A stretch of DNA of 64,000 bases from Evansella clarkii (GTDB lineage Bacteria; Bacillota; Bacilli; Bacillales; Salisediminibacteriaceae). Below, piece by piece: positions 1-64,000 of this stretch. A program made the position numbers and the translations under genes. The notes beneath the pieces are model-generated. The model saw nothing but the letters and a program-made list of their open reading frames with translations. It made no database searches and was not told where the DNA came from. Location of the stretch: the NCBI RefSeq assembly GCF_002019695.1, contig NZ_KV917376.1, positions 3,190,040 to 3,254,039 of the forward strand. Direction: 5' to 3'. Numbering within the stretch: position 1 is the stretch's first letter; every line of letters starts with the position of its first letter.

Positions 1-240
1 CTCCATTATGCTTTTAGGGGACTTAAGCTGCACAGAGTAGATCTGCGAGTTCTGGAATATAACAAACGGGCAATAGCCTGTTATAAAAAATGCGGGTTCA
101 TTGAGGAAGGGAAGGAAAGGGAGGGTGCACTAATTAACGGGAATTATGAGTCAGATGTAATGATGAGTATTCTTGATAGAGAATATGAAGCTCCAAAGCA
201 CAAATTTATTGAAGTAATCCAAATTAAGCAGTGGCCCTAA
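1..240 (+). CDS. GNAT-family N-acetyltransferase, C-terminal fragment
   Basis: The frame is open from the first base of the window to TAA at 238-240, so the 5' part lies outside. The 79 visible residues carry the end of a GNAT fold. LHRVDLRVLEYNKRAIACYK followed by KCGFIEEG is the typical beta-5/alpha-4 region that lines the acetyl-CoA site, as in RimJ/RimL-like ribosomal-protein or small-molecule acetyltransferases. The stretch REGALINGNYESDVMMSIL matches the usual last strand of this family. The substrate cannot be told from the fragment. A terminator hairpin follows at 268-297, so it appears to end its own transcription unit. Confidence 0.8.
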   Translation, partial: LHYAFRGLKLHRVDLRVLEYNKRAIACYKKCGFIEEGKEREGALINGNYESDVMMSILDREYEAPKHKFIEVIQIKQWP

Positions 241-267
241 ATTAAACAGTACTGTTGATGTGTATTG

Positions 268-297
268 AACGTTTCTTCCTCGGGAGAAACGTTTTTT
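268..297 (+). terminator. Rho-independent terminator after the acetyltransferase fragment
   Basis: The arms AACGTTTCT (268-276) and AGAAACGTT (285-293) are perfect complements around an 8-nt loop. A T-run follows. Confidence 0.85.
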
Positions 298-350
298 ACA
301 TTCAATTAATGCCGCAGAAGCGCAAGCCTTCACCCCTTACTCTCATAAAG

Positions 351-364
351 ATGACAAATGTCAT
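351..364. promoter_or_regulatory. Perfect 14-bp palindrome, possible response-regulator site of the yvf operon
   Basis: ATGACA-AA-TGTCAT is a perfect dyad about 80 bp upstream of the ABC transporter start, and a further ATGACA half-site begins at about 373. NarL/LuxR-type response regulators such as the one encoded at 3225-3827 bind short dyads of this kind. Autoregulation is an inference; no binding data are visible. Confidence 0.45.
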
Positions 365-443
365 ATAAACATCATGACACCCTCCACTAATTGGAAAAGC
401 ATATAAACAATACAATAAAATCAGAAAAGCGGAGGTGATGGTC

Positions 444-1343
444 TTGAATGAGATAATTTGTTTAAAAGATGTTACGAAAACGTTTAAAGATAAAAAAGCG
501 GTAGACGGAGTTTCCTTTTCTATCAGGCAGGGGGAAGTGGCAGCCATACTTGGCCCAAACGGAGCTGGGAAAACAACCACCCTTTCCATGATGCTTGGAC
601 TGCTTCAGCCTTCAAGTGGAACAGTAAAGGTTTTAGGAGAAAATCCTAATTCCAGGAAAGTTCGTGAAAAAATCGGGGCGATGCTTCAGGAAGTTAGTGT
701 AATTGATGCTTTAACTGTGAAAGAAGTGATTCAGCTGTTCAGAAGCTATTACCCGGAACCATTATCATTTGAAGAACTAGTAAATCTGTCAGGCCTTAAA
801 GAATATGAGCTGAAAAAGCGGGCTGAAAAACTGTCAGGGGGACAGAAACGCCGGTTAAGCTTCGCTCTGGCAATGGCTGGCGACCCGGAAGTACTATTCT
901 TTGATGAACCCACAGTCGGCATGGATATTCATTCAAGGAAAATTTTCTGGCAAACAGTGCATCTATTGAAAAACAGAGGCAAAACGATTATTTTTACCAC
1001 CCATTATCTCCAGGAAGCTGATGACACTGCAGAACGCATTATACTGTTCCATAACGGCAGGTTAATTGAAGACGGCTCCCCTGCAGAAATTAAAGCGAAG
1101 CTGACAAGGAAATCAGTTTCCTTCAGAAAAACCGAGGCAATAAATATAAAAGGTCTTGAAAACCTGCCTCACATTCAAAAAGTTTCTGTTAAGGGCGGAA
1201 GAGTGCACCTTGAAACTGATGATACGGATGCAGTCCTATCCTCTCTTTATAAGCTGAATGGATTCTGGAAAGATATCCAGGTTGATTCAGGACGTCTGGA
1301 AGATGCTTTCGAACAGCTGACAGAAGAAAAGGAGGCGGTATAG
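444..1343 (+). CDS. yvfR: ABC transporter ATP-binding protein (YvfR-like)
   Basis: This is the nucleotide-binding subunit of an ABC-2 type exporter. It shows Walker A GPNGAGKTT, a Q-loop, the signature LSGGQKRR, Walker B VLFFDEPT and the switch histidine in TTHYLQEA. After about residue 215 comes the C-terminal extension usual for drug or lipopeptide exporters of the DrrA/CcmA group. The start is taken as TTG at 444, which lies seven bases after GGAGGTG (431-437). In-frame GTG 435 and ATG 438 overlap that Shine-Dalgarno site. The permease ATG follows the stop with no gap (1343/1344). The ATPase, permease, DesK-type kinase and LuxR-type regulator order matches B. subtilis yvfRSTU. The exported substrate is unknown. 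Confidence 0.88.
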   Translation: MNEIICLKDVTKTFKDKKAVDGVSFSIRQGEVAAILGPNGAGKTTTLSMMLGLLQPSSGTVKVLGENPNSRKVREKIGAMLQEVSVIDALTVKEVIQLFRSYYPEPLSFEELVNLSGLKEYELKKRAEKLSGGQKRRLSFALAMAGDPEVLFFDEPTVGMDIHSRKIFWQTVHLLKNRGKTIIFTTHYLQEADDTAERIILFHNGRLIEDGSPAEIKAKLTRKSVSFRKTEAINIKGLENLPHIQKVSVKGGRVHLETDDTDAVLSSLYKLNGFWKDIQVDSGRLEDAFEQLTEEKEAV

Positions 1344-2084
1344 ATGAACGCTTTTTTCATGCAGTCCAAAGCGGAGATATTGAGGATTTTAAGAAACCCT
1401 TACTACGTTTTCTGGTCACTGGCAATGCCAATTGTGTTTTACGTTATTTTCACAAGGGTTTTCAACACAGGGATTGATGGCCAGCAGGAATGGCAGGCCC
1501 ATTATTTAATGTCAATGACAGCGTTCAGTGTGATGGGATCGGCTATTATGACACTTGGAATCAGACTGGTGGAAGAAAGAGCACAGGGCTGGTCGAAGTT
1601 CATGAAAATTACCCCGTTGACAGACACTGCCTATTTCTTTGCTAAAATGGTCGGCCAGACAGTGATCCATACATTTTCTATTATTGTTATTTTTACTGCC
1701 GGGGCAGTCATTAATGGTGTAGCACTCACTCCGGCAGAGTGGCTCATGTGCGGATTATGGATCCTTGCAGGTTCGTTCCCGTTTCTTGCTCTTGGTACGT
1801 TAATCGGAACAATGAAGAAAGTGGACACAGCAGCGGGGGTCAGCAATGTAATTTATATGCTTCTCGCTGTCTGCGGCGGAATGTGGATGCCGTTAGAAAC
1901 GATGCCATCTTTTTTGCAGAGTATTGGTATCTGGCTCCCTTCTTATAATTTTGGAAACGGTGCATGGCAGATTGTACAGGGAAATGCCCCGGAACTTGCA
2001 AACTGGCTGCTGTTAGCAGGATATTTATTCCTCTTTGTCGTATTGTCTAATTATGTAAGAAGAAATCAGGAAGCGGCGGTGTAA
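1344..2084 (+). CDS. yvfS: ABC-2 type transporter permease (YvfS-like)
   Basis: This 246-residue integral membrane protein has about six hydrophobic segments and the ABC-2 permease layout. There is a cytoplasmic N-terminus with EILRILRNPYY, a first TM near residues 22-40, a Glu-Arg loop (LVEERAQGWSKFMK) that couples to the ATPase, and a conserved late segment GGMWMPLETMPSFLQSIGIW. It would form the channel with the preceding ATPase. It starts one base after the ATPase stop, with GGAGG about 10 bases upstream inside that gene. Two bases separate it from the kinase gene, so the four genes are surely co-transcribed. Confidence 0.88.
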   Translation: MNAFFMQSKAEILRILRNPYYVFWSLAMPIVFYVIFTRVFNTGIDGQQEWQAHYLMSMTAFSVMGSAIMTLGIRLVEERAQGWSKFMKITPLTDTAYFFAKMVGQTVIHTFSIIVIFTAGAVINGVALTPAEWLMCGLWILAGSFPFLALGTLIGTMKKVDTAAGVSNVIYMLLAVCGGMWMPLETMPSFLQSIGIWLPSYNFGNGAWQIVQGNAPELANWLLLAGYLFLFVVLSNYVRRNQEAAV

Positions 2085-2086
2085 AA

Positions 2087-3223
2087 ATGGCGGAAAGTAA
2101 GAAAAGGTTTGAATTTTTCCCTGCAAGGTACGGTTACTACCCATACATTTTCCTTCTGTATCTCCTCCTTCCAGCGTTTTTCATTGGTTCTGAAACAGGC
2201 TGGAAGCTGGCTGCGGGGATATTTATGCTCCTGCTGTTCCTTGTTAGTTACAGACAGCTTTATTGTCAGGAATCCACAGCAAAAAACTCTTTTATGTACT
2301 GGCTTTTCGTACAGCTGTCAATCATCCTGCTGCTTACCGTCTTTTATAATATAAACAGTATTTATCTCGGATTCTTTTCTGCTCACTTTATCGGCTGGCA
2401 CGATGACAGAAAGCACTTCTGGAGAGATTATTCCGTGTTCGCTTTTGTCATTTTGTTCCCGGCTGTCTACTATTTTGGAGTCCTGCAGGCAGAAGGGCTT
2501 TTGTTCTTTCTTATTTTCAGCGCCATCATGCTTTTTTCTCCATTTGGGATCCGCTCTATGAACAGCCGGATGGAGCTGGAAAGACAGCTGAATGAAGCGA
2601 ATAAACAAATTGAAACATTAGTTAAGCGGGAAGAAAGGATGCGGATCGCCCGTGATCTTCACGATACTCTGGGGCACACATTGTCGTTAATTACGTTAAA
2701 AGCCCAGCTCGTTGAAAAGCTTACGGAAAAAAATCCTGAGAGAGCAAAACTGGAAGCAAAGGAAATAGAAAGGACGTCCCGGACTGCATTGTCCCAGGTA
2801 AGAGAACTTGTCTCAGATATGAGAACAGCTTCTCTGTCAGAAGTAGTAGAGGAATGTAAATTAATCCTCGAAGCAGCCTCCATAACATGCTCTGTGGAAG
2901 GCAGGCTTAATAAAGATTCACTCCCGGGGCTTACTGAAAATATCCTCGGTATGTGCCTCCGGGAAGCAGTCACAAATACTGTTAAGCACAGCGGCGCGGA
3001 AAATTGCCGGATTATCGTGGAGCAGCTTGCCGGAGAGGTGAAAGTAACCGTCGAGGATGATGGAGAAGGAATCGGAAATTCAGTTGAGTATGGAAACGGG
3101 TTAAAAGGGATGTGTGAACGGCTGGAATTGCTGGACGGAAAGATGGAACTTGTATCGGAAAATGGTTCTAAACTTGTTGTTTCAGTTCCTGTCATCCGCC
3201 AAAACAGAGAGGCAGGTGCGTAA
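2087..3223 (+). CDS. yvfT: Sensor histidine kinase, DesK/HisKA_3 type (YvfT-like)
   Basis: The 378-residue membrane sensor has an N-terminal block of about four to five TM helices (residues about 15-155), a short coiled coil (MELERQLNEANKQIETLVKR), then the HisKA_3 dimerisation helix. The phospho-acceptor is His192 in RIARDLHDTLGHTL. A HATPase_c domain follows, with the N-box REAVTNTVKHSG and G-boxes VEDDGEGIG and GNGLKGMCERL. With no large external domain, it probably senses a change in the membrane or in the ABC transporter itself, as DesK-like kinases do. It overlaps no neighbour, and the regulator TTG starts one base after its stop. Confidence 0.9.
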   Translation: MAESKKRFEFFPARYGYYPYIFLLYLLLPAFFIGSETGWKLAAGIFMLLLFLVSYRQLYCQESTAKNSFMYWLFVQLSIILLLTVFYNINSIYLGFFSAHFIGWHDDRKHFWRDYSVFAFVILFPAVYYFGVLQAEGLLFFLIFSAIMLFSPFGIRSMNSRMELERQLNEANKQIETLVKREERMRIARDLHDTLGHTLSLITLKAQLVEKLTEKNPERAKLEAKEIERTSRTALSQVRELVSDMRTASLSEVVEECKLILEAASITCSVEGRLNKDSLPGLTENILGMCLREAVTNTVKHSGAENCRIIVEQLAGEVKVTVEDDGEGIGNSVEYGNGLKGMCERLELLDGKMELVSENGSKLVVSVPVIRQNREAGA

Positions 3224-3224
3224 A

Positions 3225-3827
3225 TTGATTAAGATTGTTCTTGCAGAAGATCAAAGAATGCTTCGTGGAGCTTTAGGGTCACTTCTCGATTTGGAAGATG
3301 ATATTGAAGTGATTGGCCAGTCAGAAAATGGAGAAGAAGCTCTCCGCATTATCCTGGAAAACAAACCGGATGTGTGCCTGATGGATATTGAGATGCCTTT
3401 AATGAGCGGGCTGGAGGTTGCGGAAGAACTGAAGGAGCGGGGTTCCTCCTGTAAAATTATCATTCTGACTACTTTTGCGCGGCCTGGTTATTTTGAGAGG
3501 GCAGTTAAAGCGAATGTTCATGGATATCTCCTGAAAGACGGTTCAAGTGAAGAGCTTGCTGAATCGATCAGGCAGGTGATGAAAGGAAAACGGCAGTTTG
3601 CCGAAGAATTAATCTTTGGCAGTGTCAAACAGGAAAACCCTCTCACAGAAAGGGAGAGGGAGGTGCTGCGGCTGGCTGCACAGGGAAAAACATCGAAGGA
3701 GATATCTGCAAGCCTGTATTTATCCCCAGGCACTGTCCGAAACTATATGTCTGAGATCATTCAGAAACTGGAAGCGTCAAACCGGATAGAAGCAATTGCT
3801 GCAGCGGAGGAAAAGGGATGGCTGTAA
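3225..3827 (+). CDS. yvfU: Response regulator, NarL/FixJ family (YvfU-like)
   Basis: The start is TTG at 3225, just after the kinase stop, with AGAGGCAGG upstream; this gives 200 residues starting MIKIVLAEDQ, the same length as B. subtilis YvfU. The longer frame upstream of it is a shadow of the kinase gene. The receiver domain has the acidic pair ED near residues 8-9, the phospho-acceptor Asp54 in CLMDIEMP, a switch Thr in ILTTF and Lys in LLKDG. The C-terminal LuxR-type HTH is LTEREREVLRLAAQGKTSKE followed by ISASLYLSPGTVRNYMSEI. It is the partner of the adjacent kinase and probably controls this operon, perhaps through the palindrome at 351-364. Confidence 0.9.
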   Translation: MIKIVLAEDQRMLRGALGSLLDLEDDIEVIGQSENGEEALRIILENKPDVCLMDIEMPLMSGLEVAEELKERGSSCKIIILTTFARPGYFERAVKANVHGYLLKDGSSEELAESIRQVMKGKRQFAEELIFGSVKQENPLTEREREVLRLAAQGKTSKEISASLYLSPGTVRNYMSEIIQKLEASNRIEAIAAAEEKGWL

Positions 3828-3870
3828 AGGTTTTTTTTGGTGTGCTTCTCATAAAAAGGCCAAACTTTCC

Positions 3871-5151
3871 TTATTCCACTGCGGCTGCTTTTTCTTTCGT
3901 TAGTTTCTTCTTACCCTCGAGGAATGGACTTCCGGCTGCCAGGCCCAGGCCAAACAAGATAAGGAAGCCTCCGCAGGCTATACAAATGACAGCTACTCCA
4001 AAATGCTGGACAAGCATTCCGCCAACGAGTGGGGAAACAAGCACAGTCATACTTATAAGAGAATTTGCAATTCCAGAAACACGGCCAATTTCCTTTTCAG
4101 TTGTCTCCTTTTGAATTAAATACTGAAAAGTTATGCTGAGAAGGCCAACCCCCAATCCAGCGGAAATGCCAAGGAACACAGGCAGTAACAGGAAGAACCC
4201 TTCCCTTAGAAACCCAAGACCTCCAAACCCTGTTCCAATTAAGAGCATGCTTAATCCTATAAGAATTCCATAATTATTTAACGTGGAAAAACGATTCAGA
4301 ACCAGGATCATTAACACAGCTCCGAGTCCGGAAGCCCCCATTAACCAGCCAGTTAGTTCCGGTAAGTCAGGAGCTATTTCTCTAAAAAGCACAGGAAACT
4401 GAATATCAATCATTTGAATGGCAATAAAACCAATAACTATAGAAATTAAGCTTATGAAAAGTATTCTGCTTTTAAGGACAATTTTCCAGCCCTCAAGCCA
4501 TGAACTCCAAAATCCCCCTTTTTGTTCTCCTTTTTCCTGTACCATTGCTGTTTCCCGGATCATTTTTTTATTGAGAACAATCTTTAATAGGATGAGAGCA
4601 GAAATGGTGAATGCTGCTGCATTGACCAAAATACAAAATTTAGGTGACAGGAATCCTGCTAATGAGGCACCGGCAAAAGGACCGATGATTTTCGACATTT
4701 GATTTACAGTACCGTTCAGGGTCACAGCTTTCATAATAAGTTTTTCATCAACCACAAGTTTTATAAGGCCTTGCTGGGCAGGGCTGTGAACCACATTTAC
4801 AGCGGATCTTAACGCAAGCAGTATAAGTGCAGGCCAAGGGCTGTTTGTGAAAAATAATAGTAAAGTCAGTACAGCAGTTACAGAATCAGAAACTAACATT
4901 ATTTTTACCCGGTGGTACTGATCAGTCAGAACCCCAGCAAATTGGCTTAATAAAACCTGTGGCAGGGCGTAGGCAACGGGAATTAAAGCAATAACTAATG
5001 GACTTGCCTGCCATACATAGCTGAACAAAATGATAATAGCCACCATATCAAACCAGTGTCCGAGCATTGAAACGGAGTATGAGGCGAATAGCTTCATAAA
5101 TATTTTGTTCTGCCAGATTGTCTTATGTGGATGGATGTTTTGCTGGTCCAT
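3871..5151 (-). CDS. MFS transporter
   Basis: This is a twelve-TM major facilitator protein of 426 residues, counted from ATG at 5151. That ATG lies nine bases after AAGGAG; the upstream in-frame TTG and ATG overlap this site. The N-terminal half shows ASYSVSMLGHWFDMVAIIIL and the loop FAGVLTDQYHRVKIMLVSD, the motif-A region between TM2 and TM3, as in MFS exporters of the enterobactin or macrolide-efflux type. The C-terminus is a basic-acidic tail. It lies 66 bp downstream of the regulator at 5218-6348 on the same strand, so the regulator probably controls it. The substrate is unknown. It converges on yvfU with only 43 bp between the stops. Confidence 0.85.
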   Translation of the reverse strand: MDQQNIHPHKTIWQNKIFMKLFASYSVSMLGHWFDMVAIIILFSYVWQASPLVIALIPVAYALPQVLLSQFAGVLTDQYHRVKIMLVSDSVTAVLTLLLFFTNSPWPALILLALRSAVNVVHSPAQQGLIKLVVDEKLIMKAVTLNGTVNQMSKIIGPFAGASLAGFLSPKFCILVNAAAFTISALILLKIVLNKKMIRETAMVQEKGEQKGGFWSSWLEGWKIVLKSRILFISLISIVIGFIAIQMIDIQFPVLFREIAPDLPELTGWLMGASGLGAVLMILVLNRFSTLNNYGILIGLSMLLIGTGFGGLGFLREGFFLLLPVFLGISAGLGVGLLSITFQYLIQKETTEKEIGRVSGIANSLISMTVLVSPLVGGMLVQHFGVAVICIACGGFLILFGLGLAAGSPFLEGKKKLTKEKAAAVE

Positions 5152-5217
5152 CTTTTTCATCTCCTTAAGCAAATCATTTATTTGCTTTAAGAATAATATT
5201 TGAATGTCAGACCAATA

Positions 5218-6348
5218 TCAGAGGAACAAATCAATTTCATTTTTTATTTTTCGTTTTACTTCTATTATATTGTATCTCTCATATACTTCTTCTTTTTTTA
5301 ACGTAATGAATTCCGCCACGGTCTGATTTTTAAATATGGTGAGGAGTTTCTCCGTCACGAGGATAGTCATTAACGTCTGAATTGGAAAGCGGGCTTTATT
5401 CAAAACAGTAAAAGCATGTGAGATTAAGTCTGTTCCTTTAGCATGCTCTTTCGTCGTAAGATAGTAAAATCCTTTTAAAACTAAGAACAAACCGTATTCC
5501 CGTTGAAAATGATATCTTTCCAAAAAATTCTCCAATATTTCCATTCTTATTTTTGCAAGGGCAGCATCCTGCAGACAGAGGGCATAGGTAAACCAGCCAA
5601 GCTGATAAAATCCATAAAAGCCAGGTACTGCTTCAGTAATTCTTTCATCAGCATCTAAAAGCAGTGTGTGAGCTTTTTCCAACTGGTCTATCTTTATATA
5701 TATGAAAACTTTTAATAAATGTATATCTTCCCTGTCTTCTTCGGGGATAAGGTTCTTACTCTCGAACTTCTGTATATATTTCTCTATTTTGTTTTCGTCC
5801 GTTTCTAATATTATATAAAGCCCCAGAAAGGTGACGGATTTTTCATTAAAAGGGATTCGGGTAGAATTAATTAAAGATAAAAAGTCTCCTCTTAAAAAAT
5901 TCAGGAATATTTCTTCTTTTTCATCCAGTACAAGTCCGAATGTATCTTTATCCATAAGTCTATGTATTGCTTCCCCCTGTCCGTATAAATGATATTTTTT
6001 CAAAAGTTCCGTGCTTAGCCGTTTAAAGTCTTCATCTGCAGTAATTGTTAAAGTATGGGACGGGGGAGGGGAATAAACTAATTTGTATCCAATCCCTTTA
6101 ATTGTTTCTATTATAATAGAAGGAGACCGCTTCTTCAGTTTTTTACGAAGCCGGTATATATGGTCATCTACTGTTCTGTCGGAAGGGATCTGGAATGGCC
6201 AGACTGCTTCAAGAATTTGCTGCCGGGATAATGCATGGTTATGATTTTCATATAAATACTGCAGCAACTGGAACTCTTTCCTTAATAATTCTATTTTTTC
6301 ACCTTCAATACGTACGGAGTAATTATTAATATCAAAAGACAGACCCAT
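5218..6348 (-). CDS. Transcriptional regulator: OmpR-type winged helix plus helical-repeat domain
   Basis: Residues 1-95 form a Trans_reg_C (OmpR/PhoB) winged helix: LRKEFQLLQYLYENHNHALS, then RQQILEAVWPF, TVDDHIYRLRKKLKK and the wing IETIKGIGYKLVYS. There is no receiver domain. The remaining 280 or so residues are helical with regularly spaced Leu/Tyr/Phe (for example LLKVFIYIKIDQLEKAHTLL), suggesting TPR-like repeats, a layout related to SARP/BTAD and peptide-sensing regulators. Such helical domains often bind a small ligand or peptide; no ligand can be named. GGAAGGTGAT precedes the ATG. It is the first gene of a two-gene unit with the MFS exporter. Confidence 0.8.
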   Translation of the reverse strand: MGLSFDINNYSVRIEGEKIELLRKEFQLLQYLYENHNHALSRQQILEAVWPFQIPSDRTVDDHIYRLRKKLKKRSPSIIIETIKGIGYKLVYSPPPSHTLTITADEDFKRLSTELLKKYHLYGQGEAIHRLMDKDTFGLVLDEKEEIFLNFLRGDFLSLINSTRIPFNEKSVTFLGLYIILETDENKIEKYIQKFESKNLIPEEDREDIHLLKVFIYIKIDQLEKAHTLLLDADERITEAVPGFYGFYQLGWFTYALCLQDAALAKIRMEILENFLERYHFQREYGLFLVLKGFYYLTTKEHAKGTDLISHAFTVLNKARFPIQTLMTILVTEKLLTIFKNQTVAEFITLKKEEVYERYNIIEVKRKIKNEIDLFL

Positions 6349-6573
6349 ATAATCACCTTCCAGGGAGATAGTTTATAAATAAATAATAGCATGTGCGCCA
6401 CGGGTATAATGAAAGAAAATCTTCTTTTAAAAAAACATAAAAGAAAATCACTTGATTGTTTTAAAAGAGGATTAGTGGCTGTATATAATGGGTATGAATT
6501 ATTAGAAGTATTTTTGTTACCTCAATGAAACTTTGATTAATCCAGTTTTCTCGGCAATTTTTAAAATAAATGC
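6349..6573. other. Intergenic region between the regulator and the rRNA promoters
   Basis: An A/T-rich spacer with no open frame that looks coding. A TATAAT lies at 6484-6489 but has no convincing -35 at the right distance. Confidence 0.5.
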
Positions 6574-6602
6574 TTGTTTCTTTGTGGTTAACATGGTATA
6601 TT
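6574..6602 (+). promoter_or_regulatory. rRNA operon promoter P1
   Basis: TTGTTT (6574-6579), a 17-base spacer and TATATT (6597-6602), on the rRNA strand about 370 bp before 16S. Confidence 0.6.
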
Positions 6603-6700
6603 ATTAATCCGCCATAAAAACGGCGTTGCGCAGAACTTTATGTTTCGTGTTTTTTTATTGCAGTTTAACTACATGGAAAGAAAAAACACTAAAAAAATAG

Positions 6701-6729
6701 TTGCGCAGAATTAAGATGTGTGATATTAT
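6701..6729 (+). promoter_or_regulatory. rRNA operon promoter P2
   Basis: TTGCGC (6701-6706), a 17-base spacer and TATTAT (6724-6729). The motif GTTGCGCAGAA also occurs at 6625 without a good -10. Confidence 0.65.
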
Positions 6730-6793
6730 TGTTTATGTCGCTGATCACAACACAGCAGAAAAGCAACGAAAAAAACTTTATTTAAAAAAGTAG

Positions 6794-6822
6794 TTGCAAA
6801 CGGTTTGTTATCGTGATATAAT
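6794..6822 (+). promoter_or_regulatory. rRNA operon promoter P3
   Basis: TTGCAA (6794-6799), a 17-base spacer and a consensus TATAAT (6817-6822). It is followed at about 6857 by TTCTTTGAAAACTGAACAAT, the usual boxA-like antitermination leader of Bacillus rRNA operons. Confidence 0.8.
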
Positions 6823-6972
6823 AAATCCTGTCGCTAAAAAACGACTACGAAACATTTGTTCTTTGAAAACTGAACAATAAGCCAAGCGAAGTGGGATATT
6901 TTAAAATATCCCGTCAATCGAAAGAGTAATCTTTCAAATTAAATGATGTCAGAGACATCAAACTCGTTTCAA

Positions 6973-8543
<1,571 letters not shown>

Positions 8544-8931
8544 AAGGAGCTTAAAAGGCTCATACCTTTTTAAAGCTTCGCTTGGTACTTTTTGTTTAGT
8601 TTTGAGAGGTCATACTCTCAAAAATGATTTTCCTCTTTCCAGAGGAAGGTTATTCTTTTGCCCTTTGAAAACTGGATAACGATTAACTGATTGATGATCA
8701 CCGGTTGTTTTAATTAAAAGTGCAAACTTTTAACGAGTACAACCGAGTGTCTTAGATAAGGCTAAATGTAGACGCCATAATTGCGTAAAAAACCTTTTAT
8801 TAAGGTTTTTGCAAGGAGAACCAAGGAGATCGAGGAAACAAGCTTTCGAGTGACTGAGCGTATACCAATACGCGACAGGAACGAGAAGGCGCAGTTGACG
8901 AAGATATCCGACGGTTATCTGCCGCAAAAAC
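8544..8931 (+). other. 16S-23S internal transcribed spacer (no tRNA)
   Basis: This 388-bp spacer contains no tRNA gene. CTTTGAAAACTGGATAACG (about 8662) is the second boxA-like leader. A hairpin AAAACCTTTTATTAAGGTTTT lies near 8789. The stretch about 8810-8925 is GC-richer and may be a repeat-derived insert. Confidence 0.8.
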
Positions 8932-11865
<2,934 letters not shown>

Positions 11866-11925
11866 ATAAGTCTTACTAAGCAAGATTATCAATCAGAAAA
11901 GTTATCCAGTTTTGAGAGGGCAACA

Positions 11926-12051
11926 CGAAAAGCGTAAGCGCCTCGTACACGAGCGACAAGCACTGGAGGACCGGCAAGAAGAAGCAAGCATTTAAGCTTC
12001 GATTGACGGACCGAAGTGACCTCGAGCGAGTAGGCGCTGTAGCTAGACACC
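11926..12051 (+). repeat. Dispersed repeat in the 23S-5S spacer
   Basis: The segment has terminal complementary arms AGCGCCT (11937-11943) and AGGCGCT (12032-12038), and inner blocks GCGACAAGCACTGGAGGACC and GACGGACCGAAGTGACC. It resembles a repeat I recall as common between genes of alkaliphilic Bacillus relatives. The 23S-5S spacer of this operon is lengthened by it to about 200 bp. Folded, it would make a long branched hairpin inside the rRNA precursor. Confidence 0.6.
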
Positions 12052-12065
12052 TTTCAATTTTATAG

Positions 12066-12182
<117 letters not shown>

Positions 12183-12217
12183 CTTCCGGGGCTAACTATG
12201 TTAGTCCCGTTTCTAAC

Positions 12218-12293
12218 GGGGCCTTAGCTCAGCTGGGAGAGCGCCTGCCTTGCACGCAGGAGGTCAGCGGTTCGATCCCGCTAGGCTCCACCA
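12218..12293 (+). tRNA. tRNA-Ala(TGC)
   Basis: Acceptor GGGGCCT pairs with AGGCTCC. The anticodon loop CTTGCAC gives TGC (12251-12253), the T-loop is TTCGATC, and CCA is encoded. Confidence 0.97.
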
Positions 12294-12328
12294 TTTGTTT
12301 TTTTATCAATTCTTTACTTATGCCATAA

Positions 12329-12421
12329 GGAGAGCTGTCCGAGTGGCCGAAGGAGCACGATTGGAAATCGTGTAGGCGGTTTAAACCCGTCTCGAGGGTT
12401 CGAATCCCTCGCTCTCCGCCA
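12329..12421 (+). tRNA. tRNA-Ser(GGA)
   Basis: Class II tRNA with a long variable arm. Acceptor GGAGAGC pairs with GCTCTCC, the anticodon is GGA (12363-12365), and CCA is encoded. Confidence 0.97.
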
Positions 12422-12437
12422 TCTAACTTTAACTTAT

Positions 12438-12512
12438 GGCCCGTTGGTCAAGTGGTTAAGACACCGCCCTTTCACGGCGGTAACACGGGTTCGAATCCCG
12501 TACGGGTCACCA
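12438..12512 (+). tRNA. tRNA-Glu(TTC)
   Basis: Acceptor GGCCCGT pairs with ACGGGTC. The anticodon loop CTTTCAC gives TTC. CCA is encoded. Confidence 0.97.
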
Positions 12513-12519
12513 TATTACT

Positions 12520-12595
12520 GGAAGATTAGCTCAGTTGGGAGAGCACCTGCCTTACAAGCAGGGGGTCGGCGGTTCGAGCCCGTCATCTTCCACCA
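12520..12595 (+). tRNA. tRNA-Val(TAC)
   Basis: Acceptor GGAAGAT pairs with ATCTTCC. The anticodon TAC is at 12553-12555. CCA is encoded. Confidence 0.97.
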
Positions 12596-12599
12596 TTAT

Positions 12600-12675
<76 letters not shown>

Positions 12676-12690
12676 TTATTTCATTATATA

Positions 12691-12914
<224 letters not shown>

Positions 12915-12975
12915 ATTATTTAAATCCATTTAATAACCCATAACCTCATGAACATTCATCTTTGAATTACTTCAT

Positions 12976-13051
12976 GAGCCATTAGCTCAGTTGGTAGAGC
13001 ATCTGACTTTTAATCAGAGGGTCGAAGGTTCGAGTCCTTCATGGCTCACCA
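12976..13051 (+). tRNA. tRNA-Lys(TTT)
   Basis: Acceptor GAGCCAT pairs with ATGGCTC. The anticodon loop CTTTTAA gives TTT. CCA is encoded. Confidence 0.97.
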
Positions 13052-13061
13052 TTTAATGAAT

Positions 13062-13146
13062 GCGGGTGTGGCGGAATTGGCAGACGCGCTAGACTTAGGA
13101 TCTAGTGTCTTACGACGTGGGGGTTCAAGTCCCTTCACCCGCACCA
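13062..13146 (+). tRNA. tRNA-Leu(TAG)
   Basis: Class II tRNA. Acceptor GCGGGTG faces CACCCGC. The anticodon loop CTTAGGA gives TAG. CCA is encoded. Confidence 0.97.
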
Positions 13147-13170
13147 TTTATTATAGCCTGAAACTGCCTG

Positions 13171-13247
13171 GCGCCCTTAGCTCAGGTGGATAGAGCGACA
13201 GCCTCCGAAGCTGTAGGTCAGAGGTTCAAGTCCTCTAGGGTGCGCCA
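13171..13247 (+). tRNA. tRNA-Arg(CCG)
   Basis: Acceptor GCGCCCT pairs with AGGGTGC. The anticodon loop CTCCGAA gives CCG. CCA is encoded. It is the last tRNA of the cluster. Confidence 0.97.
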
Positions 13248-13263
13248 AGAGAGTACATAACTA

Positions 13264-13290
13264 AACCCCTTGTATATCAAGGGGTTTTTA
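13264..13290 (+). terminator. Terminator of the rRNA/tRNA operon
   Basis: AACCCCTTG (13264-13272) pairs with CAAGGGGTT (13278-13286), with a T-run after. It lies 17 bp past tRNA-Arg. Confidence 0.9.
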
Positions 13291-13363
13291 ATTTTTTCAC
13301 CTGTATTTTTACTGTTAGTTTCCCACTCGTTTTTTCGCTTTTGGGGCGGAATTGGGGCAGGAT

Positions 13364-13560
13364 TTAATTTTCGCCTTTTTTTTGAGTGAAAAATTCACTG
13401 AAATGAGTAGCTGTTAATCTTTCCACTTCTTCGATGTTGTGACCATAAATATCCATTGTCGTTCAGATTCTGTGAATGCCTGGCTCGTTCGTTGTTTGAT
13501 TTTACGAACAAGGTTTTACGGGTCAGGCAGGAGATTGTGAAACCTAATCTAATCTACTTC
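13364..13560 (-). pseudogene. Tyrosine recombinase (integrase) C-terminal remnant
   Basis: On the minus strand, the bases ending in TAA at 13366-13364 read TTMDIYGHNIEEVERLTATH, then FSEFFTQKKGEN and a stop. This is the C-terminal active-site region of phage or ICE tyrosine recombinases: the nucleophile Tyr lies in the IYGH motif and a helix follows. Just upstream an in-frame TGA interrupts the frame, and no longer open frame extends further, so the gene is dead. Its position right after a tRNA cluster is the classic place for an integrative element. The 5' limit given is approximate. Confidence 0.6.
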
Positions 13561-13566
13561 ATCTCT

Positions 13567-14093
13567 CTTTTTCAATAGGGTCAACCGAGAGGGTTTCAGG
13601 ATAGAAGTATTAGTCTCTTGCTTTCATTTTTTCCATATGTTTAGTTTCAGAAGTTGTTCAATTATAGAAAATAGCAACAATACCATCCAGGTTATTATTA
13701 ATGGACTTCACAACTAAACCGCCCCAAGTAACTTCTGTAAGTGATTGCTCAAAACGAATAACCACTTCTTCTTTTAATACGTGTTGTTCCTCCAATGCAG
13801 CATCTCCAACTTCCCGTGTTATACCACAAAGGCAATCCAAAATAGGAAGTGTTCCTCAAATGTTTCTACCTTAATGCACTCGATTAAGCTTTGCACCATT
13901 TCCGCAGAGTGAGCTTAGACTTTTTCTTTTCACCTTTGGGGTATTAATAGGAACAACAAGGTTCTTTTGAATGTTATGTCAATTTTTAGCGTGTGAAAGA
14001 TACTGTTAAAAGCCAGTCAGGAGAGTTCCTCTGTATTAACTCACATTAGTTGATCAAATTGATATGGATAAGACGGTGTCTATTTAAACGTTA
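13567..14093. other. Decayed tract without an intact gene
   Basis: The minus strand has a 60-codon frame (13658-13840, with EEQHVLKEEVVIRFEQSL then TEVTWGGLVVKSI). The adjacent frame, just upstream in its reading direction, encodes SAEMVQSLIECIKVETFEEH followed by FLFWIAFVV. The two may be halves of one gene broken by frameshift. I do not recognise the family. No Shine-Dalgarno site or conserved motif supports expression. Confidence 0.35.
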
Positions 14094-14366
14094 CTAGTAG
14101 CGGTCTTCCAACTCTTGTATCAGTGAATCAATACGAGTCTCGGCCTGCTCGGCTGGTAAAGTCGTACTTGTAATTATGGCGAGATTAAGCTCATTACTTC
14201 CTTCTCTTCTAAGGTACCAAAAAACAGTTGGTTTGTACTCTTTAATTAAGGAGACAACTTCAATTACTGGAACAGTATAATTAGAGTTTTTATTTCTTAG
14301 TAATAATCTTAGAAAACTACGAAATTCAGGGAAAGAGTCCCTGGAATCCTCGTATTTAGATAACAT
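14094..14366 (-). CDS. Hypothetical protein, 90 residues
   Basis: The ATG-started frame has ordinary protein composition: charged N-terminus MLSKYEDSRDSFPEFRSFLR, mixed alpha/beta core (YTVPVIEVVSLIKEYKPTVF, WYLRREGSNELNLAIITSTT), acidic C-terminus RIDSLIQELEDRY. I do not recognise a family. The upstream bases hold no convincing Shine-Dalgarno site (the sequence before ATG is A/T-rich), so it may be a remnant within the decayed tract or start further inside. It lies between the integrase remnant and broken small genes, which suggests cargo from a lost mobile element. Confidence 0.4.
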   Translation of the reverse strand: MLSKYEDSRDSFPEFRSFLRLLLRNKNSNYTVPVIEVVSLIKEYKPTVFWYLRREGSNELNLAIITSTTLPAEQAETRIDSLIQELEDRY

Positions 14367-14539
14367 TTTATAAAAATTCTTTAGTAGATGTAATAGTTGC
14401 TTATTTTGCCTTACTTCTGCATCACCTCTTTATGTAAAGAAGAGTATAACCCATTTGAAATAGTGAATAAATAATCGATTAGAAAGAGGAGGCAAATTAA
14501 CTAAAAAAATGGAAAGGTAAGGAAATGGAGGAGGTTTGT

Positions 14540-14617
14540 ATGAAGCAGAATGAAGGAAAGGCCAATATCATTAATACTAAAAAAACGCCCTTCCAGCATA
14601 GCTCAATACAAAATTAA
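14540..14617 (+). CDS. Possible 25-residue small protein
   Basis: ATG at 14540 follows a strong GGAGGAGG with six-base spacing. The frame reads MKQNEGKANIINTKKTPFQH then SSIQN and stops. The Shine-Dalgarno site is the only real support, and the product matches nothing I know. It could be a short peptide or the start of a broken gene. Confidence 0.25.
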   Translation: MKQNEGKANIINTKKTPFQHSSIQN

Positions 14618-14867
14618 AACGACTTTACCAAAAGGGGATTAATTAGTAAGGTAGAATTGAATTGAATAATCTAGATCGAAGGCCTTTCTCAAAGTCCTCC
14701 CGGTGCTTCTGGCTCTTGAGCAAGGCTCTTGTAGTTTATAACCTATAAATATAGTATAAGGGAAATAATACCATTATAATTGCCATCATAATGGGTAATG
14801 AAACAAGATTCTAATATCCGTAAGGAAATTAAGTAAGGAAGGTTTTAAATTATTACAATCTGCCATC

Positions 14868-15047
14868 ATGCTTATAGGGATACCTTTTGTCTGGTTGATG
14901 AGTGGTTTTTTCAATGAAGGACCAAAATACAATTTAGATGTAATTATTACTGTATTATTAATAATGTACTTCATCTATAATGCAAATAAGTATTGGCGGT
15001 TCATTAATAATAAAAGTGAGAAGAGTTTTACCGAAGGGAAACATTAA
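14868..15047 (+). pseudogene. Small membrane protein, probably frameshifted at its 5' end
   Basis: From ATG 14868 the frame encodes 59 residues with hydrophobic segments LIGIPFVWLMSGFF and VIITVLLIMYFIYNA and a charged tail NKSEKSFTEGKH. The same frame is open upstream back to about 14804, giving LSKEGFKLLQSAI. A different frame starting at ATG 14798 reads MKQDSNIRKEIK and then hits a stop. Joining the two by a one-base shift near 14832 would give one protein of about 80 residues, so a frameshift is likely. A terminator at 15114-15149 follows, supporting a former gene. The family is unknown. Confidence 0.4.
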
Positions 15048-15113
15048 TAATTTATAAAACTCCAAGTTTATTATTATCTGTCTCGTTCTGCTAATTAGAT
15101 TAATTTAAAATTA

Positions 15114-15149
15114 AAAAAAGAGTAGCCAGGATAGAGCTATTCTTTTTAT
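15114..15149 (+). terminator. Terminator-like hairpin
   Basis: AAAAAGAGTAGC pairs with GCTATTCTTTTT (one G-T), and the T-rich arm ends in a T-run. Confidence 0.6.
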
Positions 15150-15626
15150 ACTTAATCATGCTTCTAAACACCTTATCATCATAGTCTCATCCCCCATGAA
15201 ACAAAATGGGGCGAATTTCTTTTAATCCTTAAATATGCAGGATGATTAAGCTTATTACTTAGGTATTTAATCTATGATAAACAAAGAACTACCGAATCGT
15301 CTCGGGTCATGTCAACTGCTTGAAAGCTGTACGTTAAAGGTTAAGTACTGTAGGGAGAGCTATAAAAGTAATACATAACAATTTACATAGACAATATTGA
15401 TGGTCTTTTTTTATTTATTTTGGTTTCTTTATTTTCAAATATTATTATATAAAGAATGTTGAATTAGAAACAGCCTGCAGCCGTAACCTGCAGGCTGTTT
15501 GCGTTCTTTAACTTCTTTTTAAGAATCTTTTTCATACAAAAAATAAGAGTCCAAGGCAATAATAGTCTTGAATAGTAAAAAGTGTTATTATAATTGAACC
15601 ACTTTGAAAAAGGAGAGAATTATTTA
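15150..15626. other. Intergenic tract before the aldo/keto reductase
   Basis: No open frame looks coding. A perfect-stem hairpin AACAGCCTGCAG / CTGCAGGCTGTT lies at 15469-15499; it has only a short T-run and may be a weak terminator. Confidence 0.5.
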
Positions 15627-16604
15627 ATGAGTATGATGCCATTGGAGAAACGGGAAATTACGAATAGTCGTCTTGTATACGGCTGTATGGGGTTAGGAGG
15701 GGAATGGAACGGCGATCAGTTAACTAAAGAGGATTACATAACAGCACAAAAAGCTGTCGAGGCTGCGCTTGAAAACAATATCGCCATGTTTGACCATGCG
15801 GACATTTATAAACATGGAAGGTCAGAAACTGTATTTGGCCGGTTATTAAAGGAGGATCCTGGCCTTAGAAAAAAATTAGTTCTCCAGAGTAAGTGCGGAA
15901 TTCGTTTTTCAGAAGGTGAGGTTCCAAACAGGTATGACTTTTCTGAAAAACATATACTGTCATCTGTGGATGGTATTCTGGAACGCCTTGAAACGGATTA
16001 TCTTGATATTTTACTGCTCCACCGGCCGGATCCACTAATGGAACCGGAAGAAGTTGCTGCAGCTTTTTCAAAATTAAGAGAGTCAGGTAAGGTTAAGCAC
16101 TTTGGGGTATCTAACATGAACGCTGCGCAAATTAAACTTTTACAGGCGTACTGTGATGAACCTTTGATTGTTAATCAGCTGGAAATGAGTCTTAATCGGC
16201 TGGACTGGGTCGAGCATGGAGTACTAGTGAACCAGAAAGAGGGGGCCTCTGTAAATTTTTCTGATGGAATAGTTGAGCATTGCAGACTGGAGAACATCCA
16301 GCTTCAGGCCTGGGCTCCCCTTGCTTATGGAATGTACAGCGGCAGGGAAGCTAAAGATACGACTGAGGCTATCCTGGCAACTAAGAAAGCTGTCAATGAA
16401 TTAGCTGAGAAAAAGGGCACTGCAGCAGAAGCAATTGTACTTGGCTGGCTGATGCGTCATCCGGCGAAGGTTCAGCCAGTAATTGGAACAGTAAATCCAG
16501 GCAGGATAAAAAATTGTGCTGAGGCAGTTAAACAGGCGGAAATTATGACAAGGGAAGAATGGTATACCCTGTATACAGCTTCTCGTGGAAAAAAGATGCC
16601 TTAA
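15627..16604 (+). CDS. Aldo/keto reductase (YdhF-like)
   Basis: This cytoplasmic NADPH-dependent oxidoreductase has a TIM-barrel fold and 325 residues. It shows GCMGLGGEWNG at the N-terminus, the catalytic block FDHADIYKHGRSETVFGRLL (Asp and Tyr of the tetrad), LVLQSKCGI (Lys), the active-site His in ILLLHRPDPLM, and HFGVSNMNAAQI. The C-terminal PVIGTVNPGRI is the cofactor phosphate loop. The wording of these motifs is closest to the E. coli YdhF group. ATG 15627 is chosen because AAGGAGAG lies about 10 bases before it; in-frame ATG 15633 is also possible. It stands alone, with a terminator at 16613-16638. The substrate is unknown. Confidence 0.88.
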   Translation: MSMMPLEKREITNSRLVYGCMGLGGEWNGDQLTKEDYITAQKAVEAALENNIAMFDHADIYKHGRSETVFGRLLKEDPGLRKKLVLQSKCGIRFSEGEVPNRYDFSEKHILSSVDGILERLETDYLDILLLHRPDPLMEPEEVAAAFSKLRESGKVKHFGVSNMNAAQIKLLQAYCDEPLIVNQLEMSLNRLDWVEHGVLVNQKEGASVNFSDGIVEHCRLENIQLQAWAPLAYGMYSGREAKDTTEAILATKKAVNELAEKKGTAAEAIVLGWLMRHPAKVQPVIGTVNPGRIKNCAEAVKQAEIMTREEWYTLYTASRGKKMP

Positions 16605-16612
16605 GCGCAGCT

Positions 16613-16638
16613 CCTTCTCATACTCGAGAAGGGGTTTT
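16613..16638 (+). terminator. Terminator after the aldo/keto reductase
   Basis: CCTTCTC (16613-16619) pairs with GAGAAGG (16626-16632), followed by GGTTTTC. Confidence 0.6.
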
Positions 16639-16662
16639 CTGTTCTGCAGTGAATATTTCCGT

Positions 16663-17034
16663 TTATATCGTGTCAGCATAAAATTTAATAATACGTGGCG
16701 GGATAAAATAGAGAGGAAGAGGTTGCAGAAGAACCTTTATTGATTGGGGCATATTTTGGTGAAGTTGTGCATCCTTTAAGTATCTGTACATGTGTTTTCC
16801 ATCTACAGAGTTTGCGGAGTGAATAGTAATTCTGTTGGCAAATAGCTTTTCTCTTACCATTAACTCTACGAGCTGTGTGCCATTTTCTATTTTACTAACA
16901 AGGTCATGGTCAAGAGATAAGTGTTCTACAGAGAATCGTTGTAATAGTATTTGACATTCCCTGATTGTTTCTACACCTATATATCCTTCAGGTGCTTCAC
17001 GGATATCATCTAAAAATATACTTATTTCGGTCAT
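16663..17034 (-). CDS. Cyclic-phosphate-processing receiver-like protein (cpREC family)
   Basis: The 123-residue protein is read from ATG at 17034, nine bases after AAAGGAGG. The longer upstream frame is ignored. The opening FLDDIREAPEGYIGVETIRE and the later HLSLDHDLVSKIENGTQLVE and NRITIHSANSVDGKHMYRYL match the stand-alone receiver-like domain (cPP_REC) that I recall from predicted RNA-repair and cyclic-phosphate contexts. The Asp pair and the SLDHDL and HSAN motifs would be its active or metal site. No RNA-ligase or phosphoesterase partner lies next to it, so its role here is open. It has its own start and stands divergent from the amidase gene. Confidence 0.7.
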   Translation of the reverse strand: MTEISIFLDDIREAPEGYIGVETIRECQILLQRFSVEHLSLDHDLVSKIENGTQLVELMVREKLFANRITIHSANSVDGKHMYRYLKDAQLHQNMPQSIKVLLQPLPLYFIPPRIIKFYADTI

Positions 17035-17278
17035 TAATGATATCCTCCTTTTCGAACAGGTATATATAATGGTAACATACATTCGGACAAATAACTTGTT
17101 TGTAATACAATCTTTATAATTGCCCTTATTTATAAGATAAGAATGTAATTTGTTTCACTGCGCTAAGCTAATGAGTAGAATGATAACCTTTTTGAGTGAG
17201 CACATTTTAAAATAACTGCCACCTTGTCCATTTCATCCCTCCTCCAAATGAATATTAAGATAGTATGGAGGTGAGATG

Positions 17279-17968
17279 ATGGTAAAGATTTATCTCGATC
17301 CAGGACATGGTGGTTCTAACATAGGAGCTACCGGCCATGGAATGGAAGAAAAGACGATAACACTTGATATTGCCCTGCGAATCCGGGATATATTAGAAGA
17401 AGAATATGAAAATGTGGAAGTAATGATGAGCAGAACAAGTGATATTGATAAGAGCTTACAATCCCGTACAGATGAAGCTAACAACTGGGGAGCAGATTAT
17501 TTTCTGTCCATCCATATCAATGGTTTTGACGGTTCCACACAGGGTTACGAAGATTTTATTCACAACAGTTTATCTGATACCTCTCAAACAGCAAGATACA
17601 GGGACATAATGCATGAGGAAATTATGAAAGTGAACGAACTGAGAAACCGGGGTAAAAAGAAAGCAAACTTTCACGTGTTAAGGGAAACAAGAATGTCTGC
17701 TCTTTTAACAGAAAACGGTTTTATTGATCACCCGGAAGATGCAGAAAAAATTGCGGACCCTTCCTGGCGTCAGAAAGTGGCAAGAGGGCATGTTAACGGA
17801 CTGGAAAGAGCTTTTAATCTCAGTAGAAGTAATCAGCAAGGAACCATTTACAGGGTAATAGTGGACGGGCAGCAAGTTGGCGCTTACAGAGAAGAACAAA
17901 ATATATTAAATGAAGTAAAGAGAAATTTAAATCAGGCAGACCGGATCGTTGTGGAAAAAGTCCAGTAA
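17279..17968 (+). CDS. cwlC: N-acetylmuramoyl-L-alanine amidase (CwlC-like), one C-terminal SPOR-like repeat
   Basis: Amidase_3 zinc hydrolase that cleaves the MurNAc-L-Ala bond of peptidoglycan. It contains LDPGHGG (zinc His), EEKTITLDIALRI (zinc Glu), LSIHINGF (zinc His) and LTENGFIDHPEDA (catalytic Glu). The second of two adjacent ATGs (17279) is chosen: it is six bases after GGAGG, and its product starts MVKIYLDPGHGG like B. subtilis CwlC. There is no signal peptide, as for CwlC, which acts from the mother cell on spore-wall lysis. After residue 185 only about 40 residues remain (TIYRVIVDGQQVGAYREEQN), one repeat instead of the two in CwlC. A bidirectional terminator separates it from paaK. 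Confidence 0.88.
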   Translation: MVKIYLDPGHGGSNIGATGHGMEEKTITLDIALRIRDILEEEYENVEVMMSRTSDIDKSLQSRTDEANNWGADYFLSIHINGFDGSTQGYEDFIHNSLSDTSQTARYRDIMHEEIMKVNELRNRGKKKANFHVLRETRMSALLTENGFIDHPEDAEKIADPSWRQKVARGHVNGLERAFNLSRSNQQGTIYRVIVDGQQVGAYREEQNILNEVKRNLNQADRIVVEKVQ

Positions 17969-17996
17969 AAAGAGGTGCGTACTGCACCTCTTTTTA
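17967..17996. terminator. Bidirectional terminator between cwlC-like and paaK
   Basis: AAAAAGAGGTGC pairs with GCACCTCTTTTT, giving A- and T-runs on both sides. It serves the two convergent genes. Confidence 0.88.
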
Positions 17997-17998
17997 AG

Positions 17999-19330
17999 TT
18001 AACTTGGCACTGTCTCACTGCGCCTGTCAACGATCCGTACAGCTTTTCCTTCCGAACGGGGAATAGTCTTAGGTTTAGTAAGCTTAATTTCTGCGGAAAC
18101 GAGGCATTCTGATTTTATCATATGCTGGATTTTCCCTTTAAGAAGAACTGCGGCCTGGTCATTCAGGTTTCCGTCAGCAAGAGTGTCATAAACATCCTTG
18201 CTTAATTCTACGTGAATTTCAATATTATCCATAGATCCTTTCTTTGTTAAGTGGATCTGGTAATGCGGAACGAGAGCGTCTACCTGCAGCAAAGTCCGTT
18301 CAATCTCAGAAGGAAAGATATTGACGCCACGGATAATCAGCATATCATCAATTCTTCCTTTAACTCTCGACATCCTAGTCGTGGTACGGCGGCAAACACA
18401 CCTTTCCGTAGTGAGGGAAGCAATGTCGCCAGTGCGGTAGCGGATAATTGGAAGCGCTTCCTTTGTAAGGCTTGTAAAAACAAGCTCCCCGTCCTGGCCT
18501 TCAGCTACAGGCTGAAGTGTTTCCGGGTCTATAACTTCTACGATAAAGTGATCATCTGCTATGTGCAGGCCGTTCTGTCCTTCGTGGCATTCAATAGACA
18601 CACCAGGACCCATTACTTCACTAAGGCCGTAAATATCAACTGCTTTTATTCCAAGCTTATCTTCGAGAGTTTTGCGCATTTCTTCAGACCAAGGCTCAGC
18701 CCCAAAAATACCGTATTCACAGCTTATATCATCTGGCTTTAATCCCATCTCTTCCATTTTTTCTGCAATATTAAGTACATAGGAAGGAGTGCCGCAAATT
18801 ACTTTTGGTTTGAAGTCCTGAATTAGCGTAATCTGCCGGCCAGTATTTCCGCCGGAGATGGGAACAGTTACACATCCAAGTTTTTCCGCTCCATAATGAA
18901 GGCCAAGACCGCCGGTAAACAAGCCGTAGCCATAGGCGTTATGAACTACATCGCCTTTATTTCCGCCAGCAGCTACAATCGCCCGTGCTACGAGTGAAGC
19001 CCAGTTATCTATGTCTGTTTTCGTATATCCTACAACAGTTGGTTTTCCGCTCGTCCCGGAGGAACCATGTATTCTGACAACATCTTTCTGATCTACTGCA
19101 AAAAGCCCAAAGGGGTAGTTATCTCTTAAATCTGTTTTCTTCGTGAAGGGAAGTTTCCTGATATCATTCAAAGAGGTTATTTCGTCAGGCGACACACCGG
19201 ACTTAACAAGTTTCTCCTGGTAAAAAGGCACATTTTTAAATACATGATTAACTGTTTTCTTCAGACGGTGCAGCTGAATCTCCTGAATCTCAGCACGGGC
19301 AGCCGTCTCAATCTCATCGTAAAAAAGCAT
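17999..19330 (-). CDS. paaK: Phenylacetate-CoA ligase
   Basis: This is a 443-residue adenylate-forming enzyme: phenylacetate + CoA + ATP gives phenylacetyl-CoA. Motifs are the P-loop IHGSSGTSGKPTVVGYT, DIYGLSEVMGPGVSIEC, the core TGDIASL and RVKGRIDDMLIIRGVNIFPS (hinge), then the C-terminal swivel domain with PRSEGKAVRIVDRR. The ATG has AGGGAGG eight bases upstream. It is transcribed away from the paaI-like thioesterase at 19703. No ring epoxidase or other paa genes are in the window, so it may act in aryl-acid scavenging or feed a distant pathway. Confidence 0.93.
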   Translation of the reverse strand: MLFYDEIETAARAEIQEIQLHRLKKTVNHVFKNVPFYQEKLVKSGVSPDEITSLNDIRKLPFTKKTDLRDNYPFGLFAVDQKDVVRIHGSSGTSGKPTVVGYTKTDIDNWASLVARAIVAAGGNKGDVVHNAYGYGLFTGGLGLHYGAEKLGCVTVPISGGNTGRQITLIQDFKPKVICGTPSYVLNIAEKMEEMGLKPDDISCEYGIFGAEPWSEEMRKTLEDKLGIKAVDIYGLSEVMGPGVSIECHEGQNGLHIADDHFIVEVIDPETLQPVAEGQDGELVFTSLTKEALPIIRYRTGDIASLTTERCVCRRTTTRMSRVKGRIDDMLIIRGVNIFPSEIERTLLQVDALVPHYQIHLTKKGSMDNIEIHVELSKDVYDTLADGNLNDQAAVLLKGKIQHMIKSECLVSAEIKLTKPKTIPRSEGKAVRIVDRRSETVPS

Positions 19331-19702
19331 GTTGATTCCTCCCTTGTTTATTTACAATAAAATTATTTAATAACGAATTATGATACGAAATAAAAACGAA
19401 CATACAATTTATCGATATACAAAGGGTAATACTTGTAGAATGATATTGTCAACTAATAATTCTGAAATTACTGATAATATATGATTATAATACCATAATC
19501 TATATGAAATAAGGGTAACTTTTTATAATGAGCAATATTTTTTTTCTGTTTTTATATAGCTAGGCAGCGTTATATAAGGATTACTCCATTGCCAGCATGC
19601 ATACCAAGAAAACTAATTGAAAGATTAAGAATATTATGATATATTACGTTTATTAAACGGGTGTATACGAATTTGTTATAACAATGCAGGGAGGGTATCC
19701 TG
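19331..19702. other. Divergent promoter region between paaK and paaI
   Basis: A very A/T-rich 372 bp. TTGTCA (19446) and several TATAAT-like boxes are present, but none has optimal spacing. A regulator site could not be picked out by eye. Confidence 0.4.
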
Positions 19703-20101
19703 GTGGATGAAAAAATTTTAGAACATTTTAAGAGGGATAAATATGCGGAGTGGCTCGGAATAAACATAGAGAAAGTTGACAATGGTTACGCAGAGGTAAC
19801 GATGAACGTAACTGGAAATATGACAAATTTCCATGGTTCTGCTAATGGAGGCGCTATTTTTTCCCTTGCGGACGTGGCATTTGCCTGTGCAAGTAACTCC
19901 TATGGAACGACAGCTGTGGGGATTACTGTAACCATCCATTATTTAAAGGCAGGTGCAGTTGGGGACCGGCTGAAAGCGATCGCTACAGAGGATAATCGTT
20001 CCAATAAACTTGGCCTCTACAGAATGGAAGTCCGTAACGAAACGGATGATCTGGTTGCCTTAGCGGAAGGGATGGTTTACAGGACGAAGTACGAATTTTA
20101 A
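19703..20101 (+). CDS. paaI: PaaI-family hotdog thioesterase
   Basis: The 132-residue single hotdog domain has the PaaI signature: NFHGSANGGAIFSLADVAFA, where the HGG segment and the acidic Asp form the active site, and AVGITVTIHYLKAGAVGD. Such enzymes hydrolyse (hydroxy)phenylacetyl-CoA or other aryl/acyl-CoA and rescue stalled CoA. GTG at 19703 follows GGGAGGG with six-base spacing. Its divergent position next to paaK supports a role with phenylacetyl-CoA. No other paa gene is near. Confidence 0.88.
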   Translation: MDEKILEHFKRDKYAEWLGINIEKVDNGYAEVTMNVTGNMTNFHGSANGGAIFSLADVAFACASNSYGTTAVGITVTIHYLKAGAVGDRLKAIATEDNRSNKLGLYRMEVRNETDDLVALAEGMVYRTKYEF

Positions 20102-20235
20102 CTTTGAATCGGGCTAAATACATATTTTGAATTTTTGGCATGTAGTATATTTGAGAACTGTTTTAACACGATAGAAATTGTGGGCAACAAGCTTTAACTC
20201 CAGTTTGTCATTATGAACCAAAGGGGTAAATAATT

Positions 20236-21513
20236 ATGAAAGGGTTTCCGTATCATCGCGGCTGGCTTATTTTAGGGATTACTGTTTTAAACTTATTTGC
20301 ATGCTTGGGTCTGGGGCGCTTTTCCCTGGGGGCAATCCTGCCGTTTATGAGGGAGGGACTCTCACTCAGCTACACCGAAGCGGGAATTATTGCTTCTGCT
20401 GTGTTTCTTGGGTATTTGGCAGGAGCAGTTTCTGTTGGTTTTTTAACTAATCGATTTCCTACTAAAAAAGTAATTATAGTATCCCTGATAATTTCTGCAG
20501 CAGGAATGGGCGCCAGTGCGGCAGTTAACCATTTTTTTACGGCGTTTTTAGCTTTTCTGGTCATTGGGCTGGGCTGCGGGACAGGGAATGTTGCATCCTT
20601 AAGTGTAGTAGGTAAGTGGTTCAGCATTAAATACAGAGGGTTTGCACTCGGTGTGACAAACTCAGGTTCAAGCTTTGGAATGTTAATCAGCGGTTTTTTA
20701 GTGCCAATGCTCATGATGATTAATACCGGGGGGTGGCGAATCAGCTGGGGTATCCTTGCTTTGCTCGTCGTGCTGATTATTATCATTAACCATTTCTTCC
20801 TGGTGGATGAACCACATGAAATTGGCCTGAAGCCCATAGGGGCAGAAAGGGATCCTGCATCCGAAGAGGGAGAAAAGCTTGTTCAGCCCAGGTCACCGTT
20901 GATTGAAAATGTTTACAGCAGCAAACTAATTTATTTAATTGGCATCACATACTTTACCTGGGGATTTTCATATCTGATCTTTTCTACTTTCTTTGTTGAT
21001 TTTCTAATTACCAGCGTCTCTCTGGAACCAACACTTGCAGGGCAGATTTTCGCCACTGCTGGTATAGCCAGTATTGCCAGTGGTTTTCTATGGGGAGCAC
21101 TTTCAGATAAGATCGGGCGAATGCTGACATTGTTTATCATCTATTTGATTCAGACGTGCCTGCTGATAGCATTTACTGTTACAACTCAGCCGATATTCCT
21201 GTTTCTGGAAACCATTCTCTACTCGTTAACGTTATGGGCTGTACCAACGATAATGGTTGCCGCTGTCAGTGATTTAACAGCTGCCAGAAAAACTTCGATG
21301 GCTATCGGATTCATTACTTTATTTTTTGGAATTGGGCAGTGGATATCCCCGATGGTTACCGGTGTTTTAGTAGATTACTATAATTTTACGACAGCATTTT
21401 ATTTATCAGCAGCTGTCTGTCTGACCGGCAGTGCCGGATGTATGTTTTTGCACCTTAAAATTAAGTCAGACAAAGGGACAGCAGCTTCAGGTTTACAGAT
21501 GAAAGAATCATGA
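20236..21513 (+). CDS. ybfB: MFS transporter, YbfB-like
   Basis: The 425-residue protein has twelve predicted TM helices. Typical pieces are LGLGRFSLGAILPFMREGLS in TM1, GFLTNRFPTKKVIIVS in loop 2-3, GKWFSIKYRGFALGVTNSGS around loop 4-5, a charged central loop (residues about 195-220), and SDKIGRMLTLF in loop 8-9. The wording and length recall B. subtilis YbfB, a member of the sugar/organic-acid-type MFS group with no proven substrate. AAAGGGG precedes the ATG by about nine bases. The membrane protein at 21548 follows 34 bp later on the same strand and may be co-transcribed. Confidence 0.82.
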   Translation: MKGFPYHRGWLILGITVLNLFACLGLGRFSLGAILPFMREGLSLSYTEAGIIASAVFLGYLAGAVSVGFLTNRFPTKKVIIVSLIISAAGMGASAAVNHFFTAFLAFLVIGLGCGTGNVASLSVVGKWFSIKYRGFALGVTNSGSSFGMLISGFLVPMLMMINTGGWRISWGILALLVVLIIIINHFFLVDEPHEIGLKPIGAERDPASEEGEKLVQPRSPLIENVYSSKLIYLIGITYFTWGFSYLIFSTFFVDFLITSVSLEPTLAGQIFATAGIASIASGFLWGALSDKIGRMLTLFIIYLIQTCLLIAFTVTTQPIFLFLETILYSLTLWAVPTIMVAAVSDLTAARKTSMAIGFITLFFGIGQWISPMVTGVLVDYYNFTTAFYLSAAVCLTGSAGCMFLHLKIKSDKGTAASGLQMKES

Positions 21514-21547
21514 GCAATGGATCATTGATTTCCCTAGGGGGCTTCCG

Positions 21548-21991
21548 ATGCGACCAAGCATGTATTATGAACTTTTGCTGGCTGCTGCTATTATTTTGAT
21601 CCCGTTGCTCATTACTTTCTTTTTAAAAGGAAGATGGAGAAAAAATGGTGTGCTGGCCATATTTTTTACTGTAGCGGCAGTAATTATTTTCTTTATTGGC
21701 AGACCATACTGGGTCGATTATCAAATATCGGAAAGGACAGAGCTGCTGGAAGAGTATCTGATCGATACATATCCGGAGGCAGAATGGAAAATAACGAGCA
21801 TAGACCACAGAAATGTTGAAATGGCACATATTAACCCATATTACTTAAATGTTTCTTTCTCAGACGAAGCAGAGGTTACGTACTATTACTTTGTAGACCG
21901 TAATGGGGAAGTGAGGCAGGATGGGTTCGGGCATCCGGAAATATTTTCCAGTTTGAATTTAAAGTATAAGGAAGATGCAGGGGGCGACTAA
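21548..21991 (+). CDS. Hypothetical two-TM protein with C-terminal soluble domain
   Basis: The 147 residues begin with two TM helices (about 6-26 and 34-52) joined by KGRWRKNG. The remaining 95 residues form a mixed alpha/beta domain: ELLEEYLIDTYPEAEWKITS, YLNVSFSDEAEVTYYYFVDR and NGEVRQDGFG. This looks like the small extracytoplasmic DUF3139/PepSY-like modules found in many Bacillus membrane proteins, but I cannot name the family with certainty. AGGGGGC lies eight bases before the ATG. It probably shares a transcript with the upstream MFS gene. Confidence 0.7.
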   Translation: MRPSMYYELLLAAAIILIPLLITFFLKGRWRKNGVLAIFFTVAAVIIFFIGRPYWVDYQISERTELLEEYLIDTYPEAEWKITSIDHRNVEMAHINPYYLNVSFSDEAEVTYYYFVDRNGEVRQDGFGHPEIFSSLNLKYKEDAGGD

Positions 21992-22108
21992 CATGGATTG
22001 TCGGTTGCAGCTTATATAATTCTTATGGCGCATTTTCTCAATGAGAGGTTTTTTCTCCATATCAATGTGGTATTGCTACATTAAATCCGCAAAAGGAGGA
22101 AGATAGCA

Positions 22109-22288
22109 ATGGCGAAGAATAAATTCAAAACTGGTGAAAAAGCTCCTGAAACAGGAAAATATAAAGTTGACGAATTAGTAAATGGCGGTTCACCAAGTGG
22201 AGTCATTGAAGAAATCTCTCTCCAGGAAGGTGATCAGTTTCCGCCATCTCCAGGCGACCAGGATGCTGTGTACTGGGTAAGAGCATAA
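22109..22288 (+). CDS. yjzC: YjzC-like small protein, 59 residues
   Basis: ATG 22109 follows AAAGGAGGAAG at good spacing. The product MAKNKFKTGEKAPETGKYKV then DELVNGGSPSGVIEEISLQE and GDQFPPSPGDQDAVYWVRA has the pattern of the YjzC family: K-F-K-x-G-x-K-A-P at the start, a middle with I-x-L-x-x-G-D-x-F-P-P, and a Trp-containing end. Its function is unknown. It has its own terminator (22311-22346), so it is likely monocistronic. Confidence 0.82.
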   Translation: MAKNKFKTGEKAPETGKYKVDELVNGGSPSGVIEEISLQEGDQFPPSPGDQDAVYWVRA

Positions 22289-22310
22289 CAAACAGGAAAA
22301 ATGAAATGTC

Positions 22311-22346
22311 ATCCCTTCTGTGAAAGACTCAGAAGGGATTTTTTTA
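22311..22346 (+). terminator. Terminator after yjzC
   Basis: ATCCCTTCT (22311-22319) pairs with AGAAGGGAT (22331-22339), followed by seven T. Confidence 0.9.
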
Positions 22347-22386
22347 CACTATGAATGAATTTCATATATAGATTTTTCATAAAAAA

Positions 22387-22602
22387 AGACGGACATTACT
22401 TTTCGTTTGCAGGGTAAGACGGCGACTGTCTCTTCCTCTGCCTGCACAGCTCTGTAGAATATACGTCGAGACAACTCGATGCATTTGCGGTGAAGAAGAT
22501 GCTCGTTCCTGAGGGAAAAGCATGAGAAGCTGAAAATCCATTTTTGGAGGCGTTCAGCCGTCAAAAATTAGTTGAAGCCGTGCCCGCAGAACGCGTCCGT
22601 CT
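22387..22602. repeat. 216-bp dispersed repeat with terminal inverted repeats
   Basis: The ends are AGACGGAC (22387-22394) and GTCCGTCT (22595-22602). Inside, CGTCGAGACAACTCGA (22464-22479) is itself a dyad and GACTGTCTCTTCCTCTG lies at 22424-22440. It contains no coding frame of note. It shares two exact blocks with the insert next to tRNA-fMet. Related repeats, as I recall, are common in Bacillaceae intergenic regions; a search would confirm this. Confidence 0.65.
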
Positions 22603-22754
22603 GTAGCGTAAATCGAACAACAAAGTAACATTTAAAGATATATTCGTATAAATGATGAAAATCTTGAATTATGAAATTGATTCACTATAGGAAAGTATAA
22701 AATTTCAGCATCGGAGTAGTCTCGAAGCAAATAAAACTTTATTAGTGCAGCTAA

Positions 22755-22800
22755 GGCAATCCTTCGCCTTTTAAGGCTTGGATTGCCACGTTTTCTTTTT
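22755..22800 (+). terminator. Long hairpin upstream of spoVIF
   Basis: GGCAATCC (22755-22762) pairs with GGATTGCC (22780-22787), with an inner GCCTT/AAGGC pair. Then come ACG and a T-rich run. It looks like a terminator, though no gene directly precedes it. The open frame that begins inside this hairpin (22783-22971) lacks a ribosome site and is not called. Confidence 0.55.
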
Positions 22801-22973
22801 GAACACCTATTTAAAGTTGATCTTCACGGGACTCGTACCCAGCCAATTAACTTTCAGCCGCATACATCTATTATAAGTCGTCCTAAACTGTTTACTTTTC
22901 TGGCCAGTACAGGAGCAGGAAGGCTTTCCTGGACGATTATTGAGTATAACGAGCGGCTGAAAGGAGGTTAAGT

Positions 22974-23237
22974 ATGGGTTTTGATAAAGTCTTTAAAAAT
23001 ATAGAAAAAAAATCAGGTGTGAATATGGCTGAAATCTTTAAACTGGCAGACTCTATTAAGGGAGCAAACTTTAAAGATGAGAAGACTGTAAGGGAGATCA
23101 TCCGAAAAGTCGGACAGATAGCCAATAAACCTGTCCCAAAGAAAAAAGAGGATGAGCTTGTAAAAGCAATTATAAGCGACCCTGGTAAAATAAACATGGA
23201 TACAATAACAAAGATGATGAATAAGAAAAAAAAATAA
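22974..23237 (+). CDS. spoVIF: Stage VI sporulation protein F
   Basis: The 87-residue basic helical protein reads FKNIEKKSGVNMAEIFKLAD, SIKGANFKDEKTVREIIRKV then GQIANKPVPKKKEDELVKAI and ends in a lysine run. This is the pattern of SpoVIF (YjcC), needed for late coat assembly and normal spore resistance in B. subtilis. AAAGGAGG is seven bases before the ATG. It supports a spore-forming host. In B. subtilis, as I recall, spoVIF sits beside the helicase gene yjcD, whose homologue is 18 kb away here (41404). A terminator follows directly. Confidence 0.88.
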   Translation: MGFDKVFKNIEKKSGVNMAEIFKLADSIKGANFKDEKTVREIIRKVGQIANKPVPKKKEDELVKAIISDPGKINMDTITKMMNKKKK

Positions 23238-23250
23238 CTACTGCTCTCTT

Positions 23251-23285
23251 AGCACACTTAGTTCCTGAAACTAAGTGTGCTTTTA
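23251..23285 (+). terminator. Terminator after spoVIF
   Basis: AGCACACTTAG pairs with CTAAGTGTGCT around TTCCTGAAA, followed by TTTATTTT. Confidence 0.92.
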
Positions 23286-23425
23286 TTTTCAATGATATAG
23301 ACGATTGATTACACGCAAAAAGGGAATAGTATCTCAGCAAAATATATGGCAAACAAATTATTTGATAAGAAATAATTACAATGTCATAATACAATCCAAA
23401 CTAAAAGGAAAAGGAGTCTGATCAT

Positions 23426-24070
23426 ATGAAAGTATTAGTTGTTGGTGCAAACGGGCAGATTGGCAGACACCTGGTGAAGTTATTACAAGAAAGCGAAAAA
23501 CATACAGTGCGCGCGATGGTCAGAAAAGAAGAACAGGCAGAAGAGTTTAATAACCAGGGTGTAGAAACGGCGCTGGCAGATCTTGAAGGAAGTGTGGAAG
23601 ACATCGCTAAAGCCGCTGAAGGCTGTGATGCGGTTGTATTTACTGCAGGATCCGGAGGACAGACAGGCCCTGACAAAACACTACTCATTGATCTTGACGG
23701 GGCAGGAAAAACTATTGAAGCGGCAGAAAGGGCCGGAGTAATGCGATATGTTCAGGTAAGCGCGATCCAGGCACACAACCGGGAAAACTGGAGCGACCAG
23801 ATAAAACCGTATTTTGCTGCGAAGCATTATACAGACAGAATGCTTGAACTGAGCAGACTTACCTATACAATCGTTCGGCCTGGCGGTCTGACGAACGATA
23901 ATGGGGAAGGAAGAATCATGGCCGGAGAAAACCTGGAAAGGGCGTCAATCCCACGGGAAGATGTTGCAGAGACAATTCTTCATACACTTGATGCGAGAAA
24001 TACTTTCAATAAAGGATTTGATCTCGTTTCTGGCGATCAGCCGATAGAAGAAGCAGTAAGAGATATATAA
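23426..24070 (+). CDS. yhfK: NAD(P)-binding atypical SDR protein (YhfK-like)
   Basis: The 214-residue Rossmann protein opens with VVGANGQIGRHLVKLL (GxxGxxG nucleotide loop). It then shows RAMVRKEEQAEEF, ADLEGSVEDIAKAAEGCDAV, FTAGSGGQTGPDKTLLIDLD, SAIQAHNRENW and IVRPGGLTND. These blocks closely follow B. subtilis YhfK (NAD(P)H-binding, DUF2867-like group). No catalytic Tyr-x-x-x-Lys of classical SDRs is obvious apart from the AKHYTDRML block, so it may be a sensor or a reductase with an unknown substrate. AAAAGGAG precedes the ATG. A quinone-reductase-like gene starts 25 bp downstream, suggesting a redox-stress operon that continues into the DsbA-like gene. Confidence 0.88.
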   Translation: MKVLVVGANGQIGRHLVKLLQESEKHTVRAMVRKEEQAEEFNNQGVETALADLEGSVEDIAKAAEGCDAVVFTAGSGGQTGPDKTLLIDLDGAGKTIEAAERAGVMRYVQVSAIQAHNRENWSDQIKPYFAAKHYTDRMLELSRLTYTIVRPGGLTNDNGEGRIMAGENLERASIPREDVAETILHTLDARNTFNKGFDLVSGDQPIEEAVRDI

Positions 24071-24095
24071 TTTTTATCTTTTTTAGGAGGCAGCG

Positions 24096-25031
24096 ATGAA
24101 AGCAATAGTGATTGAGAATTATGGCGGAAGAGAACAGCTTAGAGAGCGGGAAGTTGAAAAACCGCAGATAGGGGAAGATCAGGTACTTCTGGAAGTTCAT
24201 GCTACCTCTGTAAATCCCATCGACTGGAAGATGCGGGAAGGATACTTAAAGGAGATGTTTCCTTTTGAATTTCCGATAATCCTCGGGTGGGATGCGGCAG
24301 GTGTTGTAGCAGAAACAGGATCAAATGTTTCGAAATTTAAGACAGGGGATCGCGTTTTTACAAGGCCTGCAACAACAAAAAACGGCACTTACGCGGAATT
24401 TACTGCCGTCGATGAGGACAAGCTGGCAATAATGCCTGAAAAAATGAGCTTTGAAGAGGCATCAGCAATTCCTCTTGCAGGATTGACTGCTTATCAGTGC
24501 CTTGTTGACCTTGGTAATGTACAGGAAGGAGATAAGGTCCTTGTACACGCTGGAGCAGGCGGTGTGGGTATTTACGCCATTCAAATCGCAAGGAGCCTTG
24601 GTGCTTACGTTGCCACAACAGCCAGCGGGAAGAACGAAGAATTTGTACGGTCCCTTGGAGCCGATCATGTTATTAATTACCAAAACGAGAATTTCAATGA
24701 AGTATTACAAGATTTTGATTTTGTTCTCGATTCCCTCGGAGGAGAGATACAATCAAAAAGCTATGAAGTTTTAAAGAAAGATGGTAAATTAATTTCTATA
24801 GTCAATCCTCCTGATGAAGAAGAAGCGAAAAAATCTGGCGTAACTGCAGGCTTTCACTGGCTTCAGGAAAACGGGGCACAGCTGGAAGAGCTTGCTGAAT
24901 TTTACAATAAAGGCCAGCTTCAGCCGATAGTAGGAAGTACCTTTGAGTTCAGTGAAGCAGGCGTCCAGGGTGCCCATGAATTAAGTGAAACCCGCCACGC
25001 AAGAGGGAAAATCGTCATTAAAGTAAAATAG
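24096..25031 (+). CDS. NADP-dependent oxidoreductase, quinone-reductase-like MDR family
   Basis: The 311-residue zinc-free medium-chain dehydrogenase/reductase has a GroES-like N-terminus: EVHATSVNPIDWKMREGYLK and PIILGWDAAGVVAETGSNVS. The Rossmann domain follows with VLVHAGAGGVGIYAIQIARS (nucleotide loop), then GADHVINY and FDFVLDSLGGE. Cysteine and histidine zinc ligands are absent, as in the QOR/zeta-crystallin branch, which reduces quinones or enones with NADPH. TAGGAGG lies seven bases before the ATG. It is placed 25 bp after yhfK and 41 bp before the DsbA/FrnE gene, all on one strand, so a shared oxidative-stress transcript is likely. Confidence 0.9.
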   Translation: MKAIVIENYGGREQLREREVEKPQIGEDQVLLEVHATSVNPIDWKMREGYLKEMFPFEFPIILGWDAAGVVAETGSNVSKFKTGDRVFTRPATTKNGTYAEFTAVDEDKLAIMPEKMSFEEASAIPLAGLTAYQCLVDLGNVQEGDKVLVHAGAGGVGIYAIQIARSLGAYVATTASGKNEEFVRSLGADHVINYQNENFNEVLQDFDFVLDSLGGEIQSKSYEVLKKDGKLISIVNPPDEEEAKKSGVTAGFHWLQENGAQLEELAEFYNKGQLQPIVGSTFEFSEAGVQGAHELSETRHARGKIVIKVK

Positions 25032-25072
25032 TTTTTCTCGGTGTTTGAGGATAAAAAAGAAGAGGTGCCGAA

Positions 25073-25657
25073 ATGAGCGAAGAAAGAAAAAAAATCACAA
25101 TATACAGCGATTTCCTTTGACCCTTTTGTTTTATCGGGACAGTCCCGCTTAACCAGTTGGTTAAGGAGAAAAACTTAGAGGTAGAATGGAAAGCATTTGA
25201 ACTTCGTCCGGAAGGTATGGAACCGCCGAAGATGCCGGATGGGTATTATGAACAGGCGAAGAAAAACGTTCAGATGATGTCTGAGCAATATGGTCTTGAA
25301 ATGCACTGGAATGACAAGAGTAAGCATTCGAGACGGGCACTGGAAGGGGCTAAGTTTGCAGAGAAGAAAGGCCTTGCCCATGAATATCATGAAGCAGTTT
25401 TTAAGGCCCAGTTCCAGCAGAATAAAAATATTAATGATGTCGATACGCTGGTGCAGATTGCATCTGAAGTGGGTCTTAATGAAGAAGATTTCCGGCAGGC
25501 GCTGAAATCAAGAGAGTATGAACAAGAAGTGCTTGCTGATCATGAAGAAGCACAGCAGATTGGAATCACAGCTGTTCCTTGTTTCGTCTCAGGAAACCGT
25601 GGGGTAATGGGTGCCCAGCCTTATGAAGCATTGGTGAAACTTATCGAAGGAAATTAA
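25073..25657 (+). CDS. DsbA/FrnE-family thiol oxidoreductase; in-frame TGA at catalytic Cys, putative selenoprotein
   Basis: ATG 25073 (AGAGGTG upstream) opens MSEERKKITIYSDFL. Codon 16 is then TGA (25118-25120), and the same frame continues PFCFIGTVPLNQLVKEKNLE to a normal stop, 194 residues in all. The family motif here is C-P-F-C, so the TGA replaces exactly the first, nucleophilic cysteine. The rest looks intact: VEWKAFELRPEG, the helical insert, the cis-Pro loop GITAVPCFVSG and GAQPYEALVKLIEG. Two hairpins follow the TGA: CGGGA-CAG-TCCCG (25135-25147) and CTTAACC-AGTT-GGTTAAG (25148-25165), where a bacterial SECIS would sit. Either it encodes a UPFC selenoprotein or it is a one-base nonsense pseudogene or sequencing error; a downstream restart would lack the active site. 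No sel genes are in this window. Confidence 0.75.
25135..25165 (+). promoter_or_regulatory. Candidate bacterial SECIS hairpins downstream of the in-frame TGA
   Basis: Two adjacent perfect stems start 14 nt after the TGA. The first is CGGGA/TCCCG with loop CAG. The second is CTTAACC/GGTTAAG with loop AGTT, which has a G at loop position 2. Known bacterial SECIS elements have an apical loop about 16-37 nt after UGA with a G in its first two positions; the second hairpin meets this. The call is from hand folding only. Confidence 0.45.
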
Positions 25658-25670
25658 GAATAATCTATTT

Positions 25671-25700
25671 AGCATTCCGCTTTTTGCGGGATGCTTTTTT
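25671..25700 (+). terminator. Terminator of the yhfK-oxidoreductase-DsbA unit
   Basis: AGCATTCCGC (25671-25680) pairs with GCGGGATGCT (25686-25695), then T6. Confidence 0.93.
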
Positions 25701-25908
25701 AGTACTGGACAGAGAATATATTTTTGAATTTTGAAAAAAGAAAGGGATTTTCATAATCAAGCAAGAAGATATGGGAGGTACACCAATAGATTTTTTTAAA
25801 TAAACAGTCTCTGGTGCCCTTTTAAGGGAATGGAGGCATTTTTATGTACAAATGTGCATTGTCTGATTGATTAAGAAGTTAACACCTTTAAAAAGGAGTA
25901 TTGTTATA

Positions 25909-26976
25909 ATGATTCTGTATACTGAACTTTGCAAGGAACTGGGAATTAAATACCCGATTATTCAGGCTCCTATGGCAGGCGGCATCACAACTCCGGAGCT
26001 GGTTGCTGCTGTTTCGAATGCTGGGGGGCTTGGAGTTCTCGCCGCCGGCTATTTGACTCCGGAAGTTATGAGAATGGAGATCAGAAACATAAAGCAACTG
26101 ACAGAGAGACCTTTTGCAGTTAATATTTTCAAAGCGGAGTTAGCGGAAACAGACAGCAGAACAGCTGAAGTCCAAGGTAAATATGCCTCTTTTTATGAAG
26201 CTCTTGCCATCCATCCGGGAACCGGAGATTTTTCGTCTGCTGATTATTCCAAGGAACAATTCCAGGTGCTTATGGAAGAAGAAGTCCCTGTAGTTTCAAC
26301 TACTTTTGGGCTTCTTTCTCAGGAAGAATATACTGCTGCCAAAAGAAATAACCAAAAGGTTATAACAATGATAACGAATATAAATGAAGCGAAACAGGCT
26401 GAAAAAGCTGGGGCAGATATCATAGTGGCGCAAGGAAGTGATGCCGGCGGTCACCGGGGGACTTTCCAGGTTGCAGATACTGATGGTTCTCTTGTCGGCA
26501 CGATGTCACTGGTTCCTCAGGTTGCTGATGCGGTAGAGCTGCCTGTAGTCGCCGCAGGAGGGATTATGGACGGAAGAGGCCTGGCCGCCTCCATGGTGTT
26601 AGGTGCAGCAGGTGTACAATTGGGCACAAGATTTTTGCATGCAGCGGAGAGCGGAACAGATGAAGCTTATAAACAAGCGCTTCTGGAAGCAGACGAAGAC
26701 AGTACGACTATTACAAAAAGCTTTTCCGGAAGGCCTGCAAGAGCGGTTAAAAATGAATTTACAAAACTGCATTCTGAAAATAATATCAAGCCATTAAAAT
26801 ACCCTGTTCAGAATAGTGTAACAGGTGAAATACGAAAAGCTGCAAAAAAGCAGGGGAACAAAGAATATTTGTCCCTCTGGTCCGGGCAGGGGATAAGAAT
26901 GGTAAAGGAAGGGCAATCAGCTGAGGAGATTATTAAGGATATCATGGAACAGGCTGCCCGTATTATTTACAGATAA
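25909..26976 (+). CDS. Nitronate monooxygenase / NPD-like FMN oxidoreductase
   Basis: This TIM-barrel flavoprotein has 355 residues from ATG 25909, which lies nine bases after AAAAGGAG; an upstream in-frame start lacks a ribosome site. Signatures are YPIIQAPMAGGITTPELVAA (FMN site), ADIIVAQGSDAGGHRGTFQV (with the catalytic-type His), VPVVSTTFG, LPVVAAGGIMDGRGLAASMV and GAAGVQLGTRFL. The class oxidises alkyl nitronates such as propionate-3-nitronate or acts as an NADH:quinone reductase (PA1024-like). The sequence alone does not decide between these. It is apparently monocistronic: a terminator precedes it and a kinase gene follows after about 90 bp. Confidence 0.9.
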   Translation: MILYTELCKELGIKYPIIQAPMAGGITTPELVAAVSNAGGLGVLAAGYLTPEVMRMEIRNIKQLTERPFAVNIFKAELAETDSRTAEVQGKYASFYEALAIHPGTGDFSSADYSKEQFQVLMEEEVPVVSTTFGLLSQEEYTAAKRNNQKVITMITNINEAKQAEKAGADIIVAQGSDAGGHRGTFQVADTDGSLVGTMSLVPQVADAVELPVVAAGGIMDGRGLAASMVLGAAGVQLGTRFLHAAESGTDEAYKQALLEADEDSTTITKSFSGRPARAVKNEFTKLHSENNIKPLKYPVQNSVTGEIRKAAKKQGNKEYLSLWSGQGIRMVKEGQSAEEIIKDIMEQAARIIYR

Positions 26977-27065
26977 CATATTAACTGATACTCCAGGCAT
27001 TTTCGATATAGGTAATTTGAAAAGTATGCGGTATATAATGCTATACCCGGAGGTGAATTGCACAG

Positions 27066-28541
27066 TTGGATAAATTGATGACAATTGATAAGCTTGGCAG
27101 TGAAATGCTTTTTGCGATGGATCTGACAAACGTCGTGTCTGTCAGTGACCCTGCAGGAAAAATATTATATGTAAACGATCGTTTCTGTGAAATATCCAAA
27201 TACAGACGGGATGAGATCACAGGAAAGAGATACAGCATATTAAATTCAGGTTTCCACTCCCGTAAATTTTTCAGCAATTTATGGAAAATTGTCAGTTACG
27301 GAAAAGTATGGGAAGGCGAGATCAAGAACAGAGCAAAAGACGGAACCTATTACTGGGTGCATACTACAATCATTCCATTTGAAGATGAAAACAGGGGAAT
27401 CTCGAAGTATATAGCTATTCAAAAAGATATAACGAATAAGAAAGAGACAGAAGGAACGTTAAAACTGACCCTTAATAAGTTAGCTAATTCTAATAAAGAA
27501 TTACATGCTATCAAACATGCTCTGGACGAATCTTCTATTGTAGCTATTACTGACAGGAAAGGTACCATTACTTATGTAAATGATACGTTCTGCGAGATCT
27601 CAAAATACTGCAGGGAAGAGCTTATTGGGCAGGATCACCGAATACTAAACTCAGGGCACCACTCCAGAGAATTCTTCAAGAACCTCTGGAGTACAATCGG
27701 TAAAGGAGAGGTCTGGCAGGGGGAAATAAAAAACAGGGCCAAGGACGGTTCTTATTACTGGGTATTCACGACAATCGTCCCTTTTTTGAATGAAGAAGGC
27801 AAGCCATATCAATATGCGGCAATTCGAAATGATATAACCGATCAGAAAAAATCAGAAGAACTGCTGCTAAGATCTGAAAAGCTTTCAATTATCGGTGAGC
27901 TTGCCGCAGGGGTGGCACATGAAATCAGAAATCCCCTGACTACCCTGAAAGGTTTTATGGAATTTCTGAATGCTGATGAAAAAGAGGAAAAGAAAAAGAC
28001 ATATTATAATCTTTTATTAGAGGAAATTGAAAGAATTAACTTTATAGCCGGGGAGTTTATGCTGCTTGCCAAACCTCAGGCGGTTGATTTATCAGACAGA
28101 AGGTTAATCGACATAGTGCAGAAGGTCATTAAATTCCTTGAATCGGAAATTCATCTTAAGGACGTAGTCATTAAATTGGATTACGACTTTAAAGATGAAG
28201 ATGTAACGGTTCGATGTGAGGAAAATCAGCTGAAACAAGTTTTTATGAATCTGATAAAGAACTCCATTGAAGCCATGCCTGATGGCGGTGTTTTACATAT
28301 TAAAATTACGGTAAACAGCGAGTCGGCAGTTTTATACTTTAAAGATGAAGGAGTAGGGATACCTCCTGAAAAAATCAAACGACTTGGTGAACCGTTTTAC
28401 ACTACTAAAGAAAAAGGAACCGGATTAGGCATGATGGTATGTTTTAAGATCATACAGAACCACCATGGCAATATTCAGATAGAAAGCAAGGAAAACATCG
28501 GGACAACTGTGAAAGTTACGCTTCCGAAAAAAACTGTGTAA
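27066..28541 (+). CDS. PAS-PAS sensor histidine kinase (soluble)
   Basis: The 491-residue kinase has no TM segment. Two PAS/PAC units (about 15-125 and 145-265) are near copies of each other: both contain YVND(R/T)FCEISKY, ILNSG(F/H)HSR and GEIKNRAKDG(T/S)YYWV. HisKA follows with His285 in AAGVAHEIRNPLTTLKGF. HATPase_c comes next, with the N-box NLIKNSIEAMPDGG, G1 FKDEGVGIPPEKI and G2 KGTGLGMMVCFKIIQNHHG. The layout matches Bacillus sporulation-type kinases (KinA/KinE group) and cytosolic redox or energy sensors. TTG at 27066 is nine bases after GGAGGTG. No response regulator is adjacent, so it is an orphan kinase that might feed the sporulation phosphorelay. Confidence 0.88.
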   Translation: MDKLMTIDKLGSEMLFAMDLTNVVSVSDPAGKILYVNDRFCEISKYRRDEITGKRYSILNSGFHSRKFFSNLWKIVSYGKVWEGEIKNRAKDGTYYWVHTTIIPFEDENRGISKYIAIQKDITNKKETEGTLKLTLNKLANSNKELHAIKHALDESSIVAITDRKGTITYVNDTFCEISKYCREELIGQDHRILNSGHHSREFFKNLWSTIGKGEVWQGEIKNRAKDGSYYWVFTTIVPFLNEEGKPYQYAAIRNDITDQKKSEELLLRSEKLSIIGELAAGVAHEIRNPLTTLKGFMEFLNADEKEEKKKTYYNLLLEEIERINFIAGEFMLLAKPQAVDLSDRRLIDIVQKVIKFLESEIHLKDVVIKLDYDFKDEDVTVRCEENQLKQVFMNLIKNSIEAMPDGGVLHIKITVNSESAVLYFKDEGVGIPPEKIKRLGEPFYTTKEKGTGLGMMVCFKIIQNHHGNIQIESKENIGTTVKVTLPKKTV

Positions 28542-28542
28542 A

Positions 28543-28568
28543 CCGCCCGTATTCATGCGGGCTTTTTG
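28543..28568 (+). terminator. Terminator after the PAS kinase
   Basis: GCCCG (28545-28549) pairs with CGGGC (28558-28562), followed by T5. Confidence 0.75.
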
Positions 28569-28918
28569 TCTTATTATTAAAAGGTGAAAGTCATTGCACT
28601 TTCGGAATATTTTGAATTATGATAGTTTTAAACAAAACTCTCTAGATATCCTCTCTATTTTCTTCATGACGTGCTAATAAACTTCATCAAGCGAGAACCA
28701 GCTTCCAAGATATCAATCTTTTGTTATCCTTCTTCACTCGCTCTGTACTGGCTGAAATTTTTTTAAAACAGGAGGTGGAATACCCTTTTTATTTTGGCTA
28801 TCATCAGCAGGAGGCAAGTGAAAAACATAGGTTAATTTTATTTGTGTTTTGCTTTTTACATGTTTTTCAGAAGAGGTTTACCAGTAAGAGTAAAATATTA
28901 TTCGGGAGAGTGACTGAA
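28569..28918. other. Intergenic region upstream of fmdA
   Basis: The frame of fmdA stays open upstream to 28721, but the stretch is A/T-rich, lacks a ribosome site at its start and does not look like amidase sequence. No operator was recognised. Confidence 0.5.
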
Positions 28919-30106
28919 ATGCCGCAAACAAAATTTAAGGTGGATTTAAGAAGGAGAATGAATGAACAAGAAGTGCCTGGCCATAACCGCTGGCACCCGG
29001 ATATACCTGCTGCCTTTTCAATAAACCCTGGTGCTTCTTTTCGCATGGAGTGCCTTGACTGGACAGACGGTCAAATATCCAATAATGACGATCCCTCAGA
29101 TATCAGAGATGTAAATTTGAAAAGAGTACATGTATTGAGTGGTCCGGTTTATGTTAACGGGGCAGAACCTGGTGACCTTCTTGTAGTGGATATTCTTGAT
29201 ATCGGGGTTTTTCAGGAGGCTGAATGGGGATTTAACGGTATATTTGCCCGGGAAAACGGCGGAGGTTTCCTGACAGACCACTATCCTGAGGCTGCGAAAT
29301 CTATCTGGGATATCCATGGTATTTACGCCACATCAAGACATATACCTGATGTGAAATTTGCAGGGCTGATTCATCCGGGACTTATTGGAACAGCACCCTC
29401 AAAAGAACTCCTTGACGAATGGAACAGAAGAGAACGTGAACTTGTAAACAGCAACCCGGATCGTGTACCGCCACTGGCTGAGCTTCCTGATAAGGATAGT
29501 GTCGTACTTGGAACCCTTGAAGGAGAGGAATTCGACCGTGTTGCCAGGGAAGGTGCAAGAACTGTTCCGCCCAGGGAAAACGGCGGAAACTGTGATATAA
29601 AAAACCTTACTAAAGGCTCACGGATTTATTTTCCGGTATTCGTTGACGGAGCTAAGCTTTCTGTTGGCGACCTCCACTTTTCACAAGGGGATGGAGAAAT
29701 CTCATTCTGCGGCGGTATTGAAATTCCTGGCTGGATTGACCTCCATGTTGATGTTATTAAGGGTGGAATGGAAAAATACCAGATAAAATCCAACCCAATT
29801 TTTAAAACCAGCCCAGTGGAGCCACATTATACCGATTACATTGTGTTTGAAGGAGTATCTGTAAATGAATCAACTGGGGAACAGGCGTATCTCGATGCTC
29901 ATCTGGCCTATAAAAGAGCCTGTCTGAACGCTATTGAATATATGAAAACTCTCGGGTACACAGGTGAACAGGCATACATGCTGCTCAGTACTGCTCCAGT
30001 TGAAGGAAGAATCAGCGGCATAGTGGATATACCTAATGCCTGCTGCACAGTTGCCATTCCAAAAGATATTTTTCAAAAAGATATATTTCCCAAAAAAGAG
30101 GAATAA
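28919..30106 (+). CDS. fmdA: Acetamidase/formamidase
   Basis: The 395-residue FmdA/AmdA family hydrolase releases ammonia from formamide or short amides. ATG 28919 (product MPQTKFKVDLRRRM) has GGGAGAG upstream and agrees with the family's usual length of about 400. Family blocks are GHNRWHPDIPAAFSINPGAS, GPVYVNGAEPGDLLVVDILD, HPGLIGTAP, PPRENGGNCDIKNLTKGSRI, LSVGDLHFSQGDGEISFCGG and the C-terminal LLSTAPVEGRISGIVDIPNA. The conserved His/Asp/Glu residues within the GNCDI, GDLHFSQGDGE and HPG blocks fit its metal-dependent active site. A zinc-ribbon gene of the FmdB family follows 6 bp later, as in methylotroph fmd operons. Confidence 0.93.
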   Translation: MPQTKFKVDLRRRMNEQEVPGHNRWHPDIPAAFSINPGASFRMECLDWTDGQISNNDDPSDIRDVNLKRVHVLSGPVYVNGAEPGDLLVVDILDIGVFQEAEWGFNGIFARENGGGFLTDHYPEAAKSIWDIHGIYATSRHIPDVKFAGLIHPGLIGTAPSKELLDEWNRRERELVNSNPDRVPPLAELPDKDSVVLGTLEGEEFDRVAREGARTVPPRENGGNCDIKNLTKGSRIYFPVFVDGAKLSVGDLHFSQGDGEISFCGGIEIPGWIDLHVDVIKGGMEKYQIKSNPIFKTSPVEPHYTDYIVFEGVSVNESTGEQAYLDAHLAYKRACLNAIEYMKTLGYTGEQAYMLLSTAPVEGRISGIVDIPNACCTVAIPKDIFQKDIFPKKEE

Positions 30107-30112
30107 AAGCTA

Positions 30113-30379
30113 ATGGCATATTATTCTTTTAATTGCCCGAAATGCGGTGAATTTACGGAATGGCATACTTCTATGGCTGGACAAAAAACATACTCCAGCT
30201 GCCCGCAATGTAATAAACAATCAAAGCGAGTTTTTAAACCAGCCGGGACATTCAAAATGGACCAGAAAGTAAAAAAGAGAATTGAAAAAGGTATGGAACC
30301 GCGGGTTGTGAACAAGGCTTCCATAACTGGAAAAAAGCTTGGGAGTACTTCGGTTAAATCACGTCCATGGCAGGTATAA
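30113..30379 (+). CDS. fmdB: FmdB-family zinc-ribbon protein
   Basis: The 88-residue protein opens MAYYSFNCPKCGEFTEWHTS and has a second pair, SSCPQCNKQSKRVFKPAG; the two CPxC knuckles would bind one zinc. This is the N-terminal ribbon of the FmdB family, named for a putative regulator of formamidase. The basic C-terminal half (KKRIEKGMEPRVVNKASITG) is probably disordered. The start lies 6 bp after fmdA, so they are co-transcribed. Whether it regulates, or helps metallate or assemble FmdA, is not known from sequence. Confidence 0.9.
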   Translation: MAYYSFNCPKCGEFTEWHTSMAGQKTYSSCPQCNKQSKRVFKPAGTFKMDQKVKKRIEKGMEPRVVNKASITGKKLGSTSVKSRPWQV

Positions 30380-30383
30380 AAGT

Positions 30384-30427
30384 AAGAACCCTTCTCCGTT
30401 TCCTTTAAGGAACGGGGTTCTTTTTTT
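30384..30427 (+). terminator. Terminator after fmdAB
   Basis: AAGAACCC and CCGTT pair with AACGG and GGGTTCTT around TCCTTTAAGG. A T7 run follows. Confidence 0.88.
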
Positions 30428-30638
30428 ATTTATTTGAGATAAATTTAGTCCTATGGATTATGCCGATAATTGGGTGGGAAATCCTCATTTTTTCCTACCT
30501 TGAATCTATATATATATGACCATTCCGCCTTTGTATTCTAAATATTCACAATTTTCACCGGTGAACAAACAAAATATATTATTCTAAGTAATAGCGGTTA
30601 ACTGTGTTAATCGATAACAATCAAGGAGGAGGAAGTCT

Positions 30639-31964
30639 ATGAAAAAGTTTTTGGCATCTTTAGTATTATTCTCCGGACTGGCATTTGGTGGTGCTGGTGC
30701 ACTGGCAAATGAAGAGGAAAAGGATTATCTTGTGATCTTCTCAAGCCAGTCTGTAAATGAGGAAACTGTAGCAGAGCTTGAAGCTGCCGGAGCCGAAGTT
30801 GTACAGGAAGTACCGCAAATCGGTGTAATGACAGTACGTTCATCAGATCCTGATTTCGCTGATTGGGCAAATGGTTTAGATACGATTACTTCCGTAACGG
30901 AAGATCTTGAAATTCGTTCACCGGAAGAAGAAGTGGATATTCAGGCAGATTCCCGCGTTAGTGACATCACGGAGGGTGCTGACTTGTATGAGCAGTATCA
31001 GTGGGATATTAAGCGGGTTACAAATAACGGGGAAGCCTGGGAAGTAAATGCTGGAAGCCACGATGTTTTCGTAGCAGTCATTGACACAGGGGTAGACTTT
31101 ACTCACCCGGATTTACAGGACAATCTTTTATTCGGTAAAGCATTCCACCCACAAAATCAGCCAGGTGACGAGCTGAGAGATTCTGGCACACATGGTACAC
31201 ATGTTGCTGGTTCTATTGCAGCTAACGGCCGAGTGCTGGGGGTTGGGCCAGAGCTTGGAATTGCCTCTTACCGTGTAACTAATAACCAGGGGCGCATGAA
31301 CTGGGGCGGCATTCTTGAAGCTATCACAACAGCAGCAGACGACGGAGCAGTTTCCGCTAACCTGAGCTTAGGAACATACAGCATCATGAATAATGAGCAG
31401 CAGAGAGCATTGCACCAATCTTCTGCTCGTGCAGTACGATACGCACAAAGTAAAGGAATGATGATTGTCGGTGCAAACGGCAACGATGCAATTAACTTAG
31501 GCCAGAAAATGCATACTGTCCCTGGTGAAGGTGCTCAATGGGCAGGTCCGTTGTTTGACACATTTACGGATATCCCTTGGGTAATCAGTGTTTCTTCCAC
31601 AACAACTAGAGACACACTTTCTTACTTCTCTAACTACGGTAATGTGGATCTTTCCGCTCCAGGAGGAGATTGGGGTCCTAACTGGCCGAATGCTGCCGGT
31701 GACCGTGATTTACAAGTTACTGAGGCACGGGCTTACTCCACGATCCCTGTAAGCCGCGGAAGCTACGGCTGGGCAATGGGTACTAGTATGGCAGCACCTA
31801 AAGTAGCTGCAGCTATCGGTGTTGTTAAATCCGAATATCCGCACATGAAGCCTGCTCAAATCAGAACTCTGCTTCAGCAGACAGCTGATATGCCAGGAAT
31901 CGGACGAGATCGCCAATACTTCGGGCACGGAATCGTCAATGTATATAACGCTCTAAACAGATAA
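30639..31964 (+). CDS. Secreted subtilisin-family (S8) serine protease
   Basis: The 441-residue preproprotein has a signal peptide MKKFLASLVLFSGLAFGGAG ending near ALA at residue 23. The I9-type propeptide is about 28-105 (KDYLVIFSSQSVNEETVAEL, then QIGVMTVRSS). The catalytic domain has Asp149 (VAVIDTGVD), His185 (GTHGTHVAGSI), the oxyanion Asn region IVGANGNDA and Ser383 (MGTSMAAPKVAAAIG). There is no C-terminal anchor. The mature part lacks the usual Cys and is acidic, as in proteases of saline or alkaline Bacillus relatives. AAGGAGGAGG lies six bases before the ATG. It is followed by two large secreted M14 peptidases, so the locus works in extracellular protein breakdown. Confidence 0.94.
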   Translation: MKKFLASLVLFSGLAFGGAGALANEEEKDYLVIFSSQSVNEETVAELEAAGAEVVQEVPQIGVMTVRSSDPDFADWANGLDTITSVTEDLEIRSPEEEVDIQADSRVSDITEGADLYEQYQWDIKRVTNNGEAWEVNAGSHDVFVAVIDTGVDFTHPDLQDNLLFGKAFHPQNQPGDELRDSGTHGTHVAGSIAANGRVLGVGPELGIASYRVTNNQGRMNWGGILEAITTAADDGAVSANLSLGTYSIMNNEQQRALHQSSARAVRYAQSKGMMIVGANGNDAINLGQKMHTVPGEGAQWAGPLFDTFTDIPWVISVSSTTTRDTLSYFSNYGNVDLSAPGGDWGPNWPNAAGDRDLQVTEARAYSTIPVSRGSYGWAMGTSMAAPKVAAAIGVVKSEYPHMKPAQIRTLLQQTADMPGIGRDRQYFGHGIVNVYNALNR

Positions 31965-31976
31965 GAAACTTACACT

Positions 31977-32018
31977 GCCTGTCACCCTGTTCGTCACTGA
32001 ACAGGGGACAGGCTATTA
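31977..32018 (+). terminator. Terminator after the subtilisin gene
   Basis: GCCTGTC and CCCTGTTC pair with GAACAGGG and GACAGGC. The tail TATTATT is a weak T-run. Confidence 0.75.
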
Positions 32019-32302
32019 TTAAAGCTGACGCTGGGTCTTTTGGTCTAGCGGGAGATCTGCAAAACTGTGAATATTCAATATAATTCGCGTATTAATATTC
32101 AATAAAGTGAAACTTTATACTATTATATGTAATATGCAGAAATAGATTTAGAGAGCGATTGTTATGTATAGTGTTTAACCGCAGCTGTAATTGAGTGTGA
32201 ATAATAATTCATTTCTCTAAAATTTTATCTGCATGTACATAGAAGTAGTTTTAAAGAATGCCAGACAAATAACTGGCAAAAAAAATGAAGGGAGTAACAT
32301 GG

Positions 32303-35300
32303 ATGAAAAAGGTACTGACTGGGTGGTTAGCAGTTTTAATGCTGTTTTCCATGATCATTCCTGCATCATTAACAGTTTCAGCAAATGAAGCGGCAGCAAA
32401 TGAAGTTATTGAACTGGAAGTAAGCAGAGATTTATTTTCTTTAACGGAAGTTAGAACTGTAGAGGTAGCGGCGGATCTGGGGGAAGGGGCAGACCTGGAT
32501 AACATCGAATTCTTATTCGGTGGAAAACCTCTTTCTGAGTGGAGAAGAAGTAACAGAAACTTGAATTTTAATGGCAGCCCGTGGATAAATGTCATTGAGG
32601 GTCCTTCATTTTTGGAGAATTCGACTGCGGTAACTGCTACGCTTGAATTTGGACTGCCATACAACACTACTAATTTGTCAAACAGAACACTTAGAACTCA
32701 TTATCAGCAACTCATTGGAAACTATGAACTTGCTATGGTTGACGCAGCCAGCGGAACAAAAGCTGCAGCGGAAGTAAAGCTAAATGTATATGATGAGTTT
32801 CTGTTCTATGATGAATTGAAGCCGGCAATCGATGAGGTTATTGCAGCTGCAGAAGCTGATGAAGATAACGATCGTTATCTTGAATATCAAAAAGTAGGTG
32901 AATCCGTCGAAGGGCGTGACATCCATTTTGTTATTCTGGCAAGGGATGAAGAAGCTGTAGACAGATACTTAAATGAAACCCTTCCTCTTGCACTTGAGGA
33001 CCCTGCAAGCCTGATTGAGCAACTTGAAAATGACACTCTCGGCGACTATCAGGTGCCAATCTGGTTTAACAACATCCATCCAGATGAAGTGGAAGGTGTT
33101 GATGCTCAGGTAGAATTATTAAAGAAATTTGCCCTTGAGGATGAGGTTACTTTTAATACTTCTGATGGAAACAATAATGAGTTCCCTGCAACCCTTGATA
33201 TGGATGAGGTATTGGACGACGTAATCTTCCTTTATATGTTTACAAACAACCCCGACGGAAGAGTTGCGAACACTCGCGGAAATGCGAACGGGTTTGACTT
33301 AAACCGCGACAATGCAAATCAGACTCAGGTGGAAACACAGCAGGTTAACGAGATTATTTCAAAGTGGACACCTTTATCGTTCCTCGATATGCATGGCTAT
33401 GTTAACGGCTTCCTGATTGAGCCGACAACACCGCCGCATAATCCTAACTTTGAATATGACCTTCTTGTTAATGAGATGCTTGAGCAGGCGCATGCAATGG
33501 GAAGAGCGGGTGTTGGAAATTCACAGCTGAATTCATATTTCATTCCAAGACTTGACTGGGACAGTGGCTGGGATGACATGACACCAGCATATACAGGCAT
33601 GTATGCCATGCTTCATGGTTCTCTTGGCCACACAATTGAGGTTCCGGAATTAAGCCAGGATTCCCTTCATGCAATGGTTGGGACTGGATACGGAGCAACA
33701 TTATTTGTCACTGAAAATAAAGACGATCTCTTCAAAAATCAGCTTGAAATCTTTGAACGGGGAGTAAACGGAGAAGACAATCGTGCAGTTGACCAGTATT
33801 TCGTTAATGCTGCCGGGGAATCTATCGGACGAGTCCGCGGCGATAATGAAAATTTCTTCCCTGATTACTATGTAATCGCAGCAGAAGAGGGAGCACAGAA
33901 AAACGTGCTAGAAGCATACAAAATGGCTGAATATCTGCTTCGTAATGGTGTGAAAGTGGAACGCACTACAGAAGAAATTAACAACAACGGATCAGTTTAT
34001 CCTAAGGGGACATTTATTGTTCCTATGAACCAGGCAAAACGGGGGCTTGCAAATGCTATGCTATACCCTGGGGACGATGTATCCGACTGGTCTGCTATGT
34101 ATGATCCAATTGTCGTAAACTTCCCTGCTCTTCGTGGTTTTGATATTGAGGAAGTACGTGAGTCAGGCGTATTTGATGGTCTGACAACTGAAGTAGAGTC
34201 TGTTGACCTGCCAACAGGTGACGTAGTAGGAAATACGCCAAAGCAGATCGTAAAAAACAATACGAATGACGCTATTAAACTTGTAAATGACCTTCTTGCT
34301 GAAGGAAAAACTGTTGAGTGGGCTACAGAAGATAAAGGACGTATTGTTAAGGGTGACTTTATCGTAGCCACAAGTGACCTGCGCCCATACACTGACAAAT
34401 ATTACTTTGAGACATTACCGCTCGGGAATGGTGATAACTTTAAAACTAGTATTCTGTCTCAGCCTGGTGTGGCCCTGACAGGTTCAGCGCAAATGAGATT
34501 TTCCCTGAACCAGCTAGGGTTTAACCTTGTAGGCCAGGCTGATGCTGATGTGATTGTCAGTGATGGCAGCAGCTTTAATCGTAACAATGTGGAAGGTAAA
34601 GACTTTATTGGTATCGGAGTTCAATCCTTAAACGCAGTCCGTAACAGTGGTGCACTGCCAGGGTTTAGCTGGGGATACACACGAACTAACCATGAAGGTT
34701 TAGTAAAAGCAGTTGTTCACGACCACCTTCTTACTTCCGGTTATCAGGAGGAAGAAAATCTTTATATTACAACAGGAGCATGGATTGACTCGGTTCCTGA
34801 AGGTGCAGATGTACTTGCTGAGTTCGCTGATACAGATGATTTTTATCTAGCCGGCTGGTGGCCAGGAAACCAAGGTGCTAGAGGTAAAATAATGGCATTT
34901 ACTCATGATGCGGGTGACACAAAGTATTCATTATTTGCTAACGACCTGGCTTTCCGTGCTCATACGGAACACTCGTACCGTCTGTTGGCTAATAGTATTT
35001 TTGCTTCCGCAGCATCTGAGCCTGAGGCGAAGCGCAAGCAACAAAACAAGCCAGGTAAAGGCAATGCTAAAGCAAATAATCTCGTAGTCACTGGTGACAG
35101 TGTTTCTGCAGGTAAGACAGTTCAGGTCGACATACCTGTTAAAACAGTAAAAAATGCGAAGAAAAACGCTGCAGCTCTTGAAGTTAAATCTGGAGAAGCA
35201 TCTTACGTAATTCCTTTTACAGATCTTGATTTTGACAGCCTGAAAGAAGTTAAAGGCAACGGATTCAGCGTTTCAGTAGAAATCTCTGCAGAAACAGAAG

Positions 35301-35416
35301 AGCTTCATACTGACCGCGAAGAGAAGGCTGTATCGCAAAAAGTAAGCACTGTAAAAGTCTATGCTAAGTCAGGCAATAAAAAAGAAGAAATGACCAGCTT
35401 CCAGGTTATAGAATAA
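32303..35416 (+). CDS. Secreted M14-family zinc carboxypeptidase-like protein, 1037 residues
   Basis: ATG 32303 is eight bases after AAGGGAG; an earlier in-frame ATG (32285) overlaps that site. A signal peptide follows (MKKVLTGWLAVLMLFSMIIP, ending near VSA). The M14 zinc site is His259 and Glu262 in NNIHPDEVEGVDAQ and His364 in LDMHGYVNG; the catalytic Glu446 is in GHTIEVPELSQ. NNPDGR and FDLNRDN match the substrate-binding Arg/Asn region. Residues about 490-900 form a long second part with a repeated domain (VVNFPALRGFD, IVKNNTNDAIKLVNDLL). A final domain of about 110 residues (after KRKQQNKPGKGNAKANN) is beta-rich and missing from the paralogue at 37721. The function is extracellular peptide digestion. 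An IS element splits the terminator behind it. Confidence 0.9.
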   Translation: MKKVLTGWLAVLMLFSMIIPASLTVSANEAAANEVIELEVSRDLFSLTEVRTVEVAADLGEGADLDNIEFLFGGKPLSEWRRSNRNLNFNGSPWINVIEGPSFLENSTAVTATLEFGLPYNTTNLSNRTLRTHYQQLIGNYELAMVDAASGTKAAAEVKLNVYDEFLFYDELKPAIDEVIAAAEADEDNDRYLEYQKVGESVEGRDIHFVILARDEEAVDRYLNETLPLALEDPASLIEQLENDTLGDYQVPIWFNNIHPDEVEGVDAQVELLKKFALEDEVTFNTSDGNNNEFPATLDMDEVLDDVIFLYMFTNNPDGRVANTRGNANGFDLNRDNANQTQVETQQVNEIISKWTPLSFLDMHGYVNGFLIEPTTPPHNPNFEYDLLVNEMLEQAHAMGRAGVGNSQLNSYFIPRLDWDSGWDDMTPAYTGMYAMLHGSLGHTIEVPELSQDSLHAMVGTGYGATLFVTENKDDLFKNQLEIFERGVNGEDNRAVDQYFVNAAGESIGRVRGDNENFFPDYYVIAAEEGAQKNVLEAYKMAEYLLRNGVKVERTTEEINNNGSVYPKGTFIVPMNQAKRGLANAMLYPGDDVSDWSAMYDPIVVNFPALRGFDIEEVRESGVFDGLTTEVESVDLPTGDVVGNTPKQIVKNNTNDAIKLVNDLLAEGKTVEWATEDKGRIVKGDFIVATSDLRPYTDKYYFETLPLGNGDNFKTSILSQPGVALTGSAQMRFSLNQLGFNLVGQADADVIVSDGSSFNRNNVEGKDFIGIGVQSLNAVRNSGALPGFSWGYTRTNHEGLVKAVVHDHLLTSGYQEEENLYITTGAWIDSVPEGADVLAEFADTDDFYLAGWWPGNQGARGKIMAFTHDAGDTKYSLFANDLAFRAHTEHSYRLLANSIFASAASEPEAKRKQQNKPGKGNAKANNLVVTGDSVSAGKTVQVDIPVKTVKNAKKNAAALEVKSGEASYVIPFTDLDFDSLKEVKGNGFSVSVEISAETEELHTDREEKAVSQKVSTVKVYAKSGNKKEEMTSFQVIE

Positions 35417-35431
35417 TAGGGAGCAATGCAT

Positions 35432-35452
35432 AAAAGCACTGGGGATTATCTT
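35432..35452 (+). terminator. Left half of the M14 gene's terminator, split by an IS element
   Basis: The arm AAAAGCACTGGG (35432-35443) and loop GATTATCTT are here. The matching arm CCCGGTGCTTTT lies beyond the IS at 37115-37126, followed by ATTG. Removing the IS and one TCTT copy restores a 12-bp stem with one G-T pair and a 9-nt loop. Confidence 0.8.
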
Positions 35453-35459
35453 TGATATG

Positions 35460-35513
35460 CTCCCCCAAAGGTAGACAGATGAAATAAACAAAATCTGTTT
35501 ACCTTTGGGGGAG
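35460..35513 (+). promoter_or_regulatory. IS left-end hairpin that buries the orfA ribosome site
   Basis: CTCCCCCAAAGGTA (35460-35473) plus ACAGAT pairs with ATCTGT plus TACCTTTGGGGGAG (to 35513), a very strong stem followed by TTTTT. The 3' arm contains GGGGGAG, the Shine-Dalgarno site of the orfA GTG at 35519. Transcripts entering from outside would fold it and stop, or would hide the site, a known way for IS elements to limit transposase. Confidence 0.7.
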
Positions 35514-35518
35514 TTTTT

Positions 35519-36190
35519 GTGTCTAGAAAAGACTTTACGGCATCAGAAAAACTTAGGATTATCGCTGAATATAACGAAGGGGACCTCCCTGGTGAAGAGG
35601 TAGCCAGAAAATATAGTCTTAATGCAAGAACCATTAGGAATTGGAGGGCTCTGTATGAAGAGTCCGGCGCTGAGAGCCTGGAACCAATAAGGAGTCATAC
35701 ATCTTATTCAGCCGAACTAAAGCAGGCAGCCGTTCGTGACTATCTCTCCGGCAGATTTTCACAAAATGAAGTTATAAGGAAATATGGGATCTCAACTAGA
35801 TCGGTTCTCATGGGATGGGTCGAGCTTTATAATGGTCATAAAGCACTTAAGGATGACAGGAAAGGATTGAGTCGCTCTATGACCAAGGGAAAGAAGGTTT
35901 GTTTCGAGGAAAAGGTTGAAATCGTTAAAGACTGTTTGGCTCATGGGAAAGATTATGCCCGATCAGTGGAGATTCACAAGGTTTCTTATGCACAGATTTA
36001 CAGCTGGGTAAGAAAGTACCTTCAAGGTGGGGAAGAAGCTCTTCAGGATAATCGTGGAAAGCAAAGAACGGAAAAAGAAATGACAAAAGAAGAAAAAGAA
36101 ATGAAGAAGCTGAAAATAGAGAACGAGCGTCTTCGTGCGGAAAATGCGTTCTTAAAAAAGTTGGAGGAGATCGAAAGGAGGCGGTATTGA
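35519..36190 (+). CDS. IS3-family transposase OrfA (HTH protein)
   Basis: The 223-residue protein starts with GTG five bases after GGGGGAG. It has two helix-turn-helix units: FTASEKLRIIAEYNEGDLPG then EEVARKYSLNARTIRNWRAL, and a second around GRFSQNEVIRKYGISTRSVL. A third similar block is AHGKDYARSVEIHKVSYAQI. The C-terminal leucine-zipper-like helix KEMKKLKIENERLRAENAFL mediates multimers. The heptamer A AAA AAG (36154-36160) is in the right phase for -1 frameshifting into orfB, giving the OrfAB transposase. It recognises the IS ends. Confidence 0.92.
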   Translation: MSRKDFTASEKLRIIAEYNEGDLPGEEVARKYSLNARTIRNWRALYEESGAESLEPIRSHTSYSAELKQAAVRDYLSGRFSQNEVIRKYGISTRSVLMGWVELYNGHKALKDDRKGLSRSMTKGKKVCFEEKVEIVKDCLAHGKDYARSVEIHKVSYAQIYSWVRKYLQGGEEALQDNRGKQRTEKEMTKEEKEMKKLKIENERLRAENAFLKKLEEIERRRY

Positions 36191-37065
36191 GTGAGACCCG
36201 GTACCATAGCCGGTACACTGCTATATACGAACTCAGCACGGAAGAAAATATGTCTGTCCAGTTACTTTGTGACATTGCCCATGTTTCCAGGCAGGGATAT
36301 TACAAATGGAAGAATCGCAGACCTTCGGCCAGAGAGAAATTAAATCGACGAGTTATGGAAGAGATGACTCTTCTTCAACATAAGTTGAAGGGTATTTATG
36401 GCTATCGGAGAATGGCGATTTCGATGAACCGGATCTTTAAGGAGCCTTTGAACCATAAACGTATTCTCCGTCTTATGAAAAGTGCTAACCTCTTGTCTGT
36501 CATTCGTCGTAAGAAATGCCGTTATAAATACTCTTCACCCCAGCATACAGCTGAAAATGTACTGAATCGCGAATTCCAGGCAGATCGCCCAAACCAGAAG
36601 TGGGTAACTGATGTGACAGAAATGAAGTATGGTAACCGTAAGGCTTACCTCAGTGCCATTATGGACCTCCATGATGGCAGCGTGATCTCTTATGTACTTG
36701 GTAAATCAAACAACAATGAGCTCGTGTTTAAAACGCTGAAAAAAGCTCTGAAGGCAGCACCTGATTCACAGGCACTGTTACACAGTGACCGAGGATTTCA
36801 ATACACCTCCCATCCTTTTAAGAGAATGATCGAACAGGCGAATATGAAGCAAAGCATGTCCCGTGTTGGCCGCTGTATTGACAATGGCCCGATGGAGTCG
36901 TTCTGGGGCAAATTGAAGTGTGAAAAATACAGGCTTGGTTCATACAATACTTTCGAGGAACTACAAAAAGACATTGATGACTACATACAGTTCTATAACC
37001 ATTACCGTTACCAGGAAAAACTAAACGGCCTCAGTCCCTGTGAGTACAGAGCTAAGGCCGCTTAA
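36187..37065 (+). CDS. IS3-family transposase OrfB (DDE integrase domain)
   Basis: The 292 residues are read from TTG 36187, which overlaps the orfA stop and has AAAGGAGG upstream. The frame is also open back to the A6G slip site, so the main product is probably the -1 frameshift fusion. It contains an HTH_21 region (LKGIYGYRRMAISMNRIFKE) and the rve catalytic core: first Asp in QKWVTDVTEMKYG, second Asp in LLHSDRGFQYTSH and Glu in GPMESFWGKLKCEKY. All three acidic residues are present, so it should be catalytically competent. Confidence 0.93.
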   Translation: MSETRYHSRYTAIYELSTEENMSVQLLCDIAHVSRQGYYKWKNRRPSAREKLNRRVMEEMTLLQHKLKGIYGYRRMAISMNRIFKEPLNHKRILRLMKSANLLSVIRRKKCRYKYSSPQHTAENVLNREFQADRPNQKWVTDVTEMKYGNRKAYLSAIMDLHDGSVISYVLGKSNNNELVFKTLKKALKAAPDSQALLHSDRGFQYTSHPFKRMIEQANMKQSMSRVGRCIDNGPMESFWGKLKCEKYRLGSYNTFEELQKDIDDYIQFYNHYRYQEKLNGLSPCEYRAKAA

Positions 37066-37110
37066 TACATTTTTATTATTTCGGCTGTCTACTTGACGTG
37101 GTGCTGTTCA

Positions 37111-37720
37111 TCTTCCCGGTGCTTTTATTGTTTCCATTTTTCCATTTTCACTCCTCCTGTTCCCCTCCAGCAACTTAAAATGCCAGTAACAGTTTAAACT
37201 CTGGCGTATTATAGATTTATTAAATAGCCAGAGTATTTTTCCTTTTAATCTTTTTCAAGTATCAATAGTAGGTAAGCATTTTAACCTGGAACTCTGCAAT
37301 TATTTAACAAAATCACCGCTAATCATACTGCTTAGAAAAACTACAACCCGTGACTTTTATTCTTTACTTGTAATTTGAGCATCGGATTACTTAAAAATAA
37401 CTGAGGATTTATAATAGTATAATTACATCGGTTACCGAAATATCTGACCGAAATAATCTTTTGAGGGGGTTTGAGTAGTCCCATTCTGAATATGAGGATC
37501 TTATAACTAATGATGGATGTATAACTAAGTCTAATCTACTAGGTTATTGCTAGATTTATGTGAATATTTAACTAAAACAATGTATTTTTATTCACAAAAG
37601 CAAGAAAATATATTAGTATAGTTAAGTCGTTTTATTTTAGCATCTATCACTTAGTTGTTGCTCCCTATCAGGAGAACTCGAATTTAAAACAGACAAGTAA
37701 TATTAGAAAGGGGCAATAAA
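37111..37720. other. Intergenic region between the IS element and the second M14 gene
   Basis: This 610-bp A/T-rich stretch begins with the other arm of the split terminator (37115-37126). No coding frame or clear promoter pair stands out. AAAGGGGC just before 37721 is the ribosome site of the next gene. Confidence 0.5.
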
Positions 37721-40513
37721 ATGAAGAAGCAATTAGCAGGCGGACTAGCTGTCTTTATGCTTATGACTGCAGCAGTACCGGTAATGTCTGTAACAGCTGA
37801 AACTGATGCAGAAGAAAACTCTGTGACCGGGCTGGAACTCAGCAGATCGCTTTTTTCACTGACGGAAATACGAACGGTGGAAGTAGAAGCTGATTTAGGG
37901 ACAGAGGCTGATCCGGAAAATATCATTTTTGAATTTGGCGGCCAGGATATTTCCGAATGGGGTTCCTGGAGTGGAGATGGCCAATATGACGGAGAACCGT
38001 TTATAACGGTTACAGAGGGTCCTGAGCTGGCAGAGGATTCTTCTGTAATTACTGCAGAATTGGAGTTTGGGCTCCCGTATGGCACAGACGATTTATCAAA
38101 CAGGACTATAAGAACAGAATACCAGGATCTCATTGGAGACTACGAACTTGCTTTAATAGATTCTGAGACTGGTGTAAGAGCAGCCGGGGAAGTCAGGCTG
38201 AATGTATATGATGAATTTCTTTTTAATGATGAACTGAAACCAGCGATTGATGAGATCTTCGCGGCTGCAGAAGAGGATACTGAAAATGACAGATATCTTG
38301 AGTATCAGAAAGTAGGAGAAAGTGCAGAAGGTAGGGATATTCATTTTGTTATTTTAGCGAGAGATGAGGCAGCAGTTGATACTTATCTTGAAGAGACACT
38401 TCCTGCTGCACTGGAGGATCCGGCTTCCTTATTAGATAACCTGGAAAATGATATGATGGGAGATTACCAGGTTCCTATCTGGTTTAATAATATCCATCCT
38501 GACGAAGTAGAAGGGGTGGACGCTCAGATTGAACTACTGAAAAAGTTTGCACTGGAAGACGAAATCATCTTCGAAACATCAGACGAAAATGGCGAAGCTT
38601 TTGACGCCGCTTTAAACATGGACGATGTACTTGATGATGCTATATTCCTGTATTTAATTACGAGCAACCCGGATGGAAGAGAAGCTAATACGAGGACGAA
38701 TGCTCACGGATTTGACCTTAATCGTGACAATACTTACCAAACACAGGTGGAAACGCAGCAGGTGAATGAACTCATTTCTAAATGGACACCGCTATCTTTC
38801 CTTGATATGCACGGATATGTGGATGGTTTCTTAATTGAACCTGCTACTCCGCCCCATAACCCTAACTTTGAGTATGACCTTCTCATTGACAATATGTTCG
38901 GCCAGGCTCATGCGATGGGCAGAGCAGGGACCGGCGTTTCCCAGCTGGATTCTTATTTTATCCCGAAGGCAGACTGGGGCGACGGATGGGACGATATGAC
39001 ACCGGCGTATACAGCTATTTACGCTATGCTGCACGGTTCTTTGGGTCATACAATTGAAGTGCCGACTTTAAGCCAGGATTCCCTGTATGCAATGGTAGGC
39101 ACAGGGTTAGGCGCCACACATTTTGTAACTGAAAACAAAGATGAATTATTCGCAAACCAGCTTCAAATTTTTGAACGTGGTGTAAATGGAGAAGATAACC
39201 GGGCAGTTGATGAGCATTATGTCAATGCAGACGGGGAATCTATCGGACGTGTAAGAGGGGAGCACGACAGCTTTTTCCCGGATTACTATGTTATTCCGGC
39301 AGATGAAGACTCACAAAAGAATGTGTTAGAGGCTTATAAAATGGCTGAGTACCTCTTAAGAAACGGGATTAACATTGAAGAAACAACTGAGGAAACAGAA
39401 ATTAACGGGACAACTTATCCGGCAGGAACATTTGTAGTGCCGATGAACCAGGCTAAGCGAGGCCTTGCTAATGCTGTACTTTACAGCGGTGACGATGTTT
39501 CTGACTGGGGAGCGATGTATGACCCGATCGTCGTTAACTTTCCTGCTCTTCGTGGGTTCGATACAGACGAAATTCGGGAGCCGGGAGCGTTTGACGGTGT
39601 CACTGCTGAAGTAGACAATGTAGAACTGCCAACAGGGGATGTTACTGGCAACCCTCCTAAACAAATTGTTAAAAACAATACGAATGATGCTATAAAACTA
39701 GTAAATGATTTGCTTGCAGAAGGAAAAACTGTGGAAGTTGCAGCTGAAAACAAAGGGCGTATTACTCAAGGGGATTTTATCGTGGAAACGAGCGACCTGC
39801 AGGAATATACGGACATCTATTACTTTGAAGCACAGCCGTTAGGAAATGGGCAAAATTTTGAAACTAGTATTTTGTCTCAGCCTGCGGTTGCCGCAGCTGG
39901 ATCTCCTCAGTTGTATTTCACTTTAAATCAGTTAGGGTTTCATGTGACAGAGGAAGCTGAGGCGGATATTATAGTGGACGATAGTGGAAACTTTAATGCG
40001 GAAACAGCAGAAGGAAAAGCATACATTGGTATGGGTGCCGGTGCGCTGGAATCCGTTCAGGAGAGCGGAGTACTGGAAGACTTCGATGTTGATGGAACAG
40101 GGGGAAGACACGAAGGGCTCGTTAAAGCTGATATTATTCAACATCAGCTGACTTCAGGTTACAGTGCTGACGAGCTTCTCTACGTAACAACAGGAGCATG
40201 GATTTCCCAGATCCCAGAAGGAGCTGAAGTCCTGGCAGAGTTCGCTGGTGCCTATGACTTTTATATTGCTGGCTGGTGGCCGGGCCACAACGCAGCTCAG
40301 GGGCAGACGATGGCTTTTTCCTATGAAAATAATGATACAGATTTCACCTTATTTGCTAACTCACTGGCATTCAGAGCTCATACGGAGCACAGCTACCGAA
40401 TGCTTGCAAACACGATTTTTGCTTCCACTGCATCTGAAGCCGAAGGGAAAAGAGGGCAGGGGAATAACGGAAATCAAGGTCAGCAAGGTAATAATGGAAG
40501 AGGCAGCAACTAA
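37721..40513 (+). CDS. Secreted M14-family zinc carboxypeptidase-like protein, 930 residues (paralogue)
   Basis: This is the paralogue of the 32303 gene, with the same order throughout. The signal peptide is MKKQLAGGLAVFMLMTAAVP (ending near VTA). The zinc ligands are His259 and Glu262 in NNIHPDEVEGVDAQ, with the second His in LDMHGYVDG and the catalytic Glu in GHTIEVPTLSQ. NPDGREANTR and FDLNRDN are also kept. Long stretches are identical (for example NPNFEYDLL, VVNFPALRGFD, IVKNNTNDAIKLVNDLLAEG). It differs at the C-terminus: instead of the extra beta domain it ends in a low-complexity tail rich in Gly, Asn and Gln (GNNGNQGQQGNNGRGSN). The pair clearly arose by duplication. Confidence 0.9.
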   Translation: MKKQLAGGLAVFMLMTAAVPVMSVTAETDAEENSVTGLELSRSLFSLTEIRTVEVEADLGTEADPENIIFEFGGQDISEWGSWSGDGQYDGEPFITVTEGPELAEDSSVITAELEFGLPYGTDDLSNRTIRTEYQDLIGDYELALIDSETGVRAAGEVRLNVYDEFLFNDELKPAIDEIFAAAEEDTENDRYLEYQKVGESAEGRDIHFVILARDEAAVDTYLEETLPAALEDPASLLDNLENDMMGDYQVPIWFNNIHPDEVEGVDAQIELLKKFALEDEIIFETSDENGEAFDAALNMDDVLDDAIFLYLITSNPDGREANTRTNAHGFDLNRDNTYQTQVETQQVNELISKWTPLSFLDMHGYVDGFLIEPATPPHNPNFEYDLLIDNMFGQAHAMGRAGTGVSQLDSYFIPKADWGDGWDDMTPAYTAIYAMLHGSLGHTIEVPTLSQDSLYAMVGTGLGATHFVTENKDELFANQLQIFERGVNGEDNRAVDEHYVNADGESIGRVRGEHDSFFPDYYVIPADEDSQKNVLEAYKMAEYLLRNGINIEETTEETEINGTTYPAGTFVVPMNQAKRGLANAVLYSGDDVSDWGAMYDPIVVNFPALRGFDTDEIREPGAFDGVTAEVDNVELPTGDVTGNPPKQIVKNNTNDAIKLVNDLLAEGKTVEVAAENKGRITQGDFIVETSDLQEYTDIYYFEAQPLGNGQNFETSILSQPAVAAAGSPQLYFTLNQLGFHVTEEAEADIIVDDSGNFNAETAEGKAYIGMGAGALESVQESGVLEDFDVDGTGGRHEGLVKADIIQHQLTSGYSADELLYVTTGAWISQIPEGAEVLAEFAGAYDFYIAGWWPGHNAAQGQTMAFSYENNDTDFTLFANSLAFRAHTEHSYRMLANTIFASTASEAEGKRGQGNNGNQGQQGNNGRGSN

Positions 40514-40574
40514 ATATTAAATCGGGGTGACCTTGTAAATAAGTAAAGGGTCCCGTTATCGGATGCTTTCTGAT

Positions 40575-40610
40575 GGAAAAGACGTATGTATTGCCATACG
40601 TCTTTTCCTG
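40575..40610 (+). terminator. Terminator after the second M14 gene
   Basis: GGAAAAGACGTATG (40575-40588) pairs with CATACGTCTTTTCC (40595-40608). Confidence 0.85.
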
Positions 40611-40666
40611 TATTAAGAGAGTTTGCACTTATTGGTCGTGGGAGCAGGTTAAGCAGCCGATATAAT

Positions 40667-40855
40667 AAAAACGGAAAAATTCCGCTTAATAATAAATTAT
40701 TACTATAAAACGCTTAAATAGACGGAGATTCCGCCTATTAACTTAGAAATTCAGAAAATGGGAGATTTTGCTTTGCTAAACGGTCAAATCTCCCCTTATT
40801 ACCACTGAAATGAGCTCCAATCTGAAAATAAATGGATTATCTCCGTTTATTTTAC
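40667..40855 (-). repeat. Dispersed repeat, copy 1 (inverse of 62430-62619)
   Basis: Read on the minus strand it matches 62430-62619 along nearly its whole length, including GACCGTTTAGCAAAGCAAAA, then CTCCCATTTTC and TTAATAGGCGGAATCTC. It is made of short dyads, such as AAACGGA..TCCGTTT-type hairpins, at both ends. It has no coding frame. Confidence 0.75.
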
Positions 40856-40985
40856 TTTTGCTGGTTACTCAAAGGACAAGGCATGCGGTGACCCGTTTCA
40901 CAAGCGAATTGAATACCTGATGGGTGACTTTCGGCCAGATGTCATTTATAATCTTAGTAACAATAATGAAAGAAGGTGACGGAAA

Positions 40986-41216
40986 ATGTATTTAACTGTG
41001 AAAGAAATCGCTGAGTTTCTGGAGCTTCCTGAACCTTATATCGAAAACATGATTTACCAGAAAAAGATTCGTGCTATCCATGACGGAGAACAGTTTTTAG
41101 TGAACAAAAACCAGTTTGACACTCACTTGAATGAGATGGAAAAGTATAAGGAAATTGTAATGGAGATTCTCACTCAGCCAATACCGGAAGATATTGATGT
41201 AAGAGACGAGGATTAA
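40986..41216 (+). CDS. Excisionase-type helix-turn-helix protein, 76 residues
   Basis: Residues 1-50 read MYLTVKEIAEFLELPEPYIE then NMIYQKKIRAIHDGEQFLVN, a MerR/Xis-like winged HTH (HTH_17) that binds DNA. The C-terminal third is acidic and helical (LNEMEKYKEIVMEILTQPIP, EDIDVRDED). GAAGGTGACGG precedes the ATG. No phage or integrase gene is near, so it is more likely a chromosomal small regulator than an excisionase. It lies 187 bp before the helicase gene on the same strand. Confidence 0.82.
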   Translation: MYLTVKEIAEFLELPEPYIENMIYQKKIRAIHDGEQFLVNKNQFDTHLNEMEKYKEIVMEILTQPIPEDIDVRDED

Positions 41217-41403
41217 TAAAAATAATGTGCTGTTTAAGCTGGCCGGGCGGAAGTGTGTCCGGCCTTTTGTCTGCTGAATTAGTGCCTCCCGCTTAATTTA
41301 GCAGACAGGTGAAAACAGTCACTCCTGTAAAAACCAAGTGACTTCCACTGTATCCTCCTTTATAATTCTAAGGACAGATTGCGCATAAAACAGGTGATTA
41401 CAC

Positions 41404-43686
41404 ATGAGAAAAGCAAGATTCCAGACTGTTCCGGAAGGCTGCACGGCAGCAAAAATTCCAGCCGCTGAAATGGCTCCGGCTGCAGACAGTTCATCCATTA
41501 TTAAAAACAGCGACAGTGACGCTTCCTACTTCAGATCCCTTGAAAAGGCGGGGATCTTTTTAAATGAACCCCAGATTAAGGCGGTCAGGCATTTTAAGGG
41601 CCCGCTTCTTACGCTTGCGGGAGCGGGTTCAGGCAAAACATCAGTATTGACAGTGAGAGCCGGTTACCTTATTAACATAAAAAAGGTCGATCCTGGTGAA
41701 ATCCTGCTGGTTACTTTTACAAAGAAAGCAGCAGATGAGATGAAAGAAAGAATTGCCCGGCTTCCTGGAATTACAAAACAGTCGGCTTATAAAATCCAGA
41801 CGGCCACCTTTCATGCTTTCTTTTTGAGGCTGCTGAAAAGCCGCGGTTATGAAGAAACAATTCTGAGCAGTGAGAGGCATAAACAGATAATAATTAAAAA
41901 ACTGCTGAGGAAACACGGCATGGCTGATTCCTACCAGCCGGAGACCCTGCTTGCCGAGCTTTCAGCCTATAAAATGAATATAGTTGAGCCTGAGGAAATT
42001 CCGGCGAAATCAACGGCGGAAAAAGAAATGAAGAAAGTTTTCACAGAGTACGAGGAATTAAAAAAGAAAAATAAACAAATGGACTTCGATGATATTCTCA
42101 TGGAAGCGTACAAGCTGTTAAAGCATAATCAGACTTTGCTGGCAGCCTTGCAGAAGAGATTTCAGTACATTATGGTCGATGAGTTCCAGGATACAAATAA
42201 GCTGCAGTATGAGTTAATGAAAATGCTGGCGCAGAGTCACCAGAACCTGTTCGTAGTGGGAGACGATGATCAGACGATTTATTCCTTTAATGGAGCGAGG
42301 AATGAATTTATATTAAATTTCCACAATGAGTTTACTGAAGCTGAATCTGTCACCCTCAACATCAATTACAGGTCGACGGCCAGTATATTAGGGCTTGGAA
42401 ACGAAATTGTGAAACATAACAAGCACAGAAAAACAAAAACGCTGAAGTCGGTAAAAGAATCGAACCGGCGTCCCCAGTATTTGAGGCCAGGAACACCCGA
42501 TGAAGAAGCCGACTGGATTTTTCAGGATATAAAAGAGAAGATTTCAACAGGCAGTTACACGTACCGGGATTTTGCGATACTGCACCGGGCCGGGAGCAAC
42601 AGCCGTGCGATATTTGAGCAGCTCACACTTAAGGGGATGCCTTTTGTTAATCACGCTGCAGGCAACAGGACATTTTATGAGGAATGGCCGGTAAAAGAGG
42701 TGGTCAGTTATTTTCGTCTGGCGCTGAATGCGAGGGATTTCGAGGCGATGGAGGATGTGCTTCCTACACTGTATATCGGGCGGGACACTGGCATGAAGCA
42801 TATTAACGGAGAAGAGTATTTGCAGCCGAAAAAATATCCGCTTGTCCATCTTACCTCTCTCCCGAATATTAAGCCGTTTCAGTCTGAGCAGGTGAGAGAA
42901 CGGATTAAATTTATAAGAGAGTTAAAAAGGCAGGAACCATTGATCGCTGTAAAAAGAATCAGAAATGACTTTTATGATAAGTATCTTGAAGCTCAAGGCA
43001 AGGAAAGCGAAACTGTTCATCAGGAAACGATCAAAGAAGGGCTTGATGAATTGGAAGCTTCTGCGAAACGTTTTTCTTCCGTGTACGATTTCATTCAGTT
43101 TATCGATGAGATGATAGAAAAAAATATAGAAATGAGAGAATTAAAAAAAGACCATGAAGCTGACGCTGTCTCTTTAATGACCATACACCGGTCAAAGGGG
43201 CTGGAATTCCCGGTAGTATATCTTATTGGTGCTTCTGAAGGGATAATTCCCCACAGTACTGCGCTCGATGCGGATAAAATGGCAGATAAGCCTGGTAAGG
43301 ATGAAACAGGAGAAAAGCTGCTAAAGGCAGTGGAGGAGGAAAGGCGGCTTGCCTATGTAGCCGTAACAAGAGCGATGGAAGAACTATACATAAGTTCACC
43401 TGCTTATTTTCGCGGAAAGAAAGCTGAGGTTTCGAGATTTTTGACTGAGGCATATGGTTTGCAGCAGAAGCCCGGAGAAGGTCCTGTACGAGAGAGGAAA
43501 AATATTGAACGAGACCTTCGGTTTAAAAAGAAAGAAAAACCTAAAGAAAAGGTAGTTGCATGGATATGCACGGGGGATAATTGCAATGCCTGGCAGCGTG
43601 CCGACAGCTATCAGGAACAGGTGCTGAAGGAAAAACATTGCCCTCTTTGCAATTCAGCTATGGGCAGAGGACATAAGGTTGTCTGA
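41404..43686 (+). CDS. yjcD: UvrD/Rep-type ATP-dependent DNA helicase (YjcD-like)
   Basis: The 760-residue superfamily 1A helicase shows motif I TLAGAGSGKTSVL, Ia LLVTFTKKAADEMKERI, II IMVDEFQDTNKLQ, III VVGDDDQTIYSFNGA, IV NYRSTASIL, V VSLMTIHRSKGLEFPVVYL and VI RRLAYVAVTRAMEELY. An N-terminal extension of about 45 residues precedes the fold. The C-terminus has a possible zinc knuckle: CTGDNC about 30 residues before CPLC. The length and this ending match B. subtilis YjcD. The role is DNA unwinding in repair or replication restart; no nuclease domain is present. A terminator follows. Confidence 0.92.
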   Translation: MRKARFQTVPEGCTAAKIPAAEMAPAADSSSIIKNSDSDASYFRSLEKAGIFLNEPQIKAVRHFKGPLLTLAGAGSGKTSVLTVRAGYLINIKKVDPGEILLVTFTKKAADEMKERIARLPGITKQSAYKIQTATFHAFFLRLLKSRGYEETILSSERHKQIIIKKLLRKHGMADSYQPETLLAELSAYKMNIVEPEEIPAKSTAEKEMKKVFTEYEELKKKNKQMDFDDILMEAYKLLKHNQTLLAALQKRFQYIMVDEFQDTNKLQYELMKMLAQSHQNLFVVGDDDQTIYSFNGARNEFILNFHNEFTEAESVTLNINYRSTASILGLGNEIVKHNKHRKTKTLKSVKESNRRPQYLRPGTPDEEADWIFQDIKEKISTGSYTYRDFAILHRAGSNSRAIFEQLTLKGMPFVNHAAGNRTFYEEWPVKEVVSYFRLALNARDFEAMEDVLPTLYIGRDTGMKHINGEEYLQPKKYPLVHLTSLPNIKPFQSEQVRERIKFIRELKRQEPLIAVKRIRNDFYDKYLEAQGKESETVHQETIKEGLDELEASAKRFSSVYDFIQFIDEMIEKNIEMRELKKDHEADAVSLMTIHRSKGLEFPVVYLIGASEGIIPHSTALDADKMADKPGKDETGEKLLKAVEEERRLAYVAVTRAMEELYISSPAYFRGKKAEVSRFLTEAYGLQQKPGEGPVRERKNIERDLRFKKKEKPKEKVVAWICTGDNCNAWQRADSYQEQVLKEKHCPLCNSAMGRGHKVV

Positions 43687-43692
43687 ATTCCA

Positions 43693-43726
43693 GAAGCCGC
43701 AGAGAATAATATCTCTGTGGCTTTTC
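43693..43726 (+). terminator. Terminator after yjcD
   Basis: AAGCCGCAGAGA pairs with TCTCTGTGGCTT (one G-T), then TTTT. Confidence 0.85.
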
Positions 43727-43815
43727 TCCCTTTTTGCGTTGGATTATTCGAAATTTACCGATAATTTAGTATAATAGATTGTGTGGTCGCTAATCTACTA
43801 ATAAAGGGTGATAGT

Positions 43816-45402
43816 ATGCAGACGAAAGATTTAATAGCACCGGAGTATTATAATTTATCCCAGGAAGTGGAAAGGTTCAGCGGGGAGTCTGAACGTCTTG
43901 CGATTAAATGGCTTAATGAAGCCGGGCAGACAAAGGAATATACATACAATCAGTTAATTGAACAAATGAACAGTTTTGCAAACGCTTTAATAAATAACGG
44001 ACTGAATAAAGGAGACCGGGTGCTTCTTATTTTACCAAGGATCCCGGAGGCCTATTTTACGTACCTCGCCTGCATAAAAGCTGGCCTTGTAATCATACCT
44101 TGCTCAGAGATGCTCCGGGCAAAGGATTTGAGTTACCGGATTAATCATTCAGAGGCAAAAGCTGTTATAGCATACAGCGAGTTTACGACTGAGATAGATA
44201 AAATTGAAGAAGAGATCCCTACACTTCAGCTGAAGCTGACAGTAAGCGGGGAAAAAGTTGGTTGGAACTCTCTCAGCCAGCTGGCGGAGGAAGAATCCGG
44301 CGAGTATGACGGTCCTGAGACCCACCGTGATGAAATGGCGTTCCTGCCTTATACATCCGGGACCACAGGAAATCCAAAAGCTGTGGTGCATACCCACGGG
44401 TGGGCTTATTCCCATCTGCAGACGGCATCTAAAGGCTGGCTTGATGTCAATGAAGGGGATATCGTATGGGCAACCGCCGCGCCAGGCTGGCAGAAATGGG
44501 TATGGAGCCCGTTTCTTTCAACTATGGGAATGGGAGCTACAGCATTTGTTTATAACGGAAAGTTCGACCCTGATAAATATTTGCAGCTCCTTCAGGACAA
44601 TGAAATAAATGTACTCTGCTGCACGCCGACAGAATACAGGTTTATGGCTAAGCTGGAAAACCTGGATGATTATTCCCTTCCAAAACTGAGGAGCACTGTT
44701 TCCGCAGGAGAGCCTCTGAATCGCCAGGTGATCGAAACGTTTAAAAAACATTATGGACTGGATGTACGGGACGGGTACGGACAGACAGAAAACACGCTTC
44801 TCGTTGGGACGATGTCCGGAATGGATATTAAACCAGGTTCCATGGGGAAACCCACCCCGGGTAACAAGGTGGATGTCATTAATGAAGACGGGATGCCTGT
44901 GGAGCCAGGCGAGGTAGGGGATATTGCGGTCCATAAAAGCACGCCTGCCTTGTTTAGAGAATATTACAAGGATCCTGAGCGGACTTCGATGGCCTATCGT
45001 GGAGAATGGTATTTAACAGGGGATCAGGCGAAAAAAGATGAAGACGGGTATTTCTGGTTTGAAGGGCGCTCCGATGATATCATCATCAGTTCTGGATATA
45101 CAATCGGACCGTTCGAAGTAGAGGATGCTCTAATGAAACATACTTCTGTAAGGGAGTGTGCAGTTGTTGGCAGCCCGGATGAGGACAGAGGCAGCATCGT
45201 TAAAGCTTTTATCGTACTCCGTGATCCCCAACATGAATCCGATGCTCTCGTGTCTGAACTCCAGGAGCATGTGAAAAGGCTGACGGCACCTTATAAGTAT
45301 CCGAGAAAGATTTCCTTTGTGGATGAACTGCCGAAAACGACTTCCGGAAAAATCAGAAGGGTGGAGCTGCGGTTAAAGGAAATGAATAAAGCGCACGATT
45401 AA
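43816..45402 (+). CDS. mbcS: Acyl-CoA synthetase (MbcS/AcsM-like)
   Basis: The 528-residue AMP-forming ligase is counted from ATG 43816, just after AAAGGGTG; the upstream in-frame part lacks a ribosome site. Motifs are the A3 P-loop LPYTSGTTGNPKAVVHTHG, A5 DGYGQTENTL, A7 YLTGDQAKKDEDGYFWFEGR, A8 SDDIIISSGYTIGPFEVEDA and A10 LPKTTSGKIRRVEL (catalytic Lys). It resembles B. subtilis YtcI/MbcS, which activates short branched-chain acids for fatty-acid priming, and medium-chain AcsM enzymes. It is monocistronic, with a strong terminator behind it. Confidence 0.88.
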   Translation: MQTKDLIAPEYYNLSQEVERFSGESERLAIKWLNEAGQTKEYTYNQLIEQMNSFANALINNGLNKGDRVLLILPRIPEAYFTYLACIKAGLVIIPCSEMLRAKDLSYRINHSEAKAVIAYSEFTTEIDKIEEEIPTLQLKLTVSGEKVGWNSLSQLAEEESGEYDGPETHRDEMAFLPYTSGTTGNPKAVVHTHGWAYSHLQTASKGWLDVNEGDIVWATAAPGWQKWVWSPFLSTMGMGATAFVYNGKFDPDKYLQLLQDNEINVLCCTPTEYRFMAKLENLDDYSLPKLRSTVSAGEPLNRQVIETFKKHYGLDVRDGYGQTENTLLVGTMSGMDIKPGSMGKPTPGNKVDVINEDGMPVEPGEVGDIAVHKSTPALFREYYKDPERTSMAYRGEWYLTGDQAKKDEDGYFWFEGRSDDIIISSGYTIGPFEVEDALMKHTSVRECAVVGSPDEDRGSIVKAFIVLRDPQHESDALVSELQEHVKRLTAPYKYPRKISFVDELPKTTSGKIRRVELRLKEMNKAHD

Positions 45403-45416
45403 TCGGTAACGGAAAA

Positions 45417-45453
45417 TAGGGCCTGCATTAAATGGCAGGCCCTATTTTTTTTT
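45417..45453 (+). terminator. Terminator after mbcS
   Basis: TAGGGCCTGC pairs with GCAGGCCCTA, then T9. Confidence 0.95.
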
Positions 45454-45487
45454 CAGATAGTATGGCATATTAAAAGGGGGATTTAGT

Positions 45488-45943
45488 TTGGCAGTTCAGC
45501 TTAGACAGGTGACTATAGATAACTGGGAAGAATGCATAAGCCTCAAGGTTGGCAGCGGCCAAAAGGGATTTGTAGCTTCCAACATGTACTCTCTCGTTCA
45601 GTCCCGTTACGAAACTTCCTATGTTCCGTTAGCTGTATATTCCGATACTCAGATGGTTGGTTTTGTTATGTATGGCAAAGATCCTGAGGACGGAATATAC
45701 TGGATGGTCCGGCTGATGATTGATGAAAAACATCAGGGGAAAGGCTTTGGACGGGAAGCAGTCCTGAAAACCCTCGGGTTAATAAAGGGTCTTCCTGACT
45801 GCAGCCCGTATATTATTACAAGCTTTGTGCCTGAAAATTTAACCGCTGGACAGCTATACCAGTCAGTTGGTTTCCAGGAAACAGGGGAGATTATTGATGG
45901 TGAAAAAGAAGCAAGATATTATATACAGTCTCCTGTGCATTAA
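45488..45943 (+). CDS. GNAT acetyltransferase, polyamine (BltD-like) type
   Basis: The 151-residue GNAT protein is read from TTG 45488 with AAAGGGGG upstream. Core motif A is IYWMVRLMIDEKHQGKGFGR followed by EAVLKTLGLIK (acetyl-CoA loop QGKGFGR). The N-terminal LRQVTIDNWEECISLKVGSG and C-terminal LYQSVGFQETGEIIDGEKEA recall spermine/spermidine acetyltransferase BltD and PaiA-like enzymes. Polyamine acetylation is the likely activity but is not proven by the residues seen. There are terminators on both sides. Confidence 0.82.
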   Translation: MAVQLRQVTIDNWEECISLKVGSGQKGFVASNMYSLVQSRYETSYVPLAVYSDTQMVGFVMYGKDPEDGIYWMVRLMIDEKHQGKGFGREAVLKTLGLIKGLPDCSPYIITSFVPENLTAGQLYQSVGFQETGEIIDGEKEARYYIQSPVH

Positions 45944-45985
45944 AACGGTTCAGTATCCCTTAGCAGTTAAAATTCTTTTTTCCTG

Positions 45986-46013
45986 AGGACCTTTATTAAA
46001 GGTCTGTTTTTTT
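45986..46013 (+). terminator. Terminator before the copper operon
   Basis: GACCTTT pairs with AAAGGTC around ATT, followed by TG and T7. Confidence 0.8.
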
Positions 46014-46022
46014 GCAAACTTA

Positions 46023-46051
46023 TTGCATACCCTTGTGGGGTATAATATAAT
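46023..46051 (+). promoter_or_regulatory. csoR promoter with CsoR-type operator
   Basis: TTGCAT (46023-46028), a 17-base spacer and TATAAT (46046-46051). The dyad ATACCCTTGTGGGGTAT (46027-46043), a G/C-tract palindrome typical of CsoR, fills the spacer. Bound apo-CsoR would block polymerase; Cu(I) would release it. Confidence 0.75.
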
Positions 46052-46162
46052 GGATTTAGTAATAACATAGTATAGAGACGTGTTTTAGCCACACGTATAT
46101 AAATCCACGTTTTATTTTAACGAGGGCAGGATTATTATCATCATACAGTGGAGGGATGTAAG

Positions 46163-46504
46163 ATGGAAAAACTTGAACAAATAGTAGAAGAATCAGAGGA
46201 AATGACTACATGCTGTGAGCATGCTGATCATCACGGCAATATGCCCCCTGAAGTGAAAGAAGCATTACTGAAACGTATGAGCAGAATTGAAGGGCAGGTC
46301 AGGGGTATAAAAGGAATGATTGACAGGGACGTATACTGTGACGATATCTTAAATCAGATGTCTGCTGTTCAGTCAGCTTTAAAAGCTGTTTCCCGGCTGC
46401 TTCTTGACAGCCACATGAAAACTTGTGTTCTGGAACGGCTGAAGGAGGACGATACGGAAGTTGTGGATGAATTTTTGAAAACTGTATCGAAGTTGATGAA
46501 ATAG
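46163..46504 (+). CDS. csoR: Copper-sensing repressor CsoR
   Basis: The 113-residue DUF156 protein is counted from ATG 46163; the upstream in-frame GTG overlaps the GGAGGG ribosome site. LLKRMSRIEGQVRGIKGMID is the family signature. The Cu(I) ligands are the Cys in DRDVYCDDIL and the His and Cys in LLDSHMKTCVLERL, the C-H-C set of CsoR. An extra N-terminal CCEHADHHG segment may also bind metal. It lies 97 bp before copA and is preceded by a matching operator. The usual copZ chaperone gene between csoR and copA is absent. Confidence 0.92.
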   Translation: MEKLEQIVEESEEMTTCCEHADHHGNMPPEVKEALLKRMSRIEGQVRGIKGMIDRDVYCDDILNQMSAVQSALKAVSRLLLDSHMKTCVLERLKEDDTEVVDEFLKTVSKLMK

Positions 46505-46568
46505 AAAAGAAACCTTGTCACAAAAATGTAAGATCGTACATGGGTACGGTCTTTCCATTGGTGTATAA

Positions 46569-46587
46569 TATACCCCTATGGTGTATA
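46569..46587 (+). promoter_or_regulatory. Second CsoR-like operator upstream of copA
   Basis: The near-perfect dyad TATACCCCTATGGTGTATA lies just downstream of a TATAAT (46564-46569). It is similar to the operator before csoR, so copA may also be controlled directly. Confidence 0.6.
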
Positions 46588-46601
46588 GGAAGGTGAGGGA
46601 A

Positions 46602-49028
46602 ATGGCAAACAAGGAAACAACGTTAAAAATATCCGGCATGTCATGCGCGGCATGTGCCACAAGAATAGAAAAGGGTCTTTCCAGAATCGACGGAGTGGAA
46701 GAGGCGAATGTAAATTTTGCTCTGGAGCGTTCTAAGGTTGTTTATGACCCGGAAAAAACAAATACGCATGATTTTGAACAAAAGATTGAAAAATTAGGGT
46801 TTAAAGTAGTGAATGAAAAAACGGAATTTGACATTTCCGGTATGACCTGTGCGGCGTGTGCCAACAGAATTGAAAAACGGCTTAATAAGATAGATGGAGT
46901 GGCGTCGGCAAATGTTAACTTTGCTCTTGAAACCGCGACGGTTCAGTACGATGACAGCACAGTGACGCCTAATGACATGGTAGAAACAATTAAAAAGCTG
47001 GGATTTAAACTGATACCGAAACAGGAGGAAGAAGCAAAGACAGACCATAAGGTAAAAGAGATTGAAAGGCAGACAGGGAAATTTATTTTTTCTGCTATAC
47101 TCACTTTGCCCCTTCTATGGTCAATGGTTACTCACTTTGAATTCACGGCGTTTATTTACATGCCTGATATGTTCATGAATCCGTGGCTGCAGCTCGCCTG
47201 GGCCACGCCTGTCCAGTTCATCGTTGGTGCCCAGTTTTATGTGGGAGCCTATAAAGCATTGAAAAACAAAAGCGCAAATATGGATGTGCTGGTAGCCCTT
47301 GGTACGAGTGCGGCTTATTTCTACAGTATTTATCTCGGATGGAGCTGGTATAATGCTGGTGCAACGGGTATGCCGGACTTGTACTTTGAAGCGGCAGCAG
47401 TAATTATTACGTTAATCGTGCTTGGTAAACTATTCGAAGTCCGCGCAAAAAGCAGAACGAGCCAGGCTATCCAAAAGCTGCTCGGACTCCAGGCGAAAAC
47501 AGCAAACATTATACGAAACGGCGAGGAGCTTGTTATCCCGGTGGAAGAAGTGCTGGCTGGAGATACAGTTATCGTGAAGCCTGGGGAAAAAGTTCCGGTA
47601 GATGGTGAAGTGATTGAAGGGCGTTCTGCAGTTGATGAGTCCATGCTGACTGGTGAAAGTATCCCGGCAGATAAAGCAGAGGGCGATGAAGTGATTGGAG
47701 CGACGATCAATAAGAACGGCGTCCTGAAAATTAAAGCAACTAAAGTAGGGAAAGATACTGCACTTTCACAAATTGTTAAAATCGTGGAAGAAGCACAGGG
47801 ATCAAAAGCAGATATTCAAAGGCTTGCAGATAAAGTTTCCGGGATATTTGTCCCGGTTGTTGTACTGATAGCGATCGCTGTGTTCTTTATCTGGTATTTC
47901 GTTGTCGCACCAGGTAATTTCGGAGCAGCGATTATTCCTGTAATCTCCATTCTGGTAATTGCTTGTCCGTGTGCTCTTGGCCTGGCAACCCCAACTTCCA
48001 TCATGGCAGGATCCGGGCGGTCTGCTGAGATAGGTGTACTGTTTAAAGGTGGAGAACATCTTGAAAACACTCAGGGAATTCAGACTGTAGTACTTGATAA
48101 AACAGGTACAGTAACAAAAGGTGAACCTGAACTTACAGATGTCATCCCTGCGGAAGGCTTCCTGAAAGAAGATCTGCTTATGTTCGCTGGAAGTGCAGAG
48201 AAAAACTCAGAGCATCCTCTGGCGCAGGCAATTGTAACTGGTGTTAAAAATCAGGGAATAGAGCTTTTCGAATCTGCTGAGTTTGAAGCTATACCCGGGC
48301 ATGGTATTAAAGCTATGGTTAATGGTAAAGAGGTACTTGCAGGAACACGAAAGCTAATGAATCTATATTCGGTTTCCGTATCTGATGCGGAGACCGACAT
48401 GGAGAGACTTGAAAGGGAAGGCAAGACTGCTATGCTCATAGCAGTAGATGGGATTTTTGCGGGAGTAGTTGCTGTAGCCGACACCGTCAAAGAAACTTCC
48501 AAAACGGCGATTCAGCGGATGCACGATCTGGGTCTTGAAGTTATTATGCTTACCGGGGATAACAAGAGAACCGCAGAAGCGATAGCTGCCCAGGTTGGTG
48601 TAGACAAAGTGATAGCGGAAGTTCTTCCTGAACAGAAGAGCGAAGAGATAGTCAAGCTCCAGAAACAAGGTAAAAAAGTGGCTATGGTTGGAGACGGAAT
48701 TAATGACGCTCCCGCGCTGGCTGTTGCTGATATTGGCATGGCAATCGGGACAGGAACTGATGTGGCGATTGAAGCTGCGGATATAACGCTGATGCGAGGC
48801 GACTTAAACAGTGTTGCTGATGCAATTGAAATGAGCCGGAGAACCATCCGGAACATTAAACAAAATTTGTTTTTCGCGTTTCTTTACAATACGTCAGCGA
48901 TTCCAATCGCTGCCGCAGGGCTCCTTGCACCATGGGTTGCGGGAGCAGCGATGGCCTTCAGTTCTGTTTCGGTCGTTCTTAATGCTCTCAGGCTTCAAAA
49001 AGTCAAACTGGCAAAGCAGGAGGGATAA
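46602..49028 (+). CDS. copA: Copper-exporting P1B-type ATPase
   Basis: The 808-residue protein is read from ATG 46602 (AAGGTGAGGG upstream). Two HMA domains come first, with [15 protein letters not shown] and [15 protein letters not shown], each offering CxxC for Cu(I). Eight TM helices follow, including the CPC membrane site (Cys455/Cys457 in [13 protein letters not shown]). Further motifs are the actuator loop ESMLTGES, the phosphorylated Asp499 in [21 protein letters not shown] (HP motif), the ATP-binding [16 protein letters not shown], and the late TM motifs [12 protein letters not shown] and [15 protein letters not shown]. It pumps Cu(I) out of the cytoplasm. It forms a unit with csoR and the small protein at 49031. 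Confidence 0.95.
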
Positions 49029-49030
49029 AG

Positions 49031-49198
49031 ATGACAGAAGTGAAAAAATGGCTGTTTTCTGGCATTGCATATCTGATCATTGTCATAGGCAGCTATACCT
49101 TGATAACTGGTGAGAATCCCTTTATAAGCGGAGAAATGGATCACGGAGATGACCACGAAATGCAGACCGAACACAGTGAGGATGAGGATCATTCCTGA
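49031..49198 (+). CDS. Small His-rich membrane protein downstream of copA, 55 residues
   Basis: ATG 49031 lies two bases after the copA stop, with GGAGGGATAAAG overlapping the end of copA. The product is MTEVKKWLFSGIAYLIIVIG, then SYTLITGENPFISGEMDHGD and DHEMQTEHSEDEDHS. It has one TM helix (about 7-26) and a C-terminal tail with four His, two Met and ten acidic residues. Such a tail facing outside could bind copper passing from CopA. I do not recognise a named family. The tight coupling to copA is the main clue. Codon usage looks normal and a terminator follows at 49247. Confidence 0.75.
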   Translation: MTEVKKWLFSGIAYLIIVIGSYTLITGENPFISGEMDHGDDHEMQTEHSEDEDHS

Positions 49199-49246
49199 AC
49201 TTGGGGGGCTGTGTAAAATCTAAAACAAATAAAATACTGATTAATT

Positions 49247-49273
49247 AGAAGCGGTTCTGCCGCTTCTTTTTTA
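49247..49273 (+). terminator. Terminator of the copper operon
   Basis: AGAAGCGG pairs with CCGCTTCT around TTCTG, then T6. Confidence 0.9.
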
Positions 49274-49442
49274 TTACAATACATTATGAAGGAGGGATCA
49301 TAAAGGAAGGCGGCAGAGGCATGTCAAAGCTGCCCTTGTTACAATTAAACTGGTCACAGAGAAAATAAATGGTTAGTTTTATTAGAACAAATGCACTTAA
49401 ATAATGCATACTATAAATGGACAAAGGAGGTTGACAAACACT

Positions 49443-49931
49443 ATGAAAATTGTAGTTATTTCTGATACACATGTTCCAAAAAGAAGTAAAAGACTTCCCC
49501 GGCGTCTTTTGAAAGAATTGAAAACGGCTGACCAGATTATCCATGCAGGGGACTGGCAATCAGTGGCCGTATATGAACAAATAAAGGCATATGCACCTTT
49601 ACATGGGGTGTATGGCAATGTGGATGGTAAAGATCTGAAGGCAATCCTTCCAAAAAAACAGCTTCTGAGATTAAATGGGTGGACTATTGGGGTGACCCAT
49701 GGGCATGGGGACAGAAAAACAACGGAGAAACGGGTTGTTGAAGCGTTCCAGGAAGAAAAACCTGATGTAGTCATATTCGGCCATTCCCACATTCCTTATT
49801 TAAAAACTGTTAATCAAATGATTCTCTTTAATCCTGGTTCCCCGACAGATAAACGGAGAAGCCCCTATTTTTCATTCGGTATTTTAAGGCTCGGCAAGGA
49901 AATCCACGCAGAGCATGTGTTTTTTAAGTAA
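49443..49931 (+). CDS. Metallophosphoesterase, YfcE/MJ0936-like (YsnB type)
   Basis: The 162-residue calcineurin-like phosphoesterase has all the metal motifs: VVISDTHVPKRS (D-x-H), IIHAGDWQS (G-D), GVYGNVDGKDL (G-N-x-D), IGVTHGHGDR (G-H) and VVIFGHSHIPYL (G-H-x-H), and ends with LFNPGSPTDKR. This is the small YfcE/YsnB class, which binds two metal ions and splits phosphodiesters such as bis-pNPP in vitro; the natural substrate is unknown. The nearest strong Shine-Dalgarno site, AAAGGAGG, is about 12 bases before the ATG, rather far. A tandem-repeat array follows directly after the stop. Confidence 0.9.
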   Translation: MKIVVISDTHVPKRSKRLPRRLLKELKTADQIIHAGDWQSVAVYEQIKAYAPLHGVYGNVDGKDLKAILPKKQLLRLNGWTIGVTHGHGDRKTTEKRVVEAFQEEKPDVVIFGHSHIPYLKTVNQMILFNPGSPTDKRRSPYFSFGILRLGKEIHAEHVFFK

Positions 49932-49943
49932 TTGGCTCCGCAT

Positions 49944-50394
49944 TGCAACAAGGGTTCATGATTTCGCAACAAGAATACTAAAACGCAACAAGGACCAATG
50001 AATTCGCAACAAGCCAGCGTGAATTCGCAACAAGGCATGCCAATTTCGCAACAAGAATACGAAAACGCAACAAGGACCAATGAATCCGCAACAAGCCAAC
50101 GTGATTTCGCAACAAGGCATGCCAATTTCGCAACAAGAATACGAAAACGCAACAAGGGCCAATGAATACGCAACAAGCCAACGTGATTTCGCAACGAGGC
50201 ATGCCAATTTCGCAACAAGAATACGGCATCGCAACAAGGACCAATGAATTCGCAACAAGGACCAATGAATTCGGAACAAGGACCAATGAATACGCAACAA
50301 GCCAGCGTGATTTCGCAACGAGGCATGCCAATTTCGCAACAAGAATACGAAAACGCAACAAGGACCAATGAATACGCAACAAGCCAGCGTGATT
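49944..50394 (+). repeat. Minisatellite: about 22 units of 19-21 bp (CGCAACAAG...)
   Basis: Each unit starts with CGCAACAAG (a few GCAACGAG or GGAACAAG). Four unit types alternate: ..GACCAATGAATT, ..CCAGCGTGATTT, ..GCATGCCAATTT and ..AATACGAAAA. Together they form a higher-order period of about 82 bp, repeated about five times. Since 82 is not a multiple of three, each copy changes frame. The long open frames on both strands here (for example 49865-50500 minus and 50244-50507 plus) are by-products of the repeat and are not called as genes. Confidence 0.9.
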
Positions 50395-50534
50395 TTTCAA
50401 GCTTCCTCACTGCTATATTTGTAGTTCTTTTTTTAACACTAATTCTGACTATTGTGGTAGGATTAATAGGAGAAAATATTCTCCGTAAATATTCCGCCAT
50501 GGATTGATCAGATTAGTATCGAGGAGTGAGTGTA

Positions 50535-51584
50535 TTGAAGTTCGGATTTTGGCTGCCGATATTCGGCGGGTGGCTCAGAAATATAGAAAATGAAAATATG
50601 CCCCCCACGTTTGACTATGCAAAGGAAGTTATTCAGTCTGCAGAAAAGTGGGGATTTGATACAACTTTAATCGCTGAACTATACTTAAATGATATAAAGG
50701 GCCCGGAAGCAGATTCTTTGGAAGCCTGGTCCACAGCTGCAGCATTAGCTGCTGTTACTGATAAAATAGAAATTATGACTGCCATTCGCCCCGGGTTTCA
50801 TAATCCGGCGGTTACTGCCAAAATGGCTGCAAATATTGACCGGATTTCTAACGGAAGATTTACTTTAAATGTAGTATCAGCCTGGTGGGAAGAGGAAGCG
50901 AAACAGTATAACGGTGTTTTTACAGAGCATGACGAGAGGTACGACCGCACAAAAGAATTCATCGAGGTGCTGAAAGGGATGTGGCAGGAGGAAACTTTCA
51001 GCTACGACGGGAAATATTATCAAATCAAAGATGCAAAGCTTTCCCCGAAGCCAGTGCAGCAGCCTCATCCTGTTCTATATGCCGGAGGAGAGAGCCTAAA
51101 AGGCAAGGAAGTGATCTCTTCTGTCATGGATGCTTATGTGATGCACGGAGGAACAGTTCAGGAAGTGGAGAAGAAAATAAGTGATATGGCTGACCGAAGA
51201 AAACAAACAGGTAATGATCTTTTCCAGTCGTTTGGTATGGCAGCTTATGTCATTTGCAGGGATACAGAAAAAGAAGCCATAGAAGAACTTGCGCGGATTA
51301 CAGATGTTAAGGACGTTAGCGGTTATGCCGGCTTTAAGGATTTTACAAGTAAATCTCAGCTGGAACAGGAAATTCAGCTGAAGGATTATTCTGTATCTAA
51401 TCGTGGTCTCAGACCGAATCTTATAGGCACGCCTGAACAAATAGCTGACCGCATTCTTGAGTATGAAGCAGCCGGCCTGAATTTGCTGCTGCTTCAGTTT
51501 TCGCCTCAGCTGGAAGAAATGAAACGATTCAGCGAAGATGTGATACCATTAGTAGAGAAAAAGCGTAAACAAGCGTTTGTATAA
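50535..51584 (+). CDS. LLM-class flavin-dependent monooxygenase (SfnG-like)
   Basis: The 349-residue F420/FMN luciferase-like TIM barrel starts MKFGFWLPIFGGWLRNIENE. TTG 50535 is chosen because GAGGAG (50521-50526) is eight bases before it; GTG 50526 overlaps that site. Signatures are EKWGFDTTLIAELYLND, IEIMTAIRPGFHNPAVTAKM, RFTLNVVSAWWEEEAKQYNG (flavin and substrate face) and GTPEQIADRILEYEAAGLNL at the end. It is closest in wording to FMNH2-dependent dimethylsulfone/alkanesulfonate monooxygenases, which release sulfite from organosulfur compounds. No reductase partner is adjacent. The ATP-grasp gene follows 14 bp later, so the two are co-transcribed. Confidence 0.87.
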   Translation: MKFGFWLPIFGGWLRNIENENMPPTFDYAKEVIQSAEKWGFDTTLIAELYLNDIKGPEADSLEAWSTAAALAAVTDKIEIMTAIRPGFHNPAVTAKMAANIDRISNGRFTLNVVSAWWEEEAKQYNGVFTEHDERYDRTKEFIEVLKGMWQEETFSYDGKYYQIKDAKLSPKPVQQPHPVLYAGGESLKGKEVISSVMDAYVMHGGTVQEVEKKISDMADRRKQTGNDLFQSFGMAAYVICRDTEKEAIEELARITDVKDVSGYAGFKDFTSKSQLEQEIQLKDYSVSNRGLRPNLIGTPEQIADRILEYEAAGLNLLLLQFSPQLEEMKRFSEDVIPLVEKKRKQAFV

Positions 51585-51598
51585 CTGGAAGGGGAATA

Positions 51599-52549
51599 AT
51601 GATGAGCAAAATCTATGTAATTCACGAAAACAATGAGTGGACAGACCACCTGACGAAACGTTTAGAAGAATTAGAGCTTCCATATGAGTTATGGCATCTG
51701 GACGAAGGAACTGTTGACCTGAGCAGTGAGCCGCCGGAAGGAGTATTTTACAGCAGAATGAGCGCTTCTTCCCATACGAGAGGACACCGGTTTGCGCCCG
51801 AGTTTACAAGAGGTGTACTCGCCTGGCTGGAAAGGCACGGCCGTAAAGTTTTTAATGGAACAAGAGCGCTTCAGCTGGAAGTCAGTAAAGTGGAACAATA
51901 CATGGAGCTCAACAAATTTGGTATTCGTACACCGAAAACGACAGCAGCGGTTGGGAAGGATCAAATTCTTAAAGCTGCGGAAAAATTTGAAGGGAAGCCG
52001 TTTATTACAAAACATAACCGTGCAGGCAAAGGATTAGGAGTTCAGCTTTTCCAGACCGTTGCTGCATTAGAGGTATATGTGAACAGCCCGGAATTTGAAG
52101 AGCCGCTTGATGGTATAACTTTAATCCAGGAGTATATTGAGTCTCCGGAAAAATATATCACACGTTGTGAATTCGTTGGCGGGAAATTTCTTTACGCTGT
52201 GGAAGTGGACACTTCAGAAGGTTTTGAGCTCTGCCCTGCAGAAGCGTGCAGAATTGATGATCTTTTCTGCCCAGTCGGCGAAGAAGCACCGGAAACAAAA
52301 CCTATGTTCCAGATAGTGGATGGTTTTAACGAGCCAGTTATTCAGCAATACGAGGAACTGCTTGCTGCAAATGGCATTCAGGTTGCTGGAATTGAGTTTA
52401 TCCGGGATAAAGACGGTGTGATATACACGTATGACATTAACACCAACACAAACTACAATTCAGAGGCGGAAGCTGCAGCAGGAAAATATGGAATGCTTGA
52501 GCTTGCGAAGTTCTTAGGCAGCGAACTAAAAGTAACACAAACAGTATAA
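51599..52549 (+). CDS. ATP-grasp ligase, RimK/LysX-like
   Basis: The 316-residue ATP-grasp protein has the central block MELNKFGIRTPKTTAAVGKD, KPFITKHNRAGKGLGVQLFQ (phosphate loop and Lys), LIQEYIESPEKYITRCEFVG and the metal-binding VAGIEFIRDKDGVIYTYDIN then TNTNYN. The N-terminal 85 residues form a small alpha/beta domain. Such enzymes join a carboxylate to an amine through an acyl phosphate (glutamate ligation, lysine biosynthesis or peptide tailoring). The partner substrate is unknown. Adjacent ATGs at 51599 and 51602 are both possible after GGAAGGGG. It is the second gene of the LLM operon, an unusual pair. Confidence 0.85.
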   Translation: MMSKIYVIHENNEWTDHLTKRLEELELPYELWHLDEGTVDLSSEPPEGVFYSRMSASSHTRGHRFAPEFTRGVLAWLERHGRKVFNGTRALQLEVSKVEQYMELNKFGIRTPKTTAAVGKDQILKAAEKFEGKPFITKHNRAGKGLGVQLFQTVAALEVYVNSPEFEEPLDGITLIQEYIESPEKYITRCEFVGGKFLYAVEVDTSEGFELCPAEACRIDDLFCPVGEEAPETKPMFQIVDGFNEPVIQQYEELLAANGIQVAGIEFIRDKDGVIYTYDINTNTNYNSEAEAAAGKYGMLELAKFLGSELKVTQTV

Positions 52550-52559
52550 AGACACGGGC

Positions 52560-52595
52560 AACGGCTGAACCATCAGAGGGTTCAGCCGTTTACTT
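52560..52595. terminator. Terminator between the ATP-grasp gene and the convergent small gene
   Basis: AACGGCTGAACC (52560-52571) pairs perfectly with GGTTCAGCCGTT (52579-52590). It is probably used by both converging genes. Confidence 0.8.
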
Positions 52596-52825
52596 TAATC
52601 CTGCATAGAAATAGTTGTTAGTTCACTCATTAAGTCCTGAAAGCTCCCTGGGTTTTCAAACTGGCTGGATTCCCAGTTGGTTTTTACCCAGTTAATTAAT
52701 TCCTGTTTGTTGTGAAAAACTTCACCGGAAGTATCCGCTTTTCTTACCATATACCTGCCATTATCCTCATCAATCGTTACTTCGCATGGAAAAGCCCCAT
52801 CTTTTGCTTTTATCTGATATTCCAT
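52595..52825 (-). CDS. Hypothetical protein, 76 residues
   Basis: AGGAGGG lies seven bases before the ATG at 52825. The product MEYQIKAKDGAFPCEVTIDE, DNGRYMVRKADTSGEVFHNK, QELINWVKTNWESSQFENPG is a compact beta-beta-beta-alpha type domain with a Trp-rich helix. No TM, signal or metal motif is seen. I cannot name the family, although the shape recalls the small conserved cytoplasmic proteins of Bacillus. It converges with the ATP-grasp gene and shares its terminator. Confidence 0.75.
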   Translation of the reverse strand: MEYQIKAKDGAFPCEVTIDEDNGRYMVRKADTSGEVFHNKQELINWVKTNWESSQFENPGSFQDLMSELTTISMQD

Positions 52826-53051
52826 CTTAGACCCTCCTGAACCATTAATAAAAACTATCTTTATTGTTTCTCATTTGGAAAATTTTAACCATGCACTCCC
52901 CACCTAAGAAATTGTGACAAACTGGTGACAAGGCCGCTTTATAATTGATAAAAAAATTAGCAGTGCTTAAGATGGTAATTAGGTTAATAATATTCATATA
53001 GTAATAACATGATTAACTGCAGAAAAAGAAAATACCCGGGGGAGAGGAATA

Positions 53052-53453
53052 ATGAATAAAGCAAAACTATTAATTCAAATTTCAGCAATATATGCTGTAA
53101 TTGGTGTATTTATCGGCGGACATATGGCAGGTGCAGGGTCCCATTTATTTCGGGCGGTGCATACGCATATCCTGGTAGTCGGCTGGTTGTCTTTATTTGC
53201 CTTTGCAGTATTTTACGCCCTGTTTAAGATCCCGAAAGACTCCAGGCTGGCGAAAATTCATGTCTGGACAGCAATCATAGGTTCGATTGGCCTGACAACC
53301 GGAATGTGGCTGTATAATTTTCAGCCTGCCTGGTCAACTGAGTTATTCTCACTGCTTTACTTTATCATTGGCGGGTCCATTTTAATGGTCAGTTTTTTTG
53401 TATTCCTGATCCTGGTTTTTGTCCACGGGAAATTTATTACAGACAAAGAATAG
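53052..53453 (+). CDS. Four-TM membrane protein resembling a heme-copper oxidase subunit I fragment
   Basis: The 133 residues have four TM helices (about 7-25, 40-60, 70-90, 103-125). His24, His31, His37 and His39 in GGHMAGAGSHLFRAVHTHIL followed by VVGWLSLFAFAVFYALF recall the first helices of cbb3/NO-reductase type subunit I. There a His in TM2 binds heme, and the motif HxHxxxxGW occurs in a family of short proteins often annotated as cytochrome c oxidase. It is too short to be an oxidase, so it may bind heme or simply share ancestry. GGGGGAGAGG precedes the ATG. It is a single gene with a strong terminator. Confidence 0.75.
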   Translation: MNKAKLLIQISAIYAVIGVFIGGHMAGAGSHLFRAVHTHILVVGWLSLFAFAVFYALFKIPKDSRLAKIHVWTAIIGSIGLTTGMWLYNFQPAWSTELFSLLYFIIGGSILMVSFFVFLILVFVHGKFITDKE

Positions 53454-53510
53454 ACTGGTTGGAACATCCTGAATGGATTAAAATCATATATTTAATAGTT
53501 CAAGCAATAG

Positions 53511-53552
53511 AAAAGGGCAGGGGAATCTCCGGATTTCCCCCGCCCTTTTTTA
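53511..53552 (+). terminator. Terminator after the four-TM protein
   Basis: AAAAGGGC and GGGGAA pair with TTCCCC and GCCCTTTT around TCTCCGGA, then more T. Confidence 0.9.
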
Positions 53553-53690
53553 GCTTGCATTAGCAGTATTAGAAAGTCTGTATTTTTTCTGAAGGCATTT
53601 CTTTTTAAAATTGATAAAATAGATTAATATATTATGTGTGATAGAATTAACGTACAACTTTAAAACGGATAAAAGGGGTTCCATAACTTT

Positions 53691-55946
53691 ATGCTAAGCA
53701 GACTTTCTATGTTTAAACCAATACATATATTCAGATGGCTGAAGCGCAGAGCGGCAGTAACCGGCAGCTATGACACCATGCTGTCTTCCTTTTTGATTGC
53801 GGCTTTGTTTATTGCTGCCAGCCTTGCTATGGTAGTTTCAGGGCTTGGAAACCCTACAGGCTTTGGCTTTGTGCTGGACATTATCATATACTTTGTTCTT
53901 AATTTACTGTTTTTTATAGTCGCAGGAACTATTCTTGCCTATCTGTTTTCACTTGTTTATCTTCCTGTACCGCGACTGTTTTTCGGAAGTTTACTTTATA
54001 CAGGTTTTTTATCAGTATATGTGCTCCATTTACAAAACCTCGGCCTCATATTTTCTTTAGTTGCAGGCATTTCTTATGCGATAGGGGGGCTGGTATTAGG
54101 AGCAGTGCTTTATATAATTTTTCATCCGGAAGCCAAGCCTGTTATAAAAATACTGGCAGTCCTGGTTCCTTCCGCAGCAATACTTACAGCCTTTTTAGTA
54201 AATGATGCTGGAGACGATGTTCGCCTTTCTTTAGAGGAGATGGTCATGCCGGAACATATTACACCTGTACCAGCAGGCAATCCGGGAGAGCCGGGTGATT
54301 ATGAAGTTATTTCCTTTACATATGGGAGCGGGCAGGACAGACATCGTCCGGAATTTGGAGAGGAAACAGATTTGCTCTCAGCATCTGTGGATGCCTCTGA
54401 GTATATTGACAGATGGACCAGGGACAGGGAACATTTCTGGGGTTTTGATGAAACAAGGCTTCCTTTAAACGGCCGGGTATGGATGCCTGACGGAGATGGT
54501 CCTTTTCCCCTCCTTCTCATGGTCCATGGTAACCACCGTATGGAAAACTTTTCAGATGGAGGTTACGGTTATTTAGGGGAGCTCCTTGCAAGCAGAGGCT
54601 TTATTGCTGTTTCTGTGGATGAGAATTTCCTGAATTATACTGGATGGTCAGGAATCCCTAGCCGAAACTATGAACTGCGGGCGTGGATCCTGCTTCATCA
54701 TCTTTTAGAAATAAAAGAATTTAACGAGATGGTAAGCACTCCGTTTTTCCGTAAAGTAAATCTGGATCAGGTAGCATTAATGGGGCATTCCCGGGGCGGG
54801 CAGGCAGCTGCCATGGCAGCAGACCATGAAAGATGGTTCTCCGAAGACCTCTCTCTCCAGGGAATTGACGAAATCGGCATTGAAGCTGTTATTGCCCTCG
54901 CTCCGACTGACAGAAGGACGGATGATATGCGTTCTGAACTCCATGAAACGCATTATCTTCTGCTTCATGGGGCACGAGATGGCGATCTGCACATTTTTCA
55001 CGGGGACCGTCAGTACGAAAGAACCTCCTTCGATGAAGGCTCAGAACGATTTAAAGCCTCATTGTATATAGGAGAGGCGAACCACAGCCAGTTTAATACA
55101 GACTGGGGCAGATCAGATATGAGCCTTCCAGGCGGGGTTTTCACTAATCGTGACAATTTGCTGGAACCGGAAGAGCAGCAGGAAATCGCCAAAGTATATA
55201 TATCCGCTTTTATGGGAGCTGTCTTCCATGGGAGAGAGGATTATATAAATCTGTTCCGTGATTATCGCTACGGAGCTGACTGGCTGCCGGACACCCAGTA
55301 TATGAGCAGATTTGAAAATGGAAAATATTTGTCTCTTACACCGTTCAGAAGAAACGAGAGCAAAACGGAGTTCCCTGAAGATGTTACCGTTGAAGCAGAG
55401 GGTTTTACAGAATGGGAGATAGAAGCAGCTGAAGACAGGCGTGGTAATTCAAAGAACACAGATGGCGTAGTACTTGAATGGGAGAATGACGCTTCCAGCG
55501 ACACCCTTTATTCAGTACATCTGTCTGAAAGCTTTCTGGAAAACTTAAATGATGCTGACCCTGAGAGTATCTGGATCTCTATGGCGGACATGAGCCTGGA
55601 AACAGATCGTGCGGAAGAAATGGCCGAAGCCGGGTACTTTATAGAAATTGAGGTTGCCACTCTTGACGGGACGACGGTAAGGCTTCCATTTGATGATTTT
55701 ATGCCGGTAAAACCACAAATTAAAACCCATTACACAAAGTTCGGCGTGATGGATAAATATTTCCGTGATGGCAAGTACGAAGAACAGGCAGAAATAGCTT
55801 TTCAGGCTCATGAATTCCCTTTTCATGTTTTCGAAGAAGCTAATGAGGATTTCCAGCGGAACGAGCTGGCGAGAATTACGCTCCATTTTTACGAAGGGCC
55901 AGGTAAAGTAATTATTGAGGATTTTGGTTTCATTTCGGTGCCTTAG
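53691..55946 (+). CDS. Membrane-anchored alpha/beta hydrolase, 751 residues
   Basis: The N-terminus carries about five TM helices (residues about 28-175), followed by a short acidic linker and a large alpha/beta-hydrolase domain. Its oxyanion strand is FPLLLMVHGNHRM; the nucleophile Ser367 is in VALMGHSRGGQAAAMAADHE; an Asp/His pair probably lies in LLLHGARDGDLHIFHG and GEANHSQFNTDWGR. The last 200 residues form a beta-rich domain (TEWEIEAAEDRRGN, IWISMADMSLE, VIIEDFGFISV). The architecture fits an extracellular-facing esterase or PAF-acetylhydrolase/dienelactone-like enzyme held in the membrane. The substrate is unknown. AAAAGGGG lies about 12 bases before the ATG. Confidence 0.83.
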   Translation: MLSRLSMFKPIHIFRWLKRRAAVTGSYDTMLSSFLIAALFIAASLAMVVSGLGNPTGFGFVLDIIIYFVLNLLFFIVAGTILAYLFSLVYLPVPRLFFGSLLYTGFLSVYVLHLQNLGLIFSLVAGISYAIGGLVLGAVLYIIFHPEAKPVIKILAVLVPSAAILTAFLVNDAGDDVRLSLEEMVMPEHITPVPAGNPGEPGDYEVISFTYGSGQDRHRPEFGEETDLLSASVDASEYIDRWTRDREHFWGFDETRLPLNGRVWMPDGDGPFPLLLMVHGNHRMENFSDGGYGYLGELLASRGFIAVSVDENFLNYTGWSGIPSRNYELRAWILLHHLLEIKEFNEMVSTPFFRKVNLDQVALMGHSRGGQAAAMAADHERWFSEDLSLQGIDEIGIEAVIALAPTDRRTDDMRSELHETHYLLLHGARDGDLHIFHGDRQYERTSFDEGSERFKASLYIGEANHSQFNTDWGRSDMSLPGGVFTNRDNLLEPEEQQEIAKVYISAFMGAVFHGREDYINLFRDYRYGADWLPDTQYMSRFENGKYLSLTPFRRNESKTEFPEDVTVEAEGFTEWEIEAAEDRRGNSKNTDGVVLEWENDASSDTLYSVHLSESFLENLNDADPESIWISMADMSLETDRAEEMAEAGYFIEIEVATLDGTTVRLPFDDFMPVKPQIKTHYTKFGVMDKYFRDGKYEEQAEIAFQAHEFPFHVFEEANEDFQRNELARITLHFYEGPGKVIIEDFGFISVP

Positions 55947-55970
55947 GTTTTGAAGCTAGAGCAATTTTCA

Positions 55971-56246
55971 ACGTGGCACCTGTGAACCCGGTCCGCGTGA
56001 ACCCGGTCCCGGAGTGCCAGGTTGGCAGAGCGAGGAAACGTGAGAATGAGGGAGAAAATGCGAGTTGCTCAACGTGGCACCTGTGAACCCGGTCCGCGCG
56101 AACCCGGTCCCGAAGTGCCAGGTTGGAGGAGCGAGAAAACGTGAGTATGAGAGAGAATAGGCGAGTTGCTCAACGTGGCACCTGTGAACCCGGTCCGCGC
56201 GAACCCGGTCCCGAAGTGCCAGGTTGCCAGACCGAGAAAACAGGAA
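55971..56246 (+). repeat. Tandem repeat, period 101 bp, about 2.7 copies
   Basis: The block ACGTGGCACCTGTGAACCCG recurs at 55971, 56072 and 56173, exactly 101 bp apart. Each unit contains two CGAACCCGGTCC-type boxes and a GGCAC...GTGCC dyad, then GAGAAAACGTGAGTATGAGA-like sequence. Copies 2 and 3 are more alike than copy 1. The minus-strand frames across it are repeat artefacts. Confidence 0.9.
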
Positions 56247-56274
56247 CATAAACGAGTATACAAAAGCACACCCA

Positions 56275-56315
56275 CCCCCCGGGATAGCCAGCAGAGCTAT
56301 CCCGGGGGTTTAATT
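56275..56315 (+). terminator. Terminator after the hydrolase and repeat array
   Basis: CCCCCGGGATAGC pairs with GCTATCCCGGGGG around CAGCAGA, then TTTAATTT. Confidence 0.85.
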
Positions 56316-56385
56316 TAAATCCAAACCAATTTTTAATCCCACATGGTATAATTTAAATATTCAGATGAAGATCGGTGGGGTTAGA

Positions 56386-57930
56386 ATGAGTTCTGAATTG
56401 CGTGAGAATGAATTAACAACTTTAAAAGTCATTGCTGAAACTTTAAACCGGTCCAATGATTTACATGCTATGCTATCTGTTGTTCTTGACCGGCTTCTTG
56501 AAATAACGGGGCTTTCCGCTGGCTGGATTTTTCTCAGTGAATCTAAAGGTGAGTATGTCTGTTCAGCCGATTCTGGACTGCCTCCTGCACTGGAGATAGA
56601 GGAAAAGAAGCCAATGCGGGAAGGTGTTTGCTGGTGTATTGAAAAATTCTGGTCGGGGCGTCTGACCAGTGCAGTGAATATAATGGAGTGTAAACGGCTG
56701 GAAGACTCCATTAGCCTGAAACGAGGAGATACTAAAGGAATTACCCATCATGCTACAGTACCGTTAAAAGCAGGTGAGGAAACTTTCGGACTGCTGAATG
56801 TCGCGGCTCCCGGGAAAATAAAATTTACGGAAGAAGAGCTTGCTCTTCTGAGTTCCGTTGCGTTTCAAATTGGTACGGCGATTAAAAGAATGAAACTGTA
56901 TGAAGCACAGCAGCACAGAGCAGAAGAATTTGTCCGGCTTGATGTGGCCAGCCGGGAGCTGAAAAAGCTGAATGACATTGATACATTTCCAGAGCAGGCC
57001 GCTCATAAAATTAAAGCGATCTTTGGTTTTACGTTCGCTGCCCTTTACATAAAAACTAATACAGCAGAAAGCCTAAGTGTGATCCCAGAGGCTGGCGAAG
57101 AATTTACCAGGGAGATTTTAACCGAGGCTGAGAAAAAGAGAGACGTTGTTTTTACAGAAGAGGCTGATCAAAAAGTGGCAGCCATCCCATTACTGAGCGG
57201 GGAGGACACAGCCGGTTTCCTGCTGGCTGGTAGGGACAGGAGCTGTAAAATACCTGGGGAAATTTTTTCTGCTCTTGCAGGCCATCTTACACTTGCAATG
57301 GAAAACGCAAAGCTGCATAAAATGAGGCAGGAGATATCTGTTATGGAGGAAAGAAACCGGCTCGCAAGGGATCTTCATGACTCGGTCACTCAGACATTGT
57401 TTTCTCTTTCCCTTACAGCAAAGGGTGCGAAAAATATATATAAACATGAAGCGGAAATTAAAGAAACATTTGAAGACCTTCAGCAAATGGCACAGACAGC
57501 GCTGGCAGAAATGCGTTCCTTAATCTGGCAGCTTAAGCCTCCAGGCCTTGAAGATGGGGTAATTGCAGCCCTGAAAAAATACGGAAGCAATCTTGGTATG
57601 CAGGTACATGCACATGTTGAGGGAGTTGCTCCAATCCCTGAAAAAGTAGAAGAAACGCTTTGGAGGATCGGGCAGGAAGCGTTAAATAATGCCTGCAAAC
57701 ATGGAGATACCAGTAATGTTTTTGCAGATTTGAAGCTAACGAAAGAAAATGTAAGATTAATAGTTAAAGATAATGGAAGAGGGTTTAATCCTGAAAAGAA
57801 GTTCCGCTCCGCCGGGTTAACAGGCATGATTGAACGAGCCGAAGAACTGCATGGAACAGTAAAAATTAATAGCGGACCAGGGATAGGGACCGAAGTAATT
57901 GCTGAGTTTCCGGTTAAAGGGGGGGTGTAA
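56386..57930 (+). CDS. GAF-domain sensor histidine kinase (NarL-system type)
   Basis: The 514-residue soluble kinase is read from ATG 56386, about seven bases after GGTGGGG. GAF-1 (about 10-175) includes GLSAGWIFLSESKGEYVCSA, CWCIEKFWSG and ATVPLKAGEETFGLLNVAAP. A second, more divergent GAF lies at 185-310. HisKA_3 has His331 in RNRLARDLHDSVTQTLFSLS. HATPase_c follows, with IGQEALNNACKHG, VKDNGRGFNPEK and GLTGMIERAEELHG. Three Cys in GAF-1 (CSAD, CWC, ECK) might carry a cofactor or redox signal. The layout recalls B. subtilis YhcY and DevS/NreB-type kinases. The response regulator starts directly after its stop. Confidence 0.9.
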   Translation: MSSELRENELTTLKVIAETLNRSNDLHAMLSVVLDRLLEITGLSAGWIFLSESKGEYVCSADSGLPPALEIEEKKPMREGVCWCIEKFWSGRLTSAVNIMECKRLEDSISLKRGDTKGITHHATVPLKAGEETFGLLNVAAPGKIKFTEEELALLSSVAFQIGTAIKRMKLYEAQQHRAEEFVRLDVASRELKKLNDIDTFPEQAAHKIKAIFGFTFAALYIKTNTAESLSVIPEAGEEFTREILTEAEKKRDVVFTEEADQKVAAIPLLSGEDTAGFLLAGRDRSCKIPGEIFSALAGHLTLAMENAKLHKMRQEISVMEERNRLARDLHDSVTQTLFSLSLTAKGAKNIYKHEAEIKETFEDLQQMAQTALAEMRSLIWQLKPPGLEDGVIAALKKYGSNLGMQVHAHVEGVAPIPEKVEETLWRIGQEALNNACKHGDTSNVFADLKLTKENVRLIVKDNGRGFNPEKKFRSAGLTGMIERAEELHGTVKINSGPGIGTEVIAEFPVKGGV

Positions 57931-58572
57931 ATGATAAAAGTACTTCTGGTGGATGACCACCCAATGGTAATACGAGGCCTCCGTTTTTTCCTGTCAACAC
58001 AGGAAGATATTGTCGTGGCAGGAGAGGCTTACGACGGACAGGAAGCGATTGAAAAAACGGCTGAACTGCTTCCGGATGTCATATTAATGGATCTTGACCT
58101 TCCAGTTATAAACGGCATAGAAGCTACAAAGAAAATCACTGAGAAACACCCGGAAATAAAGGTGATAATTCTAACGAGCTATTCCGACCAGGGCCATGTA
58201 GTACCTGCCATCCGAGCAGGCGCGGCAGGGTATCAGCTGAAGGACATAGAACCTGAGCAGCTTGCTGAAACAATCCGCGGCGCCTTTAAAGGAACCGCAC
58301 AAATTCATCCTCAGGTGGCCAATCAGCTTATGACGCATGTGGCGGGAGGAAATACCACAGACAGCAGCTTAGTTGAAAAGCTCACTCGGAGAGAGGAAGA
58401 AGTCCTCAGCCTGATAGCTGCAGGGAGAAGTAACAAAGAAATATCAAGTGAGTTATTTATTACTGAAAAAACAGTCAAGACCCATGTAAGTAATATTCTT
58501 GCGAAGCTGCAGGTAAACGACCGCACTCAGGCAGCCATTTATGCGATGAAACATGGTTATGACAAAGTATAG
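57931..58572 (+). CDS. Response regulator, NarL/FixJ family
   Basis: The 213-residue protein starts MIKVLLVDDHPMVIRGLRFF. Phospho-acceptor Asp54 lies in VILMDLDLPVING, with the switch residues Thr/Ser in IILTSY and Lys in YQLKDIEPEQL. The LuxR HTH is LTRREEEVLSLIAAGRSNKE, then ISSELFITEKTVKTHVSNIL. Its ATG starts right after the kinase stop, with AAAGGGGGGG as ribosome site, so the pair is translationally close. The targets are unknown. It resembles B. subtilis YhcZ and LiaR-like regulators. Confidence 0.93.
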   Translation: MIKVLLVDDHPMVIRGLRFFLSTQEDIVVAGEAYDGQEAIEKTAELLPDVILMDLDLPVINGIEATKKITEKHPEIKVIILTSYSDQGHVVPAIRAGAAGYQLKDIEPEQLAETIRGAFKGTAQIHPQVANQLMTHVAGGNTTDSSLVEKLTRREEEVLSLIAAGRSNKEISSELFITEKTVKTHVSNILAKLQVNDRTQAAIYAMKHGYDKV

Positions 58573-58600
58573 GCTCCACACTCAGTCTAAAGTCTGAGAT

Positions 58601-58629
58601 GAAGTCCTGCCTTAGTTGCAGGGCTTTTT
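58601..58629 (+). terminator. Terminator after the GAF kinase/regulator pair
   Basis: AAGTCCTGC pairs with GCAGGGCTT around CTTAGTT, followed by TTT. Confidence 0.8.
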
Positions 58630-58730
58630 CTGTATGTTTTTTCATTCTTCATGCTGGAGATTCAACAGCTCTTTCATTATAAGATGTAATTGTAAACAAA
58701 CAAGATGAAAGGAAGAGAGTTGATCAGAAA

Positions 58731-59465
58731 ATGAATAATAAACAAACAATAGTGATTACCGGAGCATCAAAAGGGTTAGGCAGGGCGTTAACGCTTGCTT
58801 TTGCAAAACAGAAAGCCAGGCTTGCAATCTGTGCCAGAGGAGAAAAGGATTTATTGAAAGTGAAAAAAGAAGCAGAAGCTCTTGGAGCGGAAGTTCTTGC
58901 AGTAACAGCCGATGTTTCAATAGCCGCCGATGTGGACAGATTTGTCTCTCTAACTGAATTAAGCTATGACACAATCGACGTATTAATCAACAATGCCTCC
59001 ACCATCGGACCGAGCCCAATCCCATTCCTGGCTGATACAACGGAGGAGGATTTTCAAAAGGTCCTGCAGACAAACGCAATCGGTCCCTTTTTAATAACAA
59101 AACGAGTGCTTGCAGGTATGCTTTCCCGGGGTGCCGGATCGATTATAAATGTTACTTCCGAGGCAGGGAACACTGGCTATTCCGGATGGGGAACATACGG
59201 AATTTCCAAATTTGCTCTTGAAGGTATGACAGAAACATGGGCAGACGAAGTTCAGGATACAGGGGTGCGCATTAATATGGTTGACCCAGGAGAAATGGAT
59301 ACAGAAATGCATGATCTCGCAGTCCCTGACTGTGATTACGAGATTGGAGAGCCGGAGGATGCGGTGGATGTATTTATTTATCTTGCATCGGAAGAAAGCA
59401 GTAAAGTAAACGGGCAGCGGTTCCAGGCACAAGAATTTGCTCTTACGAACAAGGGGGCAGTCTGA
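58731..59465 (+). CDS. SDR-family oxidoreductase
   Basis: The 244-residue classical short-chain dehydrogenase has VITGASKGLGRALTLAFAKQ (TGxxxGxG), the NADP-type Arg in AICARGEKDL, DVLINNASTIGP (NNA), the catalytic Ser in INVTSEAGNTG, Tyr and Lys in WGTYGISKFALEG, and VDPGEMDTEMH. The substrate is unknown. It is the first gene of a tight three-gene unit: its stop overlaps the ATG of the QueA-like gene by one base. That coupling with a tRNA-modification-like enzyme is unusual and hints at a small-molecule role for the set. Confidence 0.9.
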   Translation: MNNKQTIVITGASKGLGRALTLAFAKQKARLAICARGEKDLLKVKKEAEALGAEVLAVTADVSIAADVDRFVSLTELSYDTIDVLINNASTIGPSPIPFLADTTEEDFQKVLQTNAIGPFLITKRVLAGMLSRGAGSIINVTSEAGNTGYSGWGTYGISKFALEGMTETWADEVQDTGVRINMVDPGEMDTEMHDLAVPDCDYEIGEPEDAVDVFIYLASEESSKVNGQRFQAQEFALTNKGAV

Positions 59466-60511
59466 TGCATACCTCAATACCTGCTGAAACATTTACTATT
59501 CCAGAGGAACTGAATGCGGTATCTCCTCCTGAGGCGCGAGGAATCAGGCGCGATCAAGTAAAAATGATGGTTCTAACCCGCAATAATGGAAGATGTATCC
59601 ATTCTCAATTCAATCAGCTTACTAATTTCCTTCGGGAAGGTGATCTTCTCGTTTTGAATAACAGCAGAACTATTCCTGCTGTACTAAAGGCAGATGTATG
59701 GAGAAATGGAATTATGAGGAAAAAAGCTGTGGAAGTCCGTCTTGCGAGGAAAGTATATGAAAACGGATGGGAGGTTCTCCTGCCTGAAGGAGGTGTAAAA
59801 AAGGGGGACAAATTAATCTTTTCAAAAAGGCTTCAGGGAAAGACGGTATTGCTTAAGGATAATTATCCTTTTGTGCTGGTTCGATTTTCTTTAACTGGAA
59901 GGCGGCTTTACGAAGAAATATATAAGCTGGGACAACCAGTACGTTATGAATATATCCACCACCCGTGGGAATTAGATCACTATCAAACTGTTTATGGGTC
60001 TGTTCCAGGGTCGGTGGAAATGCCATCAGCAGGAAGGGCTTTTAGCTGGGAGCTGATCAGCCAGCTGAAGAAGAAAGGTGTAAAGACGGCATTTCTTTGG
60101 CTTCATACCGGCCTGAGCTATCTTATGGATAATCAATGGGAGCTTCCACCGGGAGAAAATAAAGAAAGTTACGCAATTCCTCAGGAAACAGCGGAATTGG
60201 TAACAGAGGCCAAACATAACGGCGGGCGTATTATTGCAGTTGGGACCACAGTAGTCAGGGCTCTTGAAACAGCAGGCTTTTATAATGGAAGAATGACTGC
60301 ACAATCAGGATGGACGGATATTTATATAAATGAAACAAGTTCTTTATCTGTGGCCGACGGACTGGTTACCGGCTTTCATGAACCTGAAGCAAGCCATCTG
60401 AATATGTTAACTGCGTTTGTTGACCGGAAAGATTTAATATCAGCATATAATATTGCATTAAAGGAAGGTTATTTATGGCACGAATTCGGCGATATCAACC
60501 TCATCATTTAA
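59465..60511 (+). CDS. QueA-like S-adenosylmethionine:tRNA ribosyltransferase-isomerase paralogue
   Basis: The 348-residue protein has the QueA fold. Blocks are FTIPEELNAVSPPEARG, FLREGDLLVLNNSRTIPAVL, VEVRLARKVYENGWEVLL, YGSVPGSVEMPSAGRAFSWE (SAM/tRNA site region), LWLHTGLSYL and RIIAVGTTVVRALETAG, ending in VADGLVTGFHEPEASHLNML. True QueA transfers the ribosyl group of SAM to preQ1-tRNA to make epoxyqueuosine and usually sits with tgt and ruvB. Here it is in an SDR/VOC operon, and several QueA positions differ (for example the start lacks the D-Y-x-L-P-x-E-L-I-A-Q-x-P pattern). It may be a functionally distinct paralogue. Its end overlaps the VOC gene by 37 bp. Confidence 0.82.
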   Translation: MHTSIPAETFTIPEELNAVSPPEARGIRRDQVKMMVLTRNNGRCIHSQFNQLTNFLREGDLLVLNNSRTIPAVLKADVWRNGIMRKKAVEVRLARKVYENGWEVLLPEGGVKKGDKLIFSKRLQGKTVLLKDNYPFVLVRFSLTGRRLYEEIYKLGQPVRYEYIHHPWELDHYQTVYGSVPGSVEMPSAGRAFSWELISQLKKKGVKTAFLWLHTGLSYLMDNQWELPPGENKESYAIPQETAELVTEAKHNGGRIIAVGTTVVRALETAGFYNGRMTAQSGWTDIYINETSSLSVADGLVTGFHEPEASHLNMLTAFVDRKDLISAYNIALKEGYLWHEFGDINLII

Positions 60512-60873
60512 AAAGGCTGTTTACCGTTCACCATATTGGTGCAGAAACGGAGAACCTGGAGCAAACAGCAGCATATTTTATTAATAAACTTAAATTACAG
60601 GAAGAACGACGATTTATTTTCGAGGGAGAAAGAATCGTTTTTCTGTCAGGAAACCATTGGAAAATTGAACTAATCGAAGTGAAGAAGAAAACCCTCCAGC
60701 CTGTGCATACAGCATTCCAGGTTACTGATTTTACAAATGGAGTAAAATTCCTTGAAAGCCTTGGTTTTGTGTGTAAGGAGGGCCCCTATCTTCTGGATCA
60801 TGGCTGGAAGACAGTTTTTTTAGAAAATCAACGAAGAGAATTCGTAGAGTTGATAACAGACAGCAGGAACTAG
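60475..60873 (+). CDS. VOC-superfamily (glyoxalase-like) protein
   Basis: The 132 residues start inside the end of the QueA-like gene; AAGGAAGG lies seven bases before the ATG. FTVHHIGAETENLEQTAAYF is the first beta-alpha-beta module with a metal-type His, and HTAFQVTDFTNGVKFLESLG then VCKEGPYLLDHGWKTVFLEN with ENQRREFVELI is the second, giving the His/Glu pattern of methylmalonyl-CoA epimerase or glyoxalase-type enzymes. The reaction is unknown. The 37-bp overlap shows it is translated together with the two upstream genes. Confidence 0.85.
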   Translation: MARIRRYQPHHLKRLFTVHHIGAETENLEQTAAYFINKLKLQEERRFIFEGERIVFLSGNHWKIELIEVKKKTLQPVHTAFQVTDFTNGVKFLESLGFVCKEGPYLLDHGWKTVFLENQRREFVELITDSRN

Positions 60874-60998
60874 TTGAATACAAGAACCCTGATTTACGAG
60901 TTTAATACCTTTTTTTCCTTGCATGTGGACAGTCACCGTTTCAATAGTCTGCCAGTCCTCATACCTTATCGTAGATTACAAATAAGGAGGACAGGCAA

Positions 60999-62324
60999 AT
61001 GCTTGGTTTTTCAATGATTCAGGTGGTAAGGAAGCATGCTCATAAAATAGACAGAGCGCTCCGGGGGGAAGTACTTAATCTGTATAAACCTTTCAGGTGG
61101 ACCCCTTGTTTCCTGCATAATATGGCGGAAAGGATGATTAAAAGTACGAAGAAGCTTCCAGTGATAGTGAAATTCAGAAAAGGCTGTTTTGAAGCGGGCT
61201 GTGAAGAGATTAACAGAATTTTTTCAGATAAATTCAGATGCAGCCTTAAAAAACAGTTTCGCCTTGTTTCATGCTGCAGTGCGGAGGTGACTCCGGCAGC
61301 ACTTGAAGAGATACTGGAAAGCTGCAGCCATGTTGAAAAGATATATTTGAACAGGAAAGTAGAGGCGTTTCTTAACACAGCAGTCCCTGCTGCAAATGCA
61401 GATAATATTGTAAGAAATGGAACGAGGCTGACAGGTAAAGGAGTTACCATAGCCATTATTGATACTGGCTTATATCCTCATCCTGATTTTAACGGCAGAA
61501 TTACCGGATTTGTGGATTTCATAAACGGGAGATCGGAGCCTTATGATGATAATGGACATGGTACCCATTGTGCCGGAGATGCAGCCGGGGATGGGTTTGC
61601 TTCCGGAGGAAATTACCGGGGTCCTGCACCTGAAGCGAATCTGATTGGCGTGAAGGTGCTGAATAAAATGGGAGCAGGTTCTCTCGATACAGTAATGGAA
61701 GGGGTGCATTGGTGTATCGAGTATAACGAACAAAATGAATCAGAAAAGATCGATATTATTAATCTTTCACTAGGCAGTCCTGCTCAGAGGCATGAAAAGG
61801 AGACAGATGATCCAATGGTGCATATCGTGGAGGAAGCCTGGAAAAGAGGTATTGTTGTCTGTGCTGCTGCAGGTAACTCCGGTCCTGAACCACAAACAAT
61901 TGCGAGCCCGGGTATCAGTAAAAAGATTATTACAGTAGGAGCTTTAGATGACAAAGGAACAGTGGACAGAGCTGATGACGAAGCAGCGGGCTTTTCAAGC
62001 AGGGGGCCGACAATCTATGGAAAGACAAAACCTGATATTCTTGCCCCGGGCGTAAATATCATTGCTGCAAGATCACCTGGTTCTTATATTGATAAGTCTT
62101 CAAAAGGAAGCAGAGTGGGAGCAGAATATATTTCTTTATCAGGCACCTCTATGGCAACACCTGTATGCGCTGGAATTGTGGCTTTAATGCTGCAGCACAA
62201 TCCTCAGTTAACACCGAAAAGAATAAAAAGGCGACTGAGAAAAGGTACTGTGTTATGGAATGACAGGGATCCTGATATTTACGGTGCAGGTTATATTAAC
62301 GGAGAGAATTCGGTACCCAACTAA
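60999..62324 (+). CDS. aprX: Intracellular subtilisin-like serine protease AprX
   Basis: The 441-residue S8 protease has no signal peptide and a long N-terminal part (1-140) including PVIVKFRKGC, an I9-like pro-region. The catalytic residues are Asp155 (IAIIDTGLYPHPDF), His187 (DDNGHGTHCAGDAAGDG) and Ser384 (LSGTSMATPVCAGIVALMLQ), with the oxyanion Asn in CAAAGNSGPEPQTIASPG. Its length and layout match B. subtilis AprX (442 residues), a stationary-phase protease. ATAAGGAGG lies about 10 bases before the ATG at 60999. It is monocistronic. Confidence 0.92.
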   Translation: MLGFSMIQVVRKHAHKIDRALRGEVLNLYKPFRWTPCFLHNMAERMIKSTKKLPVIVKFRKGCFEAGCEEINRIFSDKFRCSLKKQFRLVSCCSAEVTPAALEEILESCSHVEKIYLNRKVEAFLNTAVPAANADNIVRNGTRLTGKGVTIAIIDTGLYPHPDFNGRITGFVDFINGRSEPYDDNGHGTHCAGDAAGDGFASGGNYRGPAPEANLIGVKVLNKMGAGSLDTVMEGVHWCIEYNEQNESEKIDIINLSLGSPAQRHEKETDDPMVHIVEEAWKRGIVVCAAAGNSGPEPQTIASPGISKKIITVGALDDKGTVDRADDEAAGFSSRGPTIYGKTKPDILAPGVNIIAARSPGSYIDKSSKGSRVGAEYISLSGTSMATPVCAGIVALMLQHNPQLTPKRIKRRLRKGTVLWNDRDPDIYGAGYINGENSVPN

Positions 62325-62429
62325 TGAACAGACGACAGGGAGATTCGGCTGGGTGTGTTTTCCTCAAAGTTCCGTTTCGATCCCTGGTTGAGATGAAACT
62401 CACTCGATTTTAAAATAATCAGCAAAAAA

Positions 62430-62619
62430 TTAAACGGAGATTTTCCGTTTATATGCAGAATGGAGTCCATCGCGGGCTGAAATAAGAGGAGGTTTGACCG
62501 TTTAGCAAAGCAAAAACTCCCATTTTCGAACTTTTCGAGTTAATAGGCGGAATCTCTCCGTCTATTTCAGCGTTAATTTATAGTAACTATGATTTAAGCG
62601 GAATCCTTCCGTCTAATAA
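62430..62619 (+). repeat. Dispersed repeat, copy 2 (inverse of 40667-40855)
   Basis: Begins AAACGGAGATTTTCCGTTTA (a hairpin), contains GACCGTTTAGCAAAGCAAAA and TTAATAGGCGGAATCTC, and ends with the dyad-like TTTAAGCGGAATCCTTCCG. It aligns along its length with the complement of the copy near 40.7 kb, with scattered changes, so both are old members of one family. Confidence 0.75.
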
Positions 62620-62727
62620 TTGAATCGGTTGCTTAAGCTAAACGCCCACCCGAAAAGTACAAAACAGTTTGTTCATGGATGGGGATTTCGCAGAAAATCT
62701 GATTAATAAAGAAAAACATACTAACAT

Positions 62728-62770
62728 TAGTAGCACAGACCAAGGCCATGGTCTGTGCTACTATTTTTTT
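62728..62770 (+). terminator. Strong terminator upstream of the IS110-type element
   Basis: TAGTAGCACAGACC (62728-62741) pairs perfectly with GGTCTGTGCTACTA (62750-62763) around AAGGCCAT, then T8. No gene ends close by, so it may shield the element or belong to its left end. Confidence 0.85.
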
Positions 62771-62779
62771 ATAGTAGAA

Positions 62780-62847
62780 GTGAAGAAAGGCCGGACAGCC
62801 TCTGGGACCAAGATAAGAGTCCGTATCAAAAAACCGGCCAACTTCAC
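62780..62847 (+). ncRNA. Candidate IS110 guide (bridge) RNA stem-loop
   Basis: GTGAAG (62780-62785) and GGCCGG (62789-62794) pair with CCGGCC (62834-62839) and CTTCAC (62842-62847), leaving a small internal loop AAA/AA. Within the 39-nt apical region GGAC (62805-62808) can pair with GTCC (62819-62822). IS110-group elements are known to express a structured RNA from the non-coding end next to the transposase, with loops that pair to donor and target DNA. The position and shape fit; the pairing to DNA was not tested, and the RNA may extend to about 62950. Confidence 0.45.
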
Positions 62848-62960
62848 ACCCTTGTTTGAATCAGTTTAGTATGTTGGGTCCAAGAGATCGTGTATAAGAA
62901 AATGGAATCAATAAGGCGCTGTGAAGACTTCTATGATTGGCTAAAAAGGAGAAGGTTCGT

Positions 62961-64000
62961 TTGAAGCATGTCATCGCACTTGATGTCAGTAAAGGAAAAA
63001 GTACTTTTGCTATTTATGACCGGTATAAACAATGTGAATTGGAAGGGGAATTAACTCATACTCGGATTGATTTTGAACGGCTTCATCACAGAATTGAAGA
63101 AATGACGGTTTTGGATAAACAAGCCCCCGAAATTGTGTTTGAAGCAACAGGTATTTACTCAAAACCACTGGAAAAGTTCCTGGCGACTAAAGGCCATACA
63201 TACTGCCGTATGAATCCATTGGAAGCGAATTTACAAATGGCTAAGATGCGTCGTCATAAAACAGATATTAGCGATGCCCACGAGCTTGCGAAAACACACT
63301 TTAGTATGGCTCGCGAAGCGACATACCAACAAGATGACTACTTTGAACAAATGCGGGCGATTACACGTTACTATGATGAAATTGATGAAGAGATGATCCT
63401 CTTACGCAGTAGAATGCATGCGATTTTACATCTATCATTTCCGGAATTGGAACAGCTCATTACACCAAGTTCCGCGTTATTTTTAAATCTCGTACAGCTC
63501 TATCCCCATTCGGCACAATTACGAGCACTTTCAAAAACGATTATTAAAAACCGTTTGAAAGAGAACACCCGAAAGAATTTATCTTTAAAACGCGCAGAGG
63601 AGAAAGCCATTGTATTATTGAAAGCTGCCGAAAATTCGTATCCAGCTATTGATCCGTCGGACATTCGTTGTGATCAAGCAAGGGATTATGCTCGACGTAT
63701 TGCGGATTTGATGGAGAAAAAGGTTCAGCTCGTCAAACAAATGGTAACTATCTCAGAAGGGAGAAAAGAATATAAGGTCTTGCGTTCATTTCCAGGAATC
63801 GGAGATTCAACAGCGTGTCGACTGATTGGCGAACTAGGGGATATCCGCCGTTTTAAAAACGCCAAACAGTTAAACGCTTACGCGGGCATTGATATCATGC
63901 GCTATCAATCCGGTAATATGCAATATCGTGATCGAATAAATAAAAGAGGTAATAAGAAGCTGCGGAAAATTTTATTTTTTATGATTTGTTCAATGCTTAT
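62961..64000 (+). CDS. IS110-family transposase, partial at the window end
   Basis: TTG 62961 (AAAAGGAGAAGG upstream) opens a frame that stays open to the last base, at least 346 residues. The RuvC-like DEDD domain shows MKHVIALDVSKGKSTFAIYD (Asp), IVFEATGIYSKPLEKFL (Glu) and RRHKTDISDAHELAKTHF (Asp pair). The C-terminal Transposase_20 part has LRSFPGIGDSTACRLIGELG, RRFKNAKQLNAYAGIDIMRY then QSGN, with the catalytic-type Ser, and RGNKKLRKILFFMI. The visible part looks intact; only the last few dozen residues are missing from the window. It works with a structured RNA from the same element. Confidence 0.93.
   Translation, partial: MKHVIALDVSKGKSTFAIYDRYKQCELEGELTHTRIDFERLHHRIEEMTVLDKQAPEIVFEATGIYSKPLEKFLATKGHTYCRMNPLEANLQMAKMRRHKTDISDAHELAKTHFSMAREATYQQDDYFEQMRAITRYYDEIDEEMILLRSRMHAILHLSFPELEQLITPSSALFLNLVQLYPHSAQLRALSKTIIKNRLKENTRKNLSLKRAEEKAIVLLKAAENSYPAIDPSDIRCDQARDYARRIADLMEKKVQLVKQMVTISEGRKEYKVLRSFPGIGDSTACRLIGELGDIRRFKNAKQLNAYAGIDIMRYQSGNMQYRDRINKRGNKKLRKILFFMICSML

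Follow-up and report, generated by a model that had tools for sequence, protein, structure and literature searches.

According to the available portions of the papers that bear on them, DsbA-like selenoproteins with a UxxC motif have been described in several places. Nine sequences of this kind from the Sargasso Sea, belonging to COG2761, were published in 2005 (PMC1088965); the preliminary description of the present locus remarks that such proteins are known in other bacteria. In 2016 they numbered 45 proteins in 41 organisms (PMC5029168), and a 'DsbA-like protein form 1' is listed in 2026 (PMC13188914). In the same family, and with Cys at the active site, FrnE of D. radiodurans reduces insulin and has disulfide isomerase activity, its mutant is sensitive to cadmium and diamide, and its C-terminal CXXXXC, found in many but not all FrnE proteins, has been proposed to regenerate the enzyme (PMC8945050). 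Lmo1059 of Listeria monocytogenes, a DsbA-family protein with CPFC, reduces GSSG and protects against diamide, and its first Cys is essential for both GSSG reduction and diamide tolerance (PMC10715225).

Here we consider a frnE-type gene of Evansella clarkii that appears to be broken by a stop codon at its active site. The window, that is, the whole stretch of 64,000 nucleotides that was analysed, corresponds to G000:C1:3190040-3254039 of a 5.48 Mb genome. Judging from sequence comparison, we put at roughly 96% the probability that the gene encodes a FrnE-type protein of the DsbA family, probably cytoplasmic, with Sec16 as its nucleophile, the UGA being decoded by tRNA-Sec and SelB by means of a downstream SECIS element. 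The gene would then almost certainly be intact, its stop codon standing for selenocysteine at the active site.

The gene and its active site

The frame runs on the forward strand from ATG 25073 to a TAA that ends at 25657, a total of 194 codons, and its sole interruption is the TGA at 25118-25120. This is codon 16, the position of the first Cys of CPFC, exactly as the preliminary description had claimed; the motif reads SDF-L-U-PFC and the translation MSEERKKITIYSDFL-U-PFCFIG. Under the ordinary code the active site is lost, and the mechanical listing of open reading frames begins the gene at TTG 25157, giving 166 codons. The features of the region are as follows.

23426..24070, + strand: NAD(P)H-binding SDR-like gene, first of the row (PF13460)
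24096..25031, + strand: quinone-reductase/zinc-type alcohol dehydrogenase-like gene (profile matches; adjoins frnE in G018 and G166 too)
25061..25067, + strand: ribosome-binding-site-like AGAGGTG, 5 nt before the ATG (by eye)
25073..25657, + strand: oxidoreductase gene of the DsbA family, frnE type, interrupted by a single in-frame TGA (PF01323, D. radiodurans FrnE match, model)
25118..25120, + strand: TGA, probably the Sec codon for U16 in UPFC (Cys homologues have TGC/TGT and relatives TGA at the aligned position)
25127..25129, + strand: Cys19 codon, presumed resolving Cys of UPFC (invariant in a 27-row alignment)
25135..25147, + strand: proximal hairpin CGGGA-CAG-UCCCG, loop 19 nt after the TGA, conserved, without the loop G of the SECIS rule
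25148..25165, + strand: distal hairpin CUUAACC-AGUU-GGUUAAG, loop 34 nt after the TGA, likely SECIS core for SelB
25580..25582, + strand: Cys170 codon, directly after cis-Pro169 (alignment rows)
25671..25695, + strand: terminator-like hairpin and T run, 3' of the frnE-type gene

The frnE-type gene is the last of three same-strand genes, after the SDR-like and quinone-reductase-like ones. As a gene row, the 'redox operon' proposed earlier stands; among the other nine members of the closest group (defined below) the full row recurs in the same-genus genome only, and one more has the partial arrangement in which the quinone reductase gene adjoins. Promoter-like sites show no excess, with 6 found against 6.3 expected from shuffles. 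In two other members, G206 (L094 4225-5447) and Terrihalobacillus (L099 4341-5561), the Sec form is the second of a tandem pair, immediately preceded by a paralogous FrnE gene of the Cys form.

The protein matches PF01323 with an E-value of 2.1e-38 (132.5 bits against a cut-off of 25.6) and, through UPFC, carries the UxxC motif. No NCBIfam model scores above its cut-off, NF041057 (the Rcas_1661 family) reaching 61.9 bits against a curated cut-off of 190. The nearest solved structures are those of D. radiodurans FrnE (5cnw/5cp1, E about 1e-25). An AlphaFold2 model built from the 27-row alignment, with Sec entered as Cys, has a mean pLDDT of 94.1 and a pTM of 0.90; its top Foldseek match is again FrnE (5co3, TMq 0.84), and position 16 immediately precedes helix 17-21, where the nucleophile would be expected. 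By sequence match and model, the fold is that of FrnE. COG2761, to which the Sargasso Sea sequences belong, is presumably FrnE too.

Sec and Cys are confined to three positions of the protein, U16, C19 and C170. By analogy with Cys-containing FrnE and DsbA proteins, U16 would attack disulfides and C19 would resolve the product. The C-terminal CXXXXC is absent, though this does not define FrnE, since FrnE proteins lacking it are named in the available part of PMC8945050. The third Cys, after the cis-Pro, is the less expected feature of this all-Sec clade, being present in 10/10 members of the closest group and in 0/85 other rows. By analogy with the characterized enzymes, the protein may act as a cytoplasmic disulfide reductase with a Sec nucleophile, contributing to thiol redox balance under oxidative stress.

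Relatives and the hairpins after the TGA

Within the same family, a threshold of E 1e-20 gives homologues in 22 of 35 genomes, and 21 of these 22 have one TGA, always at the position of that in the window gene. A survey of the order found homologues at E 1e-25 or better in 126 of 397 genomes, with at least one TGA form in 40; every TGA-bearing gene in this survey has its TGA at the active-site codon. The closest group, at 61-93% identity to the window gene, comprises ten distinct genes (the window gene and those of G018, G206, G166, Paenisporosarcina, Terrihalobacillus, Aquibacillus, Aneurinibacillus, Sediminibacillus and a Bacillota MAG). The preliminary description had proposed checking whether close relatives have TGA, TGC or TGT here, and all ten have TGA; G018, another species of the same genus whose gene is 93% identical, shares it, and none of the ten has a further interruption of the frame. 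Loci L118, L119 and L121, whose mapping did not span the active site, were left out of the active-site comparison. The nearest Cys form stands at 43-44% identity (L046/L097, G059).

On a tree of 95 rows (identical or too-short rows removed, midpoint-rooted for drawing only) the ten genes form one group, with support 97/99. The Sec/Cys label changes 10 times over the whole tree, at least six of these changes being forced by well-supported branches, and 0/500 label shuffles give as few. This repeated exchange between Sec and Cys makes the family a good natural test of the benefit of Sec over Cys. TGA-form FrnE homologues are also carried by Chloroflexota MAGs (L104-L107, L109-L112), and a second frnE copy, L078 (G053:C28:229000-233700), has in-frame TGA at two codons, with changes next to the motif, and is perhaps decaying.

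Bacterial SECIS elements are described, in the available part of PMC13188914, as having a stem of 4-16 bp, a loop of 3-9 nt with G in loop positions 1-2, and a loop 16-37 nt from the UGA. The two hairpins that had been reported after the TGA are where they were said to be, starting 14 nt (proximal) and 27 nt (distal) downstream of it. The distal one agrees with the rule, with 7 bp, an AGUU loop that has a G in its first two positions, as claimed earlier, here at position 2, and a distance of 34 nt, and the proximal one departs from it in lacking the G. Folding energy is ordinary (z -1.04, with 32/200 shuffles folding as well), which counts against the Sec reading; it is conservation, and not folding energy, that makes the hairpins more than chance.

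Throughout the closest group the distal loop is AGUU or AGGU, with G at position 2 in 10/10. Its stem holds one compensatory pair (G-C in 6, A-U in 3, G-U in 1) and, at the next pair, an A.C mismatch in 4/10 members, which we also count against the Sec reading; one of these four, L102, yielded no contiguous hairpin that fits the rule. The best rule-fitting hairpin is the distal one in 6/10 genes, another hairpin in 3 and none in 1. Formal covariation among these ten is weak, a further point against the Sec reading: one pair is changed on both sides, a count that 424/500 shuffles reach, and sliding the partners by -1 leaves the same count and gives a covariation score of 0.139 vs 0.115 unslid. 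The share of paired cells is 93.3% in register vs 50% when slid by -1; this share and the covariation score are each reached by 12/500 shuffles.

Because formal covariation is weak for ten close relatives, we relied on a test of codon constraint. Comparing codons for the same residue in the closest group, identity is 336/367 at codons +5 to +15 after the TGA vs 2088/4821 elsewhere, and among sliding windows of 11 codons the highest starts at +6 and the second at +5. Divided by hairpin, identity is 144/167 over the proximal (+5 to +9) and 214/236 over the distal (+10 to +16), and four stretches elsewhere each give 42-46%; GGG, CCG, CTT and CAG are each used in 10/10 genes. On this sequence evidence both hairpins are under constraint at the RNA level. 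A different profile appears in the control, made up of 37 more distant Sec genes, selected by the motif UPFC/UPYC followed by AE, and 10 comparable Cys genes (identical or too-short rows removed). Codons in these Sec genes are frozen over +5 to +9 (2402/2618; GCG, GAG and CCG each in 37/37) and not over +10 to +16 (1407/2901); in the Cys genes neither stretch is frozen (86/177 and 128/250). Distant Sec forms thus have one constrained hairpin and the window's group two, the first of them at the same codons.

A wider count of 94 distinct genes, many of them closely related and with identical or too-short rows removed, separates the two forms as well. Contiguous hairpins that fit the rule, at -5 kcal/mol or better, follow the codon in 60/65 TGA genes vs 7/29 Cys genes, and they beat synonymous shuffles at p < 0.05 in 51/65 vs 0/29. 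In the mechanism we favour, SelB would bring tRNA-Sec to the UGA and bind a SECIS hairpin a short way downstream, for which the distal one at 25148-25165, with its AGUU loop, is the likeliest candidate; the insertion of selenium at U16 and the choice of hairpin contacted by SelB are both matters that we infer.

Selenocysteine machinery and other readings of the TGA

The preliminary description had pointed to selA, selB, selC and selD elsewhere in the genome as a check, and all four were found, as selC, selB, selD and selA, about 68-74 kb upstream of the start of the window. The selC match is above its cut-off at 62.2 bits and is called tRNA-SeC with anticodon tca by ARAGORN; selA scores 544 bits and selB 363.6 bits, with the SelB winged-helix domains. 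The selD gene (412.7 bits) itself has one in-frame TGA, in SSKAG-U-GCKIG. With the four genes present, the host would decode UGA as selenocysteine, as far as genes can show. Tandem repeat arrays of 21, 42 and 82 bp lie in the same region, between selB and selD (L009 11947-12213) and after selA (15917-16063). Two formate-dehydrogenase-like stretches of the genome also have in-frame TGA (G000:C1:2258925-2259677 and C1:3636219-3636986), the second in the context NHARI-U-HSS with a clear SECIS-like hairpin whose loop, GGUCU, lies 18 nt downstream; with these the host may have at least four selenoproteins.

Across the order, tRNA-Sec above the cut-off is found in 179 of 397 genomes. It accompanies the TGA form in 39/40 genomes, vs 22/86 genomes whose homologues lack TGA, a class defined by the missing TGA in which the active-site codon was individually read in a minority only, and which includes one genome (G078) with a TAA inside the homologue frame. 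The association over the 397 genomes gives a Fisher p of 1.8e-15, uncorrected for relatedness. The exception is G405, an assembly 99% complete, whose frnE (L073, G405:C17:166000-170500) has the TGA and a good SECIS-like hairpin, and in which neither tRNA-Sec nor selA was found. This may be an orphan selenoprotein gene, a recent loss of the machinery or an assembly gap; it indicates that the TGA form can exist without detected machinery, and we count it against the Sec reading.

G405 also lends something to the strongest of the competing explanations, that the gene is a pseudogene in which a Cys codon became TGA in this lineage, the remainder being intact only through recency; TGA is, moreover, one base away from both TGC and TGT. 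Such a gene would not be expected to share its TGA with 10/10 distinct genes down to 61% identity, nor to keep the remaining frame open in all ten with synonymous codons frozen over the hairpins only, and we consider the chance of it very small. Slightly less probable still is that the TGA is a true stop, followed by an internal restart without UPFC, for instance at the TTG that opens the listed 166-codon frame, or that the SECIS element acts as a selenium-dependent switch between a short and a full product. A restart leaves unexplained the conservation of UPFC and of hairpins that would lie past a true stop. Recoding of UGA was 30-40% in vivo in the system studied in PMC4513850, in the part of it available, and since a share of translation ordinarily stops at a Sec UGA, some short product is to be expected in any case. 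A sequencing or assembly error, for which there is only the general possibility, is negligible given the same TGA in the G018 assembly, whose gene is 93% identical, and in eight other members of the group. The TGA being shared among relatives, both the pseudogene and the error were dropped, and we keep to the reading of the TGA as selenocysteine.

Comparison with known systems

The hairpin layout has a counterpart in selD. In 28/28 chosen genomes of the order selD is present, making 29 loci with one TGA each, and of 26 loci, 25 have the loop of their best rule-fitting hairpin 33 nt downstream of the TGA and one has it at 32 nt (L138, L141 and L147 are outside this count, and inside the stem alignment of 29 loci and 28 distinct rows). 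In that alignment 94.6% of proximal and 98.2% of distal stem cells are paired and 5/12 pairs are changed on both sides; 0/500 shuffles reach any of the five measures used and every slid version scores far lower, relatedness not being allowed for. By eye, the proximal stem is broken or register-shifted in L136, L138, L146 and L155. One genome, G135, has two selD genes (L154, L155), with TGA in both; L155 keeps the distal hairpin with changed pairs, its proximal one being the shifted stem just mentioned. The host's own selD also has two hairpins after its TGA. Like the window gene, selD of this order thus combines a proximal and a distal hairpin, with a distal loop at 33 nt, mostly GUU, where the loops of the window's group lie at 19 and 34 nt; unlike it, selD encodes an unrelated protein and has other stem sequences.

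Two features of the clade deserve attention, the third Cys and the tandem hairpins. We tentatively suggest, at somewhat less than even odds, that the clade represents a FrnE enzyme of its own, restricted to Sec, whose redox site has three members (Sec16, Cys19, and Cys170 after the cis-Pro) and whose mRNA uses a two-hairpin SECIS like that of selD in these Bacilli. On this proposal the proximal hairpin would sit at the codons of the only constrained hairpin of distant FrnE selenoproteins, its loop G now lost, and the distal hairpin, at 33-34 nt, would bind SelB; the proximal hairpin may also play a part in recoding. The constrained layout, in the clade and in selD, poses a testable question, namely how SelB of these bacteria reads the signal. 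Among the open-licence literature matches listed, none dealt with FrnE selenoproteins of Bacilli or with a bacterial SECIS made of two hairpins, as far as titles and the start of abstracts tell, and DsbA and FrnE are absent from the main text of the deep-Sep paper (PMC12013277).

FrnE of D. radiodurans (DR_0659; 5cnw, 5co3) is the best match in both sequence and fold, with CP(W/F)C at the same place. It differs in having Cys and not Sec, and in its C-terminal CXXXXC, in place of which the window protein has the Cys after the cis-Pro. Lmo1059, likened here by its published description, has a CPFC that corresponds to UPFC, but in the Cys form. The closest resemblance is to the DsbA-like selenoprotein form 1, which has in common with the window gene PF01323, UxxC, a hairpin after the UGA and widespread Cys homologues. 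Its published entries, in the available parts of the sources, are a metagenome set and family tables, in which no Bacillota FrnE selenoprotein is named. Since DsbA-like UxxC selenoproteins were already listed in 2005, the window gene belongs to a known kind of selenoprotein.
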